The translations under genes were made by a program, and so were the position numbers. Below are positions 1-64,000 of a DNA stretch of 64,000 nt, one piece after another. This stretch comes from Candidatus Altimarinota bacterium (lineage in GTDB: Bacteria; Patescibacteriota; Gracilibacteria; BD1-5; UBA6164). The stretch spans positions 1 through 64,000 of the forward strand of contig JAQVGG010000005.1 in NCBI GenBank assembly GCA_028696815.1, in the 5' to 3' direction. The notes beneath the pieces were generated by a model. That model saw only the letters and a list, made by a program, of their open reading frames with translations. It was not told the DNA's origin and searched no databases. Numbering within the stretch: position 1 is the first letter of the stretch; each line of letters opens with the position of its first letter.

Positions 1-125
1 ATTTACACAAACTTCATCATTCACTTATCATGTTTTGAAGATATCATTGCACTGCAAGATCTCCTAAATGCGAGATCTGTCCTATTAATTATGTATGTAA
101 TTATTACAAAAAAAAGAAAAAGTAA
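1..125 (+). CDS. nth: Endonuclease III, C-terminal end (partial)
   Basis: The frame beginning at base 3 encodes the last 40 residues of a base-excision-repair DNA glycosylase/AP lyase; the rest lies outside the window. It reads GRYHCTARSPKCEICPINYVC, wrapped by HH and basic residues. This is the [4Fe-4S] cluster loop of endonuclease III with the exact spacing C-x6-C-x2-C-x5-C. One TGA falls in the conserved Gly before RY, consistent with TGA = Gly. The stop is TAA at 123-125 and lies inside a hairpin that can terminate transcription from both sides. The identification is strong for so short a piece because the Cys spacing is diagnostic. Confidence 0.82.
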
Positions 126-142
126 ATTACTTTTTCTTTTTT
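108..142. terminator. Bidirectional hairpin terminator
   Basis: A 16-bp A/T inverted repeat flanked by A and T runs. It lies between the convergent nth (plus) and the small gene at 141-512 (minus), and both stop codons sit in its arms. Confidence 0.75.
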
Positions 143-512
143 AAGCTTCCTCATCTAAATCCATAGGTGTAAAATCATCATTTGCTGCTTTTCATAACAT
201 AACCTCCATATATTTTCTATTTAACACTTCTGCATCTTTACTCATAGCTTTAAGTACTCTACTATTTTGTCTTGCAACTTCTTTTTGAACAATTGGATGA
301 CTAGCTACAGTTACATTTTCAGAAAGCAGAGAAGATACTTGGTTTGCATAATTATCAAACTGCTCCAAAAACCTTGGATCAACTTGTGCTCTTAATCTTT
401 CCATTTTATCATTAAAGCTTTCAGGAGTATGTTTATTCATGAATTGTTCTTCATGAGAAGCTCCAAGTACTTCACTATATGGCGATCAATTTAAATTATA
501 AATGTTTCACAT
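141..512 (-). CDS. Small hypothetical protein (123 aa)
   Basis: This encodes an unrecognised, mostly helical acidic protein. It starts MGNIYNLNGSPYSEV and ends FTPMDLDEEA before TAA. In code 25 the frame runs through TGA codons that would otherwise split it. An internal ATG at 438-440 is an alternative start and would remove 24 residues. I prefer the upstream ATG at 510-512 because the intervening frame is open and well structured. The central part (QVDPRFLEQFDNYANQV) looks like an amphipathic helix. It is followed in the same direction by nothing before the terminator, and preceded by another small gene about 40 bases upstream, so the two may form an operon. No function can be assigned. Confidence 0.6.
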
Positions 513-550
513 CTGTTTTTGTTTTTATTTTATTAAAGCATTTCTCCCCT

Positions 551-802
551 TTACTTTAATGTTTGTCTTTTAGCTAATTCAATAGAATCTCTTATATTAG
601 ATACTGCATCTCAAATAAGTATTTCCTGTTCAGCTCTCATATCTTCCTGAATACTTTTGATTTTAAAAACCAAGTTAGCAAAATCATTTAAAACTTTTCT
701 CTTTTTATCCTCTGGCAAAAGATTAAAGATTTGTCTTATTTCAAATCTATCTTTCAAAGAAAGTTCATGTATTTCAAAAAGTTTTTCTAGTAGTGTATTC
801 AT
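551..802 (-). CDS. Small hypothetical helical protein (83 aa)
   Basis: This reads MNTLLEKLFEIHELSLKD at the start and ends with LAKRQTLK before TAA; one in-frame TGA is read as Gly. It is highly charged with leucine-rich heptads, so probably a short coiled-coil or helical-bundle protein. It lies just upstream of the 141-512 gene in the same direction, and the two may be co-transcribed. I do not recognise a family. Confidence 0.55.
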
Positions 803-917
803 AAAAGTTTAGTACTTAAATAATTTTATCATATTGTATTATATTCATCAAATTATTTAAGACAATTTTTTTTATTTTTTCTAGACATTTCTTATATTTA
901 GTTTATCTATATCTTTT

Positions 918-2264
918 CTAAGTTCCTAAAACTGCTAGTACTTCTTCTATGGAAGTTTCTCCAAGTACGACTTTAAGTAATGCATCTTCTTTTATAGGAA
1001 CCATCCCATCTCAAACTGCTTGTATTTCAAGTTGAGTTCTACTAGATTTTTTAAGCATCAACTCTTCTAGTTTATCACTCATTTCAAGTACTTCATATAA
1101 TCAAATTCTTCATTTGTATCAAGTATGATTACATTTTTCACAACCTCATTCATGTGCTTTAAATAATTTCAAATCTGAATTATCTTTTATATATCTTCCT
1201 ACTTTTCATACTATATAATTTTTTATTTTTTCACTTGGTGTATAATTCTTTTTACAATGCACACATAGTTTTCTTGCAAGTCTTTGAGATACTATTAGTC
1301 TTAATGATGAACTTATCAAAAGAGGATCAATTCATAAGTTTACAAGTCTTTGAATAGTATGAACTGCTGAGTTTGTATGCAAAGTAGAAAAAACTATATG
1401 ACCTGTGATTGAAGCTTCAACTGCAAGTTTAGCTGTTTCCTCATCTCTGATTTCTCATACCATTATGATGTCGGGATCTTGTCTTAAAAGTGATCTGAGT
1501 CATTTAGCAAAATTAAAATCTATACCTGGATTTATCTGAGTATGATTTACTCATGGTATTCTATACTCAACTGGATCTTCAAGGGTAGAAATATTTTTAT
1601 CTTCAGCATTAAATTGTGAAAGTAGTCAAAATAGAGTGGTAGATTTTCAAGATCAAGTAGGTCAAACAGCAAGTATCATACCAAATGGATCTTTTAAGTG
1701 TTTTTGAACTTTAACCATATTGTAAGGCAAGATTCAAAGTTCTCTTAGTTCTGGAGCTATTTCTTCTTTTTTAAGTATCCTTATAACAACTTTTTCTCAA
1801 TAAATTATAGGTATAACTGAAACTCTCATATCAACTGTTTTTCAACCAAAAAGCTTGTAGTTTATCTTTCAATCTTGAGGTAATCTATGTTCATCTATTC
1901 TTAAATATGACATAATTTTAATCCTCGCAATAAGTGAATCTCTGTATTTTATTTCTAGATTTTTATACTTAACAAAATTACCATCTACTCTAAATCTAAC
2001 CTGAACTTGTTTTTCTCTTGGTTCTATATGTATATCTGAAGCCCCAAATTTAAATGCATTTAAAAATATATCGTTTACTATTGAAATAATTTGACTATCA
2101 TCTTGTTTATCTCAAAAAGCTCATATATGTAAGTCTGAGTCTGTATGATTTTTTGATCCATTTTTTTCTATTGAAGATACACTAAACAAATCCTCTACTT
2201 TTTTTGAAGAAGTGTTTCTTTGATTAGTTCAGTTATTTTTCTTTATAAAATTTGATAAGTTCAC
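918..2264 (-). CDS. Type II secretion/type IV pilus assembly ATPase, GspE/PilB family
   Basis: This hexameric ATPase would power pilus extension at the cytoplasmic face of the inner membrane. Walker A GPTGSGKSTT lies near residues 200-209, with all three Gly after GP and before K written as TGA. A GspE signature region follows, and near residues 335-380 there are two CxxC pairs (CVHC and CEKC) forming the C-terminal zinc site typical of PilB/GspE. At 448 residues it is shorter than usual PilB (about 560), because most of the N-terminal MshEN/N1 domain is missing. The start is uncertain: there is no ATG near the 5' end, so I chose GTG at 2262-2264, just after an in-frame stop. It probably serves the pilus genes at 34.5-40.1 kb. 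Confidence 0.9.
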
Positions 2265-2368
2265 GTGTTTTATTATTTAGAGATAATATCTACTTTTATA
2301 ATATCATACTTTAAATATTATTTCTAAATAATTGACTTGACTTTATATGAAAATATTTTATTAGACTT

Positions 2369-3265
2369 TTAATTATCATATCTCCTAAACCAAGTTAATT
2401 GTCTTTTAGCATAATTTCTTGTGTTTTTCTTAATGAGTTCCTTTGTTTCTTCTAGACTAGTTTTTCCCTCTATATAGTCAAACAATTCCTCATATCATAT
2501 AGACTTCATAGCAAAAGTTTCTTTAGAGTATCACATATCAATTAGTTTCTTAAACTCTTGAAGTAATCACTGCTCAAACATCATATCTACTCTCATATTT
2601 ATTCTATTATATAATTCTTGCCTATTATCATCAACATATGGAGTTAAAAACAAAGTCTCATATTTTAATACTTTTTTCTTTCTAAAATCTGCTTTTGATT
2701 TTCAAGTCAACATCTTTACTTCCAAAGCTCTTATGACATATTGAACATTATTTGGATGAAGTTCCTTTGCATACTCTGGATCTAATTCTACAAGTTTATT
2801 ATATAAGTGCTCATTTCACATCTCTTTAGCTTCTATCTCAAGTTCTCATCTCAACCCTAAATCAGCTGGAACTTTTGGTATATCAAAATCATAAATCAAA
2901 CTATCTATGTATAAACCTGTTCATCATACTAATACTGGGATTTTTCAAGACTCATGTAACTTATTTATAATTTTTTCTGCTTCTGCTTTGTATTCTCATA
3001 CACTAAAAGTATAATCTGGCTCAACTATATCAATCATATGATGTTTTACTCCCTGCATCTCTTCTTTTTTAATTTTAGCAGTTCAAACATCCATATACTT
3101 AAAAATTTGACGGCTATCTGTAGAGATTATCTCAGTATTAAGCTCTTTTGCTATATCTATACTCATAGCAGTTTTCCCTGCAGCTGTTGGACCATAGATA
3201 ATAATTATTTTTTGCTTATCAGATTTTTTATCTAGAAAATGTTTTATTTTTTCCTTATATTTCAT
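2369..3265 (-). CDS. miaA: tRNA dimethylallyltransferase
   Basis: MiaA transfers dimethylallyl from DMAPP to N6 of A37 in tRNAs that read codons starting with U. P-loop GPTAAGKT is at residues 25-32. It is followed by [18 protein letters not shown] (DSRQ catalytic/substrate motif), [10 protein letters not shown], and VGGTGLY. The length, 298 aa, is normal for the family. The ending FRRYDN before TAA matches the usual QxTWFRR..-type C-terminus. It is a solo gene. A reassigned tRNA-Gly(UCA) reading UNN codons could in principle be a substrate if it carries A37, which it does (inference). Confidence 0.95.
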
Positions 3266-3370
3266 AAATTTTTATTAGTTGATTTTTCTTATGATAATGC
3301 ATATAAAGCATAAGTCAAAAAATACGAAACCACAAAAAAATAATTTTTATCATTTTTTTCAAAAAAAAGT

Positions 3371-3398
3371 TTGACTTGATTAACTTTTTTCATAATAT
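3371..3398 (+). promoter_or_regulatory. Sigma-70-type promoter of the tRNA cluster
   Basis: TTGACT (3371-3376) and TAATAT (3393-3398) are separated by 16 bases, and the tRNA-Thr begins 20 bases after the -10. Confidence 0.75.
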
Positions 3399-3417
3399 AC
3401 CTCACGCAATGAGTTTC

Positions 3418-3493
3418 GCCATCATAGCTCAGCTGGTAGAGCATTCGCCTTGTAAGCGAACGGTCATCGGTTCAAATCCGATTGATGGCTCCA
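3418..3493 (+). tRNA. tRNA-Thr (anticodon TGT)
   Basis: A complete cloverleaf: acceptor GCCATCA pairs with TGATGGC, D-arm GCTC/GAGC, anticodon loop CTTGTAA, T-loop TTCAAAT. The 3' CCA is encoded. First gene of a three-tRNA cluster. Confidence 0.96.
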
Positions 3494-3509
3494 TTATTAC
3501 AATTACAAA

Positions 3510-3570
3510 TTAAAAATTACGAATTACGAATAAGTAGTAAATTTCAAGATTCGTAATTCGTAATTTTTAA
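3510..3570. repeat. AT-rich inverted repeat between tRNA genes
   Basis: A perfect 21-bp inverted repeat (3510-3530 with 3550-3570) built on ATTACGAATTACGAA. The same motif recurs in the next tRNA spacer (3695-3751), so this is an interspersed palindrome and not a simple terminator. In RNA it would form a strong hairpin that might help processing between tRNAs. Confidence 0.8.
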
Positions 3571-3586
3571 TTAAAAGATTGTTTCC

Positions 3587-3671
3587 GGGCAGATTCCAGA
3601 GCGGTCAAATGGGGGGGACTGTAAATCCCTTGTCTACGACTTCGGGGGTTCAAATCCCTCTCTGCCCACCA
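3587..3671 (+). tRNA. tRNA-Tyr (anticodon GTA)
   Basis: Class II tRNA with acceptor GGGCAGA/TCTGCCC, anticodon loop CTGTAAA, a long variable arm, T-loop TTCAAAT and an encoded ACCA end. Confidence 0.95.
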
Positions 3672-3694
3672 TTAAATAAATTATACAATTTACA

Positions 3695-3751
3695 ATTACG
3701 AATTACGAATATACTTTTTACACTTTTATTCGTAATTGATAATTCGTAATT
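3695..3751. repeat. Second copy of the ATTACGAAT palindrome
   Basis: ATTACGAATTACGAAT (3695-3710) faces ATTCGTAAT...ATTCGTAAT (3729-3751) in the spacer between tRNA-Tyr and tRNA-Leu. Same family as the repeat at 3510-3570. Confidence 0.75.
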
Positions 3752-3764
3752 TTTAATTATAAAA

Positions 3765-3849
3765 GCCCAGATGGTGGAATTGGTAGACACCCCGGTCTTA
3801 GAAGCCGGTATCGCAAGATGTGAGAGTTCGAGTCTCTCTCTGGGCACCA
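3765..3849 (+). tRNA. tRNA-Leu (anticodon TAG)
   Basis: Class II tRNA with acceptor GCCCAGA/TCTGGGC, anticodon loop CTTAGAA, variable arm ATCGCAAGAT, T-loop TTCGAGT and encoded CCA. Confidence 0.95.
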
Positions 3850-3906
3850 TTCCAAATATTTATATTTTTGCTCCGTACTTGGCGGGCAAATTAAAAAAAT
3901 AGTTTT

Positions 3907-4131
3907 ATGAAAACTTGAATACATCCAGAAACAAGAAAAGTAACAATAGAATGTTCTTGTGGACAAAAATTTGAAGTAAACTCTACAATTCCTTGAGATA
4001 TAAGAGTTGAAATCTGTTCAAAATGTCATCCATTTTACACTGGTGAACAAAGAATTGTTAAAACTGGTGCTGTGGATAAATTCTACGCAAGAATGAAAAA
4101 AGCTGAAGAGCTTAAGAAAAACTCAAAATAA
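3907..4131 (+). CDS. rpmE: 50S ribosomal protein L31
   Basis: bL31 sits at the central protuberance and bridges the ribosomal subunits. The 74-aa product starts [20 protein letters not shown] and contains [17 protein letters not shown], the family hallmark. The Zn-binding Cys set of C+ type L31 is largely present (C...C.C...C..C), and the last pair reads [10 protein letters not shown]. Two TGA codons read as Gly (K-T-G-I; P-G-D). It lies 57 bases after tRNA-Leu and may be read from the same promoter. There is no clear Shine-Dalgarno, as for most native genes here. A strong terminator follows. Confidence 0.95.
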
Positions 4132-4132
4132 A

Positions 4133-4165
4133 AAAATCTCTAGAATTAATCTAGAGATTTTTTTA
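4133..4165. terminator. Bidirectional terminator after rpmE
   Basis: AAATCTCTAGA / TCTAGAGATTT stem with ATTAA loop and T tail. It also contains the stop of the convergent DUF302 gene. Confidence 0.85.
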
Positions 4166-4552
4166 TTTTATTTCATCTACTGCTTCTATTAAAGTTTTAG
4201 TTATTTCTTTACTCAATCTTTCAAGTGATTCATCTTTTATAAAAGTAGAAATAATAGGATCTACTTTTCAAACACTCACATATACAGATCAATCATCTTC
4301 ATAAACACAAATGGTACATGGTAAAAATACTCAGTTCTCTAAATTTTTACGAAGATATTTATATGCAAACTCAGGATTGCAAACTCATAATATCCTATAT
4401 GGTCCAAAATCTGAAGTTACTTTTGTAACTATTTTTTCTGAAACATCGACTTCTGATACAACTCAAAATCATCTATCAGCTAAATTAAATTTTAATTCAT
4501 CAAGAGTCATTTCAAATGTAGAATCAACTTTTTTTGTATATGTAAATTTCAT
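4163..4552 (-). CDS. DUF302 family protein
   Basis: A 129-aa protein beginning MKFTYTKKVDSTFEMTLDEL. It follows the DUF302 pattern: a beta strand, a long helix with an LxxxLxxxGFGV-type turn, SEVDVSEK, then ILGVCNPEFAYKYL, ENGVFLPCTICVYED, and VGKVDPIIS. Family members form homodimers of ferredoxin-like folds and often have two Cys in the LPC...V region; here LPCTIC. Biochemical function is unknown in the family. Several TGA codons fall at turns, for example RGFGV. It is a single gene, divergent from the CNBD gene downstream. Confidence 0.85.
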
Positions 4553-4683
4553 ATAAATATATTTTTTTAAAAAATAATTATTAGTAGTATAATTTAATGA
4601 AATAAAAAGTAAAATATAATAATATTGAATTATTAAAAAATATGTGGTAAAATTTATTATATAATAATTTATAATACAAAATT

Positions 4684-5085
4684 ATGAGTATAAAACTTAA
4701 AGATATTTATCTATTTGAATGAATAGATAGCGATTTCATAAATTTAATAGTTGATAATTCTAGAAGATTAGAAATTAATTCTTGAGAATATATAATTAGA
4801 CAATGAGAAAATTCTGATGATTCTGCTTATATAATCCAAGATTGAAACGCAATAGTAGAAATAGATTGAAAAGAAGTAAAAGAGCTAACAGAGTGAAATA
4901 TTTTCTGAGAAATAGCTTTAATCACCGATGAACCTAGAACTGCTAGCATAAAAGCAAAAAGCTCTGTAGTCTTACTTAAAATAAATAAAGAGTTATTACA
5001 CAAAATCATGAAAGAATTTAAAAACTGAAGAGAAATCCAAAAAATAGTTTTTGAAAGGATTATGGAAAATCACAAGAAAAAATAG
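4684..5085 (+). CDS. Cyclic nucleotide-binding (CRP/FNR-type) domain protein
   Basis: A 133-aa protein that is a single cNMP-binding beta-barrel with no DNA-binding helix-turn-helix and no membrane segment. The phosphate-binding-cassette-like stretch FGEIALITDEPRTASI is near residues 77-92, with the conserved E and R. GEYIIRQGENSD near residue 38-50 matches the family GEVIFREGD pattern. It may act as a stand-alone second-messenger sensor that regulates partners (inference). Gly in these motifs is mostly TGA. Flanked by its own terminator. Confidence 0.88.
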
Positions 5086-5112
5086 ATACTTAAAATTAAG
5101 TATCTATTTTTT
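5084..5112. terminator. Bidirectional terminator between CNBD gene and proS
   Basis: AGATACTTAA / TTAAGTATCT hairpin followed by eight T. It overlaps the stop regions of both convergent genes. Confidence 0.85.
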
Positions 5113-6335
5113 TATATATTTATTATTTTCCCTTCTTTTTCTCATCTTTTAATTATTTCATATCATCATTTTTCAAGTGTCTTTGGTGATAGAACTATTA
5201 TATTTGGTATACCAAATAGTTCAGCATCTCACATCTTTTGCCCAAATCAAACTTTTCTTCACATCCTATCATCTATTATAACATCATTTCCCTCTTTTTC
5301 TAATTTAGTTGCAAGGGACTTTGCTTTTTCTAAATTTTCTTCTCACATAACTACTATATAATGACTTGCTGGAGCTATATTTTCTGGCCAAGCTATTCAA
5401 GTCTCATCCATACAATATTCTGCTATTACTCACATAAGTCTAGAAACTCAGATACCGTAACATCACATCAAAACTGGTTTTTCTTTTCCATCTTCATCAG
5501 TATATTTTAAACCAAAAGCATCTGAAAACTTTGTCATAAGTGGAAAAATATTTCAAACTTCAGAAGCTTTTTCAACTCTATGCTTACTAGAACCACAATT
5601 AGTACACTTAAAAGCTCACTCAATTATTTCTTTATTATGAGAAGTATTACACTCATCACATATATATATATCATCTTCTCATATAGATAATAAAGTTTGA
5701 AATTCATGACTATACTTATCAGTAAAATCTCAACCTGAAGCCAAAGTTATATATGTATCCTTTCAAATTCAAAGTCTATTAAATACCTTCATATAAACCT
5801 CCTTCATCATATCGTAATACTCGTCTAATCATGCTTCACTTTTATGAAAACTATAAAGATCTTTCATCAAAAATTCTCTTCATCTTAATAGTCAAGATTT
5901 TGCTCTAGCTTCGTTTCTAAACTTAGTTTGTATTTGATATACTCAAAAATCTAAATCTTTATAAGACTGTATAAATTCTCAAACCAGAGGTGTAACTGAT
6001 TCTTCGTGAGTTGGATTAACAGCATATTCTTTATTTCAGCTAGCTGGTAACTTAAAAAGCACATCTACTTTATCCCATCTACCTGTAGTATCCCAATTTT
6101 CTTTTGAACCAAGAGCAGACATAAGGATTTCGTAAGCTCAAGCATTATCCATTTCTTCTCTTACAATTTGTTCTATCTTTTTTAATACTCTTAATCCAAG
6201 TGGTAAGTATTTATACACTCAAGCCATCTCTTGTCTAATAAATCAAGCCTGTAATAAAAGTGAAGTTGATCTGTTGTCACTTCATTTTGGTGCAGATTTT
6301 TGTGTAGAAAATGGAAATTTTGAAAGTTGTATCAT
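5112..6335 (-). CDS. proS: Prolyl-tRNA synthetase
   Basis: Class II aminoacyl-tRNA synthetase charging tRNA-Pro. The 407-aa protein has class II motif 2 (QTKFRNEARAKSGLLRGREF), LMKDLYSFH, and motif 3 GCYGIGVSRLMGVIAEYC, followed by the anticodon-binding domain (ending GGYEIIKRGEKEGK). Many motif Gly are TGA. It lacks the roughly 180-residue INS editing domain of E. coli ProS, so it is the short form common in Patescibacteria and some Alphaproteobacteria. A CDECN...CTNCG zinc-like pair lies in the middle, between motifs 2 and 3. The start at 6333-6335 is the first in-frame ATG and has no Shine-Dalgarno. Confidence 0.96.
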
Positions 6336-6686
6336 TGTTTTATCATATATAAATTAAAAACAATTGTAAGTTTAATAAGTAATTAATTTTTGTAAAATTA
6401 ATTTTTTAAATTAATTTTTCCCACCTTCTTTTTAACTTCCTTATTTTTACTGAACTTTTTAGATGCTATTATAAAAGCATAAGGAATTTCTAAACCTCAG
6501 GAGCATCTAGTGTTTTTGATTAAAAAAATATAATCCCTACCGTGCCCCGATAACTCGGGAATACTCGGGATTATATTTTAGATTATTCAGAATGACAACA
6601 GCTCAGGATAACTAGATATCTAGATAGCTATGCTTAACTTCCATCAAGCCAATCGCTATCACTCTTGGGGTGTCAGTTAATTTACT
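6336..6686. other. Intergenic region with palindrome and a possible gene remnant
   Basis: This 350-base gap lies between proS and the pilin-like gene. On the minus strand a code-25 frame with no ATG runs from about 6560 to a TAA at 6398 and includes YIFLIKNTRCSGGLEIPYAF; it could be a decayed gene end, but I do not recognise it. A palindrome near 6523-6575 pairs AATCCC with GGGATT around CCCGAGT/TATCGGG. From about 6580 to 6686 the base composition is richer in G+C and continues the atypical 3' end of the pilin-like gene. It contains a GATAGC/GCTATC hairpin about 20 bases after that gene's stop. Confidence 0.4.
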
Positions 6687-8606
6687 CTAGGGACGAACAA
6701 CAAACCTAGCAGATCTAGTGGCAAGACGATTACCTGTACTATTGCTCATCTGTAATCCACAACCACTACTACCTACTATACGGGCATTACGACCCCAATT
6801 AGCACCATCAGTAGCACCTAGGGCTGAAAGCCATATCAATTCTTGTGCTTCTCTATCATTTGTTGAACTTTGATTTATAGATGAATATACTCAAAATAAT
6901 CACGCATCACATGCTACTTGGTATTCTCATCTAGATGTTCATGTTAAATTGTCTCATATTTGATATAATATATCACTATAAGCACTTGGTAGGTGTGATC
7001 ATATTTTATTTGTCCAAGCTAGTAAATATTTATTTCTATTATCTCTTGTTGTAGTAGTATCTAATGTACTTGTATAATCAGACCATGTTATTGTTTCTGC
7101 TCATAGAGTCATATTTGTTGTTAAGTCTTTTGTTCAATCAATACAGTCTGCTATATATATTGCTGGTATTGCAAATGAAGTATTATTTGTAGTTATATTT
7201 ATCCAGTCTATATCACTAAGTGCTATTTCATTATTATTAGCATTTGAAAAAGAAGCTATCCATTTCATCCTATTATATATAGTATCTCAATTTCAATCAT
7301 TTATATCATAATCATTTTCTGCTGTTCATAGAGCATCACAAGTATAATTTGATAAATATGCAGTTACTCAATACAGATTATCAGCATATCATTCTGTTGT
7401 TGAGTAGCTTATATTATTCCAAGAGTAATAAGTTCATACATCTTGCCATGCTATTCAGTTTATATCTGCATTTGATTCTATTCTTGGTGATATACAAAAA
7501 CCATTTCATTGATTATCAAGTGTTTCATTTACCCATATCCATCAAGCATTAGTACAGTCTGTGCTTGTTATTAGAGCTGGAGCTATTTCACAGTTTGTAC
7601 CGGTATATCAGTCAGTACATTCATAATAACAATCATCTCATAAAGTAGTATTTTGCCAAGCAGTATCAGCTGTTAATCATGTAATATTATATGTTGCTAC
7701 ATTTTGACTAGGTAGAGTTCCAGTACAACTATATGTTGTAGTAGTTTGAGTTACTGTATTATTAGCTCAGTTTCATATTACTACACTTTCTATAATACTT
7801 ACTAGTTCTGAGTTTCAAGATTTACTTAGTATGTTTGAGTATATAGCTTGTGTTTGTAAGTCTGATCAACTGTAAGCTTCTTGGATCTTTTGTGCTAGTT
7901 CTATCTTTTGCTCATCTGTTGAAGTTGATGTGATTGATCAGTAATATGGTTTGAAGTTTATTGTTAAGTTTGCTAGTGATTGTGTTATGCTTGATCAGAT
8001 TTGTGGTAAGTTAGTTCAGTTTGTTACTATTTGTGATTTTATATTATTTTCATCTAATATTATTCATGTAGCACTTGTTACTTCTGCATTTATTATACTT
8101 GGAAGTGGGATATAGTAGTTGTCTGTTTTTATTAAAATCTTATTATATGTTCCAGTTACTTTTGGCACATATGCTTCTGCTGCATAAGTTTGATTTAGTA
8201 TAGTATTATTTACTACATATCATTCATATATTGCTAATATTTCATACTGAGAATAATTAGTAGTTGTAGAATATATATATTGTTTTTTTGTTAATGGATC
8301 TACTGGTATATTACTTAAATTTCATACTTCTTTATATGGTGCATCTCAGAATAATCATTGTAAATATACAGTTTCTCAACTATATGATACTATCTGAGCG
8401 TTTTCTGCTTCTGGATATATATTATTTCTAGTTCCATATAATTGTAAGGCTTTTTCTATAGTTTTTATATCTGCTGCTCTTGTACTATTTCTAGCTGATT
8501 GAGAGTATCAAGATAGTGATATAAAAGTTATTGTAGCAAGGATAGCTAGAATAGTGATAACTACTATTAGTTCTACTAATGTAAAAGCTTGTTTTTGTTT
8601 AGCCAT
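6687..8606 (-). CDS. Large pilin-like surface protein with class III-type signal and EGF-like motif
   Basis: A 639-aa secreted protein. The N-terminus MAKQKQAFTLVELIVVIT is a prepilin peptidase site followed by the hydrophobic pilin helix, so it should be processed and assembled or anchored through the pilus system. The body is rich in N, T, S and Y and looks like a beta-rich adhesin stalk. Near residues 320-340 the segment CYYECTDGYTGTNCE resembles an EGF repeat. The C-terminus ends ATRSARFVVRP. The last 45 or so codons differ in usage: Gly only GGT/GGA and Arg CGT, against TGA and AGA elsewhere. It may be an adhesin; no enzymatic motif is seen. Confidence 0.8.
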
Positions 8607-8710
8607 AAATTTAAAATAAAAAAAATAATACTTGTATTATCTTTTTTTGTGCACAAGTGTCAAAAGATTTAGTTGGATTTGAATTGACAATAAGATAAAA
8701 GTATTATAGC

Positions 8711-9829
8711 TTAAAAATCTCTAAGCACTTCATTTGTCTTCTTCCCATAACTTATCGCCACAAATGGTATTTCGTAAACATTTGAAAGTATGATAGAGTG
8801 AAGTCTTTCAGCTAAACATAAATCTATCTTTTTGTTTTTATATGTTTCATAGGTCTCTTCCATACTGTTTGTTATCTCTACTCATTTCACTTTTTCTAAA
8901 ATAAGTTTCATCCACTCATAATCATTTGCTAGTATATCATCTTTATGAAAACTATGAGGTAATAAAATGACTTTTCACCCTGAGTTTTGTATGTATTCGA
9001 TTATCTCTTTTATAATAAGCACCTCCATCTGAGGATTATCTGTTTTTGAGATATATCATCTCCTAAAAGCAAGTCACACTTTTTTATCTGCAAAATCAAT
9101 TCTCTTCAAATCATTAAGTGTAAAATCTCTAGAATCAAGTTTTTTCAAACAAAGCTTTCTGTTAATTAGACTTCTATCTTTGTGGCTACTTCTTTCTCCC
9201 TCTGGGGGAAAGACTGAGATAGGGGGATTTTTATCACTAAAAACTGGATCAAGTATTACTTTTGATTTTATTCAAAGTTTTTTAAGTAAATTATGAGAAT
9301 AATCATCCCTGACCTCTATACTTTTTGCTTTTTTAAATATTTTTTTAACTTTTGCTTGGCTATCAGTATTTTTCTCATCTATACTAATTCAAACTCAGAA
9401 GAAACTAAACTTTTTAAAAAATAATCTAAAAATATTAGTTCTAAAAACCCAAGCATCAAGTGGTGATTTTGTAGTTTGTTTTTCTTTGTCATATATAATT
9501 CAACCTCATCAAATAACTATTAAATCACTTTTAATTACCACTCCCAAAAAGCTAAAAAAGTTTTTTATATTTCTAAAAATATTTTTTGGGTTTTTTGATC
9601 AGATTGGAAAATACTCTTTGTATACTATATCACTTGATTTATAAAATGGATTTTTTGGATCATAAGAAAATACTACAAATTTTATATCTTTTGTAGCTAC
9701 TCCCTCTCCTTGAGGAGAGGGCTTGGGTGAGGTATTATATCTTTCTCTTAAAATATTTACTTCATTTTTTAAAATTAACTCATCTCACAAGTTTTGTGAA
9801 CCAATTGATGCAAATATGGAAATTAACAT
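8711..9829 (-). CDS. Polysaccharide pyruvyl transferase family protein
   Basis: A 372-aa protein starting MLISIFASIGSQNLGDELIL, typical of the CsaB/WcaK family that adds ketal pyruvate to cell-surface polymers. GDE near residue 16, VIGGGGIIYDK, EVRDDYSHNLLKKLG and the C-terminal DLCLAERLHSIILS follow the family order (R/E-R-D-x-x-S and ..RLH). There are in-frame insertions of palindromic repeat sequence: SPKPSPQGEGVAT near residues 33-45 and a related SVFPPEGERSS segment near residue 205. The gene stays open through both. Acts in the cytoplasm on surface glycan precursors (inference). Confidence 0.82.
9194..9227. repeat. Diverged palindromic element inside the pyruvyl-transferase-like gene
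   Basis: CTCCCTCTGGGGGAAAG...GGGGG, related to the CCCTCTCC/GGAGAGGG family, and translated in frame as part of SVFPPEGE. Confidence 0.55.
9700..9733. repeat. Palindromic element (family A) in frame in the pyruvyl-transferase-like gene
   Basis: CTCCCTCTCCTTGAGGAGAG followed by GGCTTGGGTGAGG. Read on the minus strand it gives PSPQGEG, the same peptide type as other copies of this repeat. Confidence 0.85.
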
Positions 9830-9862
9830 TGAAAATAATTAATAAAATATTTTACAATAATT

Positions 9863-9892
9863 ATTCTGATCCCGACGTCGGGACAGAATGAC
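9863..9892. repeat. Intergenic palindrome (family C)
   Basis: ATTCTG...CCCGACGTCGGG...CAGAATGACA: an inverted repeat of the widespread GTCATTCTG type, lying between the pyruvyl-transferase-like gene and a terminator. Confidence 0.7.
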
Positions 9893-9908
9893 AAGTGGAC
9901 TATAGTAT

Positions 9909-9940
9909 AAAAAAAATAGCAAAAAATGCTATTTTTTTAT
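9909..9940. terminator. Hairpin terminator
   Basis: AAAAAATAGC / GCTATTTTTTT with an A-rich loop. On the minus strand it follows the yifB stop; in the other direction nothing needs it. Confidence 0.75.
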
Positions 9941-9950
9941 TTTAAAATCA

Positions 9951-11492
9951 TTAACTATCCACCTTTCTATAACTTATAGCTTCTAGTATGTGATGAGAAT
10001 CTATATGTTCACTTCCCTCTAAATCAGCTATAGTTCTTGAAAGTTTTAAAAGTCTATAATAAGATCTAGCTGATAATTTTAAGTTTGCAACAGCTTGTTT
10101 TAAAATATTTTGGCACGTCTCATTTAGCTTACAAAACTCATTTATCTCTTTTGTTCACATCTCCGAATTGTAAGTTATCTTGTTATTTTTAAATCTAGCA
10201 ATTTGTTTATTTCTTGCTGCCTCAACTCTTTTTTTTATGGTAGCTGAATCTTCTTTATCTCAATAATCATCACTTACCTCAAGTTTTGAAGTCTTTACTT
10301 TTGGTACCTCTATAAACAAATCAACTCTATCTATAAGCGGTCAAGATAATCTAGAACTATAGCTTTTTACTTGAAGTGGTGAACAACTACAATCTCTATC
10401 TGGATCACTCAGATACCCGCAAGGACAAGGATTCATAGCTCATACTAAACTAAACTTTGCTGGGTATTCGTAAGTTGCATTTACTCTAGTAACTGTAATA
10501 TATCAATCTTCAATTGGTTGTCTAAGTACTTCCAAAACTGATTTATTAAACTCAAGTATCTCATCTAAAAATAGTATTCCTTTGTGGGCAAGACTTATCT
10601 CGCCTGGCTTAGCATTTCTTCATCACCCTATTATACTTATACCACTTGCAGTATGATGAACAGTTCTAAAAGGTCTTTTTCTTACTATAGGATTTGAGTT
10701 ATCTAGAAGTCCAGATATAGAATATATTTTAGAAATCTCTATAGCTTCTTCCAAAGTCAAATCAGGTAGTATAGTAGAATAAGTTTTAGCAAGCATAGTT
10801 TTTCCTGAACCTGGAGGACCTGACATGATGATATTGTGCCCTCAAGCTGCTGCTATCTCAAGTGCTCTTTTTGCATGTTCTTGACCTACTATGTACTTAA
10901 AATCATGTTTTATATGTTCAATTTCCTCTCAAGCTAGTGAAGATTTGAAATCATATTTTTCTTGAGCTGTTAACTCTTTATCTTTATTTAATATATCAAT
11001 TAACTCTTTTAAACTTTCTATCGCTATTACATCTATATCAGGTATGATTGATGCTTCAAGTGAATTGTCTTTTGGTATAAATATTCTCTTGAATCATCTC
11101 TCTTTAGCTCATATAACACTTGGTAATACTCATGAAACTTTTCTCAAACTCCCATCAAGAGATAGTTCTCATAAAAATATAGAAGTTTCTACTAGTTCAC
11201 TATGCTCTACATATCATTCATTTAAGAGTATACCAACAGCAATTGGTAAATCAAAACTCGGTCATGATTTTTTTATATCTGCTGGCGCTAGATTTACTGT
11301 GATCCTAGTTACTGGTAGTTTTGCACCTGATGATTTCATAGCTGAACGAAGCCTTTCCTTGCTTTCTTGCACTCATTGGTCTGGTAGTCATACGATAGTA
11401 AAAGCAGGAAGACCTTGATTTATATCTACTTCTATGTTTATCACTGTTGAAGCAAGTCAATTTACACTTATAGAGTTTACTAAACTTATCAT
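9951..11492 (-). CDS. YifB/ComM-family Mg-chelatase-like AAA+ ATPase
   Basis: A 513-aa protein. The N-terminal Lon-protease-like substrate domain contains [17 protein letters not shown] and [14 protein letters not shown]. The central AAA+ domain has Walker [11 protein letters not shown] near residues 225-234 and Walker [25 protein letters not shown] and the C-terminal Mg-chelatase helical domain (ISYRK) follow. ComM, the characterised member, is a hexameric helicase that promotes branch migration during natural transformation. Together with the type IV pilus genes in this window, this suggests DNA uptake ability (inference). Family assignment is firm; the precise role is less so. Confidence 0.93.
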
Positions 11493-11498
11493 AAAAAA

Positions 11499-11534
11499 AA
11501 GAGTTAATATTAAAATATTTTAATATTAACTCTT
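11499..11534. terminator. Perfect palindromic terminator
   Basis: A 17-18 bp A/T inverted repeat with AAGAGTTAATATT arms. It lies between yifB (start at 11492) and the dUTPase end on the same strand, so it terminates the dut transcript. Confidence 0.75.
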
Positions 11535-11570
11535 ACACCTTACAAGGACATTAAATTTTTGAGATGATTT

Positions 11571-12173
11571 TTATTTTTGATATTCTTTTTCTAACTCTGC
11601 ATATAACTCATCAAAACCAAAATCTGGATTTTGTTTAAGTATGTATTGCATAGATACATTGTCTTCTTGTCAGTTTGCCCAGATCTTTTTGTAAGTACCA
11701 TCTTTATATCAATGATCTTGTCTAAATTTATTTAATACATTTTTTCAGATATATAGAGTATATAAGTCAGTAAAACTCATACTTGCTGAATTTAAACAGA
11801 CAAAAAATCTTTTTACAAACTCTTTTTGATATTCTTCACTATCTGTTTTTAGAAGTGCATATGCCATAAGTTCTTCATATGGTAAAAGTATATCATCTAT
11901 TTTTAAGTTATTTTCAGCAGTTAACTCATTTGGTAGTTTTTCTTTAACTGGAGTTACATCCATGTTTTGATAGATAAAAGTTATACACTCATCAATAGTA
12001 TTTTGAGTAAGTAAATAACTCATCAAAAAATGCCAAATATCAACAAGTTCTACTTTAAAGTTTTCATAATCAAGTTTTGTTAATATAATTTCAATTGATT
12101 TAGCTACTCAAAGATATACTAATCTCCTATAATTTATATTCTTTGAAGCTAATTTATACTCTAACTCAAGCAT
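11571..12173 (-). CDS. dut: dUTP diphosphatase, all-alpha (dimeric) type
   Basis: A 200-aa enzyme that hydrolyses dUTP to dUMP and PPi. It is the all-alpha type of Campylobacter, Leishmania and some phages and not the trimeric beta type. VELVDIWHFLMS near residue 60 supplies the E-x-x-D-x-x-H-F metal motif. Near residues 150-180 the stretch GKNVLNKFRQDHGYKDGTY then KKIW.NGQEDN is the hallmark of this family. Two Gly of these motifs are TGA. It starts at ATG 12171-12173, behind AAAGGA-like purine runs. A second Met pair (MMS...) lies at 12024-12026, but starting there would lose the metal motif. Confidence 0.9.
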
Positions 12174-12239
12174 TTCCTTTATTTGTCCTTTCAAAATATT
12201 TAAAATTAAAGACTACAATAATTTAAAAAATAACAAAAA

Positions 12240-12887
12240 TTACTTTAATAACTTCTTTAACGGTTCATAAAGTATATTTGACCAGCTCTCTACATCATAA
12301 TCTCAAGAAGCAATCATATTATCTAAATCCTCTATACTTACGAATTCACCATTATCTAATTCTCAATCAAGTAATGCAACATTTGAATTATGAACTTTAA
12401 CTAGATATGATATACCTATGTGAACTTTTCAAACATCATTTGAATCATCATTTATATATCATATTGGTTTAATTGAAGCTATATCTTCATCTTTTAAATT
12501 TATTTCTTCTTCTATTTCTCTAACTAAACTATCTCTTATAGGATTTTCCATTTCTTCATCTTCTCTTTCAAGATGTCATCAAATACCAAAAGATATTTTT
12601 GAGTGAAGTCTTGATTCTCAAGCAGTACTAGATGATCATCATCTTTTATAAACAAAAATTCTGTTCTGATCATCAGCAATTATAGCATAAGTTATTGGCT
12701 GTTTAAAATCTCTATTTTCCTCTGCTTTTCATCTAATCATATACTCATAATTATCAAGTATATTTTTTTCAATATTTGCTTCATCATTGTTATAAAATTT
12801 TGTTTCTCTTGTTACACCAGCAAATAATTTATCACAACTAACTACCATTATTTCTCTAGCCATTTTATCTTTTACAACTTGATTCAT
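12240..12887 (-). CDS. Nudix hydrolase domain protein
   Basis: A 215-aa protein of the FGIGGHLE subgroup. The Nudix-box helix spans about residues 101-130: GIGGHLEREDEE then RDSLVREIEEEINL. The linker between the GG-H and the RE..EE core is longer than the textbook box. The N-terminal 60 residues are extra and contain ARE-IMVVSCDKLFAGVTRET. Family members hydrolyse nucleoside diphosphates linked to another moiety; the substrate cannot be read here. It is adjacent to dut, another nucleotide-pool sanitiser, in the same direction. Confidence 0.87.
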
Positions 12888-12955
12888 GTTTTTACTAGTT
12901 AAAAAATATTCTTGTTTAGTTTAAATTTTTATGGTGATTTGTAAAGAAAAATTTT

Positions 12956-13366
12956 TTATAACCTACAAATTTCTTTTACTATAGCACTTAGATTAGGGTG
13001 TTTAATATCTGATACTTCTTGCAATTGTTTTTTATTTAATAGAAATATTACTCACTCCCTTTCAATAAAGTAAACTTTAAATTGATTATATCTTTCTGTA
13101 GATGTAGATAAATTTAATGAAAATTTTTCTTGATGTTCAATTTTTCATTTTTTAAGTGCCCAATAAGGAGGACCTGAAATTTCATAACCATCTGTTAAAA
13201 GTTTTTCTAATAAATTTGGTGTACCATAAAAAACTCTATGATCTGTTAATTTTTCAAATACAGTTCTGGTTTCATTAACAACATCAATTATTGACTGGTA
13301 TGGTTTTAATCAATTTAAAAGTTTAGGGTCTAATACCATTTCCATATTTGATAATCCTGTTTCCAT
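12956..13366 (-). CDS. Hypothetical protein (136 aa)
   Basis: Unrecognised. It starts METGLSNMEMVLDPKLLNG and ends SAIVKEICRL before TAA, with TGA codons read as Gly. There is no signal peptide, no membrane segment and no clear motif; it has mixed alpha/beta character. A terminator-like hairpin lies 26 bases upstream of its start on the same strand, so expression may be attenuated. It is followed by the Nudix gene. Confidence 0.6.
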
Positions 13367-13391
13367 AATTAAAAAAATTAAAAATTAAAAA

Positions 13392-13500
13392 AATCTTCCG
13401 GTTTCCCGAAAGATTTGTTATTGCTATATTTTTATACACCAAAAACTAACTCTCGAGATTCGAAAGATTAAAGAAAAAAAAGAAAAATGTATTTTGGTGC
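13392..13500 (-). promoter_or_regulatory. Structured 5' leader with terminator-like hairpin
   Basis: On the minus strand, AATCTTTCGGGAAACCGGAAGATT followed by T7 (13392-13415) lies directly before the start of the 136-aa gene. A second copy of AATCTTTCG occurs about 50 bases upstream, next to CTCGAG, and GCACCAAAA pairs with TTTTTGGTG around it. This would allow alternative foldings, as in attenuators or riboswitches. It may instead be the terminator of the upstream tagA-like gene. No known riboswitch was recognised. Confidence 0.4.
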
Positions 13501-13583
13501 AAGTTTTTCATAAACTTTTTCAAAAAATATTAACTTAATGTATTTTTATAATACTAGTTATTTTGATTTGTCAAACAAAAAAA

Positions 13584-14396
13584 TTATTTTTTATTTTTTA
13601 TAACTGTAAAGATAAATATAAAAATAGCATTCCAAAGCCTTTTAAATCTAGTTAATTTTCTAGGTCAAGTAAGTAACCTATAAAGCCATTCTAATCACAA
13701 AATCCTCCAAAATTTTGGTGCTCTTTTTTGAAATCAGATAAAATAATCAAAACTTGATCAAACTCCAAGTCATAGTTTTATATTTTCACATCTTTCCATA
13801 ATTTCTACTACTGACTGCTCTTGAGCCTTCATACCAAGAGTAGAAAAAAGTATTTTTGCATCACTTTGTTTTATAGTCTCTATAATCTTGTCTTTTTTCT
13901 CTGGATTAAAAACATAGTAATCAAAATCAAGTTTTGGAAACTTAACTTTTAGTCTATCTGAAAATACTTTTTGAGACTCTACTTTTTTTGTATCTGTAGG
14001 ATTATATAAATCTAAGATAACTATTTTAGTTCAACTTATACATGCAAAATCAATTAAATCTCTTGTTAAATCACTACCACAAATCCTTTCTCCATATTTT
14101 TTATATAGGTAGCTTCTTCTGAAAAATAAATTAAAAAGAAAATAAGGTAAAAGTATAGTGTTTAGAAACCTTCAAAAATTGTTATTAAGTATCTGATATG
14201 CTAGATAAAGCCCTATTCCATCACTTGTAAGGTAGTTAGCTTTTTCTAAAAGTCATTTAAACTCTTTATCTGTTCTTGTTTTTAGGAGTATCTCTGGATT
14301 TGGGGTAAAAACTATTACTTGTTTTTCAAGTTTAGTTATCTCTCTAAAAAATTCTTTGTACTTCAGTTTATGTATCTCTACTCAAAAAATTTGCAT
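13584..14396 (-). CDS. WecG/TagA/CpsF-family glycosyltransferase
   Basis: A 270-aa GT26-family enzyme. These transfer N-acetylmannosamine or a related sugar to a lipid-linked acceptor during teichoic acid, enterobacterial common antigen or capsule synthesis. Visible motifs are FTPNPEILLKTR, LTSDGIGLYLA (usual ..ADG.G...), STLGMKAQEQ (G.PkQE), LGVGSSFDYFIGF, then QKRAPKFW-like and GLEWLYRLLTGPRKLTR at the C-terminus. It is a cytoplasmic, membrane-associated enzyme. It is divergent from the GT4 gene at 14568, and both presumably build a surface glycan. Confidence 0.9.
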
Positions 14397-14430
14397 AAAT
14401 AAATTATGATTGTATTATTATATAAAAAGG

Positions 14431-14545
14431 TATAATTAAAAAACTTTTAAGAGTGAGAAACTGTCCGAGTCCCAATTTTAATTGGTCAAGTTTTTCGAAG
14501 GATTAAAAGTTTTGTTAATTATGTCTTTGTAAAGACTTTTCAAAC
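14431..14545 (+). ncRNA. Candidate structured leader RNA upstream of the GT4 gene
   Basis: A TATAAT (14431-14436) is followed at once by a nested fold. P1 is an 11-bp stem, 14440-14450 with 14503-14513 (AAAACTTTTAA/TTAAAAGTTTT). P2 is an 8-bp stem, GAGAAACT (14455-14462) with AGTTTTTC (14489-14496). P3 is the CCAAT/ATTGG hairpin near 14472-14485. The unpaired GTCCGAGTC stretch is the G+C-rich core. A terminator-like GTCTTT/AAAGAC hairpin with T4 follows at about 14523-14540, before the gene start. The arrangement is that of a riboswitch or other cis-regulator; the class is not recognised. Confidence 0.5.
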
Positions 14546-14567
14546 ATACTACAAAAATAACTTAAAA

Positions 14568-15686
14568 ATGCAAAATTTAGAAACAAAACGTATAGCAATA
14601 GTTTGCGACTGGATAAAAGACTGGTGATGAGCCGAAATAGTTTTAGAGCAATTACTAGAGATTTTTCCTCATGCTGATATATTTACCTCAGTATTTTTTC
14701 AAGATAAAAATCCTGTTTTTGAGTGAAGGAAAATAACTACAAGTTTTATACAAAATATCCCTCTACTAAATAAATCTCATAAACTTGCTTTGACTTTACG
14801 TCCACTTGCTTTTGAAAGCTTTGATTTAAGTGAATATGATATAGTTATCTCAAGCTCAAGTGCTGAATCAAAATGAGTTATCACAAAACCTGATACACTT
14901 CACATATGCTATTGTCATACTCCTACCAGATATTTTTGGTCTCACTACCATGAATACATAAATATGATGGAGTTTGGAGTTCTTAATCCTATTGCAAAAT
15001 GGCTTATGCCAAAGCTAGTTCATCGCCTTAGACAATGGGATTTTGTTGCTAGCAAAAGACCTGATTATTTCATAGCTAACTCAAAAAATACATCAAAAAG
15101 AATAGAAAAATATTATAAAAGAGTAAGTGAAGTTATATATCCTTGTTTAGATATAAAAAATATACCTTTTGAAGAACAAAAAGAAGATTACTATTTTTAT
15201 AATGGAAGATGTATTCCATATAAAAAGTTTGATTTAATTGTTGAAGCTTTTAATAAAAATTGAAGAAAAATTAAAATAGCAACAAATACCGATAATAAAC
15301 TTTATAAAGAATTAAAAACTAAATCAAATCATAATATAGAATGGATACTAACTTCAGATTTAAAAGTGATTAATAAACTTCACTCAAAAGCTAAAGCTTT
15401 TTTATTTCCACCAGAAGAAGATTTCTGACTTGTGCCAATTGCTGCTCAAGCAACAGGAACTCCGGTTATAGCATATGGCAAATGATGAGCACTAGAAACA
15501 ATAATAGACTGAAAAACCTGAATATTTTTTGAAAATCAAACTTCAAATAGTTTAAATAAAGCAATAAAACAATTTGAAACAATAAGTTTTGACTCAAAAG
15601 CAATCAGAAAACATGCAGAGCAGTTTGATAAAGAAGTATTTAAGAGAAAAATAGTTGAGTTTATAGAAAGTAAAATAAATACATAA
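14568..15686 (+). CDS. Glycosyltransferase family 4 (GT-B) protein
   Basis: A 372-aa retaining glycosyltransferase. The N-terminal domain starts IAIVCDWIKDWGGAEIVLEQ (acceptor-binding Gly-rich loop) and contains HICYCHTPTRYFW. The C-terminal domain has YNGRCIPYKKFDLIVEAF and [33 protein letters not shown], the E-x7-E donor-binding motif. TGA encodes the Gly in DFGLVP and KGGALE. It acts on nucleotide-sugar donors in the cytoplasm, probably for surface polysaccharide. The acceptor is unknown. The structured leader upstream suggests regulated expression. Confidence 0.92.
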
Positions 15687-15730
15687 AAATGTGCAAATTA
15701 ATACTTCTCAGAATGTATCACTAGGATTTT

Positions 15731-15835
15731 TAAGGGGAAAGTCGAAGCCATCGCTTGGCAGTACATACTAAAATCAACTCACAGCTGAGTCTGTTCCCCT
15801 TAAAGACTTTTGTTACTTTTGGTCACAAAAGTAAG
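15731..15835. repeat. Structured intergenic element of unknown class
   Basis: The ends TAAGGGGAA (15731-15739) and TTCCCCTTA (15794-15802) pair perfectly over 9 bp. Inside are GCCATCGCTTGGC and ACTCACAGCTGAGT hairpins, giving a three-way-junction shape. Directly after lies TTACTTTTG-GT-CACAAAAGTAA (about 15813-15834). It sits between convergent genes, is richer in G+C than its surroundings and has no frame. It could be a small RNA or a mobile palindrome. Confidence 0.5.
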
Positions 15836-15855
15836 GAGGAAAAGTATATAATTTT

Positions 15856-15885
15856 AAAAAGAGTTAATTATAATTAACTCTTTTT
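15856..15885. terminator. Bidirectional terminator
   Basis: AAAAAGAGTTAATTATAATTAACTCTTTTT, a perfect palindrome between the convergent GT4 and pilin-like genes. Confidence 0.85.
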
Positions 15886-17470
15886 ATCTAAAACTTTTTT
15901 TTAACATAAAACTTCTTTCAACTTTATCATCTAAATTATAACAATTGAATTGTTTATAATACTTCAAATCAAGATTTAATAACTTATCACTATAATCAAT
16001 ATCTAGGTTAAAAATTGGCGTCTCTAGTTTATAGTCATTATCAGAATCAAAACTTAAATTATTATAACTATCATCTAAAAACTCATTATAATTTGATGGT
16101 CACCATATACCTGTTGGATAGTTAAGATTTGATGTAATTATTTCTAAGGTATTATCATCTATAGTTAATAAATCATTATCTCATTGAACAAAGTATGGAA
16201 AATATTTTTCATATTTTAGTATATTTCAATCATATAAAGATAGTTTTGTGTAATATGTTCAAGTTCAAGACAATAAAGGAGATATATTTGAAATATTTAT
16301 ATTATATGTAGTTCCTAAATTTAAGCTCTGTGTTATATCTCAATTATATTTGTCTATAGTTCAAGTATTAGTATCAGTACAATTAGCTCTCTTTAATTTA
16401 GGAGTAAATCATTCTAAATAATATTTATCAGGAATAGACGTACATCAAGAAATACTTGGTCCAGGATTTATAGTACTTTCAAAAGTTCAATAATTACTAA
16501 AATAATAACTCAAACTATTTGTACTTCAGGTTAAAAAATCTGTATTTTTACTTAATCATATAAATGAAATGTCTCAAACTGAATTTGGTCAACTTAAATT
16601 TGGATTTCCAGAACTATTAAAAAACTCTACTTTAAAATTAGTAATACTAGCTGTAACTCAAGAAAAACTTAAAGTTAAAGGTGGATTAGTGGATTCAACT
16701 TTTGAACTATATTTCAACACCTCCCCTTTTGCACTATTTGCTATATATAAAGCTTTTTCAGTATTATCATAATATAATCACGTAGGTTCATCTAACCCAT
16801 CTTTTTCATCAAGAATTTTATAAATCTTTTTAGAATTAGTATCATAAGCTAAAACTCTATGGTTTAATGTATCACTTATAAAAAGTAAATCTCATCCATC
16901 ACTAGCTAATCCTGTAGGACTATTTAAATAAATGTCTATTCAGTTTCATCACTCAATAAACTTGTCTCAAAAAACTCATTTTCATACAACTATATTTCCA
17001 CTACTATCTTTTATAACATGCTCTTTTTGATATGAAGTATATGATCAAATACTACCTGTTAATACTTTACTATAATCAGTAAAAATATTCTCATCTTTTT
17101 CTTCAAAAGGAATAAAATTTTTTATAAAAATATGTTTAGTATTAGTTTGCTCTGAATCACTAGCACAATATGCTCAAGAAAGAGTTTCTGTTCAAATATA
17201 TGCAAATCATCATTTATCAAACTCTTTATATGTTTTTAAAATCTTTCATGAAGTAGTATCTAAAGGATCAATAGAAGTATCTATTCTTGAAAAAGTATTT
17301 TGAAGTTCATAGCTAAAATTTCAAAAAGCTTCATTGTTATCAAGCAGCTTTTCTTGCTGAGTCAGATTAGAAATTCATCCTCAAACAAAAACACCTATAC
17401 CTGTCATCAAGATCATAGATATAGTTATTCAAACTATCAACTCAACTAAAGTAAAAGCACTTTTTTTCAT
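15884..17470 (-). CDS. Pilin-like protein with NHL/beta-propeller-type segment
   Basis: A 528-aa secreted protein. MKKSAFTLVELIVGITI is a prepilin peptidase signal with a hydrophobic pilin helix. Around residues 160-240 there are NHL-repeat-like blades: LYLNSPTGLASDGGDLLFIS-type followed by DTLNHRVLAYDTNSKKIYKI and DEPTGLYYDNTEKALYIANS. The remainder is S/T/N-rich and beta-like. A pilin helix joined to an NHL-like propeller suggests a pilus-tip or surface-exposed binding protein (inference). There are many TGA = Gly codons. Start at ATG 17468-17470; the stop TAA lies in the terminator arm. Confidence 0.82.
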
Positions 17471-17490
17471 AATTTAAATTATAATATAAT

Positions 17491-17600
17491 CCCTCCCCAC
17501 TTCGTGGTACTCCCTTTGAAAAAGGGAGATACAATAGAAACTTCATTAATATCTTCCTTTCTCAAAGGAAGTCTCCGAAACATAGTGTAGGAGGATGGAT
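17491..17600. repeat. Palindromic element family B (two half-elements)
   Basis: CCCTCCCCACTTCGTGGTAC then TCCCTTTGAAAAAGGGAGAT, followed by TTCCTTTCTCAAAGGAAGTC and TCCGAAACATAGTGTAGGAGG. The second half is a diverged inverted partner of the first. A related copy lies in frame inside the lipase-like gene at about 52408-52450. Confidence 0.75.
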
Positions 17601-17603
17601 TAG

Positions 17604-18335
17604 TTACCTTAATTTAAGTATCCACTTATCAACTACTCCCCTTGCAGCTACATTGTTTAATGCAACAGCATTTATGTCATCAAGAAGCTCAGAAAGTTCT
17701 AAACTATTTAAAATATTTTTATCTTTTGTATAAAGTACAATTGTTTGTAAAAACCTTATATACTCGTCTTTTTCAGGTTTATTTCTAAAAAAATAACTAA
17801 TCAAATCTGTATTTGCAGCTATTCCCTCGCCCCCCGGGAGAGGGCTAGGGTGAGGGTGTAAATGAGAATCTATCATACTATAGAAAAACTCATCTTTTGA
17901 ATCTAAACTTTGTCATCATAAATTAACAGTTTGTACTCTTGATAATATAGTATCAAGTATTCAAGTTTCTCCTTTATTTGTTAAAAATATTATATTTTTC
18001 TTACCTGGTTCTTCTAAAAACTTCAAAGTACTATTTGCTGCACCAATAGTCATTCTAGAAACATTTTCTATCAAAAAAATCTGAAAATCATAAGCAGGAG
18101 TTGTATTTGCTTTTGTTAAATATATTTTGATTTCTTCTATCTTTATTGTTTCTCAATTATCAGCAAGTATATACAAATATACTTTAGGTATTCAAAATTT
18201 TGCTAATAAGTTATTAGCTATACTGTGCACATCACTATTTACTAACTCCAAGTTTTGACCAATAAACAAAAAAGGAGAATTTTCTTCTCCCTTTTCAATC
18301 TTTTCTGCTAATTTTTCAAGAAAATTATTCTCCAT
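17604..18335 (-). CDS. holB: DNA polymerase III delta' subunit (clamp-loader)
   Basis: A 243-aa clamp-loader-type protein. SRMTIGAANSTLKFLEEPGK and NIIFLTNKGETGILDTILSR are the delta'/gamma sensor region (family T.AANALLKTLEEP... LLPTI.SR). The N-terminal P-loop is absent, as normal for delta', and the zinc module is missing. A palindromic repeat is inserted in frame near residues 157-173, giving HPHPSPLPGGEG. This sits after the AAA+ domain, before the C-terminal helical collar, where extra loop sequence could be tolerated. It overlaps the lipoprotein gene upstream by 11 bases, so the two are co-transcribed. Confidence 0.85.
17821..17860. repeat. Palindromic element family A in frame in holB
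   Basis: ATTCCCTCGCCCCCCGGGAG then AGGGCTAGGGTGAGGGTG. Translated on the minus strand as HPHPSPLPGGEG. Confidence 0.88.
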
Positions 18336-18636
18336 CGTTTTCTATCATGTTAAATAATTCATTTATATCTTTTTCGAAATCTTCCATAACTTCTTCTGTA
18401 GCTTTGTCATCAACTGAACCAGTTACAGTTACTTCAACTTCACCAGTGCTAGTTGTAGTTTCTTCTTCAGTATCAACTGGCATTTCTTCTTCTGATACTT
18501 CATCTGAATTTCATGTTGAAGTTTCTTCAGTTTGTGAATTAAGATTTGAAGAATCATTCAATACTTCATTTTCAGTTCCACCAAAACAAGAACTTAATAG
18601 TACAGTTAGTAAAATAACTCCAAGAATTTTTTTCAT
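18325..18636 (-). CDS. Small acidic lipoprotein (103 aa)
   Basis: MKKILGVILLTVLLSSCFGG is a lipoprotein signal peptide with lipobox LSSC, so the mature protein starts at Cys17. The rest is a very acidic, S/T/E-rich tail (EEETTTSTGEVEVTVTGS) ending in a short helix (DFEKDINELFNMIEND). Probably a membrane-anchored surface protein of unknown function. Its 3' end overlaps the holB start by 11 bases. Confidence 0.75.
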
Positions 18637-18706
18637 ATTTTTTACTTTAAATAATTAAATGTGCATTTATATTAACAATATATAAAAAAAAATCAAAAAA
18701 ATATTA

Positions 18707-18733
18707 AAAAATATCAGTAATTACTGATATTTT
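18707..18733. terminator. Hairpin terminator
   Basis: AAAATATCAGTAATTACTGATATTTT, a perfect palindrome after the 70-aa gene (minus strand); it contains that gene's stop. Confidence 0.8.
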
Positions 18734-18944
18734 AATTTGCTTTTCTATAATAGTCATCATTTGCTGCTCTAAGGCTTGTTAATTCATCAACTAACTCTCA
18801 AGGATTTATTTTTGTTCAAGGAAGTATCTCTCACATAATTAATTTCAACATAATATGACTATACCTTGAAGTCACTTTAGCTAACTCAGGAGATATTATT
18901 TCAGCACTATTTATAGAAGATAAATTATTTTGTATTTCACTCAT
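18732..18944 (-). CDS. Small hypothetical protein (70 aa)
   Basis: MSEIQNNLSSINSAEIISPEL...SRYSHIMLKLIMGEILPG...NPGELVDELTSLRAANDDYYRKAN. Three Gly are TGA. Helical, no membrane segment and no recognised family. Single gene between a terminator and the foreign-looking island at 19.0-19.4 kb. Confidence 0.6.
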
Positions 18945-19121
18945 ATTTTTGTTTTTATTTATATTTTTATTTATTCTAACATACTTTTTAATTTTTTTCT
19001 CAAAAAAACACTTGACTTTTTATATATTTTACGTAAGTTAACTTCTGCCCATGCTTGTGAGGAAGGTCCTTGCAGGTAGGAAGTGGCGAAATAAATTCTC
19101 ATTATAAGGAGAAGAAAAAGT

Positions 19122-19358
19122 ATGTCAGAGTTCATCGGGGAGAACATGGGGGAGCTGGTTCGCAGTGCAACCATGCACGACAGCAAGTCTTCACAAGTAG
19201 TCTTCAAGTCTGGAGTACGCGTCCATAGAAAGGCGCGAGATCAAGGAGTAAGTGTGGAAATTACCACGCAGGTGAGCTTCGCCTCTGGTGGTCGCGAAGG
19301 AATCTTTGCTGACCAACGAGCCAATATTTCCAAGAGCCTTCTGCCCTATGTGGCATAG
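19122..19358 (+). CDS. 78-aa hypothetical protein in a foreign-looking standard-code island
   Basis: MSEFIGENMGELVRSATMHD...GVSVEITTQVSFASGGREGIF...LLPYVA, stop TAG. It has no in-frame TGA; all Gly are GGN and Arg uses CGN as well as AGA, unlike neighbouring native genes. The local G+C is about 50 percent against under 30 percent around it. It has a strong Shine-Dalgarno (AAGGAG, 19107-19112) and a G+C-rich terminator, which native genes lack. A TTGACT at 19012-19017 could be its -35. I know of no homologue from memory. It is likely a cassette acquired from a standard-code bacterium. Confidence 0.65.
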   Translation: MSEFIGENMGELVRSATMHDSKSSQVVFKSGVRVHRKARDQGVSVEITTQVSFASGGREGIFADQRANISKSLLPYVA

Positions 19359-19370
19359 GCTCTGAAAGCT

Positions 19371-19401
19371 ACCGGCCCCGCTTACGCGGTGGCCGGTTTT
19401 A
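19371..19401 (+). terminator. G+C-rich terminator of the 78-aa gene
   Basis: ACCGGCC-CCGC-TTAC-GCGG-T-GGCCGGT followed by TTTT. It is unlike the A/T-only terminators of native genes. Confidence 0.85.
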
Positions 19402-19419
19402 CATTGTAAAAATCTAAAA

Positions 19420-19480
19420 CTAGCACCTAAATAAAAAAAGTGCTAAAATATTTTGACAGGAAAAAAAATTTTGATAAAAT
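19420..19480 (+). promoter_or_regulatory. CIRCE operator and promoter of dnaK
   Basis: CTAGCACCT-N9-AAGTGCTAA (19420-19446) matches the CIRCE consensus TTAGCACTC-N9-GAGTGCTAA with the exact 9-base spacer. It is followed by TTGACA (19453-19458), a 16-base spacer and TAAAAT (19475-19480). HrcA repression of dnaK is therefore expected; hrcA is not in this window. Confidence 0.82.
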
Positions 19481-19502
19481 AATATCTAAGTCATTATGAC
19501 AG

Positions 19503-19606
19503 ACCTCACCCTGCCCCTCTCCTCAAGGAGAGGGAATAAAAGGAAAAATTTATTTATTTTAAATCCATATACCTCCTCTCCTTAGAGGAGAGGAACGAGG
19601 TGAGGT
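19503..19606. repeat. Two opposed family A palindromes in the dnaK leader
   Basis: CCTCACCCTGCCCCTCTCCT...GGAGAGGG (19504-19534) and CCTCCTCTCCTTAGAGGAGAGG...GAGGTGAGG (19572-19606). The outer CCTCACC and GGTGAGG arms can also pair with each other, so the dnaK 5' UTR can form one long hairpin. Confidence 0.8.
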
Positions 19607-19630
19607 ATTTAATTCGTAACTTAATTAACT

Positions 19631-21523
19631 ATGTGAAAAATTATCTGAATCGACTTAGGTACTACTAACTCTTGTGTTGCCTTTATGGAAGGTTGAGAAG
19701 CAAAAGTTATACCAAATGCTGAGTGAAACAGAACTACTCCAAGTATTGTTGCTGTAGATAAAGAAGGTTCAATTATAGTAGGTACACCAGCTAAAAGACA
19801 AGCTATTACAAACCCTGCTTGAACTATATTTTCAGCTAAAAGATTTATAGGTAGAAAATACGATGAAGTTGCTGATGAGATAAAAAACGTACCATATGAA
19901 GTTGTAAAAGGTAAAAACTGAGAAGCTCTTATAAAATTTAACGGTAAAGAAGTGAGACCAGAAGAGATAGGAGCACATGTGCTTATGAAGATAAAAGAAG
20001 ATGCTGAGAAATTTTTAGGTTCAAAAGTAACTGAAGCTGTTATCACAGTTCCTGCATACTTCAATGATGACCAAAGACAAGCTACAATCAACGCAGGTAA
20101 GATAGCATGACTTGAAGTAAAAAGAATAGTAAATGAACCAACTGCTGCTGCTCTTGCTTACTGAGCAGGTAAAGGTAAAAATGAAAAAATAGCAGTTTAT
20201 GACCTATGAGGTGGTACATTTGATATATCAGTTTTAGAGTTAAGTGAAGAAGGTACATTTGAAGTACTTGCTACAAATGGTGATACTCACTTAGGTTGAG
20301 ATGACTTTGATAAAAGAATAGTTGATTATATAGTAGATGAATTTAAAAAACAAGAAGCTGTTGACTTGAGAAAAGATCCTATGGCTTTACAAAGAGTTAG
20401 AGATGAAGCTGAAAAAGCTAAAAAAGAACTATCTAGTACTACGAACTATGATATAAACTTACCATATATCACAGTAGATGCTACTGGTCCAAAAAACTTG
20501 ATGATGAATATAACTAGGGCTAAATTTGAAGAATTGATCTCTGATTTAATTGAAAGATCTATTGAACCATGTAAAAAAGTACTTGCTGATGCTTGACTTA
20601 AAGCTTCTGACTTACACCAAGTATTACTTGTTGGTTGATCTACTAGAGTACCTTTAGTTAAATCAAAAGTTGAATCATTTTTCGGTAAAAAGCCAAATGA
20701 ATGAGTAAATCCAGATGAAGCTGTAGCACAAGGTGCTGCTGTACAAGCCGGTATCATAGGTTGAGATGTTACTGATGTATTGTTACTTGACGTTACTCCA
20801 CTAAGTCTAAGTATAGAAACTATGTGAGGAGTAGCAACAAGGATGATAGAAAGAAATACTACAATCCCTGCAAGCAAATCTGAAACTTTTTCTACTGCTG
20901 TAGATAGTCAACCGAGTGTTGAGATACATGTATTACAATGAGAAAGAGAAATGGCAGCTGACAATAAATCTCTAGGTAGATTTATACTTGATGGTATAGC
21001 ACCAGCTCCAAGATGAGTACCTCAAATCGAAGTAACATTTGATATAGATGCAAACTGAGTACTTACAGTAAAAGCTAAAGACAAAGGTACAGGTAAAGAG
21101 CAACATATCACTATCCAAGGTTCTACTGGTATGGATGACTCTGAGGTTGATAAGCTTGTAAAAGAAGCAGAAGCAAAAAAAGATGAAGATAAAAAGAAAA
21201 AAGAAGCAGTAGACGCTAGAAATATGGCAGACTCTACAGTATATCAAGCAGAAAAGATGTTAGCAGATAACGCAGACAAAGTAAGTGATGATGATAAAAA
21301 AGAAGTTGAAGAAAAAGTTGCAAAAGTAAAAGAAGCTCTAGGAAAATCTGACTCTACAAAAGAAGACCTAGAAACTCCAACAAAAGACCTAAACGACACA
21401 ATGATGAAAGTAGGACAAAAAATCCACCAAGCAGGAGCTACTCCAACTGGAGAACAAGCTCAAACTTGAACAGAAGAAGCAAAATCCGATGACGATGTTC
21501 AAGAAGGTGAAGTAGAGAAATAG
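19631..21523 (+). CDS. dnaK: Molecular chaperone DnaK (Hsp70)
   Basis: A 630-aa ATP-dependent chaperone. The nucleotide-binding domain starts [18 protein letters not shown] and has [17 protein letters not shown] and [14 protein letters not shown]; many of these Gly are TGA. The substrate domain contains [20 protein letters not shown] and [24 protein letters not shown], then a helical lid with a Lys/Glu-rich stretch and an acidic tail [11 protein letters not shown]. The length is normal. The start at ATG 19631 follows directly on two palindromic elements. CIRCE control is indicated upstream. No grpE or dnaJ is adjacent, so the usual hrcA-grpE-dnaK-dnaJ operon is not present. Confidence 0.98.
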
Positions 21524-21528
21524 TAAGA

Positions 21529-21564
21529 AAAAAAGACTAAAAGATTAACTTTTAGTCTTTTTTT
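21529..21564 (+). terminator. dnaK terminator
   Basis: AAAAGACTAAAAG / CTTTTAGTCTTTT stem with ATTAA loop and T run. Confidence 0.88.
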
Positions 21565-21624
21565 GTATATAAAAAACAAATATGTTAAAATTAATTATAT
21601 TTATTTTTTATAGTTAAAGAACAA

Positions 21625-23598
21625 ATGTTAAGAAAAATATTTTTTTCAACGATATTACTAATCCTTGTATATTGATTTTGGATAAGTCCTGAATTTAAAG
21701 AAATATCTGCTTGAGTATCTATATTTCTTTTTTGAATGTTGTTTTTAGAACAATGATTCAAAGCTTTTACATGATGAACACTAGAAAGAATACTTCAAAA
21801 AAGCACAGACAAGACATGGAAAAGTTTGATTTTCTGATTTTCATCAGCTACGATAATGCAATCTAGTTCACTAGTATCTTTACTTGCTATTTCATTTTTA
21901 AGTGCTGAATTAATTACGTTGGTACAATGAATCTGAATAATTTTTTGAGCAAATATAGGTACTACAACATGAGCATGGCTTATTGCTGCCTTTTGAATGA
22001 AAATAAATATTTCCCTATATGCTATGCCAATGCTTGTTTTTTGAATAATTTTTTCTTTTCAAAAAACAAGGGCTTTAAAATGAATCTGATCAATCTTAGC
22101 TTGACTTGGATTTCTATTTTTGGGAATACATTATATGAAAGATTGATTTGAAGCATTTCAAAATAATATCCAATTAATTGACTATGCTATTGAGTGATTT
22201 ATATGAGTTTTAGCATTTGTTTGAATATGAATACTTGCAACTATATTAATGCAATCAAGCCATGCTACAATTATACTTGTAATTGCTGCTTTAGCTTTAA
22301 ATCAAGTAACTTATGATAATGCTTTAGCTTTAGTTATCTGAGCAAATATAGGTACAACAATAACTGCTATACTTGGTTCTTTAACATCAAATATAAATGG
22401 TAAAAGATTGGCATTATCTGATGTTTTATTTAAGAGTACTACATGACTATTATTTATAGTGTTTTTACCATTAATTTCACAATTTGTTGACATATTGTGA
22501 AATATTTTATGAATAGCTAGTGACAACTATACTCTTAAATTAGCATTATTCCATACATTATTTAATGTGATATGAATTATAATAGTTGTTCCTTTTATGG
22601 ATACATTAATAAAAATTGTAAGTAGTATATTTTCTGAACAGTCTCAAACATATACAGATAAACCTATTTATTTAAATAAATCTGTTTTAGATTTTCCAGA
22701 TACAGCTTTGATTTCACTGATAAAGGAAACAAAAAACCTATATAATAAATCTATAGATGTTATCCTAAATTCTTTTGGTTTAAGTTTAGATGATATACTA
22801 TCAAAATCTAAATCGGAATTAATTAAAAAAATAGAACTTTTAGAGACAGAAGAAATTGAAAAGTTATATAATTCCAGAATCAAGAACTTATATAGTGAGA
22901 TAATTGATTTTATAACAAATGCTCAAGCATTAAATGCTAAAAAATACTACAATAATTTTTATAGAATAAAAACAATAAATATTAAAATAGTTGAAAATGT
23001 TAAACATCTGATAGATTTACAAAAAAATCTTATAAAATATACCAAATCTTCAAATACAATAATTAAAGATGAATATCTAAAAATAATTTTTGATATAATT
23101 AACCTAATAACTCAAGTCAACGAACTAACTAGTATAAAAGACGAAAAAGAAAAATTAATACTTATTTCTAAACTAGAATTAAATATTGGAAAAAATGATT
23201 CTAAAACAAATATTAATATAGATAACTTAATCCGTGGGCATTTAATTACAAATCAAATGGCTTCATCATTAATCAATGATAGTCACTTTAAAAATAGTAT
23301 TTTTAAAAATCTATTTGATATTTCTCAGTTAATTTTTAATAGTAAAATTTCTTATGAAATAACAGAACATGAAAATATTAAAAGCAAAAATATTGATAAA
23401 TTATTTAATAATGTATTATGATTGTCAGATAAAAAGATTGCAAAACTTATTAAGAAATTATATAACAAAAAAAATAATTTAAAACAAAAATTAAAAAAAG
23501 AAAAGGATAATTCAATAAAAAAAGAAATACAAAATGAGATAAAAATTATTGATTATACATTAAATAAGTATCAAAATCAAAAAGATACTAAAAGTTAA
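21625..23598 (+). CDS. Na/Pi cotransporter family protein with PhoU-like C-terminal domain
   Basis: A 657-aa inner-membrane protein. The N-terminal half is the NptA/YjbB-type sodium:phosphate symporter. It has two inverted repeats, each with a QSSS or QSSHAT motif (ATIMQSSSLVSLLAIS and ATILMQSSHATIILVI) and a GANIGTT motif. The C-terminal half (from about residue 330) is a charged helical bundle like PhoU, which usually regulates uptake. The first half is rich in TGA = Gly within membrane helices. From about residue 335 to 600 (22597-23421) there is no TGA, simply because that helical region is Gly-poor. Confidence 0.88.
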
Positions 23599-23612
23599 AC
23601 TTTTAGTCTCTT
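23587..23612. terminator. Bidirectional terminator
   Basis: ACTAAAAGTT / AACTTTTAGT hairpin with flanking T runs, containing both convergent stop codons. Confidence 0.75.
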
Positions 23613-24196
23613 TTTCTAACCGCAAAATAAACTCCCATACTAAACAAAGCTCAAAGTGAATCTGCAAGCATATCTTTTTGTGCATCCCATATATCCCCTT
23701 GGCTTCAAAGAAAAGCTATACCACTTTGACCTCAAGCTAGATCTGCATAGATCCATTCTATTATCTCATAGATTCAAGCTATTGATATAATAAAAAACAA
23801 AGGAAAGAAAAACAATATAAACTTATATTTTATTTTATAAACTCTAGCTAATAATTCAGCAAAAGGATAAGCATAAAATCAAACTGTAAAATGAGCTATC
23901 CTATCAAAATGATTTCTCTCAAATCAAAATAAATCTGTGATAAATCAAAAAGGTACATTTGCAAAAGTATAGTGTCCTCAAATAGTATGAAGATAAATAA
24001 ACACAAACATAAAAATATAAGCTAAATTTGAAAATTTAAACTTTTTATAAGTTGCAATAAGTAGTCATACTATAATAACTACAGGAGTATTTTCAGCTAT
24101 CCAAGTAATTCTATCCACTGGATTTATTGCTAAAACTATAAACTCTATTATGTAAATAAAAACTAGAATATAAAAAAGATTGATTTTGTTTTTCAT
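23603..24196 (-). CDS. DUF2238 (YjdF-like) membrane protein
   Basis: A 197-aa inner-membrane protein with about six hydrophobic helices. HTIGGHYTFANVPFG, RNHFDRIAHFTVGFYAYPFAE and YEIIEWIYADLAGG then GDIWDAQKDMLADSLGAL are the conserved polar stretches of the DUF2238/YjdF family (H..G..Y; FDR..HF; E...W; D.WD...DM..D..GA). The function is unknown. Several of the Gly are TGA. Confidence 0.9.
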
Positions 24197-24252
24197 AAGA
24201 AATTTATAAAAATAATATATTTAGTTTAGTTATTTGAAAAAATAAATCAAGA

Positions 24253-24280
24253 TTGACAAAATAAAGAAGTTCTCTATATT
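24253..24280 (+). promoter_or_regulatory. Promoter of the CDP-alcohol phosphatidyltransferase island
   Basis: TTGACA (24253-24258), 16-base spacer, TATATT (24275-24280), about 44 bases upstream of the start. Confidence 0.7.
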
Positions 24281-24323
24281 GTAGTCACCTGAAACAAAAA
24301 CCAAAATGTTAGTGAGGTGAAGC

Positions 24324-25022
24324 ATGAACTTCTTGATTGAAGTAGGCGTAAGCCTAATGATAGTTGCTTCTGTGCTTTACCTCTCATACGTGGTAATTCC
24401 CAGAAGTGAAGTAGTAAAGCAGTTTTTCCTAAAAAACCAAAACTGGCTATCTCCAAACCACATAAGCTCCTGGCGTATGTGGGGTGGCACTCCGACTATT
24501 TTAGTTTTTCTTTACGGAGTATATATTGGAAGTGACTTAATTGTTTATCTTTCAATATGGGTTTATGTGTTCCTTGCAATAACAGATGTACTTGATGGAG
24601 TAGTAGCAAGAGCATATGGACTCTCAAGTCCACAAGGAGCAAGACTTGATGCTGGAGCAGATAAATGGTTTGATCTACCAACGCTTTTTTTTCTGAGTGC
24701 GATCCCAACACCTGAACCAATTTATCTGATAATTGCAATAGGAATTGCAGTGCCAGATATCATTGGTCAAAGTATCAGGGGTAGAAGTTCTCCTCCCGAA
24801 GCAGGAATAGTTGGGAAAACAAAAACAACTGTTAAGTTTATCGTGATTTATCTGATGAGCTTAACACATAGGTATCCAGAAATATATGAAATACTTAAAC
24901 TAGAAATTGTAATTGTTGCACTCTTGCTTTCAGCCCTTATACTGGCATGGATGTCAATGGGGATGAAAACCAAGTGGTACAACGAATACGCAAGAAAATA
25001 CATTAAGGAATACCTGATTTGA
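24324..25022 (+). CDS. CDP-alcohol phosphatidyltransferase family protein in a standard-code island
   Basis: A 232-aa integral membrane enzyme that would transfer a phosphoalcohol from CDP-diacylglycerol in phospholipid synthesis. The signature D-G-x2-A-R-x8-G-x3-D-x3-D is exact (DGVVARAYGLSSPQGARLDA then GAD) near residues 92-115. All fifteen or so Gly are GGN and none is TGA. The start has a strong Shine-Dalgarno (GAGGTG). It ends at TGA 25020-25022, directly followed by a G+C-rich terminator. In code 25 that TGA would be read as Gly and translation would run 15 more codons to TAA at 25068-25070, through the hairpin. It is clearly an import from a standard-code genome. Confidence 0.9.
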   Translation: MNFLIEVGVSLMIVASVLYLSYVVIPRSEVVKQFFLKNQNWLSPNHISSWRMWGGTPTILVFLYGVYIGSDLIVYLSIWVYVFLAITDVLDGVVARAYGLSSPQGARLDAGADKWFDLPTLFFLSAIPTPEPIYLIIAIGIAVPDIIGQSIRGRSSPPEAGIVGKTKTTVKFIVIYLMSLTHRYPEIYEILKLEIVIVALLLSALILAWMSMGMKTKWYNEYARKYIKEYLI

Positions 25023-25023
25023 G

Positions 25024-25056
25024 AGGCAGACCCGCAAGGGTCTGTCTTTATTTTTA
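25024..25056 (+). terminator. Terminator of the imported gene
   Basis: GGCAGACCC-GCAA-GGGTCTGTC then TTTATTTTT. It starts two bases after the TGA, so a Gly read-through would translate it. Confidence 0.88.
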
Positions 25057-25116
25057 CATCAAAAATTTAATATCCATGTAATATGACATATATAATATAT
25101 ATCTTAGTACTTAAAT

Positions 25117-25145
25117 TTTACAAATATAACTTTATATTATATAAT
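25117..25145 (+). promoter_or_regulatory. Promoter of the response-regulator gene
   Basis: TTTACA (25117-25122), 17-base spacer, TATAAT (25140-25145). Confidence 0.7.
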
Positions 25146-25179
25146 AAATTAAGTATATTATTATTAACCTACATATATT

Positions 25180-25569
25180 ATGATCAGAAAAGAAACAATA
25201 TTAATAATTGAAGACACTGTTGATCTTGTTGAATTATATAAAATATATTTTGAATGAGAATGATTAGAAGTATATACAGCAACTGATTGATTAGAATGAA
25301 TAACAAAAATGGTAGAAATAAAACCAGATATAGTACTACTTGATATCATGATGCCTCAGATGAATTGATTTGAAGTATTAGAAGCTATAAAAAATCAAAC
25401 ATCAATGGATACACCTATAATTATTTGTAGTAATTTATCAAAACAAACAGATATAGACAAAGCTCTTGAATTATGAGCTGATCTATATATCAGAAAATCG
25501 GATTATGAATGAAGTGAAATAGTAAAAAAAGTAATGGAATTTGTAAAAAGCAACAATATCATATCTTAA
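25180..25569 (+). CDS. Stand-alone response regulator receiver protein
   Basis: A 129-aa single REC domain with no output domain. Acidic pocket E11-D12, phospho-acceptor D55 in VLLDIMMP, and the conserved Lys near residue 106 (YIRKSD). A Ser (S84) takes the usual S/T switch position. Such CheY-like proteins act by binding partners. It converges on a hybrid-free histidine kinase gene, the likely phosphodonor (inference). Confidence 0.93.
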
Positions 25570-25580
25570 AAAAACAAAAA

Positions 25581-25613
25581 AAAATTAGAGATTATTCAAT
25601 CTCTAATTTTTTT
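25581..25613. terminator. Bidirectional terminator
   Basis: AAAATTAGAGATT / AATCTCTAATTTT hairpin between the response regulator and the kinase. Confidence 0.88.
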
Positions 25614-25615
25614 AT

Positions 25616-27874
25616 TTATACTGGTAGATAAAAGAAAAATGTACTTCCCTTACCTTCAACACTTTCAACTCAAATAGTTCATCAAAGCTTTTCAACTATA
25701 AGTTTACATATAACAAGTCACAATCAAGTTCAACTTACTTCTCTTTGCAGATGAGAATCAATTTGAGAAAACTTTATAAATAACTTACTTATATCATCTT
25801 TTTTTATTCAGATTCCACTATCTTTAACAGAAAACTTCATTTTTTCTCACTCTTTTTCAACTTTTATCTCTACTTTTCAATTTTCGGGAGTAAATTTAAA
25901 TGCATTTCACACAAGATTTGTAAGCACTTGATTTAATTTACCTTTATCAGTATTAATTATACTAGCTACAGAACTTCAGTTTAACTTTATCTTTTTATTA
26001 GTAAACATTGGTGTAAAATAATTAGTCATTTCATCTATAAACTCTTTTAAATTAAATTCTTCATAATTTATCTCCATCTTATCTGCTTCAAGTTTTCATA
26101 TATCTAACATATCATTTACTATATGTATCAAATTTGAACTATTATTTTTAATTGTATCTAGATATTTTCTTTGATCTTCATTTATTTTTCAAAATCTTTC
26201 TTCAAGCAGTAGCGCAGAATATCATTTTATAACAGTCATTGGGGTTCTAAGTTCATGTGATGCAATAGATAGAAACTCTGCTTTCATTTGTTCTACTTCT
26301 TTTTCTTTTGTAATATCATGTTCTACTAATAGGTAAAATATTACTTTTCATTTTTCATTCAATATAGGAGTAATATAAGCTTCTGATACAATTTTACTTC
26401 AATCTTTTTTTATTAATATAAATTCTCTAACTACTGGTTCTTTCTTTTCTCTTAGTTCGCTCCAAGTATTATTTATTTTTTTACCTCAACTTGGTTTTCT
26501 ACATACCTCACAAGCTTTTTGATTTATGATTTCATCAAAAGTATATCATAGATCTTTTTGAAATGATTTATTAACATAGATAATATTTGCATTCCAATCA
26601 AGTATAGTTATATAATCAGAAGCATTATCTACTGCTTGTTTAAACTTCTCAAGTTCCATATTTAATCTTTCTGTTTCTGTTTGGTGGTCAATTATCTTTC
26701 TTGTTTGCTTAAGTACTTGTTTTCTTATCTCTTTATCTGTTTCTCTTACCTTATATAACATCTCTTTAAAAGCTGATGTTAATAATTCTATCTCATCTCA
26801 AGTTTTTTCTAATTCAACTTCTATATCTAAATTTCCATTTTTCACTTCATTTGCGACTGTTTCTAATTTTTCTAATGGTCTTGTCACAAATTTAATAAAA
26901 AACGTTACAGCTAAATATAAAGGTATAAAAACCAAAAATCATGACAAAAAGTACCAAAACATTATAGATGTTATACTTTCTGTTAGTTCAAATCTGCTTA
27001 CTTCTGTCACTATACAAGAATCTATGTCTCTTACATACTCAGCAACTCAAATTACATATTGTCATTCATAATTTATATATTTATTGTTAATTTGTTTAAC
27101 TTTTTCAGTTAAACAAGCATTAATAATTCTGGTATCTGAAAAAATACTCATTTGTGAATTTTGAATAGCTTTAATTCAACTTACAATAACTTTATCTTTT
27201 GAAACCATATAAGTTTTTCAAGTTTCAGATAATCATGATGTATCAGCAAGTAAGTTATCAATACTTTCCCAATCTATTTCTAACAAAATCACTCATAAAT
27301 ACTCTCAATTATAATTTATAGGAGTAGATGCTAAAATTATTTTTTTATCAGGATTCTCTACCTTATTTAATATATCAGAATAATAAAATGAGTTAGTCAT
27401 TTCTTTATTCATTTCAAAATTAAATATATCTAACGTGTTTCTACCTTCATAGTTTAATGTTTGATTTTTTTTAGTGGAAGAAAAAAGTATAATTCATTCT
27501 TTATTAACTAGATTTACTGTTATTATATTTTTATCATTTCAAGAATAATTACTGTACTTATTTTTTATATAATTTAATGAGTTTTTATAAGTATAAGAAT
27601 TTTTATTATTTTTGTATTCTTCTAAATTTTTAAAATATTCTTTATAATCATCTGAATTATAAATATAATTTAACTTAAATTTTATTTTATCTAAAAAAAT
27701 AACAACTTCCCTATTTTTAAGTACTGTAGTAGTATTTAAATGATTAATATATTTTTTTTCTAGGTTTAACTCCATTACATATGTAATAACCGAAGCTGTA
27801 ATTAAAATAGCTATTACTATTATTATAAATATAGGTATTGCTATTTTGTTTCTTAAACTAAATCTAAAAGTCAT
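25616..27874 (-). CDS. Sensor histidine kinase (Cache-like sensor, HAMP, PAS, HisKA, HATPase)
   Basis: A 752-aa membrane kinase. The N-terminal helix (IAIPIFIIIVIAILITAS) and a second helix near residue 300 (FWYFLSGFLVFIPLYLAVTFF) flank an extracytoplasmic dCache-like sensor of about 230 residues. HAMP follows (FVTRPLEKLETVANEV), then a coiled coil, a PAS domain (YITILDWNANIIYVNKSFQ) with CEVCRKPSGG, HisKA FLSIASHELRTPMT with phospho-His near 540, and HATPase with N box NLVGNAFKFT and G1/G2 boxes DSGIGI and GTGLGL. Two PAS Cys could bind a ligand or redox signal. It is the probable partner of the adjacent response regulator. Confidence 0.94.
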
Positions 27875-27938
27875 AAAATATATTATTATAGTATATTAAA
27901 TATAATAACAGATTTTTGTATTTAAAACAAAAACCTAG

Positions 27939-30900
27939 CTATAAAATTCTTCTTTTTCTCAATACCAAATACATAAAAAATAATACCAATAATCCTAAAA
28001 GTAAATTTAACAGCAAATGTATACTATATTTACTAACTGCAATTTCATTTGTAAGTTCTGGAACAATGTTTAACTTTATAGGCTTATCTTGATTTTTACT
28101 AGCTATTTTACTAGATAATTTTATTTTATAAGTCTGCATATTTTCTACATACTCTGGAGATAAACTTATAGCTCTAGAGTTTTTTAAAAATATCTCTCAA
28201 ACAGCTTCATCTAATCAATAAAACTCTAATATAAAATCTCAAGATTTTACGACTGTGGTATAATAAATAAAATCTCAATTTTCATCTGTCTTTAAGTTAA
28301 TCTTTTCTCAATCAAAGACCATAATTAGATTTTTATACTCTTTACTATTTCAAGTAATTTTTAATCACTTTTTTTGCTTTGACACTCTATAAGTGATTGA
28401 AGATTTTAACTCTTTCTCCAGCTCAACAACTTCATCAGTATTTTTTACTTTTGTTTTACTAACTGAAAACCAATCATTTTTAAAACTTACATTTTTCTTT
28501 GTTTCATCAAATCTAGAAGCTATATCATACTGAATCATACCAGATTTTCTTTTAAATTCATCTATATTTAATCAGTTTAAAAATATATCTGAAAAATTAT
28601 AAAGTTCCTCTATTTTAAATTCTTCTATGTATTCCTCATCCTCTTCTATCCACTCTTTTATAACCTCTAAAACTTCTTTATTTCACCAAAGTCAAACCTT
28701 ATTTTTTTTGGCTTGTTTTTCTAGAGATGCATAAAGTTTAGAATATTTAAATGGATATTTTAAGTAGGCTCTAGCATATCATTTTTCTATAAGCATCTCG
28801 TTAAAAGAAGTAGTCTCATCAATATAAATATACGCTAATAGTCTACCATACTTACCTCTATCCTCTATTCAAGTTTCAAGTAAAACATATTTTCATTCAA
28901 GAGTTTTTTTAGTGAAATTATAAGCTTCTATTCAAAACTCTTCAACTGGTTTTCTTGGATGTTTAGTCTCGGGAGTATCAACTCATATAAGCCTAAGTCT
29001 CTCAATATTACCATTTTCAAATATTACATCCATAGTATCACCATCTACTACTCTTTCAACAAATACTTTTTGAAGTGGTCTTAAAACATTTTCATGAGTT
29101 ATAATAAAATCATCTGGTACATTAAAATCCCAAGCTAAACTATCAACTATTTTTTCATTATAAATTATATTTAGCTCATCAAGTGTATTTCCTAGAGATA
29201 ATCAAGTCTTTGATTTATAAAATCTTTTTTTCTTATGTGGATATAAAAACAGATCATAATCTATCTTATATGCTTTACTACCTTTTCAAACTATATCATC
29301 AATTATTACTCACTTTAGATTTAAAACTTCACTTCAAATATTTTCAATTTCAAACCATTCATAATCATCTACTCAACTGTTATTTGGTAAAACTCAAGAA
29401 ATTTTTAGATTTGAAAATATATTTTCATCTATGATAATATCTACAATTTTGTCTCAGTATACTTCTACAAAAAAGTAAGAAATATCTTTTTCTCACAATT
29501 CATCAATAACTGTTAATGTTACTTCATATTTTCAAAGAGTATATTTTATACTCTTTGGGTTAACTCAAAAAAATATCTCTCCATTTCAAAAGTCCCATAA
29601 ATAAGTTAAGTTTTTTGTATTTTCATCAATAGATTCTTCTCAAGTAAAGTTTACACTACACTCATTTACATCTCTACAAATCAGTTTATTTCAATTTAGT
29701 TCTTTATATTTTGCGATAGTTCATTGAAGATTGATTTTTGCTTGCGGTTTTTTATTATTTTGTTTAAGTTTATCTAAATAAATATTTCTAAATTTAATTG
29801 TTTTGGATTTATAAAAGTTTAAATTTTTATAAATATTTAAACTGATTTTATATTCTCCAGATGCATAGTATATAAATCATGGATTACAAGTTGTAAGGTA
29901 TTTTTCTTTATAATCTCATCATCAAAAATCCCATAAACATGTTTCACCTGAACTTTCATTATACTCAAGATTTATCTTACATCTTTCTTCACTACACCTA
30001 TAAGTTCAATTTATGTAATCTAGACCCGATTGAACAATAATTTCTTTTTCTTCTATATAACTACTTCATAAAGCTCATCATCAACCACCACTTTTTTGTT
30101 CTTCTCAAACAGAGGGGGGAATTATGGTCTCTAAACTTCAAGATTCAGTTTCTCAAGTACTACTATCTATCTCTCAACTTCATGTACTATTCCCCTCGCT
30201 TTTAAGGAGAGGAGCTAGGGATGAGGTCTGGTTTTGTATCTCAATAAAAGCTTCTTTAAAGTTTTCAAGGTTTCATTTTTCATATATCTTAAAACCTACT
30301 TCATACTCTCAAGTACCATAATCAACATATCAAGGATTACACTTACTTTCAGTTCCTTGTGTAATAAAACTTCATCAAGAAAAACTCCATAAACACTCGA
30401 AGTCTGATTCTATAAAACCTCAAGTGAAACTAGATTCTCAATTTAGATTTATCTTGCAAATTTCATTTTTACACTGCCAAATAGTTCCAGTTAGATAGTT
30501 TAAACCGCTCTGAACCTCAATAATTGGTTTTGGAATTTCTAATACATCTCATATTTCTAACCCTCAACTCCATAATTCAGTATCAATAGTTCAACTTCAT
30601 TGTTCTGCCCCTTCTCCTATAGGAGAGGGTTGGAATGAGGATTGTTCTATTTCTCAGCTTCAAGTATTTATTTCTCAACTACTTGTTTCAATATCTCAAG
30701 TTCATGAATCTATACTTCAACTTCATTTTTTATCGTCTTCTCCTAAGTCTGAGATTTCATTGATTATTTTTATAGTTTTTTCCCAAATCAAACTATCATC
30801 TTCAACTTTATAAATCTGAAAATCTATATCAAAGGTTCAAGTTCAAAAAACAACTGTAGCTGGATTACACTTATCTTCTTCTCAAGTTATAAATCAAAAA

Positions 30901-31397
30901 TCTATATTGCAATAAAATTTAGTTGAAAATGTAGATAACTCTAAATCATCTATGTTGAAATTTACTTTACATTCTTCTTGTGAATCATCACAATTATAAC
31001 TATCAAGCGCTAAATCTTTATCAAATAGATAACTAGGATTTTGAAAAACTATAGCAAACCTCTCACTATAATCATCTAAAACTCAAGTATACACATAGAC
31101 TTCTCCACTTCAGGAATCTGTAGTTCAGCTACTAAACTCTACAGTTCAGCTTCAATTATCTGTATCTCAAGTACTTGATTGATTAGATCAATTACTTGTT
31201 TCTTCAACTACTAAATCTACTATCTGTTCTTCTCCCTCTCCTGTAGGAGAGGGCTGGGGTGAGGACTCTTGTTCTACTCCTTCCTCCCAGGATGCGAGGG
31301 AAGGTTGAGATTGAGGTATTAAATCTCAACTGTAAGCATAAACTTGATTTAAAATTCAAAGAAATAGTATAACAAATGCTAAAAATCTTTTGAGCAT
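27939..31397 (-). CDS. Surface-anchored protein with PKD-like repeats, lamin-tail domain and thermonuclease domain
   Basis: A 1152-aa protein with an N-terminal signal peptide (MLKRFLAFVILFLGILNQVYA) and a C-terminal transmembrane anchor followed by RKRRIL. Several PKD-like repeats share a pattern such as CKINLNGESSFTGGFIESDF and LIWDFG/CLWDFGGG. Then comes a lamin-tail-like domain (residues about 655-765, YEWFEIENIGSEVLNLKGV) and a staphylococcal-nuclease domain (about 775-900). The latter keeps the catalytic set: VDGDT, RLIGVDTPE and GKYGRLLAY. It should therefore degrade extracellular nucleic acid at the cell surface, probably for nucleotide scavenging (inference). Four palindromic repeats lie in frame in the S/G-rich linkers. 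Confidence 0.92.
30191..30228. repeat. Palindromic element family A inside the nuclease gene (copy 3)
   Basis: TCCCCTCGCTTTTAAGGAGA then GGAGCTAGGGATGAGG. Read on the minus strand in a different frame from the other copies (SSLAPLLKSEGN). Confidence 0.8.
30608..30640. repeat. Palindromic element family A inside the nuclease gene (copy 2)
   Basis: CCCCTTCTCCTATAGGAGAG then GGTTGGAATGAGG. Translated FQPSPIGEGAEQ. Confidence 0.85.
31231..31264. repeat. Palindromic element family A inside the nuclease gene (copy 1)
   Basis: TCTCCCTCTCCTGTAGGAGA then GGGCTGGGGTGAGG. Translated SPQPSPTGEGEEQ. Confidence 0.88.
31277..31316. repeat. Diverged family A element near the signal peptide of the nuclease gene
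   Basis: CTCCTTCCTCCCAGGATGCG then AGGGAAGGTTGAGATTGAGG. Translated as part of QPSLASWEEGVEQ. Confidence 0.6.
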
Positions 31398-31399
31398 AT

Positions 31400-31434
31400 A
31401 AAATAAGCTAAATTAAATATTTAGCTTATTTTAT
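31400..31434. terminator. Hairpin terminator after rpoD
   Basis: AAATAAGCTAAAT / ATTTAGCTTATTT palindrome between rpoD's 3' end and the start of the nuclease gene on the minus strand. Confidence 0.75.
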
Positions 31435-31474
31435 ATAATCAGTATTACAACAGCATTAAATTTTTAAGATAAAA

Positions 31475-32821
31475 TTAAAAAAATCTAATCTTATCAGCAT
31501 TTGGATGTTCTTTTAATTTTTCTAGAGTCTTAGCTTCAATTTGTCTGATTCTTTCTCTTGTTACTCAAAACTCCTTACCAACTTCTTCAAGAGTATGAAC
31601 ATCTCATCCATCTAGCCCAAATCTCATGATAATGATTTTTCTTTCTCTTGGAGTTAAAAAATCAAGCATTTCATAAAGATTTTCTTTTAGTAAATTTATA
31701 TTTGTTTGCTCATCAGGAGATGCATTTTTATCATCTTCTATAAAGTCTCAAAGTGAAGTATCTTCCTCAGATCATACAGGAGCATCTAAAGACAATATAT
31801 CTTGAGATATTCTCATGATTTGTCTTACTTTTTTTATATCCATATCAAGCTCAGTAGCAAGTTCTTCTATTAGAGGTTCTCTTGTAAGTTCTTGAGTAAG
31901 TCTTCTATAAGTATGAGTAAACTTATTTATAGTTTCTATCATATGAACAGGAACTCTTATAGTTCTTGCTTGATCAGCAATTGCTCTAGTTACTCATTGT
32001 CTAATCCACCAAGTCGCATAAGTTGAAAATTTAAATCATTTATCAGGATCAAATTTATCTACAGCTCTAAATAATCAAACATTTCATTCTTGAATTAAAT
32101 CAAGTAATCAAAGTCATCTACCCATGTATTTTTTAGCTATAGACACAACAAGTCTTAAGTTTGCTGCAGCTAATTTTTTTCTTGATTCTTGGTCTCAAGA
32201 TCTTATTTTTCTTCAAAGTTCTATCTCCTCATCAGCAGTTAAAAGCTCTACTCTTCAGATTTCATTTAGATACATTCTAATAGAATCATCACTAATTTCA
32301 GAAAGAGAAATTGCTGAATCTCATTTTTTTCATTTTTTCTCTGATTCAAATAAGTTATCTTTATCTAAGTTATCTACTATGTCAATATTTAACTGCAAAA
32401 ATCTAGTATAAACGCTATCAAGTAAATCTAAATCCTCTTCAGCATTTGGAATAGCCGCCATTACTTCATCTTGAGTTACTTTTCATTCTTTTTTTCCTTT
32501 TTTCATAAACTCTTGAATCTCTTCAGGCATTCACTCTAGAAAATTTTGAGGAACTTCAACGTCAATAAATTTTTGTAATCATTTTCAAACTCTTCTTTTA
32601 TCTTCACTTCTATCTTTTGGCATTTTCGCTAAACCTTTTTCTTTTTTTAAAGCTCCTATTGCGAAATCATCCTCATCATCATTAAAACTATTATCAAAAT
32701 TTTCAACTAAATCATCATCCTCATCATCATCTTGTGAATCTAAATATTCAAGTGAATCCAAGTTTATTTCCTCTATATTTGAAGATTTTTGATTTCTTTT
32801 TTGTTCGTCTTTTTTAGTCAT
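31475..32821 (-). CDS. rpoD: Primary sigma factor RpoD (sigma-70)
   Basis: A 448-aa housekeeping sigma factor. An acidic N-terminal region (residues 30-55) replaces region 1.1. Region 1.2 reads [21 protein letters not shown]. Region 2 reads [37 protein letters not shown] and [18 protein letters not shown] (2.3-2.4). Region 3 is present, and region 4.2 reads [20 protein letters not shown]. Many of the invariant Gly are TGA, so the main transcription factor of the cell depends on the reassigned codon. The -35/-10 boxes listed here match its expected consensus. Confidence 0.98.
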
Positions 32822-32975
32822 TTAACTGTTAAGGTTAAAAATAAAGTTTTTAGTGCGATTTTTAAATACAAAAACTTCCCTTCTGTTTTCTACTTAGAAG
32901 GTTTAATTTCAAAATTCTTATGTTATGCATGTCTTTGCATATTGTATTGTATCTATAATTATTATTTTATCAAGT

Positions 32976-33001
32976 AAAAAAAGCCCTGAAAAAGAGCTTT
33001 T
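32976..33001 (-). terminator. frr terminator
   Basis: On the minus strand GCTC-TTTTTCA-GGGC then T7, overlapping the frr stop. Confidence 0.6.
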
Positions 33002-33545
33002 AAACTTTCATAATATCCTCTGTTTTTTTCTTTAGATGTTCTTCTATTTTTTTATTTGCTTCATCTACAAGTTTTTGTAATTCTTCTTCATAATCTTTTG
33101 CATCATCTTCAGATATTTCTTTATTGTCTTCTGCATTTTGTATAGTTTTATGAGAATCTGCTCTAGCATTTCTTACTCAAACTTTTGCTTCTTCTGCCAT
33201 CTTTTTAGCAACTTTTGTTAATTCAACCCTTCTTTCTTCTGTTAAACTTGGAACTTTTATCATTATAGAATCTGCCATAGTTTGAGGATTTAATCATAAT
33301 CATGATTCAGTTATAGCTTTTCCGATAGCTCAAATCACACTTCTATCCCAAGGTTTAATACTTAATGTTTGACTATCTAGATTTGATACAGAAGCCATAT
33401 TTTTAAGTGGTTGTAATGAACCGTATTGTTCAACTCTTATATCTTCTACAAGCACTGGATTAGCTCTTCCAAGTTGTAGTTTAGAAAATTCTACATCTAA
33501 ATGCTTAATTGCTTTTTCTATTCACTCTTTTGCTTTTGTTAACAT
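33000..33545 (-). CDS. frr: Ribosome recycling factor
   Basis: A 181-aa protein that splits post-termination ribosomes together with [58 protein letters not shown] and [20 protein letters not shown] are all family signatures. The coiled-coil domain I is rich in K/E. The usual partners (pyrH, tsf, rpsB) are not adjacent; instead tRNA-Gly(UCA) lies upstream in divergent orientation. Confidence 0.97.
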
Positions 33546-33617
33546 AAAACATATTGTTAATAAATATTAAAATACTAAAAAATATTATATGAAATTCACT
33601 TTTTTTGTAAAGAAAAT

Positions 33618-33645
33618 TTGACTTAAATCTTATTTTTTATAAAAT
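33618..33645 (+). promoter_or_regulatory. Promoter of tRNA-Gly(UCA)
   Basis: TTGACT (33618-33623), 16-base spacer, TAAAAT (33640-33645). A CTTACT/AGTAAG hairpin with T5 (33653-33675) lies between promoter and tRNA and looks like a weak terminator or a processing signal. Confidence 0.7.
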
Positions 33646-33676
33646 ACGCTCTGCTTACTAAAAAGTAAGTTTTTAT

Positions 33677-33755
33677 GCGGGGGTAACATAAAAGAGTGAG
33701 TGTACTAAGGCTTCAACCCTTGGGTGTGCGAGTTCAAACCTCGTCCCCCGCTCCA
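33677..33755 (+). tRNA. tRNA-Gly with anticodon UCA (reads UGA)
   Basis: Acceptor GCGGGGG/CCCCCGC, discriminator T then encoded CCA. D stem ACAT/GTGT, anticodon stem TAAGG/CCTTG with loop CTTCAAC (T33, anticodon TCA, A37), T stem GCGAG/CTCGT with loop TTCAAAC. G1-C72, C2-G71, G3-C70 and U73 are tRNA-Gly identity elements, and there is no long variable arm as in tRNA-Sec. This is the decoder that makes UGA glycine. The D-loop (AAAAGAGTGA) lacks the usual GG pair, which is odd. Confidence 0.95.
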
Positions 33756-33756
33756 T

Positions 33757-33811
33757 AAAAAATTTGGAATTGGAAATCTAAAACTTTAGATTTTTAGTTC
33801 CAAATTTTTTA
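33757..33811 (+). terminator. Terminator after tRNA-Gly(UCA)
   Basis: A long hairpin: AAAAAATTTGGAA (33757-33769) with TTCCAAATTTTTT (33798-33810) around an inner AATCTAAAA/TTTAGATT stem. Confidence 0.85.
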
Positions 33812-33892
33812 ATAGAATGTTGATTAGAGGTTTGAAAAGGAGAAAAGGAACAATTTAAAATCATAAAATATTGTGATGAATAAGAACAATAT

Positions 33893-34000
33893 TTTATAGA
33901 TTTTATTTGTTATCTTTCGGATGGCCAACTTGAAACGTAAGACTGCTAATCTGAAAGATTAGAAGGCTGAAGTGGAGAGTGCCAAACCTCGTCCCAAAAA
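33893..34000 (+). ncRNA. Candidate structured RNA with tRNA-like pieces
   Basis: This sits in a 317-base gene-free stretch (33756-34072). ATCTTTCGGAT (33912-33922) pairs with ATCTGAAAGAT (33949-33959) over 11 bp, with one G-U. GGC (33965-33967) and GCC (33981-33983) close a second hairpin. CAAACCTCGTCCC (33983-33995) is identical to the 3' T-arm/acceptor segment of tRNA-Gly(UCA), 250 bases upstream. AAGACTGCTAATCT resembles a tRNA-Ser(GCU) anticodon arm, but no acceptor stem can be built. It may be a tRNA-derived relic or a leader of the next gene. Confidence 0.4.
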
Positions 34001-34072
34001 AACCTTTGATTTTTTTAAAATTTTGAATAAAATTTATTAAATTAAAAATTTATAATTAAGTAGAATAAAATT

Positions 34073-34405
34073 ATGGCAAATAGTCACGGACTTACATCAA
34101 GAATAGTAAAAAAACAAGCCGCAGCTAGAAAAATGGCTAAAAATAAAAAAGCTGCTTTTGCTGTGCATATATGAAATGAGAATCCCCAAGTTAGAAAAAA
34201 TCAAAGTTACAAAGCTAGAAAACATTACTTTGAAAATAAACAAAACTTTCCAAAAAAGAAACTTTCAAATAAAAACCCTACAACTCTTATGGAACAAGGT
34301 ATTATTGATGAAAGAGGTTTTTTTGTGAAAGGAAAAAAGAAAAACTTCTTAACTAAATCTATGGTTGACTCAAAAGGTATGGATTTCTATGGTATGCCTA
34401 GATAA
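34073..34405 (+). CDS. Small basic protein (110 aa), unknown
   Basis: MANSHGLTSRIVKKQAAARKMAKN...QSYKARKHYFENKQNFPKKK, ending DFYGMPR. It is very Lys/Arg-rich, has no membrane segment, and contains one TGA = Gly (HIGNENP). This resembles a ribosome- or nucleic-acid-associated protein, but I do not recognise a family. A structured region precedes it and a strong terminator follows. Confidence 0.7.
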
Positions 34406-34407
34406 TA

Positions 34408-34512
34408 GGTTGTAGCTGACAGGTTGCAGGACGTTTCACTTTTAGAAAAAATAAAAAAACATATTAACTTTGTTAATATGTTTTTTTATTCTACAACCTA
34501 TCACCTGCCACC
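34408..34512. repeat. Inverted GTTGTAG repeat enclosing a terminator
   Basis: GGTTGTAGCTGACAGGTTGCAGGACG...TTCACTTTTAG and, facing it, CTACAACCTATCACCTGCCACC. Inside lies the terminator AACATATTAAC/GTTAATATGTT with T7 (34453-34488). A near-copy (AGG-TTG-AGGACG-TTCACTTTTAG) precedes rbfA at 62811-62895. Confidence 0.75.
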
Positions 34513-34517
34513 TAGTC

Positions 34518-35318
34518 TTAATTACTATATAAACTATATCTTAATATATTTAAAAATTCTGTATTATCTAATCATATCTTTAGATTTTGTCTGTATGATA
34601 AGATTTGTGCTGATGTAAGTATATGAGTTCTTGGTTTTGTAAAGTACTCAGAAGAATTAACTGAATCAAGAGTATATGATATATTGTTACTTGAATCAAT
34701 ATTAAATAAGATTAAATAATTTCATGATGAAGCACGTAAAAACTCTGTCACTTTTTGAGAAAAATAATTTCCATTTGATAATCTTCACTCTCATATAGTT
34801 TCACCATTAAAATTTCACACTCATGCTATACCTCTAGATTCTCAAATAATGTTCCATGCAAGCTTTGTACTATCTCATGTTAAAATCGACAAATTTACAT
34901 CATTAACTTTTTGTTCTCCACTATCATACAGTGCAAAAAGTGGTATTATATCATATCAAGCTGGAGGGATATCTCAACTAAAGTTATTTACAGTATAATC
35001 AAAATCGTATGATAAATAAGTATCTTTTACTTTATTAAATTCTCAAGTATCTAGAGGGTTTTCCGCTAAAACTATTGAACGATTATTTATACTATCGTCT
35101 ATTTTATCTACATATGCATATCATTTTTCTTTTATCTTTAGTAAAGCAAGTTCTCAAGCTCACTCCGCTGCTGCATATGCTTTTAAATAGTTTGATTCTC
35201 ATCTAGTGTCTTTTAACTCAATTAAAACTAAGTTAAAAACTCAAGCAGTTAATACCATTAAAAATCATATAATCATTACAGACACTATAACAGAATATCA
35301 AGATTTATTATATTTCAT
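34518..35318 (-). CDS. Pilus assembly protein, PilX-like minor pilin/accessory
   Basis: A 266-aa protein with a short cytoplasmic N-terminus then a hydrophobic helix (SVMIIGFLMVLTAGVFNLVLIE), the pattern of PilX/GspK-like proteins that are processed like pilins but lack the FTLIE motif. AYAAAEGAGELALLKIKEKG follows, like the AaEaGl..al.. of PilX. The rest is polar and beta-rich. It is the last gene of the pilus cluster in the direction of transcription and 8 bases from the previous gene. Confidence 0.72.
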
Positions 35319-35326
35319 AAGGTAAA

Positions 35327-35965
35327 TTAATTAGTTTCTATTAATCTTTCACTAAATGTTGTTTGGAAAATTATTTCAGAATTTCATATTAACTCAGAGT
35401 TAACTCATTTTTTGAAAGAAGGTTGCATAGTAAAGTTAAATGTAACCTTATTTATATTTTCGCTAGATACATAAAATTTTATATCTTTAAAATAGACTAA
35501 ACTATTTGAAACCCTAGTTATACCTCATAATTCCTTATCAAGCCTAACTAATACACATTCTGAAGATATACTTGAACACATAGAATCAACACTTGCATCT
35601 TCTACCCTAATCCATCAACTCGCGGTTTCCAATGCAAGGAAATACTCATATCAATCTGAAGCTCATCATAAACATAATTTATCTCATGACTTATATTTTC
35701 AATCAACAGTATCTAAATTGCAATCACTAGCTCAACTCTGTTTTGATACTCATGTTATACCATATTTCAGAACATCTCTTGAAATAGACTCTACAATATT
35801 TTTTGTATTTTCTTGCATAGATCTATTTAAATCTATTTTTGCAGAAACTTTACTTGCAGCAGAAAATATCATCATAACAGAAATCATGATTATTGAAAAA
35901 ATAGTAATTGAGACTATAAGCTCAATTAATGTAAATCAAGAATATTTTTTCTTTAAATATTTCAT
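35327..35965 (-). CDS. Type IV pilin-like protein (PilW/GspJ-type)
   Basis: A 212-aa prepilin: MKYLKKKYSGFTLIELIVSIT is a perfect prepilin peptidase site (G-FTLIE). DLNRSMQENTKNIVESISRDVLKYG after the helix resembles the PilW/GspJ region. Six Cys (DCNLD, KLCLG, SMCSSISSEC) suggest disulfides in the globular head. Probably a minor pilin at the pilus tip. Confidence 0.82.
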
Positions 35966-35984
35966 ATAAAATTATTATTTATTA

Positions 35985-36062
35985 TTGTCATCCTGAATTT
36001 ATTTCAGGATCATTAAAATGTAAAATTCAATTATGATTCTGAATCAAGTTCAGAATGACAAA
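35985..36062. repeat. Family C inverted repeats (GTCATCCTGAA...TTCAGGATC)
   Basis: Two hairpins in tandem: TGTCATCCTGAA-TTTA-TTTCAGGATCA and GATTCTGAA-TCAA-GTTCAGAATGACA. They lie between two pilin-like genes. The outer TGTCAT and ATGACA can also pair. Confidence 0.8.
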
Positions 36063-36066
36063 AAAG

Positions 36067-36690
36067 CTATAGTCTCTTCCAATCTGCCAAAATTGTATCA
36101 ATTTGTATCTCATGATATCATTTCATATACCAAATAACTTTTGCATTTACTTTATAAGCATCACTTATTAATTCCGTATTTGTTCATGAATTATATTTAA
36201 CTTCATCAAATTTTATATATCTATAAAACTGAGTTTTTTTATTTCATGAAGTACTACAATCATATGTATATCTTTTTTCACTATCTAAACACAATCTATA
36301 GTTTTCCATGCTTCAAGTAAGATTTTCAACTCATTCTCAAAAACCAGTAGTTATATCTGTAACTTTTATGGGAAACTGAGAATATTCAGAATAGTCATTT
36401 TCTACTATATAATAAGATCAAGTAGAAAAAAAATTATCAGTATTTGTATAATCTAAATATGGTCATTTTTGATTCCATTTATGATACGTTATGTAATTGG
36501 AATCTCTGATATTTCTTACAAGTTCTATTCCCTCTCTAGCTAGATTTCATGCTATTATTTGATTTTGATTATAAATATTCATATTTAAACTTGAACTTAT
36601 AACCATATAAATAGCAGAAATTCAGAGAGAAAATATAAAAATTCAAATAATTATTTCTATTATGGAAAATGCTCTATTTATATTTTTCAT
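36067..36690 (-). CDS. Type IV pilin-like protein (PilV/GspI-type)
   Basis: A 207-aa prepilin with MKNINRAFSIIEIIIGIFIF; -1 is Ala and +5 is Glu. IIAGNLAREGIELVRNIRDSN after the helix is the QAL.LAREGIE.vRn.Rd. signature common in Patescibacteria minor pilins. A Cys pair lies near residue 130-145 (YRLCLDSEKRYTYDC). Confidence 0.82.
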
Positions 36691-36750
36691 GATTTGTTTT
36701 TAAATAAATTTTATTTATTTTAATAATAATTATTTTTTAATAAATTACAA

Positions 36751-36779
36751 AAAAAAGAAGAAAATACTTTCTTCTTTTT
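36751..36779. terminator. Terminator inside the pilus cluster
   Basis: AAAAAGAAGAAAATACTTTCTTCTTTTT after the GspH-type gene, so the cluster contains more than one transcript. Confidence 0.75.
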
Positions 36780-37341
36780 AGTAATCTGATATATTTGTTT
36801 TTGTAATATATGTAATTTTATTTTTTATATTTGCTGAATCCTTGTATGAAAACTCAATATCTATGTTTACATCACTAAAGTTTTGTTTTGAGCTTTGAAA
36901 ATATGAGTAAGTTCATTCTCATGTAATTGACTCAAATACAAAAAATCCATTATTTTGTCATCATACTCTATCTATCTCAACTCATGCTTTTAATTTAACT
37001 GTTTTTATTAGATTTACATTTGGATCACTTTCATCGGGTAGTATTTGCGTATATTCATAATTATGTGGAAAAGAAAACACTTGTACTTTGTTTTTTAAAC
37101 TATCAGTAGAATCAAAATAAACTCATAAAGATAAGTTTCAAGTTCATTTATCAAGTCAATGAACAGCTAAATTTCTTGTTTCAGTTAACACTTGAGATAT
37201 ATCTCTTGCTGTTATTCTTACTTTTGCTTTATTTGAATAATACTGATACGGAGCATATGTCATCATCATTAAAATCGCAACTATAGTTATAGTCACCATA
37301 AGTTCAATCAAGGTAAATCATTTTTTATTTAGTTTAAACAT
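36778..37341 (-). CDS. Type IV pilin-like protein (GspH/FimT-type)
   Basis: A 187-aa prepilin: MFKLNKKGFTLIELMVTITI, a perfect G-FTLIE site, then a long beta-rich head. ITARDISQVLTETRNLAVHG is like the GspH/FimT L...R..A...g pattern. Several Gly are TGA. It is next to pilC, separated by only 11 bases. Confidence 0.82.
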
Positions 37342-37352
37342 TGTTTCAAAAA

Positions 37353-38450
37353 TTAACTAATTACTTCTGTTATTTTCATAATAGCTCCAAATATTGCAAA
37401 TGCAAACCATATAACAAATCCAGAAGCTAAAAGTATAGCCATAGGCTCTATCCATTTTGTTAAATTTCAAAGTGAATATTCAACCTCTCTATTATATTGA
37501 TTGTATATTTTTATACTTATTTCTTCTATATTTGCAGTTTTTTCTCATACAGATAACATTTGTAAAAATGCAGGAGGAAAATAAAATTTTTCTTCATCAA
37601 CCTCTTTCATAGAATCAACAATTTTTTCTCAAACTTCTACTCTTCTTGTAACAAGTTCAAATATTTGTTCATAAACATAAGACCCCGATGATTTCCCTAC
37701 AAGTTTTAAAGCTTTTAGTGTTGGAACTCAAGCTCATATAAGATTTCAAAGAGATGAAGAAATATTAGCTAAAATGTAGTTCCTATATATTTTACCTACT
37801 AGCGGAACTCCAAGTATCATATTATCAAGTCTTTCTTTTCATGTTTTAGTACTTTTAAATCATACAAAAAATACAAAAACCGTAAAAATAAATAAAAGTA
37901 TAACTAAAAAGTTATGAGAAACAAAATTTGAAGTAGCTATAAGTGCTTTTGTTGCAGTTGGTAGTTGTGCTTCAGCATTTTCAAATAATGGCATAATAGC
38001 AGGGATAACATAAGTCAAAACTACTATTACAGCAACTAACAAAAATAAAAATATTATAATTGGATAAGTTAGTGCTCATTTAATCTTTTTTTGTAGCTCA
38101 TCTCTTTTCTTTAAATTATTTGCTATATTTAATAAAGAAGTTGATAGAGTACCAGTTGCTTCTCAGGCTTCAACAATTGAAACTTCATGTTGAGAAAAAA
38201 CATTTGGATCTTTTTTCATTGCTTTACTTAAAGAATCACCACTTGATATAAATACAAGTAATTCTTTAATTCTTTGTTTAAAGTATGGATTAGCTATTTT
38301 ATCTGTAACTGATTCCAAAGCTCAAGATATTCATACTCAAGCATCAATCATAACAGAAAGATATTCATAAAAGTTAAATTTATCTATGTTAGATATATTT
38401 TTAAAAATTATTATATCTTTTGATGAAACTTCATTTTGTATATTGTTCAT
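37353..38450 (-). CDS. pilC: Type IV pilus/type II secretion inner-membrane platform protein
   Basis: A 365-aa GspF/PilC-family protein that couples the cytoplasmic ATPase to pilin insertion. Two GspF domains: FYEYLSVMIDAGVGISGALE...SIVEAGEATGTLSTSL and NLIGAGVPTLKALKLVG...MLSVGEKTAN. There are three membrane segments (LLVAVIVVLTYVIPAIMPL; FLVILLFIFTVFVFFV; C-terminal MAILLASGFVIWFAFAIFGA). It works with the GspE/PilB ATPase at 918-2264. Confidence 0.95.
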
Positions 38451-38468
38451 ATATATGTTTATAATAAA

Positions 38469-39014
38469 CTATTTATAAAGGATTTTTAGAGGTATAGTAA
38501 CATTGTAAGTTCATGCTCTATTATCATTTGGGAAGCTAAAATCACTTACATAAAAAGTGTATTTAGCATCTTTACTTGTTAAAAAAGATAAAAAAGTTTT
38601 TAATATCTCAATATTTGATACTTTTGCATTTACAGTAACACCTAACTCTTTAAATCCAAGCTCACCCTCCTTAGCTTCTGTAAAACTAAGAGAGTTTATA
38701 ACTATAAGTCAATTTTCACCATTGATTTCTTCTATGTATGTATGTAGGTAAGTTAACATTTCGTCTTCTGAAAAACCTTCAACAAATCTAGCTATTTCTT
38801 GTTTTTTATCTCATGATTTTAAATCTTTTTCAAGAGACTCTAATTTAGCTAGCTCATCATCTTTAACTTGTAATTCAGCTTCTAAAGACTCTTTTGTATC
38901 TTGTTTTGCTTGCATTTCATAAAACATATTTTTTGTAAAAAAAACTAAAACAAATAGAGATACAAGAAATATTAATAATGATGTAAATTTATTGTCATTT
39001 TTATTGATGTTCAT
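38469..39014 (-). CDS. PilO-like pilus assembly protein
   Basis: A 181-aa bitopic membrane protein: short cytoplasmic N-terminus, one helix (SLLIFLVSLFVLVFFT), a coiled coil (LEAELQVKDDELAKLESLEK), then a ferredoxin-like alpha/beta domain ending YNVTIPLKILYK. This matches PilO in order and size. PilO pairs with PilN to link the inner-membrane platform to the outer parts. The neighbour is PilN-like. Confidence 0.7.
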
Positions 39015-39035
39015 ATTTTATTTTTAAAAAGTAAA

Positions 39036-39560
39036 TTATTTTAATTCAAGTTTTATATTAAACTTTTCTTTGTCTTCTATTGTAGTAATAGTTTCAATAA
39101 AACCTAAATTAAATAATGATTCTTCATCATTTCTATATCCTTCAATAAATTTTGATGCTTTTTGATAATCAAATCCATTATCATCAGAAACAGTAATAGC
39201 ATCAAGCGATAACATACCATTTGAATAATTAAATCATTCAAAAACTACATTATATTTTTGAGTAATTTCCTCTATATGATTTAAAAAAGATACAATTTGA
39301 GAATTTTTGTCTAATCTCTCTAATACTTTTTTATTTAATATATATAACTCATATATTTGTATAGCTTTATTCTCTTTTTTCTCTTTAATGCTATTTTCTT
39401 TTTGAGTTATCTCATTTTGTAACAAAGTAGTTTGTTTATCTAGATGAGAATTATAAAAAAATAAAACTCAAGTTAAAACTACAACAAAAGCAAAAAATCC
39501 TATACTAACATATATAGATCTTAGCTTTTTTATTTTATAAACTTCTTTTATTTCAGACAT
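39036..39560 (-). CDS. PilN-like pilus assembly protein
   Basis: A 174-aa bitopic protein: MSEIKEVYKIKKLRSIYVSIG, a helix (FFAFVVVLTGVLFFY), then a coiled coil (LLQNEITQKENSIKEKKENK) and a small alpha/beta domain with FLNHIEEITQKYNVVFEG. Same architecture as PilN/PilO. It is first of the pilN-pilO-pilC-pilin run. No PilM (actin-like) gene is found upstream, which is unusual. Confidence 0.65.
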
Positions 39561-39633
39561 AATTTTTATTTAAAAAATAATAAACATTATTATAGTATCA
39601 TATTTTTATTAATATTTCCAAATATCTGCATAT

Positions 39634-39663
39634 AAAAAAGTCTAGAATTAACTAGACTTTTTT
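39634..39663. terminator. Terminator upstream of the pilN-like gene
   Basis: AAAAAAGTCTAG-AATTAA-CTAGACTTTTTT, ending the transcript of the 142-aa gene on the minus strand. Confidence 0.85.
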
Positions 39664-39682
39664 ATATTTTATATTTTAATTA

Positions 39683-40111
39683 TTAAGAAGATGTGTTTAA
39701 CATATCCATTATAAAGGCAACAATTGAGTATGCTAACCATATTAATACGATTCATATAATAACATATAAAATTGTTTGTTTTGATTTTTTTAATTTATCT
39801 TCATCTCAAGCTCAAATCAGTATCATAAAACCTGCATAGATTATGTATATAACAGCAACTAAAGATATAAAACCTAATATATATTGTATTACATCTTGAA
39901 CATACTGAGAAAATTTTCTATCTTTCTCTATATCATTTACCGTGTTTTTTACTTTTTCTATTCATCATTTTAAATCACAATCATCATCTCATGCACAATC
40001 AACTTGTAATTTAGCATCTTCTCAAATAGAAAAAATACTTCCTGCATCTACTCATGAAAAATTAGAAATGATAAGTAAAAAAACAACTATAAGTTTGATT
40101 AATAATTTCAT
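39683..40111 (-). CDS. Small membrane protein, TrbC/VirB2-like pilin architecture
   Basis: A 142-aa protein with signal peptide (MKLLIKLIVVFLLISNFSGV), a short acidic Cys-containing loop (DCAGDDDCD), then two strong hydrophobic helices (YILGFISLVAVIYIIYAGFM; ILYVIIGIVLIWLAYSIVAF) separated by a charged turn (GDEDKLKKSKQT). This is the typical architecture of the VirB2/TrbC-like and pilin-like small proteins widespread in Patescibacteria. Its function here is not known. Confidence 0.65.
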
Positions 40112-40239
40112 ATATAAATAATTAAATATAATTTTCTAAAAGATTTTATCAAAAACAAATAAAATATCAAAAGAAAATTGGAATTTAAAAGTTTTAAAGT
40201 AAAATTAAAAAAAATTTATACTTTAAAAAATAAAATAAG

Positions 40240-41259
40240 ATGAACACAAAAAATATAATTTATTATATATCTATAATTATAGTTTTAGCTTTTAGTTTCT
40301 ATTTAGAGTGAATTCTATGAATAATTAATTTTGTGATTTTTGTTATACTTTACTCTATCATATTTTTTGCTATTTACTACGCCTGGAAAACTATTAAGAA
40401 AAAAGAAATCTTAAACTATAAAGACTATTTTATACTATTTGTAAAAAAGATTTCATTATCTCTTGTTATCATATGACTGATTTTAACCTGATTTACTTAC
40501 TATCAAAATGAAATAGAACCAGCAAAAATGCCTGAGTATACTATAACAAATTGAGATAAAACTGTTATTTTTCAAGCTATGAGTCATGTTTGAAGTGAAG
40601 AGTTTTATCAAACTATTAAAGAAAATCTAATAAAAGCAAAACAAAACTGATATGTATATTTTTTTGAATGAGTATGACCTGGGACAGAAGAAAATTCTCA
40701 GAAGTTTAATAAAGCAATAGGTATAGAGTTTAATAAAGATTTATACCCGAACTTCTCAAAACTATATGGTGTAAATTATCAAGACAATACTATCTATTAC
40801 TGACTTGTAAATGAACTAGATTTCAATGTAGATGTGTCTATAGATTATATCATGGAAGAGTATGAGAAACTTATAGCAACATCTACCCAAAAATTAAATA
40901 TTCCAGATGAAAATGCAATTCCAATTGATGTTAGTTCTGAGATAATAAAAACTCTTGCATCTTTAAATGATAGAGAGTTAAAAGTTCTAGTTTATATAAA
41001 TCAAGCAATACTAAACTTCATAATAAAAAGTAACGAAACAAAAAACTTGATTGCAAGCAATTTTACAAATCAAGCTTTATTTGACATCATACTTCACTGA
41101 AGAAACGAAGTGTTAGCAGATGCGATTATCAATTCTGAGTATAACAAGATATATGTAACTTATTGACTACTACATTTTGAATGAGTGTTAAAACTTTTGC
41201 AAGTTGATGATCCAGATTGGAAAATTGTGGATACAAATTATCTAATACCGATAAAGTAA
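40240..41259 (+). CDS. TraB/GumN-like membrane-anchored protein
   Basis: A 339-aa protein with an N-terminal membrane region (IIYYISIIIVLAFSFYLEG; IINFVIFVILYSIIFFAIYY; SLSLVIIGLILTGFTYY) and an extracellular or periplasmic domain. TVIFQAMSHVGSEEFYQTI then NGYVYFFEGV and YNKIYVTYGLLHFEGVLKLL near the end fit the TraB/GumN family pattern (H.g....y..i...l....v..E.v ... y..GllH..gl...L). Conserved H, E and H residues suggest an uncharacterised metal-dependent activity. Family call is by pattern only. Confidence 0.6.
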
Positions 41260-42537
41260 TTATTTAACTATTTCAGTAGACATTGTTCATTTATCATAGT
41301 AAAATAATTTTAAATCTTTACTCAAGTTTGTTATATTTTTCATTTCTAAATAAAACTCTACAAATTTTTCTAGGTTTTTATCTATACTCTTAATTGATGA
41401 AAATTCAAGAAAGTTATTTGATCAAAATAAGTTTAAGTTTACTAGTGAATTAGTAGACATTATATTATATTTTAAGTAAAAATAATTTTCGTGAAAGTAT
41501 AGCTCATATACTCTTTTTCTTGAAATCTTATTAACAAAATCAACTAATCTATACATAAAAGATGGTGTTAAAAGTTTTCTTGCTTCTATTTGATCATCAC
41601 TATATACATCAAATTCTTTTTCAAACTCTATATTTTCAACTTTTACTCTACCATCTCATTTAAAATAATCGTAAATAAAATAAATCACAAAAAACATTCC
41701 AAACAAAAATACTGTAGATATTTCTAGATTATTACTTACCAAATCAAAAAATTCAGGCAAAAATCAATCAGTATCTTCATCTCAAGAAATAGATACTAAA
41801 AAAGCAAAAATTATTGAGAACTGAATAACAATAACTTTTAATATTTTTTTTATATGATTATCTGTTAAATCTTCAATCAATTTGATTGGGGTATTTATTT
41901 TAAATCTAGGATTATTAAAAATTACTTTTAATATATAAAAATGATTATTTTTATCATATCTATGTCAGTTTTTTGTTTTTACTTTTTTAGAAGTTTGTGC
42001 CTCAACTCAATATATTTCTATTAAATCTTTATCTTGAGATTTTATTTTATACTCTATACTATCTTGTACCCAATCAATACGAGAGTAATTTTCTATTATA
42101 CTTTTACTTGCTAATATATCTAAATTTTCATTAAAAAGACCTCAATTTGAAGAATATTTAAGATCAGAATTAATTTTACTTACAAAGTTTGGAATAATAG
42201 AATCTTTGATTGATACAGGCTTTTTTCAATTATTATTTATTAAATACGAAATAAAAAAAGATATAAAAAATCATACAACTAGAATTATAATACTCCAAAG
42301 CATTATACTAAACAAAGTATTTACTCAACTTGATACAAGTATAAAAAATAATGCTATAAGTATAAATAATATAAAAATTTTATAAGTAATTTTTAACAAA
42401 GATTTCCAAAATTGCTCAGCTTGATTTAAAACCTTTATAATCTCATCTCTATTAAAAAAATCATTCAAAAAAGAAACATCTTCAATTGTAAGTAGAGGAT
42501 ATTTCTTTATCAAGTTTGTGAAATCAATATTTTTCAT
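41260..42537 (-). CDS. DUF3137 domain membrane protein
   Basis: A 425-aa protein with two membrane helices near residues 55-95 (IFILFILIALFFILVSS; MLWSIIILVVGFFISFFISY) and later IVIQFSIIFAFLVSIS and ISTVFLFGMFFVIYFIY. NGHRYDKNNHFYILKV... and a late conserved block (FDVYSDDQIEARKLLTPSFMYRLVDF) match DUF3137. The gene lies directly after lemA with a 10-base gap, a pairing often seen for DUF3137. Function unknown. Confidence 0.75.
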
Positions 42538-42547
42538 CTCTTAAAAA

Positions 42548-43135
42548 CTATTTAGAAAAAAGTTCTTTAGCATCAAGTGATTTTCTTGCTTCTTGCGATG
42601 CTTCAAACATCTCATATTGTTTAATAGTCATAAATGAAGCAATGATATTTGATGGGAACATTTGTTTGATATCATTTAAAGCTTTTACAGAAGCATTGTA
42701 CGCTCTTCTTGCAGCTTGCATCCTATCTTCTATTTCTGTCCATTGATTTTGTAGTTCTATAAAATTTTGATTTGCTTTTAAATCTGGATAATTTTCTGAT
42801 AATGCAAAAATAGATTTTAAAGTACCAGATAACATATTTTCTTGTTCTAATTTTTCTTTTGACATATCTTGACCACTCATAGCTTGTGATCTAAGTTTAG
42901 TTACTTCTTCTAAGATAGATTTTTCATGACTTGCATATTGTTTTACAACTTCTACTAAGTTTGGTATTAAATCATATCTATTTTGAAATACTGTATCTAT
43001 AGCTGATACATTTTCTTCAACAGAGTTTCTAGTTCTTATTATATTGTTATAAATAGTTATTATCATAGTAGCGAGAACAACTAGTACAATTCAAACAATA
43101 ATAATTCACATAGCAGAACCAAATAATGCTCCCAT
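42548..43135 (-). CDS. LemA family protein
   Basis: A 195-aa protein: N-terminal helix (IIIVGIVLVVLATMIITIY) followed by a four-helix bundle. YNNIIRTRNSVEENVSAID, FQNRYDLIPNLVEVVKQYAS, ANQNFIELQNQWTEIEDRM, RRAYNASVKALNDI and FPSNIIA are all LemA signatures. The start at 43133-43135 needs a TGA = Gly read-through in the helix; an internal ATG at 43064-43066 would remove the anchor. Confidence 0.94.
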
Positions 43136-43211
43136 AATTAAAAAAATTAAAAAATAATATTATTTATTATAATAAAATGCATATTAATGCAAATATTTTG
43201 TGCAATTACTT

Positions 43212-44192
43212 TTATTCCCTATAAAACACACTTCCTACATACAGATACCCTCAAACAAGATACAGTATGATGATAAAGCTAAAACCTAGAGTCAAAGCTA
43301 CGTCAAAAACCAGATGAAATGCTATAGCCAAGAAAAGCCCATATAAAAATATCTTTAAGTATGGAAAACTTAAGTCTTTTTCTCTATAAAGTAAAAGTGC
43401 TTTAGAAAAATAATAAGCAACCACACTACTACAAAATACATGTACCATAACTGAAAAGATTGATCTAAAAAAGTAAGTACTTACAAGCTCTCTTCCAAGT
43501 CAAAGCTGACTATAAATATTATAAAAATACAGTATATTTTCTATAAGTGAAAAACCAAGTGCTACAAATATGGCATATAAAACTCAAGTTTTGATAGAGT
43601 CTATATGTAAGACACTTGATTGTAAAAAATTGAAGTGTTTTGATGATTCTTCTATAAATGCAACTATCAGATAATAAAATATAATTAATCTCAAACTATC
43701 AAAAACTATAGAACCAAAAGCTATGCTTGAGTTAATACTCATATTTAAAAACTCAAAAGAGTTTCAAAAAAAACTAAGCAGATATGTAAAACTTGAAACT
43801 AAAAAAACTAAAACTAGAAATACTATCAAGTTTTTAAGGTATACTTTCATTATATTATTAAACTTATGAACAAACACTCATAATACAAATGAAAACAAAA
43901 CTAAGATCAGTAAAAATAATTCCAGTGAAAAAGCAAACTCCAAGCTAGAAAAAAAGTCTCTTACTCTATAAGCAAAAGCAAAAGTATTTAGGTATTCAAA
44001 ATTGATTAAGCTTACTATCTTGTCCATATACAAAATAGGTAAAACTGAAAGTCATCCACCTATAACTCACACTAAAAATCTCTTTTTATTTAAAGAGCTA
44101 TCATCTATATACGAAAAAATATAAGCCCAAATAACTATTGGTATGAGGCTTATCAAGGCTATCAAAGATATGTTTAATAGTGAAGTTAGCAT
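43212..44192 (-). CDS. PrsW-like intramembrane protease
   Basis: A 326-aa polytopic membrane protein of about eight helices. The PrsW motifs are in order: FIEESSKHF (EExxK), FVALGFSLIENILYFY (ExxE-like, here E-N), FRSIFSVMVHVFCSS (H), and AIAFHLVFDVAL (H..D). Family members cleave anti-sigma factors or process signal peptides within the membrane. The substrate is unknown. Confidence 0.85.
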
Positions 44193-44216
44193 TTCTTTTT
44201 TAGATAGTTAAACAGA

Positions 44217-44319
44217 TTGTCATCCTGAACTGGTTTCAGGATCATAAAAAACAATTTATCTTTATATATAAATTTTAGCACAAATAAAAAAATAAGACAA
44301 GTTTTGTCTTATTTTTTTG
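44217..44319. repeat. Family C repeat and bidirectional terminator
   Basis: TTGTCATCCTGAACTGGTTTCAGGATCA at 44217-44245, then the terminator AAAAAAATAAGACAA/TTGTCTTATTTTTTT at 44285-44319. Confidence 0.82.
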
Positions 44320-44328
44320 ATTTAGAGA

Positions 44329-44760
44329 TTATTTTTGAGTTCCAGGTAGTAGAGTTTCTCCTTCTCAAGCAACTTTAGTTGCTACTAGGTCTATAATCAG
44401 ACCATATATCATTCAAGATACAATTGATCACCAAAATATTATATTAGCTTGTTCTCCTCCTGTTGAGTAAGCACCAAATGCTAAACTTAAACTCACAAGA
44501 AATCAAGCACAAGCTCATCTACACACAGGATACATTCTGATATTTAGAAGTGGATGAACAACTATAAATCAAGCAAGAGCAACAACAAAACCTATAACAA
44601 ATCTATTGAAAAATATACTCCACATAACAGCACTTCCCCAGAAGTTTGGGTCCAGAGTATTTGTAGAAGCAAAATATGCACAAAGAAGACCAAACAGAGC
44701 TCAAAGAGTAAGAGATATAAACATTCTCTTTACCATAGGTTTACACATTTTTTTAGCCAT
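44329..44760 (-). CDS. Small polytopic membrane protein (143 aa)
   Basis: About four hydrophobic segments (MFISLTLGALFGLLCAYFAS; FVIGFVVALAGFIVV; GACAGFLVSLSLAFGAYS; IIFWGSIVSGMIYGLIIDLV). Two Cys lie near the loop (MYPVCRGACAG). No family recognised; TGA encodes several of the helix Gly. Single gene bounded by a terminator. Confidence 0.7.
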
Positions 44761-44833
44761 ATGAAAAAAGTTACAAAATAAAACATTTTTGAGTATATAG
44801 GATTTGTGCAAAAATGCAAGGGGATATAAATAA

Positions 44834-45259
44834 CTATAAATATTTTTTAAATAATTCTAATACTTCTTGAAATGCTTCTCTTTTTCATCCAAAAAATTCA
44901 TTTTCTCAATATTCGAGAATTTTAGCACTTTCAGTTAAGTCTGATTTACATAATTTATCATAATTATTATATAAAGTTTCTATTTCATCTTTTAGTGATT
45001 TTCATAATATCAAGTCTATAAAACCTTTTGCTAATAACTCTGTTGTTCACTCATATAAATTCTGAAGATTTTCCCAAAGTTCAAAGGTCTTATAAATCTC
45101 ATCTTTTTCTATTGTTTCCCACTCATTTGGTTCTATTTCTACAAAATCATCATCTTCTGGACTATACTCCTTACATACAACCATAAATGGAAAATAAAAT
45201 TTTGGGTTATCATTTAGATACTTCAAAATTATTAATGCTAGTTCTCTAGAAATTTTCAT
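44834..45259 (-). CDS. Hypothetical acidic protein (141 aa)
   Basis: Unrecognised. MKISRELALIILKYLNDNPKFYFPFMVVCKEY, then an E/D-rich loop (SPEDDDFVEIEPNEWETI) and two helices. Only a few TGA codons are used. No membrane segment. It lies just downstream of the D12 methylase, separated by a terminator, so it may be independent of the restriction cluster. Confidence 0.6.
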
Positions 45260-45260
45260 A

Positions 45261-45306
45261 AAAAAATAGTTAGAATATAAACGATCATGATCTAACTATT
45301 TTTTTG
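45261..45306. terminator. Hairpin terminator
   Basis: AAAAAATAGTTAGA / TCTAACTATTTTTT with a 15-base loop, downstream of the D12 methylase on the minus strand. Confidence 0.75.
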
Positions 45307-45320
45307 GGAAATGCAAGTTA

Positions 45321-46391
45321 TTATTTTGTAATTTTTACATAGTGTAGATATTCTGTAACAGTATCTTTTTTATGATTTCTGTTTTCTGTTTTATCAGCTT
45401 TAAATCTTCTATATTTTTTTGTAAATACTCCATACTCTCATCTTTCAGACATAACTTCTTTTATATCTTCTAAACTCATAAGTCACTCACAATTGTAACT
45501 TAAAAATACATATTTTGCATCTATATTTTGAACCAATTCTCTAAATGATTTTTTTACTTCTGCTTTTCTACAATATAAAGATTTTTGTTTACTGTAATCT
45601 CTCATTCACGTTTTACCAGTTACTTTTGGGTTATCATATTTGGCAATTGTTTCAAGTAAATGATAGTTTGCACTATACTGTCTTTCATTATATGGGGGGT
45701 CAAGGTAGACAACATCGTGAGAAGTATCTTTAATTAATTCATTTATGTCAGAATTATAAACTGTATGTTCATTGTCATTAAGAAAAAAATCAGCAGGTTT
45801 TAAAGTCATAAGATTTTGAGCAGATTTTTTTAGTGACTTTAAAAATGCTCAATAAACAGATGCTGTATTTGCAACTTTATCTATATTTTCTAGTAAACTT
45901 GCAAGTAAGAAATAATACTCATTATCATTTATCAGTTCTTTTTTTCTCCACTCTTCTATCTTACTTCTTATAGCATCACATTTCATTGCATTTTCATCAC
46001 TAAAGTACATTCTCTCAAACTCTTTTCATTTTGTTCATCCAATAGAATAGTTTTTATATATAAAACCTTTTTTTCATTTTAAATTATTTAAGTACTCAAT
46101 AACTATCTCTTTAGAATTATTAACATCTCAGACTAGTAACTCTGGTATTTCATTTAATAAATTTGAAAAATATAATTCTTTGTGGTTTTCTATATAATTT
46201 TTATTTAATACAAAACTATAATACTGCAAATCGTTAGCAATAACTCTATGTCACTTTTCTTTGAAGTATCTTCAAACAATTCAAGTTCATGCAAAAAGAT
46301 CAGAAAAAATAAAATTTCTTTTTCAAACTATTTTTATAATATTTGTATAAATAAAGTTAAGTAAAGATTTTTTAGATCATATATAATTCAT
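45321..46391 (-). CDS. D12-class N6-adenine DNA methyltransferase
   Basis: A 356-aa MTase. MNYIGSKKSLLNFIYTNI is the D12 opening (Y-x-G-S-K), DLFAGTGIVGRYF is motif I for AdoMet binding, and YLDPPYNERQYSANYHLLE near residue 240 is the catalytic DPPY motif IV. A dam-type architecture with insertion between motifs I and IV. No cognate endonuclease is recognisable beside it, so it may be an orphan or accessory to the adjacent restriction-modification genes. The start at 46389-46391 is the only ATG upstream of motif I. Confidence 0.9.
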
Positions 46392-46442
46392 AAAAAAGGA
46401 TTATAAAATAATCCTTAAATTTACATGATCTTTTTAATTTTT

Positions 46443-47978
46443 CTACAGACTATAAGTAGCAAAATTAAAATTTGTTTTCACAACTTCGTTATTTATTATT
46501 TTATCTAAAACACTATTTAAATGTGTTTTCATACTTTTTATTGATTTATCAAGTTCTACAATTCAAACTTTTTTATTCCATTTTTTATCTTCTTCAAGAA
46601 AATTATTTAATGTTAGATTTTTTATGTATCCAATTGGATTATAGTAGATTTTTGCAATTTCTTTTTGTTTTTTGTCATCAAAATTTGGGAATTTTAATAA
46701 ATCAAAATGATATTTTGTAAAACTATCAGCTCAAGATCAAGTAATTGAAACCAAAGTTAAAAATCAAATACTTCTTAAATAATTTAGAAAACATCAAATA
46801 AAAATCTTGTTTTCAATACTTGATTTTTTATTTTCAATATGAACATTGTCTATATTTGTAATAAGATTTTCTACATCTTCACAAAATACAATCGTTCTTC
46901 ATAAGTCTCATCTACAAGAAAATATAATGTCTCATTTCTTTATAGTTTTTAACTTTTTAGGATTTCATAAATAATCACATTTATTATAAGTCATAAATTC
47001 AGTGAAATATTTTGAAAGGATTAATTTATAAAATCATTCTTTTTGATCTTCACTATAAATACTTTTTCAAATATTACTAACTTGTAAATTTTGTCATCTA
47101 GTTATTTTATATCATAAGTCTTCTAATGTTGAGTTTCAATTTTTATAGTTTTCAATTAAAGAAAAAACTTTTTTGTATTTTTCATTATACATTCAAGTAT
47201 CTAATCTTCATATTTTTTTCAATTCTTCAAAAGTAATTGAATTTAATTTTATTGAAGCAATATCTTGATTTTTAGATAATTCATTTTCAATTAAAGTTAA
47301 AATTTCTTTATTTTTACTTCTAATTTCTTTTTCTTTATCTATAATTGCTTGAGTTAATAATTCTACATATTTAATAACATCATCTTTATTTTCTTGGTTT
47401 GGAAAAGGAATTTGTATATTTAATAAAGTATCAATACTAAAACTATCTAATCAAGCTATAGATCATAAAGGTCATAAATTTGCTTGTTCTTTACAAAAGC
47501 TATTTTTTAAAAAAGAAAAAACATAATATTTATTTTCTTTTATAGGTAATTTTAGTATATGAGAACTAAATATAGAATTTTTGATTTCTTGAGAAATAAC
47601 AACTTCTCAAACATTTCATCAAGTAACAAAAAGTAAATCTTCATCATTAACAGTATTTTTATTATTAAGTCATTTGTTTTTTTCAAAATTCTTTGGTTTT
47701 ATATATTCAAAACTCCCTTCAATATTTAAATCTAATTGAAAATTATTATTTTGAATAGCCTTTGTTCTTATGAATCTATAATTTGTATTTAATTTTGTGT
47801 AAGAGTCTGATCAAACTTCTTTTCAGCTACTAATTTTTCATACAATTAAATCTTTAATTATTTTTACATTATTATTTTCACAAAAGATTTTTTTATACTG
47901 TAAAGCAGATAAAGAACTTTTCTTTATCATATCTTTAAAAGAAATTTTATTTGGGACTTTTAAATAAGTTTTATTCAT
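46443..47978 (-). CDS. Restriction-modification specificity (S) subunit
   Basis: A 511-aa protein with two target-recognition domains separated and followed by helical spacers. The first half has KFFVTGGNVGEVVIS-type and LGPLGSIAGLDSFSI...NIQIPFPN; the second has RGQNLQVSNIG...FYKLILSKYF, FSCRGDLGRTIVF and SITGSGADSFTKYHFDLLKF. Alternation of TRD and coiled coil is as in HsdS. It starts 2 bases after the RM subunit stops. Two TRDs imply a bipartite recognition site. Confidence 0.85.
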
Positions 47979-47980
47979 AT

Positions 47981-50149
47981 TTATTTACTTTTAATAAATA
48001 AATCTTGTAGTGTTTTTTCTTGTCCAAAACACCAATCTTTAAATTCTTTTGCTATATCTGTAAAATCTTCATCTAATAATGGATTTCATTCTTCATCTTG
48101 TTCTATTTCAAAAGTTTTATCATTTATTTTATAAAGCTTATTAAAGAACTTTACTCTTTTTTCTGTTTTAACTTCATATCAAACTTTTTCAATATCTTTC
48201 ACAAAAATATCATAATTAGATTCTTGTAATTTTAATAATTCATCTTCATTTGGTTTATATGCAATTATCATTGTTGTATTTACTCAAGTATCAGCAAAAA
48301 CATTAGCTGGAAGATCAAATAATGCTACAATTCTCATTTTAGACATTAGCCATTCTCTTGCTTTATTCCATCTATCAATTGAAGCAATAGAATTTGAAAC
48401 TATTATTCCAAGTCTTCAATTTTCTTTTAATATACGATAAGCATTTTCAAGAAAAAGAACTCATAAATCAATAGAATTTCAATTTCTTGCAATATTCCAT
48501 AATTCATACATTTCAGCAATTTCTTTTTCTGTTTGAGTTTTTGGTTCAAATCTCCTATCATCTCAAAATGGAGGATTTGTCAAAACTACATCAAATTTTT
48601 TTAATTTAGGTCAACCTATCCATTTATCCCAATCCCCATTTTTATGAATTCTTGGATCTAGTTCAAATAAATCATTTCTATCATCAAATTTCCATATTAT
48701 AGATCATTTATCTGGTTTATATTTTAAAATTGAATTTCAATCTCAATTTAAAAGCATATTTAATTGAGCCAACATTATCATTTGTTCATCATTATCAATT
48801 CAATAATAATTCTCTCATTTTAAATCACTTTTTGAGTTTACATAAGAAACTGATAAAAAATCTGCTATTCATACTGTAGGATCAATCATTTTTTCTGTAC
48901 TTCTTGGATTTACTATTTTAACTAAAAAATCTATAAGAGGAATTGGAGTTATAAATTGTCATTTATCAGCTTTTGAAAATTCATTTGCAAATTTATAAAA
49001 AACTATTTGATAAAGATCTGTTTTATGAGATTTAACAAAACTATAATCTTGTAATTGCTCTACTATTTCACTAATAACTTGAATATGAGACTGATCTGTC
49101 CAAGTTACTGTTGCAGTATCATCCCTTTTTAAAATAAAATGATATTCACTAGAAGCTTCATTATATAATTTTCTTAATCTATCTATAAAACCTTGTATAT
49201 CCTCATCTCAAAGATCAATATTTCATCTTTCTTGTTTTGTAATATAAAAAAGTAGATTTAATTTTTCTGTTTCTGGATCATTTTTATAAAAATCAAGGTT
49301 TTTTGTAGATTTTTGACTTCTTTTTTCATCAAAAATCTTTAAAGCTAAAATTTGTATTAAAATCTCATATCATCTTTGATTTTTCATTCAAACTTTATCC
49401 ATTACTTTCAAAATATATGAAATTCAATCTGTTAATTGTTTACTATAAACTCAAGTAACAATTTCAAGATCATCTATAGTCCTTTTTGATCTATCAATAG
49501 TTATTTTTGTTATTTGTTTTTCTAATTGTTCAAAAGAAGGGATCTTATAATAAGCATCTGTCAAATGTAAAGATAAATCTTTTGTTGTGCATTTTTCTCA
49601 TTTTAAATTAAATCACTCATCGAGCCTTAAAAATAATTCATTCTTTTTTTGAAATAAATATAATCTTTCAGTATCATATAAAACTCATAAACAAAAATTA
49701 TTTTCTGACTCTTTCATTGCAGGTTTTAACTGTTGATTATAAACAGTTTCAGTATCTTTTGAGTTTTCTTTTTTAAATTCAATTACTGCAAATAAGTGTT
49801 TCCTTAACCAATCTAAAGACTCTTGATCTTTTTTTTCATGAAAACTTTTATAATAATCAAACCATTTTACATTATCAAAAATAGCTCAATCAAACTTGAT
49901 AGGAGCTGAATTTTTATTTCATTTCGGAAAATAAACCTCACATCAAATATAGTCTTTTTGATATAATCAAGAATTTATTAAAGAATAAAAAAACTGCCAT
50001 TTATAATATTCTTCATTTGTTTCATTATTTTTTCATTTAATCTTATAAGAATTTCAAACAGTTAAATTTACAGGAATATTTGCAATAAATTCTTGTTTAG
50101 AAGAATATAAATTGTCAAATTCTTGTTTAGCTTGTAGAAAAGTTTTCAT
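47981..50149 (-). CDS. Fused nuclease-N6-adenine methyltransferase (BcgI-like/type IIB or type I-related RM subunit)
   Basis: A 722-aa protein. The N-terminal domain has a PD-(D/E)xK-like nuclease pattern: KFDGAIFD (D87) then AVIEFKKE (E124, K126), preceded by a helix with YKWQFFYSLINSG. The methylase domain has motif I-like DPTVGIADFLSVSYV near residue 420 and catalytic VLTNPPFGDDRRF near 525. A C-terminal helical region follows. Nuclease plus methylase in one chain with a separate S subunit matches BcgI-type systems, although the order and size also resemble HsdM with an added domain. No HsdR helicase gene is present in the window. Confidence 0.82.
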
Positions 50150-50175
50150 AAGAATCTTAATAAAAAATAAAAATT

Positions 50176-50212
50176 AATTATTGTGAATATAATTATTGTG
50201 AATATAATTATT
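50176..50212. repeat. Tandem direct repeats upstream of the restriction-modification operon
   Basis: AATTATTGTGAATAT occurs twice in tandem (50176-50190, 50191-50205), followed by a partial third (AATTATT). They lie 27 bases upstream of the RM start and could be an operator for autoregulation. Confidence 0.6.
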
Positions 50213-50262
50213 TTATAAAAAATAGCAAATAAAAAAACGCTTGACTTTTCTGCTACTATTTA

Positions 50263-50469
50263 TTAAATCCATTTTTGCTTCGTTCCTCGCAAAAATGTAA
50301 TATTTGTGTATCTCTTTATGAAATGCTCAGGTATCTGAGGTATAAAATTACCGTGATAAAAATTATCATGTTTTCATCACTTCTTTCTTTCAGGAATTAC
50401 CCATAAACTATTTACATCAATATCTATAGTTTTCCAATTTTTTAAATCTAAATCATTAAACTTTGGCAT
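50263..50469 (-). pseudogene. Truncated DNA methylase remnant (68 aa)
   Basis: MPKFNDLDLKNWKTIDIDVNSLW... then VIPERKKGGKHDNFYHGNFIPQIPEHFIKRYT. The second part matches the start of N4/N6 DNA modification methylases (..WL.PER..SGKH...YHGNF.PQIP...I.RYT), which normally continue into motif I (VLDPF.GSGT). Here the frame ends after GTKQKWI with TAA. The 3' part lies in a palindrome (CATTTTTGC...GCAAAAATG). Probably a remnant broken by a repeat, unless the fragment is expressed. Confidence 0.65.
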
Positions 50470-50480
50470 ATATACAATAA

Positions 50481-50678
50481 TTACACACTAAAATTTATTA
50501 ACATTTTCTTAACTGTTTTTATAGCTAAATCCTTATTAAACCCAAAATTAACAATTATATTTATTATACTACTTTCAAGCTTTAAAAAATCTTTCTTATT
50601 TTTTACTTTTCAGAATCAAGCTAGATATCAATCAATACTTGCTTTTATTATTTGATTTATAAATTTATCTTTTTCCAT
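50481..50678 (-). CDS. Small hypothetical protein (65 aa)
   Basis: MEKDKFINQIIKASIDGYLAGFGKVKNKKDFLKLESSIINIIVNFGFNKDLAIKTVKKMLINFSV. Two or three Gly are TGA. Helical and basic, no family recognised. It lies between the methylase remnant and the antitoxin-like gene. Confidence 0.5.
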
Positions 50679-50813
50679 ATTTTTATAAATAAAAATAAAT
50701 CTTATATATACAAACTATATACTTTTTATAAAATAATACAAATTTTTTGAAAATTTAATCCAACTACGCTAGTATACTCAGCTAATATTAAATTAACATT
50801 AAATTTACAACAC

Positions 50814-50846
50814 AAAAAATAAGTTAGAAATTCTAACTTATTTTTA
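50814..50846. terminator. Hairpin terminator
   Basis: AAAAATAAGTTAGAA / TTCTAACTTATTTTT, downstream of the 56-aa gene on the minus strand. Confidence 0.85.
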
Positions 50847-50868
50847 TAATCATTTATAGATATCTCCA

Positions 50869-51039
50869 TTATTTTATACTTTCTAAAAAACTCAAAACAT
50901 CTTCTGCTTTTTCTCATACTTTAATAGAAACCCATTTTTCATTATCTAGCTCTTTATATAATACATCACTAGAAACTACTTTATATTTTGATAGTTTTTT
51001 AGCTATTTTATCTGAAACTTCCACATTTATTGTTGCCAT
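50869..51039 (-). CDS. Small hypothetical protein (56 aa), antitoxin-like size
   Basis: MATINVEVSDKIAKKLSKYKVVSSDVLYKELDNEKWVSIKVGEKAEDVLSFLESIK. A beta strand, then helices; the opening TINVEVSDKIAKKLSKY resembles RHH/antitoxin N-termini. There is no toxin partner next to it. One TGA = Gly. Confidence 0.5.
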
Positions 51040-51110
51040 AATTTAAAAATTATTCTTTAAGATGTTACTATTATATCCACCAGTAAATTCTTTGCAAGAT
51101 ATTTTCTTCT

Positions 51111-54100
51111 CTATATTTTCAAATACTTTTCTATCTCCCCTATAAAATATTCAAACAAACTCTTTGTGTAATCATCCTTAATCTTTGCTAAAAATACCTT
51201 CTTTTGCTCTGATATAGTTTGTAATAATTTCTTTTTTCTGTAGCTAGATAACTTCATAGCATCTATCCTCTGTTTTATGCGTTCAAGTTTTTTTGAATAG
51301 CTTGTATTTCAAGCAAACAAAACATTTAAAACATCTGTAAGCTTTTTTATATCTCAGTCACTATTGTATAATATGCTATTATTGTTTATCTTACTTAGTA
51401 CATAAGTATCATCTACTTTTTCATAAGAAAAAATTATTTTATTTCCGTATTTATCATCTATGGAAGCCAATAATCATGTATAATCATCATAGTTGAAACT
51501 AAATATTTTTTTATCATCTTGAGACACAAAATCAAGTTTATCATTTCTATCATAATTTATCTCAAAAAGCACATCTTTCTTTTCTAGTTTTTGTAGTAAA
51601 TAATTCTTAGGAGAAAAATAGTAGTTTGCATCACTAGCGGTGACTTTGAAATAATTTAAAATCCTTTCAAGTTTCAAATCATTTTCTAAATCATTTATAT
51701 ATGTGAAATCACTTTGCAAAGTGAAACTTGAGTATCATCAATTTGGTAATAAAACTTTTACATTTCAAGTCTCCTCATCATAACTCATCTTTGCATCAAA
51801 ACTGGAGTTTATCCCAAATCACAACTTTGCATCAAAATAATTGTTCTTATTGTTGTATAGATTAAAAACTCAGTGTATATCTACATCAAATAATTGAGAA
51901 AAACTCTCTTGTTTTTCTGGATAAGTATTATCTTGAGTATTTTTTACTCTATCAGTAACAGACTGTTTTTGATCCTGCTTTTCTATATAAATAGTTTTTG
52001 TAGCTTCAGGATTTGTTAATGTGTTTCACTCCTTATCAACTAACTCTAAAACTAACTTATATTTTCAAGTGTCTTTTAAGTTTAAGTTAAGTATTCAACT
52101 GATATTAATATATTTATCTAGTAATACTTGTCATCCTGAACCCCCGCCCTGTCATCCTGAACTTGTTTCAGGATCATAAACTAATTTATACCTCAATTTA
52201 TCTATTTCACTACTATCTCATCTCACAAAATACCTCAATTTGTAGTCAGTTTTATCTGTTTTGATATTTGTATTTTCTACTTCTACAGTTACAGGAATAT
52301 TTGCTGTCAGGTTTGTGTAAGTTTTATCTCAAGTCTCATCAATACTTACAGTATAATCTTCTCAAAATGCTTGTTTTGCATTTCAAGCAATAATAAGTTT
52401 TCATAATCCCTCCCCTCATTCTTCGGTACTCCCTTTGGAAAAGAGAGATTTATCGGTAGTTAAATCTACTTCATTTAAAACTATGTGGTATTCGCCATCT
52501 CATGTTCCATATGTTTTTATCTCATGTTCTACTGCTCAAGTTCACTCAACAGGTATCAAGAAAAACTCCGGCTCATTACTATCTTCTGTATCTCAACTCG
52601 TCCATGCTCATGGTATCTCATTTATAATCATACCCGTCTCAGGATCTATACCGATTCTACGACCTTGAGAGTCTGTGATTAGGAGGTTGATTGGAGAAAG
52701 AATTTGGTATTTGTATAACCTATATCATTTTTTAAATACTCCTCACATTTTTAAAGAATACTTAAAATCATTATTAACTAACTTAGTATCTGTTTCTATA
52801 AATCTTTCATCATCAAAATATTTATCAATTGAGACATAGTTATAAATACCATGATAGTTTATTTCTCATTCTATATAATTTGTTTCAACTCTATCGGACG
52901 TACTTCAAGGTCAATAAATTATATATCATTCATTAATAATATTTATGTCAGCTTGATCATATTCTGTATATCATAAATTGTTTACAATTGAATTATATTC
53001 ACTAACTACACTACTACTTTCTCATATTATATTATCTAAAACCTTTTTACTTGTAGCAATTGGCATATTTGTATGACTACATATCTCAAAATCTATGTTA
53101 TCACTTCAAAAATCTTCATATAAAGGATTAGCAAGAAAAGTTCCATTTTTTAAAACGTAATTTTTTCATTTTTCTGATAAATCAGCACAGTCAATTCTGA
53201 TAGATTTAAATTTATCATTGTTAACTTCCTCTCAGTCAATTGAATCATTTGGAATTAATTTTAAATTATAACTTGGCACTGTTCAATCTCATCAAAATCA
53301 TACATTATTTCTTATAACTTCATTTATATTATAATAGTTTTTTTTATCTCTATCACTACTAATTTCGTAATAATTATAAATATCTTTAACATCATTTCAT
53401 ATATTATATGTATTGTCTTTAATAACCATTTTTGTAGTACTACCATACATAGTAGTATAGTACTGAATTTGATCATTTATATCAAACTCCACAATGTTAT
53501 TATTTCATTCATTTCAAGTAACCATAGAATAATACGATGTATATTTATCTGTTATCTTATCCCACATCTTATTTATATTTTCTGTTTTGTTAAGTTCTTC
53601 TAAAAAATTATTTGTAGGATAATATTTATTATCTAAATACCATTTTTTATCTCAAGAAGAAGTCAAAGTAGGCACATCTGGATAGTCTTTGTATAAGTAC
53701 TTTAGTTTTTCATTGTAACTATTTTTATTTTTTAAATCTGGAAGTAGCTGTCATATAGTTACTATCCCATTTGGAACTTTATCTTTATATCAATGTATAA
53801 GATCATAAAAATTTCCATCTGTCAGATAAAATTGTAATCATGACTCAAATTTCAAAGCAATTCACTGAAAAAATCAATCTGTCATTTCTATATCTCAATG
53901 TTCCCAAATTGGCAAAGCTTTTGGGGCTCATCTCTGAGGTGTTGATATAGTAATAAACTTGTTTACTTTTATATTCTCTCAAATTGTATCTGTTGGAAAT
54001 GGATTTTTACAAGGAATAGTATGGATATTCTTTATCCTTCAATTTACTGATTCTCTTGGAAATTCAGAATAATCTAAAATTCAATTTTTATATTTAAAAT

Positions 54101-54647
54101 CAACACAAATATCTTCTAACATTGATCTAGCAACCAATCATCACATAGAGTTAGCTATAACATTTACTTTTCCTATGTTACATCCATTATCAGCTTCATA
54201 CTCTTTTAGTATAAGTCATATAAGTTGAGTCAAAAGTGTAGCCGTTATCTTATTATCTTTTTTCCAATCATATCAAAAAAGATATAAGCTATGTTTAGGA
54301 TTTCATTTTATCTCCAAATTGAATTCATCTTTATAAAATACATCTTCTATAGTATATCAAGCTCTTTTAAATGTAAAAAATAAAGGATCATATACATGAG
54401 TTATAGGATCAGGGATCCATCTTTTTACTTTTGCATCGTCATATCATTCAGCACTATACCAAGAGGCAAGTATTCAAGGTACAAAAATCGTTGGTATATC
54501 TGTTTCTTTGATATCTTTACAAGTATTATCTCACAGAGTAACAATCTTTCTTTCAAAAGGAGTTGGTATACCAAAAGCATTATATCAATTAAGAATTTGA
54601 GGCATTATTAAAAATACCAATAATAATATGGCTGTAACTTTTTTCAT
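51111..54647 (-). CDS. Large secreted lipase-like alpha/beta hydrolase with beta-rich C-terminal region
   Basis: A 1178-aa protein with a signal peptide (MKKVTAILLLVFLIMPQILNGYNAFG). TIFVPGILASWYSA and later VNVIANSMGGLVARSML (near residue 165-175) are the strand-nucleophile elbow of a lipase; the usual GHSMGG is here ANSMGG. FITISTPQRGAPKALP follows, typical of LCAT/lipase-like enzymes. The C-terminal half is beta-rich with YHIVLNEVDL, DTGKYKLVLELVDKEGN and a helical end. Two repeats of different families are inserted in frame (about residues 735-745 and 823-842). No C-terminal anchor is seen. It would act outside the cell on lipids or lipid-linked material (inference). Confidence 0.78.
52128..52180. 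repeat. Family C repeat in frame in the lipase-like gene
   Basis: TTGTCATCCTGAACCCCCGC then CCTGTCATCCTGAACTTGTTTCAGGATCAT. Translated as DPETSSGGQGGGSGGQ. Confidence 0.88.
52408..52450. repeat. Family B palindrome in frame in the lipase-like gene
   Basis: CCCTCCCCTCATTCTTCGGTAC then TCCCTTTGGAAAAGAGAGAT. Translated SLFSKGSTEEGGEGL. Same family as 17491-17600. Confidence 0.85.
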
Positions 54648-54656
54648 TATTTTTAA

Positions 54657-55664
54657 TTAAAATATACTATAATTTACTCACTCTAAATTATCTAAATTAG
54701 AATTATGATATACTTGTTCTCTTATAAAATTAAAAAGTTCTTCTTCAGATGTTTTTCAATCTAAATAATTAATATACTCCTCTTTAATCAAACTAGTTGC
54801 TTTTTTAATAGAAGAATCAGAAGAATTTTCAATTAAAGAATCAAAATATCATACATTACTATAAAAATTATCTTTATAATTAAGTGGCGGATCTATATAA
54901 TTTAAAAAATAAACCTGAAATGTTTTATCTTGATACTTTTCAAAAGCTTTATCATATCAAAATCTAGATATATCTTCAAAAGCTAATACATAAAGTAATT
55001 TATCATTTAATTTATCAGCTAACTTTAATGCTTCTATAGCATCATCTAGAGTTTCAAATTTTGTAAATCATTTCTCATTGCTTCAGTACTTTTCTACTAG
55101 TCAAAAATATCTATCTGTATTTGTAATATACTCTCAATCTAAACTAGTATACATAAAAGCTTTTGGATATTCTCTATATACATATGATAAGTTTGAAACA
55201 TAAAAAACTATGTGTGATAAAATTGCTACAGATACTCATAAAATAGCAAATTTTAATCTTTTTTTATACTCTTTCTTTTTAGTGATATTTATTTGAAAAA
55301 CAAAAAACATTAATATAGCAAAAGTAATACTTGCTATTATTAAACTTGAATATCTAACATCATCAAAAAGTGTTCCAGGTTGGTATGCAAATAGTGGGAA
55401 AGGGGCTTCAAATATCCAAGCAAAAAAATGATAAAACTTAAAAAATAATAATAAAGTAATAAAAAAAGATATATACATTAACCACCTAACACTTCATTCT
55501 ATATTTTTTATTTTTGAATATTCAAAAATAAGTAACAGCAAAAGTAAAACTGCAAATCATCAGAAATCAACAAAAATAAGTCTAAAATCATAGTTAAATA
55601 TTGATGATATAATCAATATAAATCATAATAATATTATCAATAACAACTGAAATTTTTTGTTCAT
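54657..55664 (-). CDS. Hypothetical membrane protein (335 aa)
   Basis: About five N-terminal helices (LLLIILLGFILIISSIF; FVDFGGFAVLLLLLLIF; YISFFITLLLFFKFYHFFAWIF; SLIIASITFAILMFFVF; FAILGVSVAILSHIVFYVS) and a roughly 170-residue soluble domain rich in D, Y and K. No motif recognised. It lies directly upstream of the lipase-like gene (9-base gap), so the two are probably co-transcribed. Confidence 0.72.
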
Positions 55665-55748
55665 CAGAAATTTTTAAATTCTAAAATCCAAGACACTATA
55701 CTCCCTCCACCTTACACCAACATTAAATTTTCAACAGAAAAAATAAAA

Positions 55749-55788
55749 AACTCTTGCCACCTACTCGGGGAGGCAAGAGTTTTTTTTA
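55749..55788. terminator. Bidirectional terminator
   Basis: ACTCTTGCC-ACCTACTCGGGGA-GGCAAGAGT then T8. A G+C-rich arm, unlike most terminators in the window. Confidence 0.88.
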
Positions 55789-55980
55789 TTTATCTCTAAA
55801 TATTTTATAACTTCCAAATTTTACATAACTATCTTTTTTCTTTTTAGGAAATACAAAAGATATTGCAAGCATATTTATACCTATAAATACTAATAATCAT
55901 CCTAATAGATAAGCTATGATATCAGGATTATAAATAACAATTAAACCAAATACTGTCAAAAGTATCGCAAATAATCTCAT
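55786..55980 (-). CDS. Small membrane protein (64 aa)
   Basis: MRLFAILLTVFGLIVIYNPDIIAYLLGGLLVFIGINMLAISF then a basic tail (PKKKKDSYVKFGSYKIFRDK). Two hydrophobic helices; resembles DUF3096-like tiny membrane proteins in layout. No function known. The stop overlaps the terminator arm. Confidence 0.65.
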
Positions 55981-56028
55981 AATCAAATAATTAAGTTTTA
56001 AACTTTTTTTATAGAACCCTAATTTTTC

Positions 56029-56083
56029 CCTTCTCCTCCCAAAGGAGAAGGTGGCTCGTGCGTAGCGAGAGTCGGATGAGGGC
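56029..56083. repeat. Family A-type palindrome downstream of murA
   Basis: CCCTTCTCCTCCCAAAGGAG then AAGG...CTCGTGCGTAGCGAGAG...GGATGAGGG. It combines the GGAGAAGG palindrome with a CTCG/CGAG hairpin. Confidence 0.75.
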
Positions 56084-56104
56084 TGTTTTACTCGGGGTAA
56101 ACAC

Positions 56105-57364
56105 TTACCCCTCCAATCTTATCTCCGCTCCCAATCATTTCAACTTATCTACAAAATTTTCATATCATCTAAATATATACTCTACTTTATCGACTCTAGT
56201 CTCCCCTGGTGCTATAAGCCCGGCAATTACCATAGAAGCTCAAGCTCTTAGGTCCCAACTTGTAACTGTTCTACCTCATTTTAAGTTTGATTTTCAAACT
56301 ATGATAGCTTGATGTGGATTAAGTATCTGCAAATCTGCTCACATACTTTCTAGTTCAACAAGCCAGTTAAGTCTTCATTCAAAAAGCACTTCATGTATCT
56401 TGCTAATACCATCACATTGAGTTTGTAATACTGCAAATGGAGATTGTAAATCAGTTGGAAAACCAGGATAGATATTTGTTTGTAGGTTTACTTTTTTAAG
56501 ATTTTGCGATCTATAAACTCTAAGAGTATCATCTCACATATCTTCCCACTTCACTCAAGCTTCTTTTAATTTTTCTAAAAACATATACAGGTCTACTATT
56601 CTAGCATTTTCTATATCTATATAATCCTTTGAAGCTAGTGCTCACATGATAGCAAAAGTTCCTGATTCTATGTAGTCTGAAACTACTTCAAACTCAAAAC
56701 CATCTGTAAGATTTTCAACACCATTTATGATAATAGTATGATCATACCTGATTTTTATATCTGCTCAAGCTACTCTCAAAAATGAAATCAGATTCATAAC
56801 ATGAGGTTCTATAGCTGAAGCCATGATAGTAGTTTGCCCTGTTCTAAGCACATTTGCAACTATCAAGTTTTCAGTTGAAGTAACTCCAAATCATGCATTT
56901 AACACTATATCTCCTGATTTCAATTTACCATTTAAAGATATGTGATTATTTTCAAAAGTATAATCATACCCTATAGCTTTTAATCCATTCAAATGGCTAT
57001 CTATAGGTCTAGCTCCTATACTACATCCTCCAGGAAATGGGATAGAAATATTTCCAAAGAAAAATAAAAGCGGACTTAAAAGCAGAATTGATGCTCTTAT
57101 CTTTTTAATTTTTTCTAGATTTAAGTTATCTACGTCTAAATGTGAAGTATCCAAAGTTAAAGTATTTCCTTCGAAACTGTAACTTGCACCAAGCTCCTGT
57201 ATAATCTCTAAAAATACCTTAACATCATTTATCTTTGGTACATTTTTTAAAGTCATTTTTCAGTTTACAAGCAAACTTGCACCAAGTATTGGCAGAGTTG
57301 CATTTTTAGAACCACTTATCTTAACTTTTCAACTCAGAGACTTTCATCAAGAAACTACTAGCAT
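56105..57364 (-). CDS. murA: UDP-N-acetylglucosamine 1-carboxyvinyltransferase
   Basis: A 419-aa enzyme for the first committed step of peptidoglycan synthesis (enolpyruvyl transfer from PEP to UDP-GlcNAc). It begins MLVVSGGKSLSGKVKISGSK then NATLPILGASLL. PGGCSIGARPIDSH near residue 115 carries the catalytic Cys that fosfomycin alkylates. TENLIVANVL, PGFPTDLQSPFAVL, GLIAPGETRV and the ending KLKGLGAEIRLEG are all characteristic. The frame uses TGA at most Gly. It is transcribed divergently from the PP2C-like gene downstream. Confidence 0.97.
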
Positions 57365-57530
57365 AATTTTATTTTGTATTTATAAGTAAAATTGAAACTT
57401 ATTTTAGCTTTTTTTATTTGTTTTTCAAATAAAAAATTTATAAAACATTTCAAAACTCGTCTTGTATTTTAAAAGTTTTTTATATAATAATTAGTAACGA
57501 TAAATTAATTAATTTACAAAAAAAACAAAT

Positions 57531-59429
57531 ATGTTAAACCAAGACCATAGAGTTTTTGATTACAATAAAACAAATAAAGCAATATCAAAAAACATAAACC
57601 TTGATACTGAACTTGATCTTTTTTTAGTTATTAGTTCAGAAGATTGAAATTTTAGTGAATTAGTTTTAAGCAAAATACTTGATTTTGCTATAGATAATAT
57701 TTCAAAAGAAAACACGTACAAAGACTTCTCTGTTCTACTTGAAAACGTTAACACAGTTTTAAAAACATGGAGACAAGATAATAAAACTCTTGAAAATGAT
57801 ATAACTATTTTTATATGAATATTAAATAAAAATAATTTCTTATTTTCAAACATAGGTAAACCATCAGCGTATCTTATAAAAAACACAAATGAAGTAGTTG
57901 AGATAACTGAAAAAGAGGAAAGAAAAAAAGAGTTCAATTTCATATCTGACTGAAAACTGGATTATTGAGATGTTATAGTAATTGCTTCTACAAGACTTTT
58001 AAACTACTTATCTTATAGTGATTTCTTAGATAGCTCTCTTGGTAAAAAAACTGAAGCTCTAAACAAAAATATAGAAACTATACTAGAAGATGAGAAACTT
58101 TCAGAAAATATTTGAATAACATCATTTAAGTACAATTTTATAAACTTAAATAAAAATGATTCAAAGCTAAAAGAAAACTTAAATAAAGTTTTTTATATGA
58201 TGATGGATAATATCGCTGTAAAAAAATCTATGGCTTTGTACATGATAGCAAAAGAAAAAATATTAAAACAAAACAAACTTATTAAAAATTGATTATATGT
58301 AACTGGTATACTTTTATCAGTTGCTGTACTTTTCTTTATAATCGAGTGAATAGTATGAACTACTATAGAAACTAAAAATGATGGACTAAATAAAAATAAA
58401 TTAATTGAAGCTAGAGAACTTATTTTGACTGCAAACAATAACTCTAGTAGTCCAGAAATATTTGATTTAAATATAAAAAAAGCTGAAGCAATAATTAATG
58501 AGTTGAGATGAAAACAAGTATTTTTAAGTGATATTGAAAAGCTGAGTTGAGATCTTGCTATTATCAAAAAACAATTTAATGGTATAGAAACATTTATAGA
58601 AAGTGATGAAAACATGCTAATGCAAACTGATGAAACTTGAGTGATAAAAGTATTAAAAGTTAATAAAAAGCTATACTTAATAACCTCAAAAGTAGTTATC
58701 TGACCTATAATCCCAGGAACTACAGCTAAAAAAGAAGCATTTCCTGAACTAAAAGATGATACTTTTATAGATGCAACTCCTTTTTGAGAAAGTATTATAC
58801 TTATAACTAAGTGATGAAAAGTAGTTGAGTTTGCAAAAAATTGATATTTTTCATACAAAGATGTAAAAAATCAAGCAACTTGGAAAGAATCAAATACAAT
58901 CCTTTCATATTATCAAAATATATATATAGTACCGAAAGATGAAAATCAAGTAATAAGACATACAAGAAATTGAGATCATTTTAATCAATGAACTTCTTAC
59001 TTAACTGCGGAAGATTCTGCTTCAGTTGGAAAAATAATTGATATAGCAATAGATGGTTGAATCTATATATTAAAAGAAAATTTATCACTTGTTAAATTTT
59101 ATTCTGCTCCATATAGACTTGAAACTATAACTATAAATAAATTACCAAAAAACTATAATATAGAGAATGATTCAACTGTTAAGATAAAAGCAAGAGATGA
59201 TTTAAACTATGTTTATATACTACTAAATAATAAAATCTGGGTTCTAGAACCAAATACAAGAGATCCATATAGTACTCAAAGTGTATCTTACTTAGGACAA
59301 ATTGAGTGATGAAAATATAAGATAAAAGAATTTTTTGTAGATCATGACTGAGAAATAAATGTACTAAATGAAAACGGTATCTACAAACTTAGCTTTGAAG
59401 TAAATGATGGGAAATTGATAGTGAGATAA
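57531..59429 (+). CDS. Membrane protein with PP2C-like N-terminal domain and beta-propeller-like C-terminal domain
   Basis: A 632-aa protein. The first 230 residues have PP2C-like features (NLDTELDLFLVISSEDGNFSE, GKPSAYLIKNTNEV, GDVIVIASTRLLNYLS), but the metal-binding DG-type aspartates are not clearly conserved, so activity is doubtful. A helix near residue 250 (GLYVTGILLSVAVLFFIIEG) anchors it in the membrane, then a coiled coil (ELRGKQVFLSDIEKLSGDL) and about 300 residues of repeated beta strands (KLYLITSKVVIGPIIPG; IDIAIDGGIYILKEN; YVYILLNNKIWVLEPN). It may be a sensor-type pseudophosphatase. Confidence 0.6.
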
Positions 59430-59463
59430 AAAAGAGTTAAGATTAAATCTTAACTCTTTTTTT
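59429..59463. terminator. Bidirectional terminator
   Basis: AAAAAGAGTTAAGATT / AATCTTAACTCTTTTT, between the propeller gene and the U32 gene. Confidence 0.88.
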
Positions 59464-60826
59464 CCAACATCTCTCTAAACCATAACTTATCTCCAAATAA
59501 ATAAGTCAGATCATAGTGTGCTCTCTCAATACTTGCTCATCTGTCTATCAAACTTTCATCTACAATTCAAGCTTTTAGAGTATCTTCTATTAACTTTATC
59601 TTTTCACTATAACTTCTTCATCTAGTTGGAAACTTTACTGTATCTATATTTTTAATCTTATCAAAAAATAAATAACTATACAGATTTAGATTGTCACCTC
59701 TAGCATAAAATGAAGCTAATTCATTTGCTTTTAATTTTGCTTCTCATCCTAATTCACTCACTCTCTTTTTGTGATATTCTAAATATGATTTAAAAGAATT
59801 ATTTAACTCAGTTTCTAATTTTTTTAATTCTGATAAATCTTCACCTAAAATACTCGAGTTATTATTTAACAAGTACTTAACTCCTCTCAAGTAAATGAGT
59901 ATATCTGTATTTCTCTTGTCTTGTAATGGTTTTAAAGCATCAAAGTATAAATCTACTTTAGATTTGTTTTTCAAAACCATTTTTAATAATTTAGTTTTTA
60001 ATGATTCTGTATCTATAAATCATAACTCTATCTTTCCAAGTAAACTAGCTATCTGCTCAAAATCATCATTATAACTATCATCCATCAATCAAACTTTTTC
60101 TTCATTACTCAATTTTTCATCAAGTACAATCTCCTTAAAATCAGCTCTAAACTTTTTCTTCACAACTAAATCATTTACCACTATAGTACAGATATCTTTT
60201 GCTCAATATTTATGCTCGGCAAAACATAATCAGTTATTGTATCTACAAAAATCTCACTCTCAAAATACTTCAAATTTTAGTTCAGGAAAATCACTTGTTA
60301 GCTTTTCTATTTCTTTTAGTGTTAACTCTCTACTAAGTATGACTTTATTTATTTTATAATTTTCGAGAATAAATCTAATCGCTTCACTATTATAAACAGC
60401 AAGTATTGTAGAAATATTTATTTTTCCTTTATATCCTATCTCTTTTAAATACTCAAGTATTCCTATATTTCAACAAATAATCCCATCAACTCATACTTCC
60501 TCAAACTCAGCTACCATCCTTTCTATCAAAGGAAAAGTCTCATCAGTATAATACCAAGCATTTAAGTTAATAAATATCTCCAAATTATGCTTATGAACCT
60601 CTTTTACTATAGATTTCAGGGTTTCAAAATCAGTTACCTGCTCATGTTCAGCAAATCTTCCATTTGGACTAACCTCAAATCAAAATTTCTCATACCAATA
60701 AACAGGATTATACCCAACAAAAAACTCTCAAGCTCATGAATCCACCAAACTTTTTATGTATTTCTCTATATCCTTAGCATTTTTCCCCTTTGCAGAAAAT
60801 CAAAGTCCTATTATTTTTTTAAACAT
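59450..60826 (-). CDS. Peptidase U32 family protein
   Basis: A 458-aa protein. GAGEFFVGYNPVYWYEKFGF near the start is the U32 TIM-barrel-type beginning. HNLEIFINLNAWYYTDET, GVDGIICGNIGILEYLKE, NSEAIRFILE and the signature EVFGEGDFCRYNNGLCFAEHKY (U32 Cys cluster) follow. Members act in tRNA hydroxylation (TrhP/RlhA) or as proteases. The C-terminal region is longer than usual and ends FGDKLWFREMLEKKS. The substrate is unknown. Confidence 0.82.
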
Positions 60827-60888
60827 GATTATATTTATTAAGATTTTACATTACTCAGAATATTAGAGTTTTATCAAAAAAAGTAAAG

Positions 60889-60919
60889 AAAAAACAAGAA
60901 CTTAATGTTCTTGTTTTTT
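60889..60919. terminator. Hairpin terminator
   Basis: AAAACAAGAAC-TTAAT-GTTCTTGTTTT, at the end of the 488-aa gene; its stop sits in the arm. Confidence 0.85.
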
Positions 60920-62384
60920 ACATAGCTCACAAATATCTTGCCTTAAATAATTCATGTTGTACAGCAAAAACATTTCAATACTCAACTGATTTTAAAACAA
61001 TATTATCTCATAATATTGAATCAATTACAACAGGCATTCATTTATGTTTTGTGCTCTCATAAACACATTTATCTCAAATATTTAAATCTAAATCTCTTAA
61101 GGTAGCTTGAGATAAGAGAGATTTCTCATCAAAACTAACATTTATTTCTCCATTTATTTCTTTACTTATTTGTTCTACATATTTATTAACCTGTTCTTTA
61201 CTCATTCTTTTTGGATTGACGTAATTGAACATATCTTTATATGTATTTGTTGAAAGAACCTCATTAATCTTAAATCCTCTTTCAACTAAACAACTTGTAA
61301 CAAAAGAACAAGACGTAATTTCACTTTCGTTTCATAGACTTTCTTTAGTGCTTTTAATATCTTTTTGTGCTTTAACTTCTTTTTTATCAAGTACTACGTT
61401 TTGTTGAGTTCAGTTTAATACACCTTCTACCTGGTTAGTAATTCATTTCTGCTTTTCAAGAACTTCCAATTTTCTTTTTAACTCCTTTAAGTGTTCTATT
61501 AAGGCTTCTTCTCTTTCTCTTGATAGTTCAAGCTGTTCATTTACTTGATTTAATTCTCTTTTTATCTCAGATAATTCAGGTAAAAATATTTCTGGTCTTT
61601 GAATATCTACAGTCCTATCAGTAATATTAGCTTTAACTTGTAATACAGGTAAATCTTGAGACTCTATTTCAACTTGTTCAATTTCCTTTCAGTTAGATAA
61701 AACTGTAGCTACAGCCATAGAAACAGTAGCTGTTATAGCTCATATAGCTAGTAAAATATTTCTTTTATTTGTTTTGTCTTTACTTCTTTCTTGTTTTTGA
61801 TTTAAAAAATCAATATTTATTTCTGATAAATTAATTTTTTTTGTAACTACTGATCTCAAAAAATACCTATGTGTTAATCTTATTTTTTTCAGACTATAAT
61901 CTCTGTTTCTTTTATAAGCAACAGCTCCATCATCGTTTCAAAATTTAAGATGAAGCTCAGTTCATGTTTCTTCTTTTACTTCAGCGCTTGTTTCTTCTCA
62001 GTAATATTGATTATTCTTATCTAATGATACTTTTAAATCTCTTAATTCTTCATAAGATTCTCAGTCAATTGAAATATATATAAATCTATAAATAATTTTA
62101 TCTATATCTTCATCACTATATTCTAAATCTCCTAATAGTTTCATTAACTGAAGCGTATTAAAAGTTATATTACTTAGATAATTATCCAATATAGTACGTT
62201 CATAACCTGATATGTCAGTTGAAATACCTGGAACAACATATTGAAATATCATTTTTGTAGCTTCTCTAAGCTCATTACCTGATAATTTCCTTCAGTATTT
62301 TCATCCTAAAAAATCTAATAAGTTTGAAATACTAAAACTCTCTTTCTGTTCTTCAACAGGTCTTTTAAATAATGATAAATCCAT
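60918..62384 (-). CDS. Membrane protein with central coiled coil (488 aa)
   Basis: Unrecognised. The cytoplasmic N-terminal region (to about residue 200) starts MDLSLFKRPVEEQKESFSIS, with a YRFIYISIDGES strand and a basic stretch. One helix (ILLAIGAITATVSMAVATVL) follows, then a long coiled coil (ELSEIKRELNQVNEQLELSR...EEALIEHLKELKRKLEVLEK), and a C-terminal globular part with a Cys pair (EITSCSFVTSCLVERGF). The layout is that of a signal or envelope-tethering protein. There are few TGA codons, again because Gly is rare in the coiled coil. Confidence 0.7.
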
Positions 62385-62469
62385 AAAATAATTTTTATAT
62401 ATGTAATTAGATATTATATAATATACACTTTCTTTATTATTTGTCAAGGTTTTTATTTTTAAACCAAAA

Positions 62470-62498
62470 TAAAAACCTTACAATTAAGTAAGGCTTTT
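62470..62498 (-). terminator. rpsU terminator
   Basis: On the minus strand CCTTAC-TTAATT-GTAAGG then TTTTTATTTT, 14 bases after the rpsU stop. Confidence 0.85.
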
Positions 62499-62511
62499 AT
62501 CATAATTTTAA

Positions 62512-62712
62512 CTAAAAATATACTTTGTTATTTAATTCTCTGTATAATGATCTAACTATAGCTTTTTCTCTGATTTTTTTCTTTTTCACTACTCTTGTAG
62601 CATATCTTTCATTTCTGATTTTATTTGCTATTCTTGATTGGAAAAATAATTTTTTGTATCTCAATATCATTTTTTCATTAGATTCACCTTCATTTTTAAC
62701 TGTATATATCAT
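62512..62712 (-). CDS. rpsU: 30S ribosomal protein S21
   Basis: A 66-aa protein: MIYTVKNEGESNEKMILRYKKLFFQS, then a Lys/Arg-rich tail (RVVKKKKIREKAIVRSL). EsxEkml.Ry.k is the bS21 core. It has no TGA, consistent with only one Gly. The start is preceded by AGGGAG (62721-62726 on the minus strand), one of the few clear Shine-Dalgarno-like sites among native genes. Confidence 0.9.
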   Translation of the reverse strand: MIYTVKNEGESNEKMILRYKKLFFQSRIANKIRNERYATRVVKKKKIREKAIVRSLYRELNNKVYF

Positions 62713-62810
62713 AGTTTTCTATCTCCCTATAGAGTTATAATTTAAAATTGTGACCTTATTATATAAATAATTTTTATTTGTCAAAATTAAATTAGTGACT
62801 AATATAATTA

Positions 62811-62895
62811 GTAGTTAGGTTGTAGGTTGTAGGACGCTTCACTTTTAGGTGTACCTACAACCTACAACCTACAACCTACAACCTACAACCTAAAA
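62811..62895. repeat. GTTGTAGG tandem and inverted repeat upstream of rbfA
   Basis: AGGTTGTAGGTTGTAGGACGC...TTCACTTTTAGGTG facing five tandem copies of the 8-base unit CTACAACC. The left half closely matches 34408-34440. In RNA it makes a strong hairpin just before rbfA. Confidence 0.85.
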
Positions 62896-62902
62896 TATAA
62901 TA

Positions 62903-63238
62903 ATGAACCAAGAAAGAATTAAAAAATTAGAATCTGCTATATTTGAACTAGCTTCAAGTTTTTTACTTGAGCAAGTTAAAGAAATAGAAAGCGACTTTTG
63001 AATAATAAATATCACTTGAGTGAAATTAAGCTCTGATTTAACTTATCTAGATATATATGTAAGCTCATTTAAAAATCAAGATATACTAACTAAAACTCTA
63101 GCCGATTACGCAAAAGATATACAAAGGTTTTTAGCAAAAAAAATGACCTTAAGAATCGTACCAAGAGTAAGATTCAGATATGATGATAAATGAGAAGTTG
63201 CTCAAGATGTTACAATAGCAATTAATAAGTTAAAATAA
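62903..63238 (+). CDS. rbfA: Ribosome-binding factor A
   Basis: A 111-aa single-domain KH-like protein that helps mature 16S rRNA at cold or in late 30S assembly. MNQERIKKLESAIFELASSF, GIINITGVKLSSDLTYLDIYVS (strand with KH turn), DYAKDIQRFLAKKMTLRIVP and RVRFRYDDKGE are typical. It overlaps the ftsQ-like gene by one base (TAATG), so the two are translationally coupled. Confidence 0.93.
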
Positions 63239-64000
63239 TGAAAGAAAAATTATTAAACATATTACAAAATAATAGGCTATACAAAAAAATCAAAAAAATA
63301 CATACTTTAAAAAGATTTAAAAAAGAAAAAACTTACAAAAGAAATAATTTACAGTTAAAAATAAATACTAAAAATAAAATTAAAAAAGTTCATGTAGTTA
63401 GTACTTTTGTATTTTTAATTTTAGCTTTACTTATTGTTTCTCTGAGTTTTCTAAAAGTAAAAACTATTAACATAATAAAAAAAGAAGATATTTCAAATAT
63501 AACCATTGCATATAAAGCAGTTGATAAATATAGATGAGAACTACTTTTTTTAGCCCAAAAAGATAAAATAAAAAAATCATTGATTGATTATCAAAGTAAT
63601 ATTAAAAATGTTGAGATTACAAGAATAATACCTGATACTCTCAAAATAGAAATAGAATCATATAAACCTATATTTAAAACTATAATTGATGAAAAAGCAT
63701 ATATAATAACCGAAAACTGAGTAGCGGTACCTACAAATAAAGAAAATAATGACTTATGAGAATTAAATATATTAAGCAATGAAACTTATAACTTCCCAAG
63801 TTATAAACAATTATTTATAGAAGATTACTTAAATAAAATAGTATATATTAAAGATAAACTAAAAGATAATTTATTGAGTACAAGTATAAAATCAATTAAC
63901 TATTATCCAATTGAAAGAGAAGCACATTATATTACAAACAATGATATTATTTTAATTTTTGATTTAAACGGATTAGTTGATGACCAAATAGAAAAGTTAA
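63238..64000 (+). CDS. FtsQ/DivIB-like cell division protein (partial, 3' end outside window)
   Basis: At least 254 residues. A very basic cytoplasmic N-terminus (KKIKKIHTLKRFKKEKTYKR), one helix (VVSTFVFLILALLIVSLSFL), then a POTRA domain (LKVKTINIIKKEDISNITI...NIKNVEITRIIPDTLKIEIE), followed by EKAYIITENGVAVPTNKENN. This is the layout of FtsQ/DivIB, which links the divisome to the wall machinery. It overlaps rbfA by one base. Confidence 0.82.

Follow-up and report, generated by a model that had tools for sequence, protein, structure and literature searches.

It has often been suggested that recoding stands in the way of gene exchange. Two described systems bear most closely on a gene that ends, inside a recoded genome, at a codon which no longer means stop. 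In code-11-compatible phages predicted for Gracilibacteria and Absconditabacteria, backup stop codons reportedly lie close behind TGA (PMC10746230), and in recoded Escherichia coli a foreign gene ending at a former stop codon is subject to tmRNA rescue and degradation (PMC6207430). The gene described here, found in a window of 64,000 nucleotides (the whole stretch of DNA that was analysed), belongs to a clade of genes from recoded bacteria that are TGA-free and can be read in code 11.

The gene, its signals and its host

The open reading frame (24324-25022, forward strand, 232 codons) was identified from its match to PF01066 and its codon counts as a CDP-alcohol phosphatidyltransferase gene (PgsA-type) that is free of TGA and closes on TGA (25020-25022, forward strand), a stop in the standard code and glycine in that of the host. 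Upstream lie a promoter-like TTGACA-N16-TATATT (24253-24280, forward strand; 11/12 consensus positions, a consensus match only) and the Shine-Dalgarno sequence GAGGTGA (24314-24320, forward strand), 3 nt from the ATG at 24324. The Shine-Dalgarno sequence is complementary to TCACCT at 24285-24290, and a leader hairpin, TCACCT/AGGTGA (24285-24320, forward strand, z -2.25), could pair it. An upstream in-frame ATG..TGA (24306-24323, forward strand), whose TGA at 24318 falls inside the Shine-Dalgarno sequence, reads as a 4-codon mini-ORF in the standard code and as an N-terminal extension (MLVRGS) in code 25, where the frame opens at ATG 24306. Rfam detects no riboswitch in this leader or in that of the NhaD gene described below. 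An exact 13-nt sequence, CTGAAACAAAAAC (24289-24301), of which 0.02 matches are expected in the window, is common to the leaders of this gene and of its 35%-identical homologue in genome G014; both leaders follow TTGACA, with -35/-10 spacing alike.

Behind the gene, folding predicts an intrinsic terminator hairpin with a T-rich tail (25022-25057, forward strand), its stem (25022-25049) having 12 pairs, -22.2 kcal/mol and z -4.4. The first in-frame code-25 stop, TAA at 25068-25070 (forward strand), is past this terminator. The protein ends in ..KEYLI before TGA 25020; reading that codon as glycine adds G and EADPQGSVFIFTSKI (16 residues together) before the TAA, and would give a TGA-spanning peptide ..KYIKEYLIGEADPQGSVF.. 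(..KEYLIGEADPQ..).

Glycine is encoded in this gene by GGA (8), GGT (3), GGC (2) and GGG (2), never by TGA, whereas TGA accounts for 743/1121 glycine codons across the window and for 67% of the 11,829 in the 646 kb of sampled stretches of the window's own genome (G000) from which the host codon figures are taken. Given host usage, the chance of 0/15 is about 6e-8. The G+C content of the gene is.38 (regional value.26) and its GC3 is.31 (about.14 in the host), so that foreign composition and the lack of TGA-glycine codons, the two marks expected of an imported standard-code gene, are found together. On a fine scale, GC rises near 24260-24300 and falls near 25060, and the foreign-looking piece therefore barely exceeds the gene, its leader and its terminator. 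Among 455 sampled ORFs of the host genome with at least 8 glycines, only three on host-coded contigs are both TGA-poor and raised in GC3: this gene, an NhaD gene and a C39-like peptidase gene. The remaining clearly TGA-poor ORFs on such contigs are mostly highly expressed and have host GC3; for the window gene, avoidance of TGA driven by expression is ruled out by its GC3 and its use of GGC and GGG.

The NhaD-type Na+/H+ antiporter gene (contig C28, 13214-14629; GC.44, no TGA-glycine codon, stop TAG) encodes a protein with 63-65% identity to the plasmid-borne NhaD of Sulfuricella and Thiothrix, and the C39-like peptidase gene (C17, 19167-19814; GC3.27, stop TAA) has 0/16 glycines as TGA. Four small AT-rich contigs of the same assembly (C3, C23, C27 and C33), which carry HpaII-like restriction-modification, FtsZ-like, sugar biosynthesis and unidentified genes, have almost no TGA-glycine codons and are either contaminants or code-11 elements.

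That the host cell reads TGA as glycine is supported by several observations. A tRNA-Gly(UCA) with a glycine-type acceptor is encoded at 33677-33755 (forward strand; ARAGORN goes by the anticodon and calls it SeC) and has GCGGG...CCCGCTCCA, in the acceptor stem and 3' end, in common with tRNA-Gly(UCC) of the same genome. The only class-I release factor found in the host is RF1-like (HRVQRIPETES), and its own gene uses 11 TGA codons as glycine, while no match to RF2 above a prfB cut-off that ten control bacteria pass was detected in ten genomes of the host's GTDB family (f1). With tRNA-Gly(UCA), RF1 only and TGA at glycine positions, the genome has all the features of a code-25 host, and TGA 25020 should therefore be glycine. 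A tmRNA, whose tag ends in APAFALAA, is also present; a second match to the tmRNA model (C5, 117-562, 71 bits) was not confirmed by ARAGORN.

An earlier note, made from the sequence alone, had described about fifteen glycine codons, all GGN, in a gene with its own promoter, a good Shine-Dalgarno sequence and a TGA end followed by a terminator, and had held that in a cell with tRNA-Gly(UCA), as this host should be, that TGA would add Gly and 15 residues before TAA 25068. The codon count (15 GGN, 0 TGA), the position of each signal, the translation and the decoding genes (tRNA-Gly(UCA), RF1-like only, no RF2 detected) bear this description out.

Relatives, neighbourhoods and gene ends

Relatives of the window protein are encoded by 14 of the 48 genomes of the host family, in which PF01066 genes have a patchy distribution (19/48). 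The closest (58-60% identity) come from three species of genus g5, on host-coded contigs; the others belong to five g4 species, to g15, to g16 and to a further g5 species, G070. All are TGA-free, and the in-frame TGA codons for glycine that, according to the earlier note, would speak against import if close relatives had them are not present in any. Within the family, 13/21 PF01066 genes are TGA-free, against 5/279 of the remaining sampled ORFs that have 8 or more glycines, and TGA-coded PF01066 genes occur in genera g6, g8 and g10. In the phylogenetic tree, 12 TGA-free genes (g1, g4, g5, g15, g16) form one clade (support 90/95), with TGA-coded genes from g10, g8 and another family, f2, as its sister group (96/85). 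Other Patescibacteria and IMG/VR sequences fall outside these two groups; the IMG/VR matches, distant and placed in other parts of the tree, were ruled out as close kin or donor. The gene tree conflicts with genus assignment, as the window gene groups with the three g5 species and G070, itself of g5, with g4. A distant, further TGA-free phosphatidyltransferase gene is intact in G019 (g20), and its copy in the sister species G028 (L107, 2725-3348) is broken by an in-frame TAA.

The comparison with standard-code homologues that the earlier note had proposed yielded no standard-code close relative in any collection searched: phages and plasmids (tblastn), viral_contigs (protein search and alignment), the class (353 genomes), the phylum (380 genomes) and one genome_contigs close-relative scan, this last together with the phage, plasmid and viral collections making up the donor sampling beyond Patescibacteria. 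Within that limited sampling outside the phylum, the closest relatives are Gracilibacteria that read TGA as glycine rather than standard-code organisms, and the TGA-free clade is known here from such bacteria alone.

In five g4 species the gene occupies one syntenic site beside genes that we take, from sequence recognition rather than family search, to encode an M3-type peptidase and a uracil-DNA glycosylase. The three g5 species have it at the same site, and genome G015 (g16) has it in the same neighbourhood. Within g4, identity is 71-85% for the gene and mostly 73-85% for its neighbours (92% in one pair). The shared syntenic site indicates that the g4 and g5 copies were vertically inherited within each genus; with a TGA-free clade spanning at least five genera and passed on vertically in two of them, the picture of a one-off recent arrival does not hold. 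The window copy sits elsewhere, flanked by genes for a DUF2238 protein and a response regulator, and the host's own M3 locus has no copy. In G015 and G014, DUF2238 genes occur without an adjoining phosphatidyltransferase gene, among other neighbours than those in the window; no relative showed an empty site flanked by the two genes that adjoin the window copy.

In g4 and g5, neighbouring genes have exchanged TGA for GGN or the reverse at as many as roughly a third of the glycine sites that a species pair has in common, whereas the phosphatidyltransferase gene shows zero such swaps over the same time. Under a five-state codon model fitted to the neighbours, this has P = 2e-3 in g4 (1.5e-2 under the most favourable rooting) and P = 1.7e-4 in g5. 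A cruder column comparison gives P = 2e-5 (g4) and 6e-4 (g5), which overstates the case, TGA having been the starting state of some mixed columns; both procedures assume a uniform rate, with no rate variation across sites. The G070 copy has host-level GC3 (.10) and yet 0/11 glycines as TGA, the proportion being 75-91% in its three nearest neighbour genes. Slow rewriting after import is strained by this lack of TGA gain in the vertically inherited g4 and g5 copies and in G070, although the G070 copy could stem from an AT-rich standard-code source. As far as such sequence-based rates can tell, TGA-freeness in two genera has outlasted what the host mutation rate predicts.

The ends of ten clade copies can be read. 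Five are TGA (the window gene, G015, G029, G021 and G004) and five TAA (G022, G030, G003, G035 and G067). In the window gene, G015, G029 and G021 the next TAA or TAG comes only past the terminator, the TGA of G015 forming part of the terminator stem; in G004 a TAA follows soon after the TGA, in the hairpin loop. G029 and G021 have kept a homologous TGA though four of the preceding residues differ. The bases after the five TGA ends (GAG, AGA, GAG, GAA, TTT) have no evident common signal, and a conserved functional C-terminal extension was ruled out, the sequences beyond the TGA being without evident likeness. GC3 in the clade spans.43 (foreign) to.10 (host-like), with no TGA-glycine codon at any point of this range. 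This persistence of TGA-freeness and of TGA ends is more interesting than import itself.

The predicted enzyme

The window protein belongs to PF01066 (66.1 bits, Pfam gathering score 22; E 6e-18) and has the complete CDP-alcohol phosphotransferase motif D-x2-DG-x2-AR-x8-G-x3-D-x3-D, in which D88, D91, G92, A95, R96, G105, D109 and D113 are invariant in 11 aligned members. The pgsA model matches 11/11 of these members, and the best solved-structure match of the profile is PgsA (PDB 7drj, E 6e-17); the window protein differs from the PgsA family in having about 40 additional residues at the N-terminus. It scores 46.2 bits against the TIGR00560 equivalog, below the cut-off of 109.1, and is for this reason named PgsA-type rather than PgsA. 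Its predicted structure (mean pLDDT 56) is too poor for fold comparison. A CDP-diacylglycerol synthase (PF01148) was not found in the host genome or in most of the gene-carrying genomes, so that the enzyme probably acts on scavenged lipid precursors such as CDP-lipids, or uses CMP in the reverse direction to exchange head groups. The CMP-dependent reverse reaction is known chemistry of the CDP-alcohol phosphatidyltransferase family. The clade also suggests that, in bacteria regarded as incapable of lipid synthesis, enzymes for lipid head groups are regained through transfer.

A cytidylyltransferase-family (CdsA-like) gene in G014 (C2, 1498-2247, minus strand) has 0/18 glycines as TGA and GC3.32; the TGA-free phosphatidyltransferase gene of that genome lies elsewhere in it. 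Another TGA-free gene (0/21) in a TGA=Gly genome (L106, 6704-7606) has a metallo-beta-lactamase fold and matches the Anti-Pycsar Apyc1 model.

Origin of the gene and fate of its terminal TGA

It seems reasonably probable to us that a single-gene cassette was imported from a pool of genes readable in code 11, TGA 25020 being a relic stop now read as glycine. In the course of events that we infer, from the direction of transfer and the donor to expression, read-through and rescue, a cassette of about 24275-25050 (promoter, PgsA-type gene and terminator) would have been acquired by lateral transfer, probably in the fairly recent past, from a pool written to be readable in code 11, which itself most likely goes back to a standard-code bacterium richer in G+C. 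TGA 25020 would be the leftover stop of that source, most likely read as glycine in this host, the ribosome running on through the terminator stem. Since the terminator stem and its T-rich tail come before TAA 25068, a transcript that the terminator brings to an end has no in-frame code-25 stop, and the likeliest problem at the gene end is that termination of transcription yields a non-stop mRNA, the product of which would be tagged by tmRNA. Where transcription passes the terminator, by chance or because a ribosome reading through TGA would invade the stem and might suppress termination, the product would gain 16 residues and stop at TAA 25068. The earlier note, right about the conflict of codes, had reckoned with read-through or continued termination, but its two outcomes left out this non-stop mRNA.

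The standard-code import that the earlier note had asserted thus stands in part. It agrees with the foreign-looking codon usage and GC3, the patchy homologues, the conflict between gene tree and genus, and the position of the window copy away from the g4/g5/g16 locus, with the host's M3 locus empty and no phosphatidyltransferase gene next to DUF2238 in G015 and G014. The cytidylyltransferase-family gene of G014, as would be expected of a jointly imported lipid pair, and NhaD as another foreign-looking gene in the window's genome point the same way, and fit a picture in which genes for lipid and transport functions have been captured repeatedly from bacteria with the standard code. Against import stand the missing donor, with all closest relatives in TGA=Gly genomes, the TGA-coded Gracilibacteria genes as sister group, the precise insertion not seen in relatives, and a TGA-free state that in g4 and g5 lasts longer than a post-import lag predicts and that G070 keeps at host-level GC3. 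The kinship with TGA-coded sisters in g10, g8 and f2 would suit a gene native to the order that has few TGA codons by chance or expression and was never transferred, as would the common locus of g4, g5 and g16 and the avoidance of TGA by highly expressed host genes (EF-Tu, L7/L12, S1). Those genes keep a low GC3, though, whereas the window gene does not and uses GGC and GGG; with its different locus and the P value for 0/15, native descent appears improbable. A contaminant fragment joined into the contig might be suspected from the 6% contamination of the MAG and from the small contigs almost devoid of TGA-glycine codons, but the gene is complete with promoter and terminator, host-coded sequence resumes within about 150 bases on both sides in a 65 kb contig, and homologues of 58-60% identity lie on host-coded contigs of three related species, which leaves such an artefact very little credence.

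The persistence of the TGA-free state speaks for selection keeping the gene readable in both codes, TGA-freeness then being adaptive rather than a relic. All 12 clade members, from at least five genera, are TGA-free, as are 13/21 PF01066 genes against 5/279 other ORFs; vertically inherited g4 and g5 copies have gained no TGA while their neighbours exchanged TGA and GGN, and the G070 copy has stayed TGA-free even when fully AT-equilibrated. Among predicted Gracilibacteria phages over 20 kb, 34/38 are reported to be not clearly alternatively coded (PMC10746230). But the rate model leaves out site-rate variation and re-import, GC3 in g4 is still short of equilibrium, no copy on a mobile element, phage or plasmid was found in the collections searched, and four TGA-ending copies without a code-25 stop before the terminator are ill suited to a code-25 cell. 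We hold dual readability under selection to be rather unlikely, and its narrower form, in which the gene must work in or pass through standard-code cells (host or prey) and at times has a TGA stop heeded by standard-code ribosomes alone, to be quite unlikely. The TGA ends would be explained otherwise if TGA still terminated here, through a context effect or an unrecognised factor, as the TGA ends near the right C-terminal position in 5/10 homologues and the TGA kept by G029 and G021 despite changed preceding residues might suggest. With RF2 undetected in ten genomes, 11 TGA codons as glycine within the RF1 gene, TGA as the main glycine codon of the host and no evident common signal after the TGAs, we find this highly improbable, and retain import with a relic stop.

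Whatever its origin, the clade offers, within recoded genomes, a natural series of a single gene type that varies in end and composition. With it one can test whether read-through and non-stop mRNAs are tolerated by recoded cells, at what pace foreign genes are rewritten and whether some genes are maintained in a form that both codes can read.

Like the genes of the phages predicted for Gracilibacteria and Absconditabacteria, those of the clade lack in-frame TGA and are readable in both codes (PMC10746230). Unlike them, the window gene is chromosomal, single and without phage context, and it has, like the copies in G015, G029 and G021, no backup stop before the terminator. The likeness to UAG-ending genes in recoded E. 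coli is that a foreign gene ends at a non-stop codon, for which tmRNA rescue is to be expected (PMC6207430). There UAG is unassigned, whereas TGA is an assigned sense codon in the window's host, so that translation would continue into the terminator.
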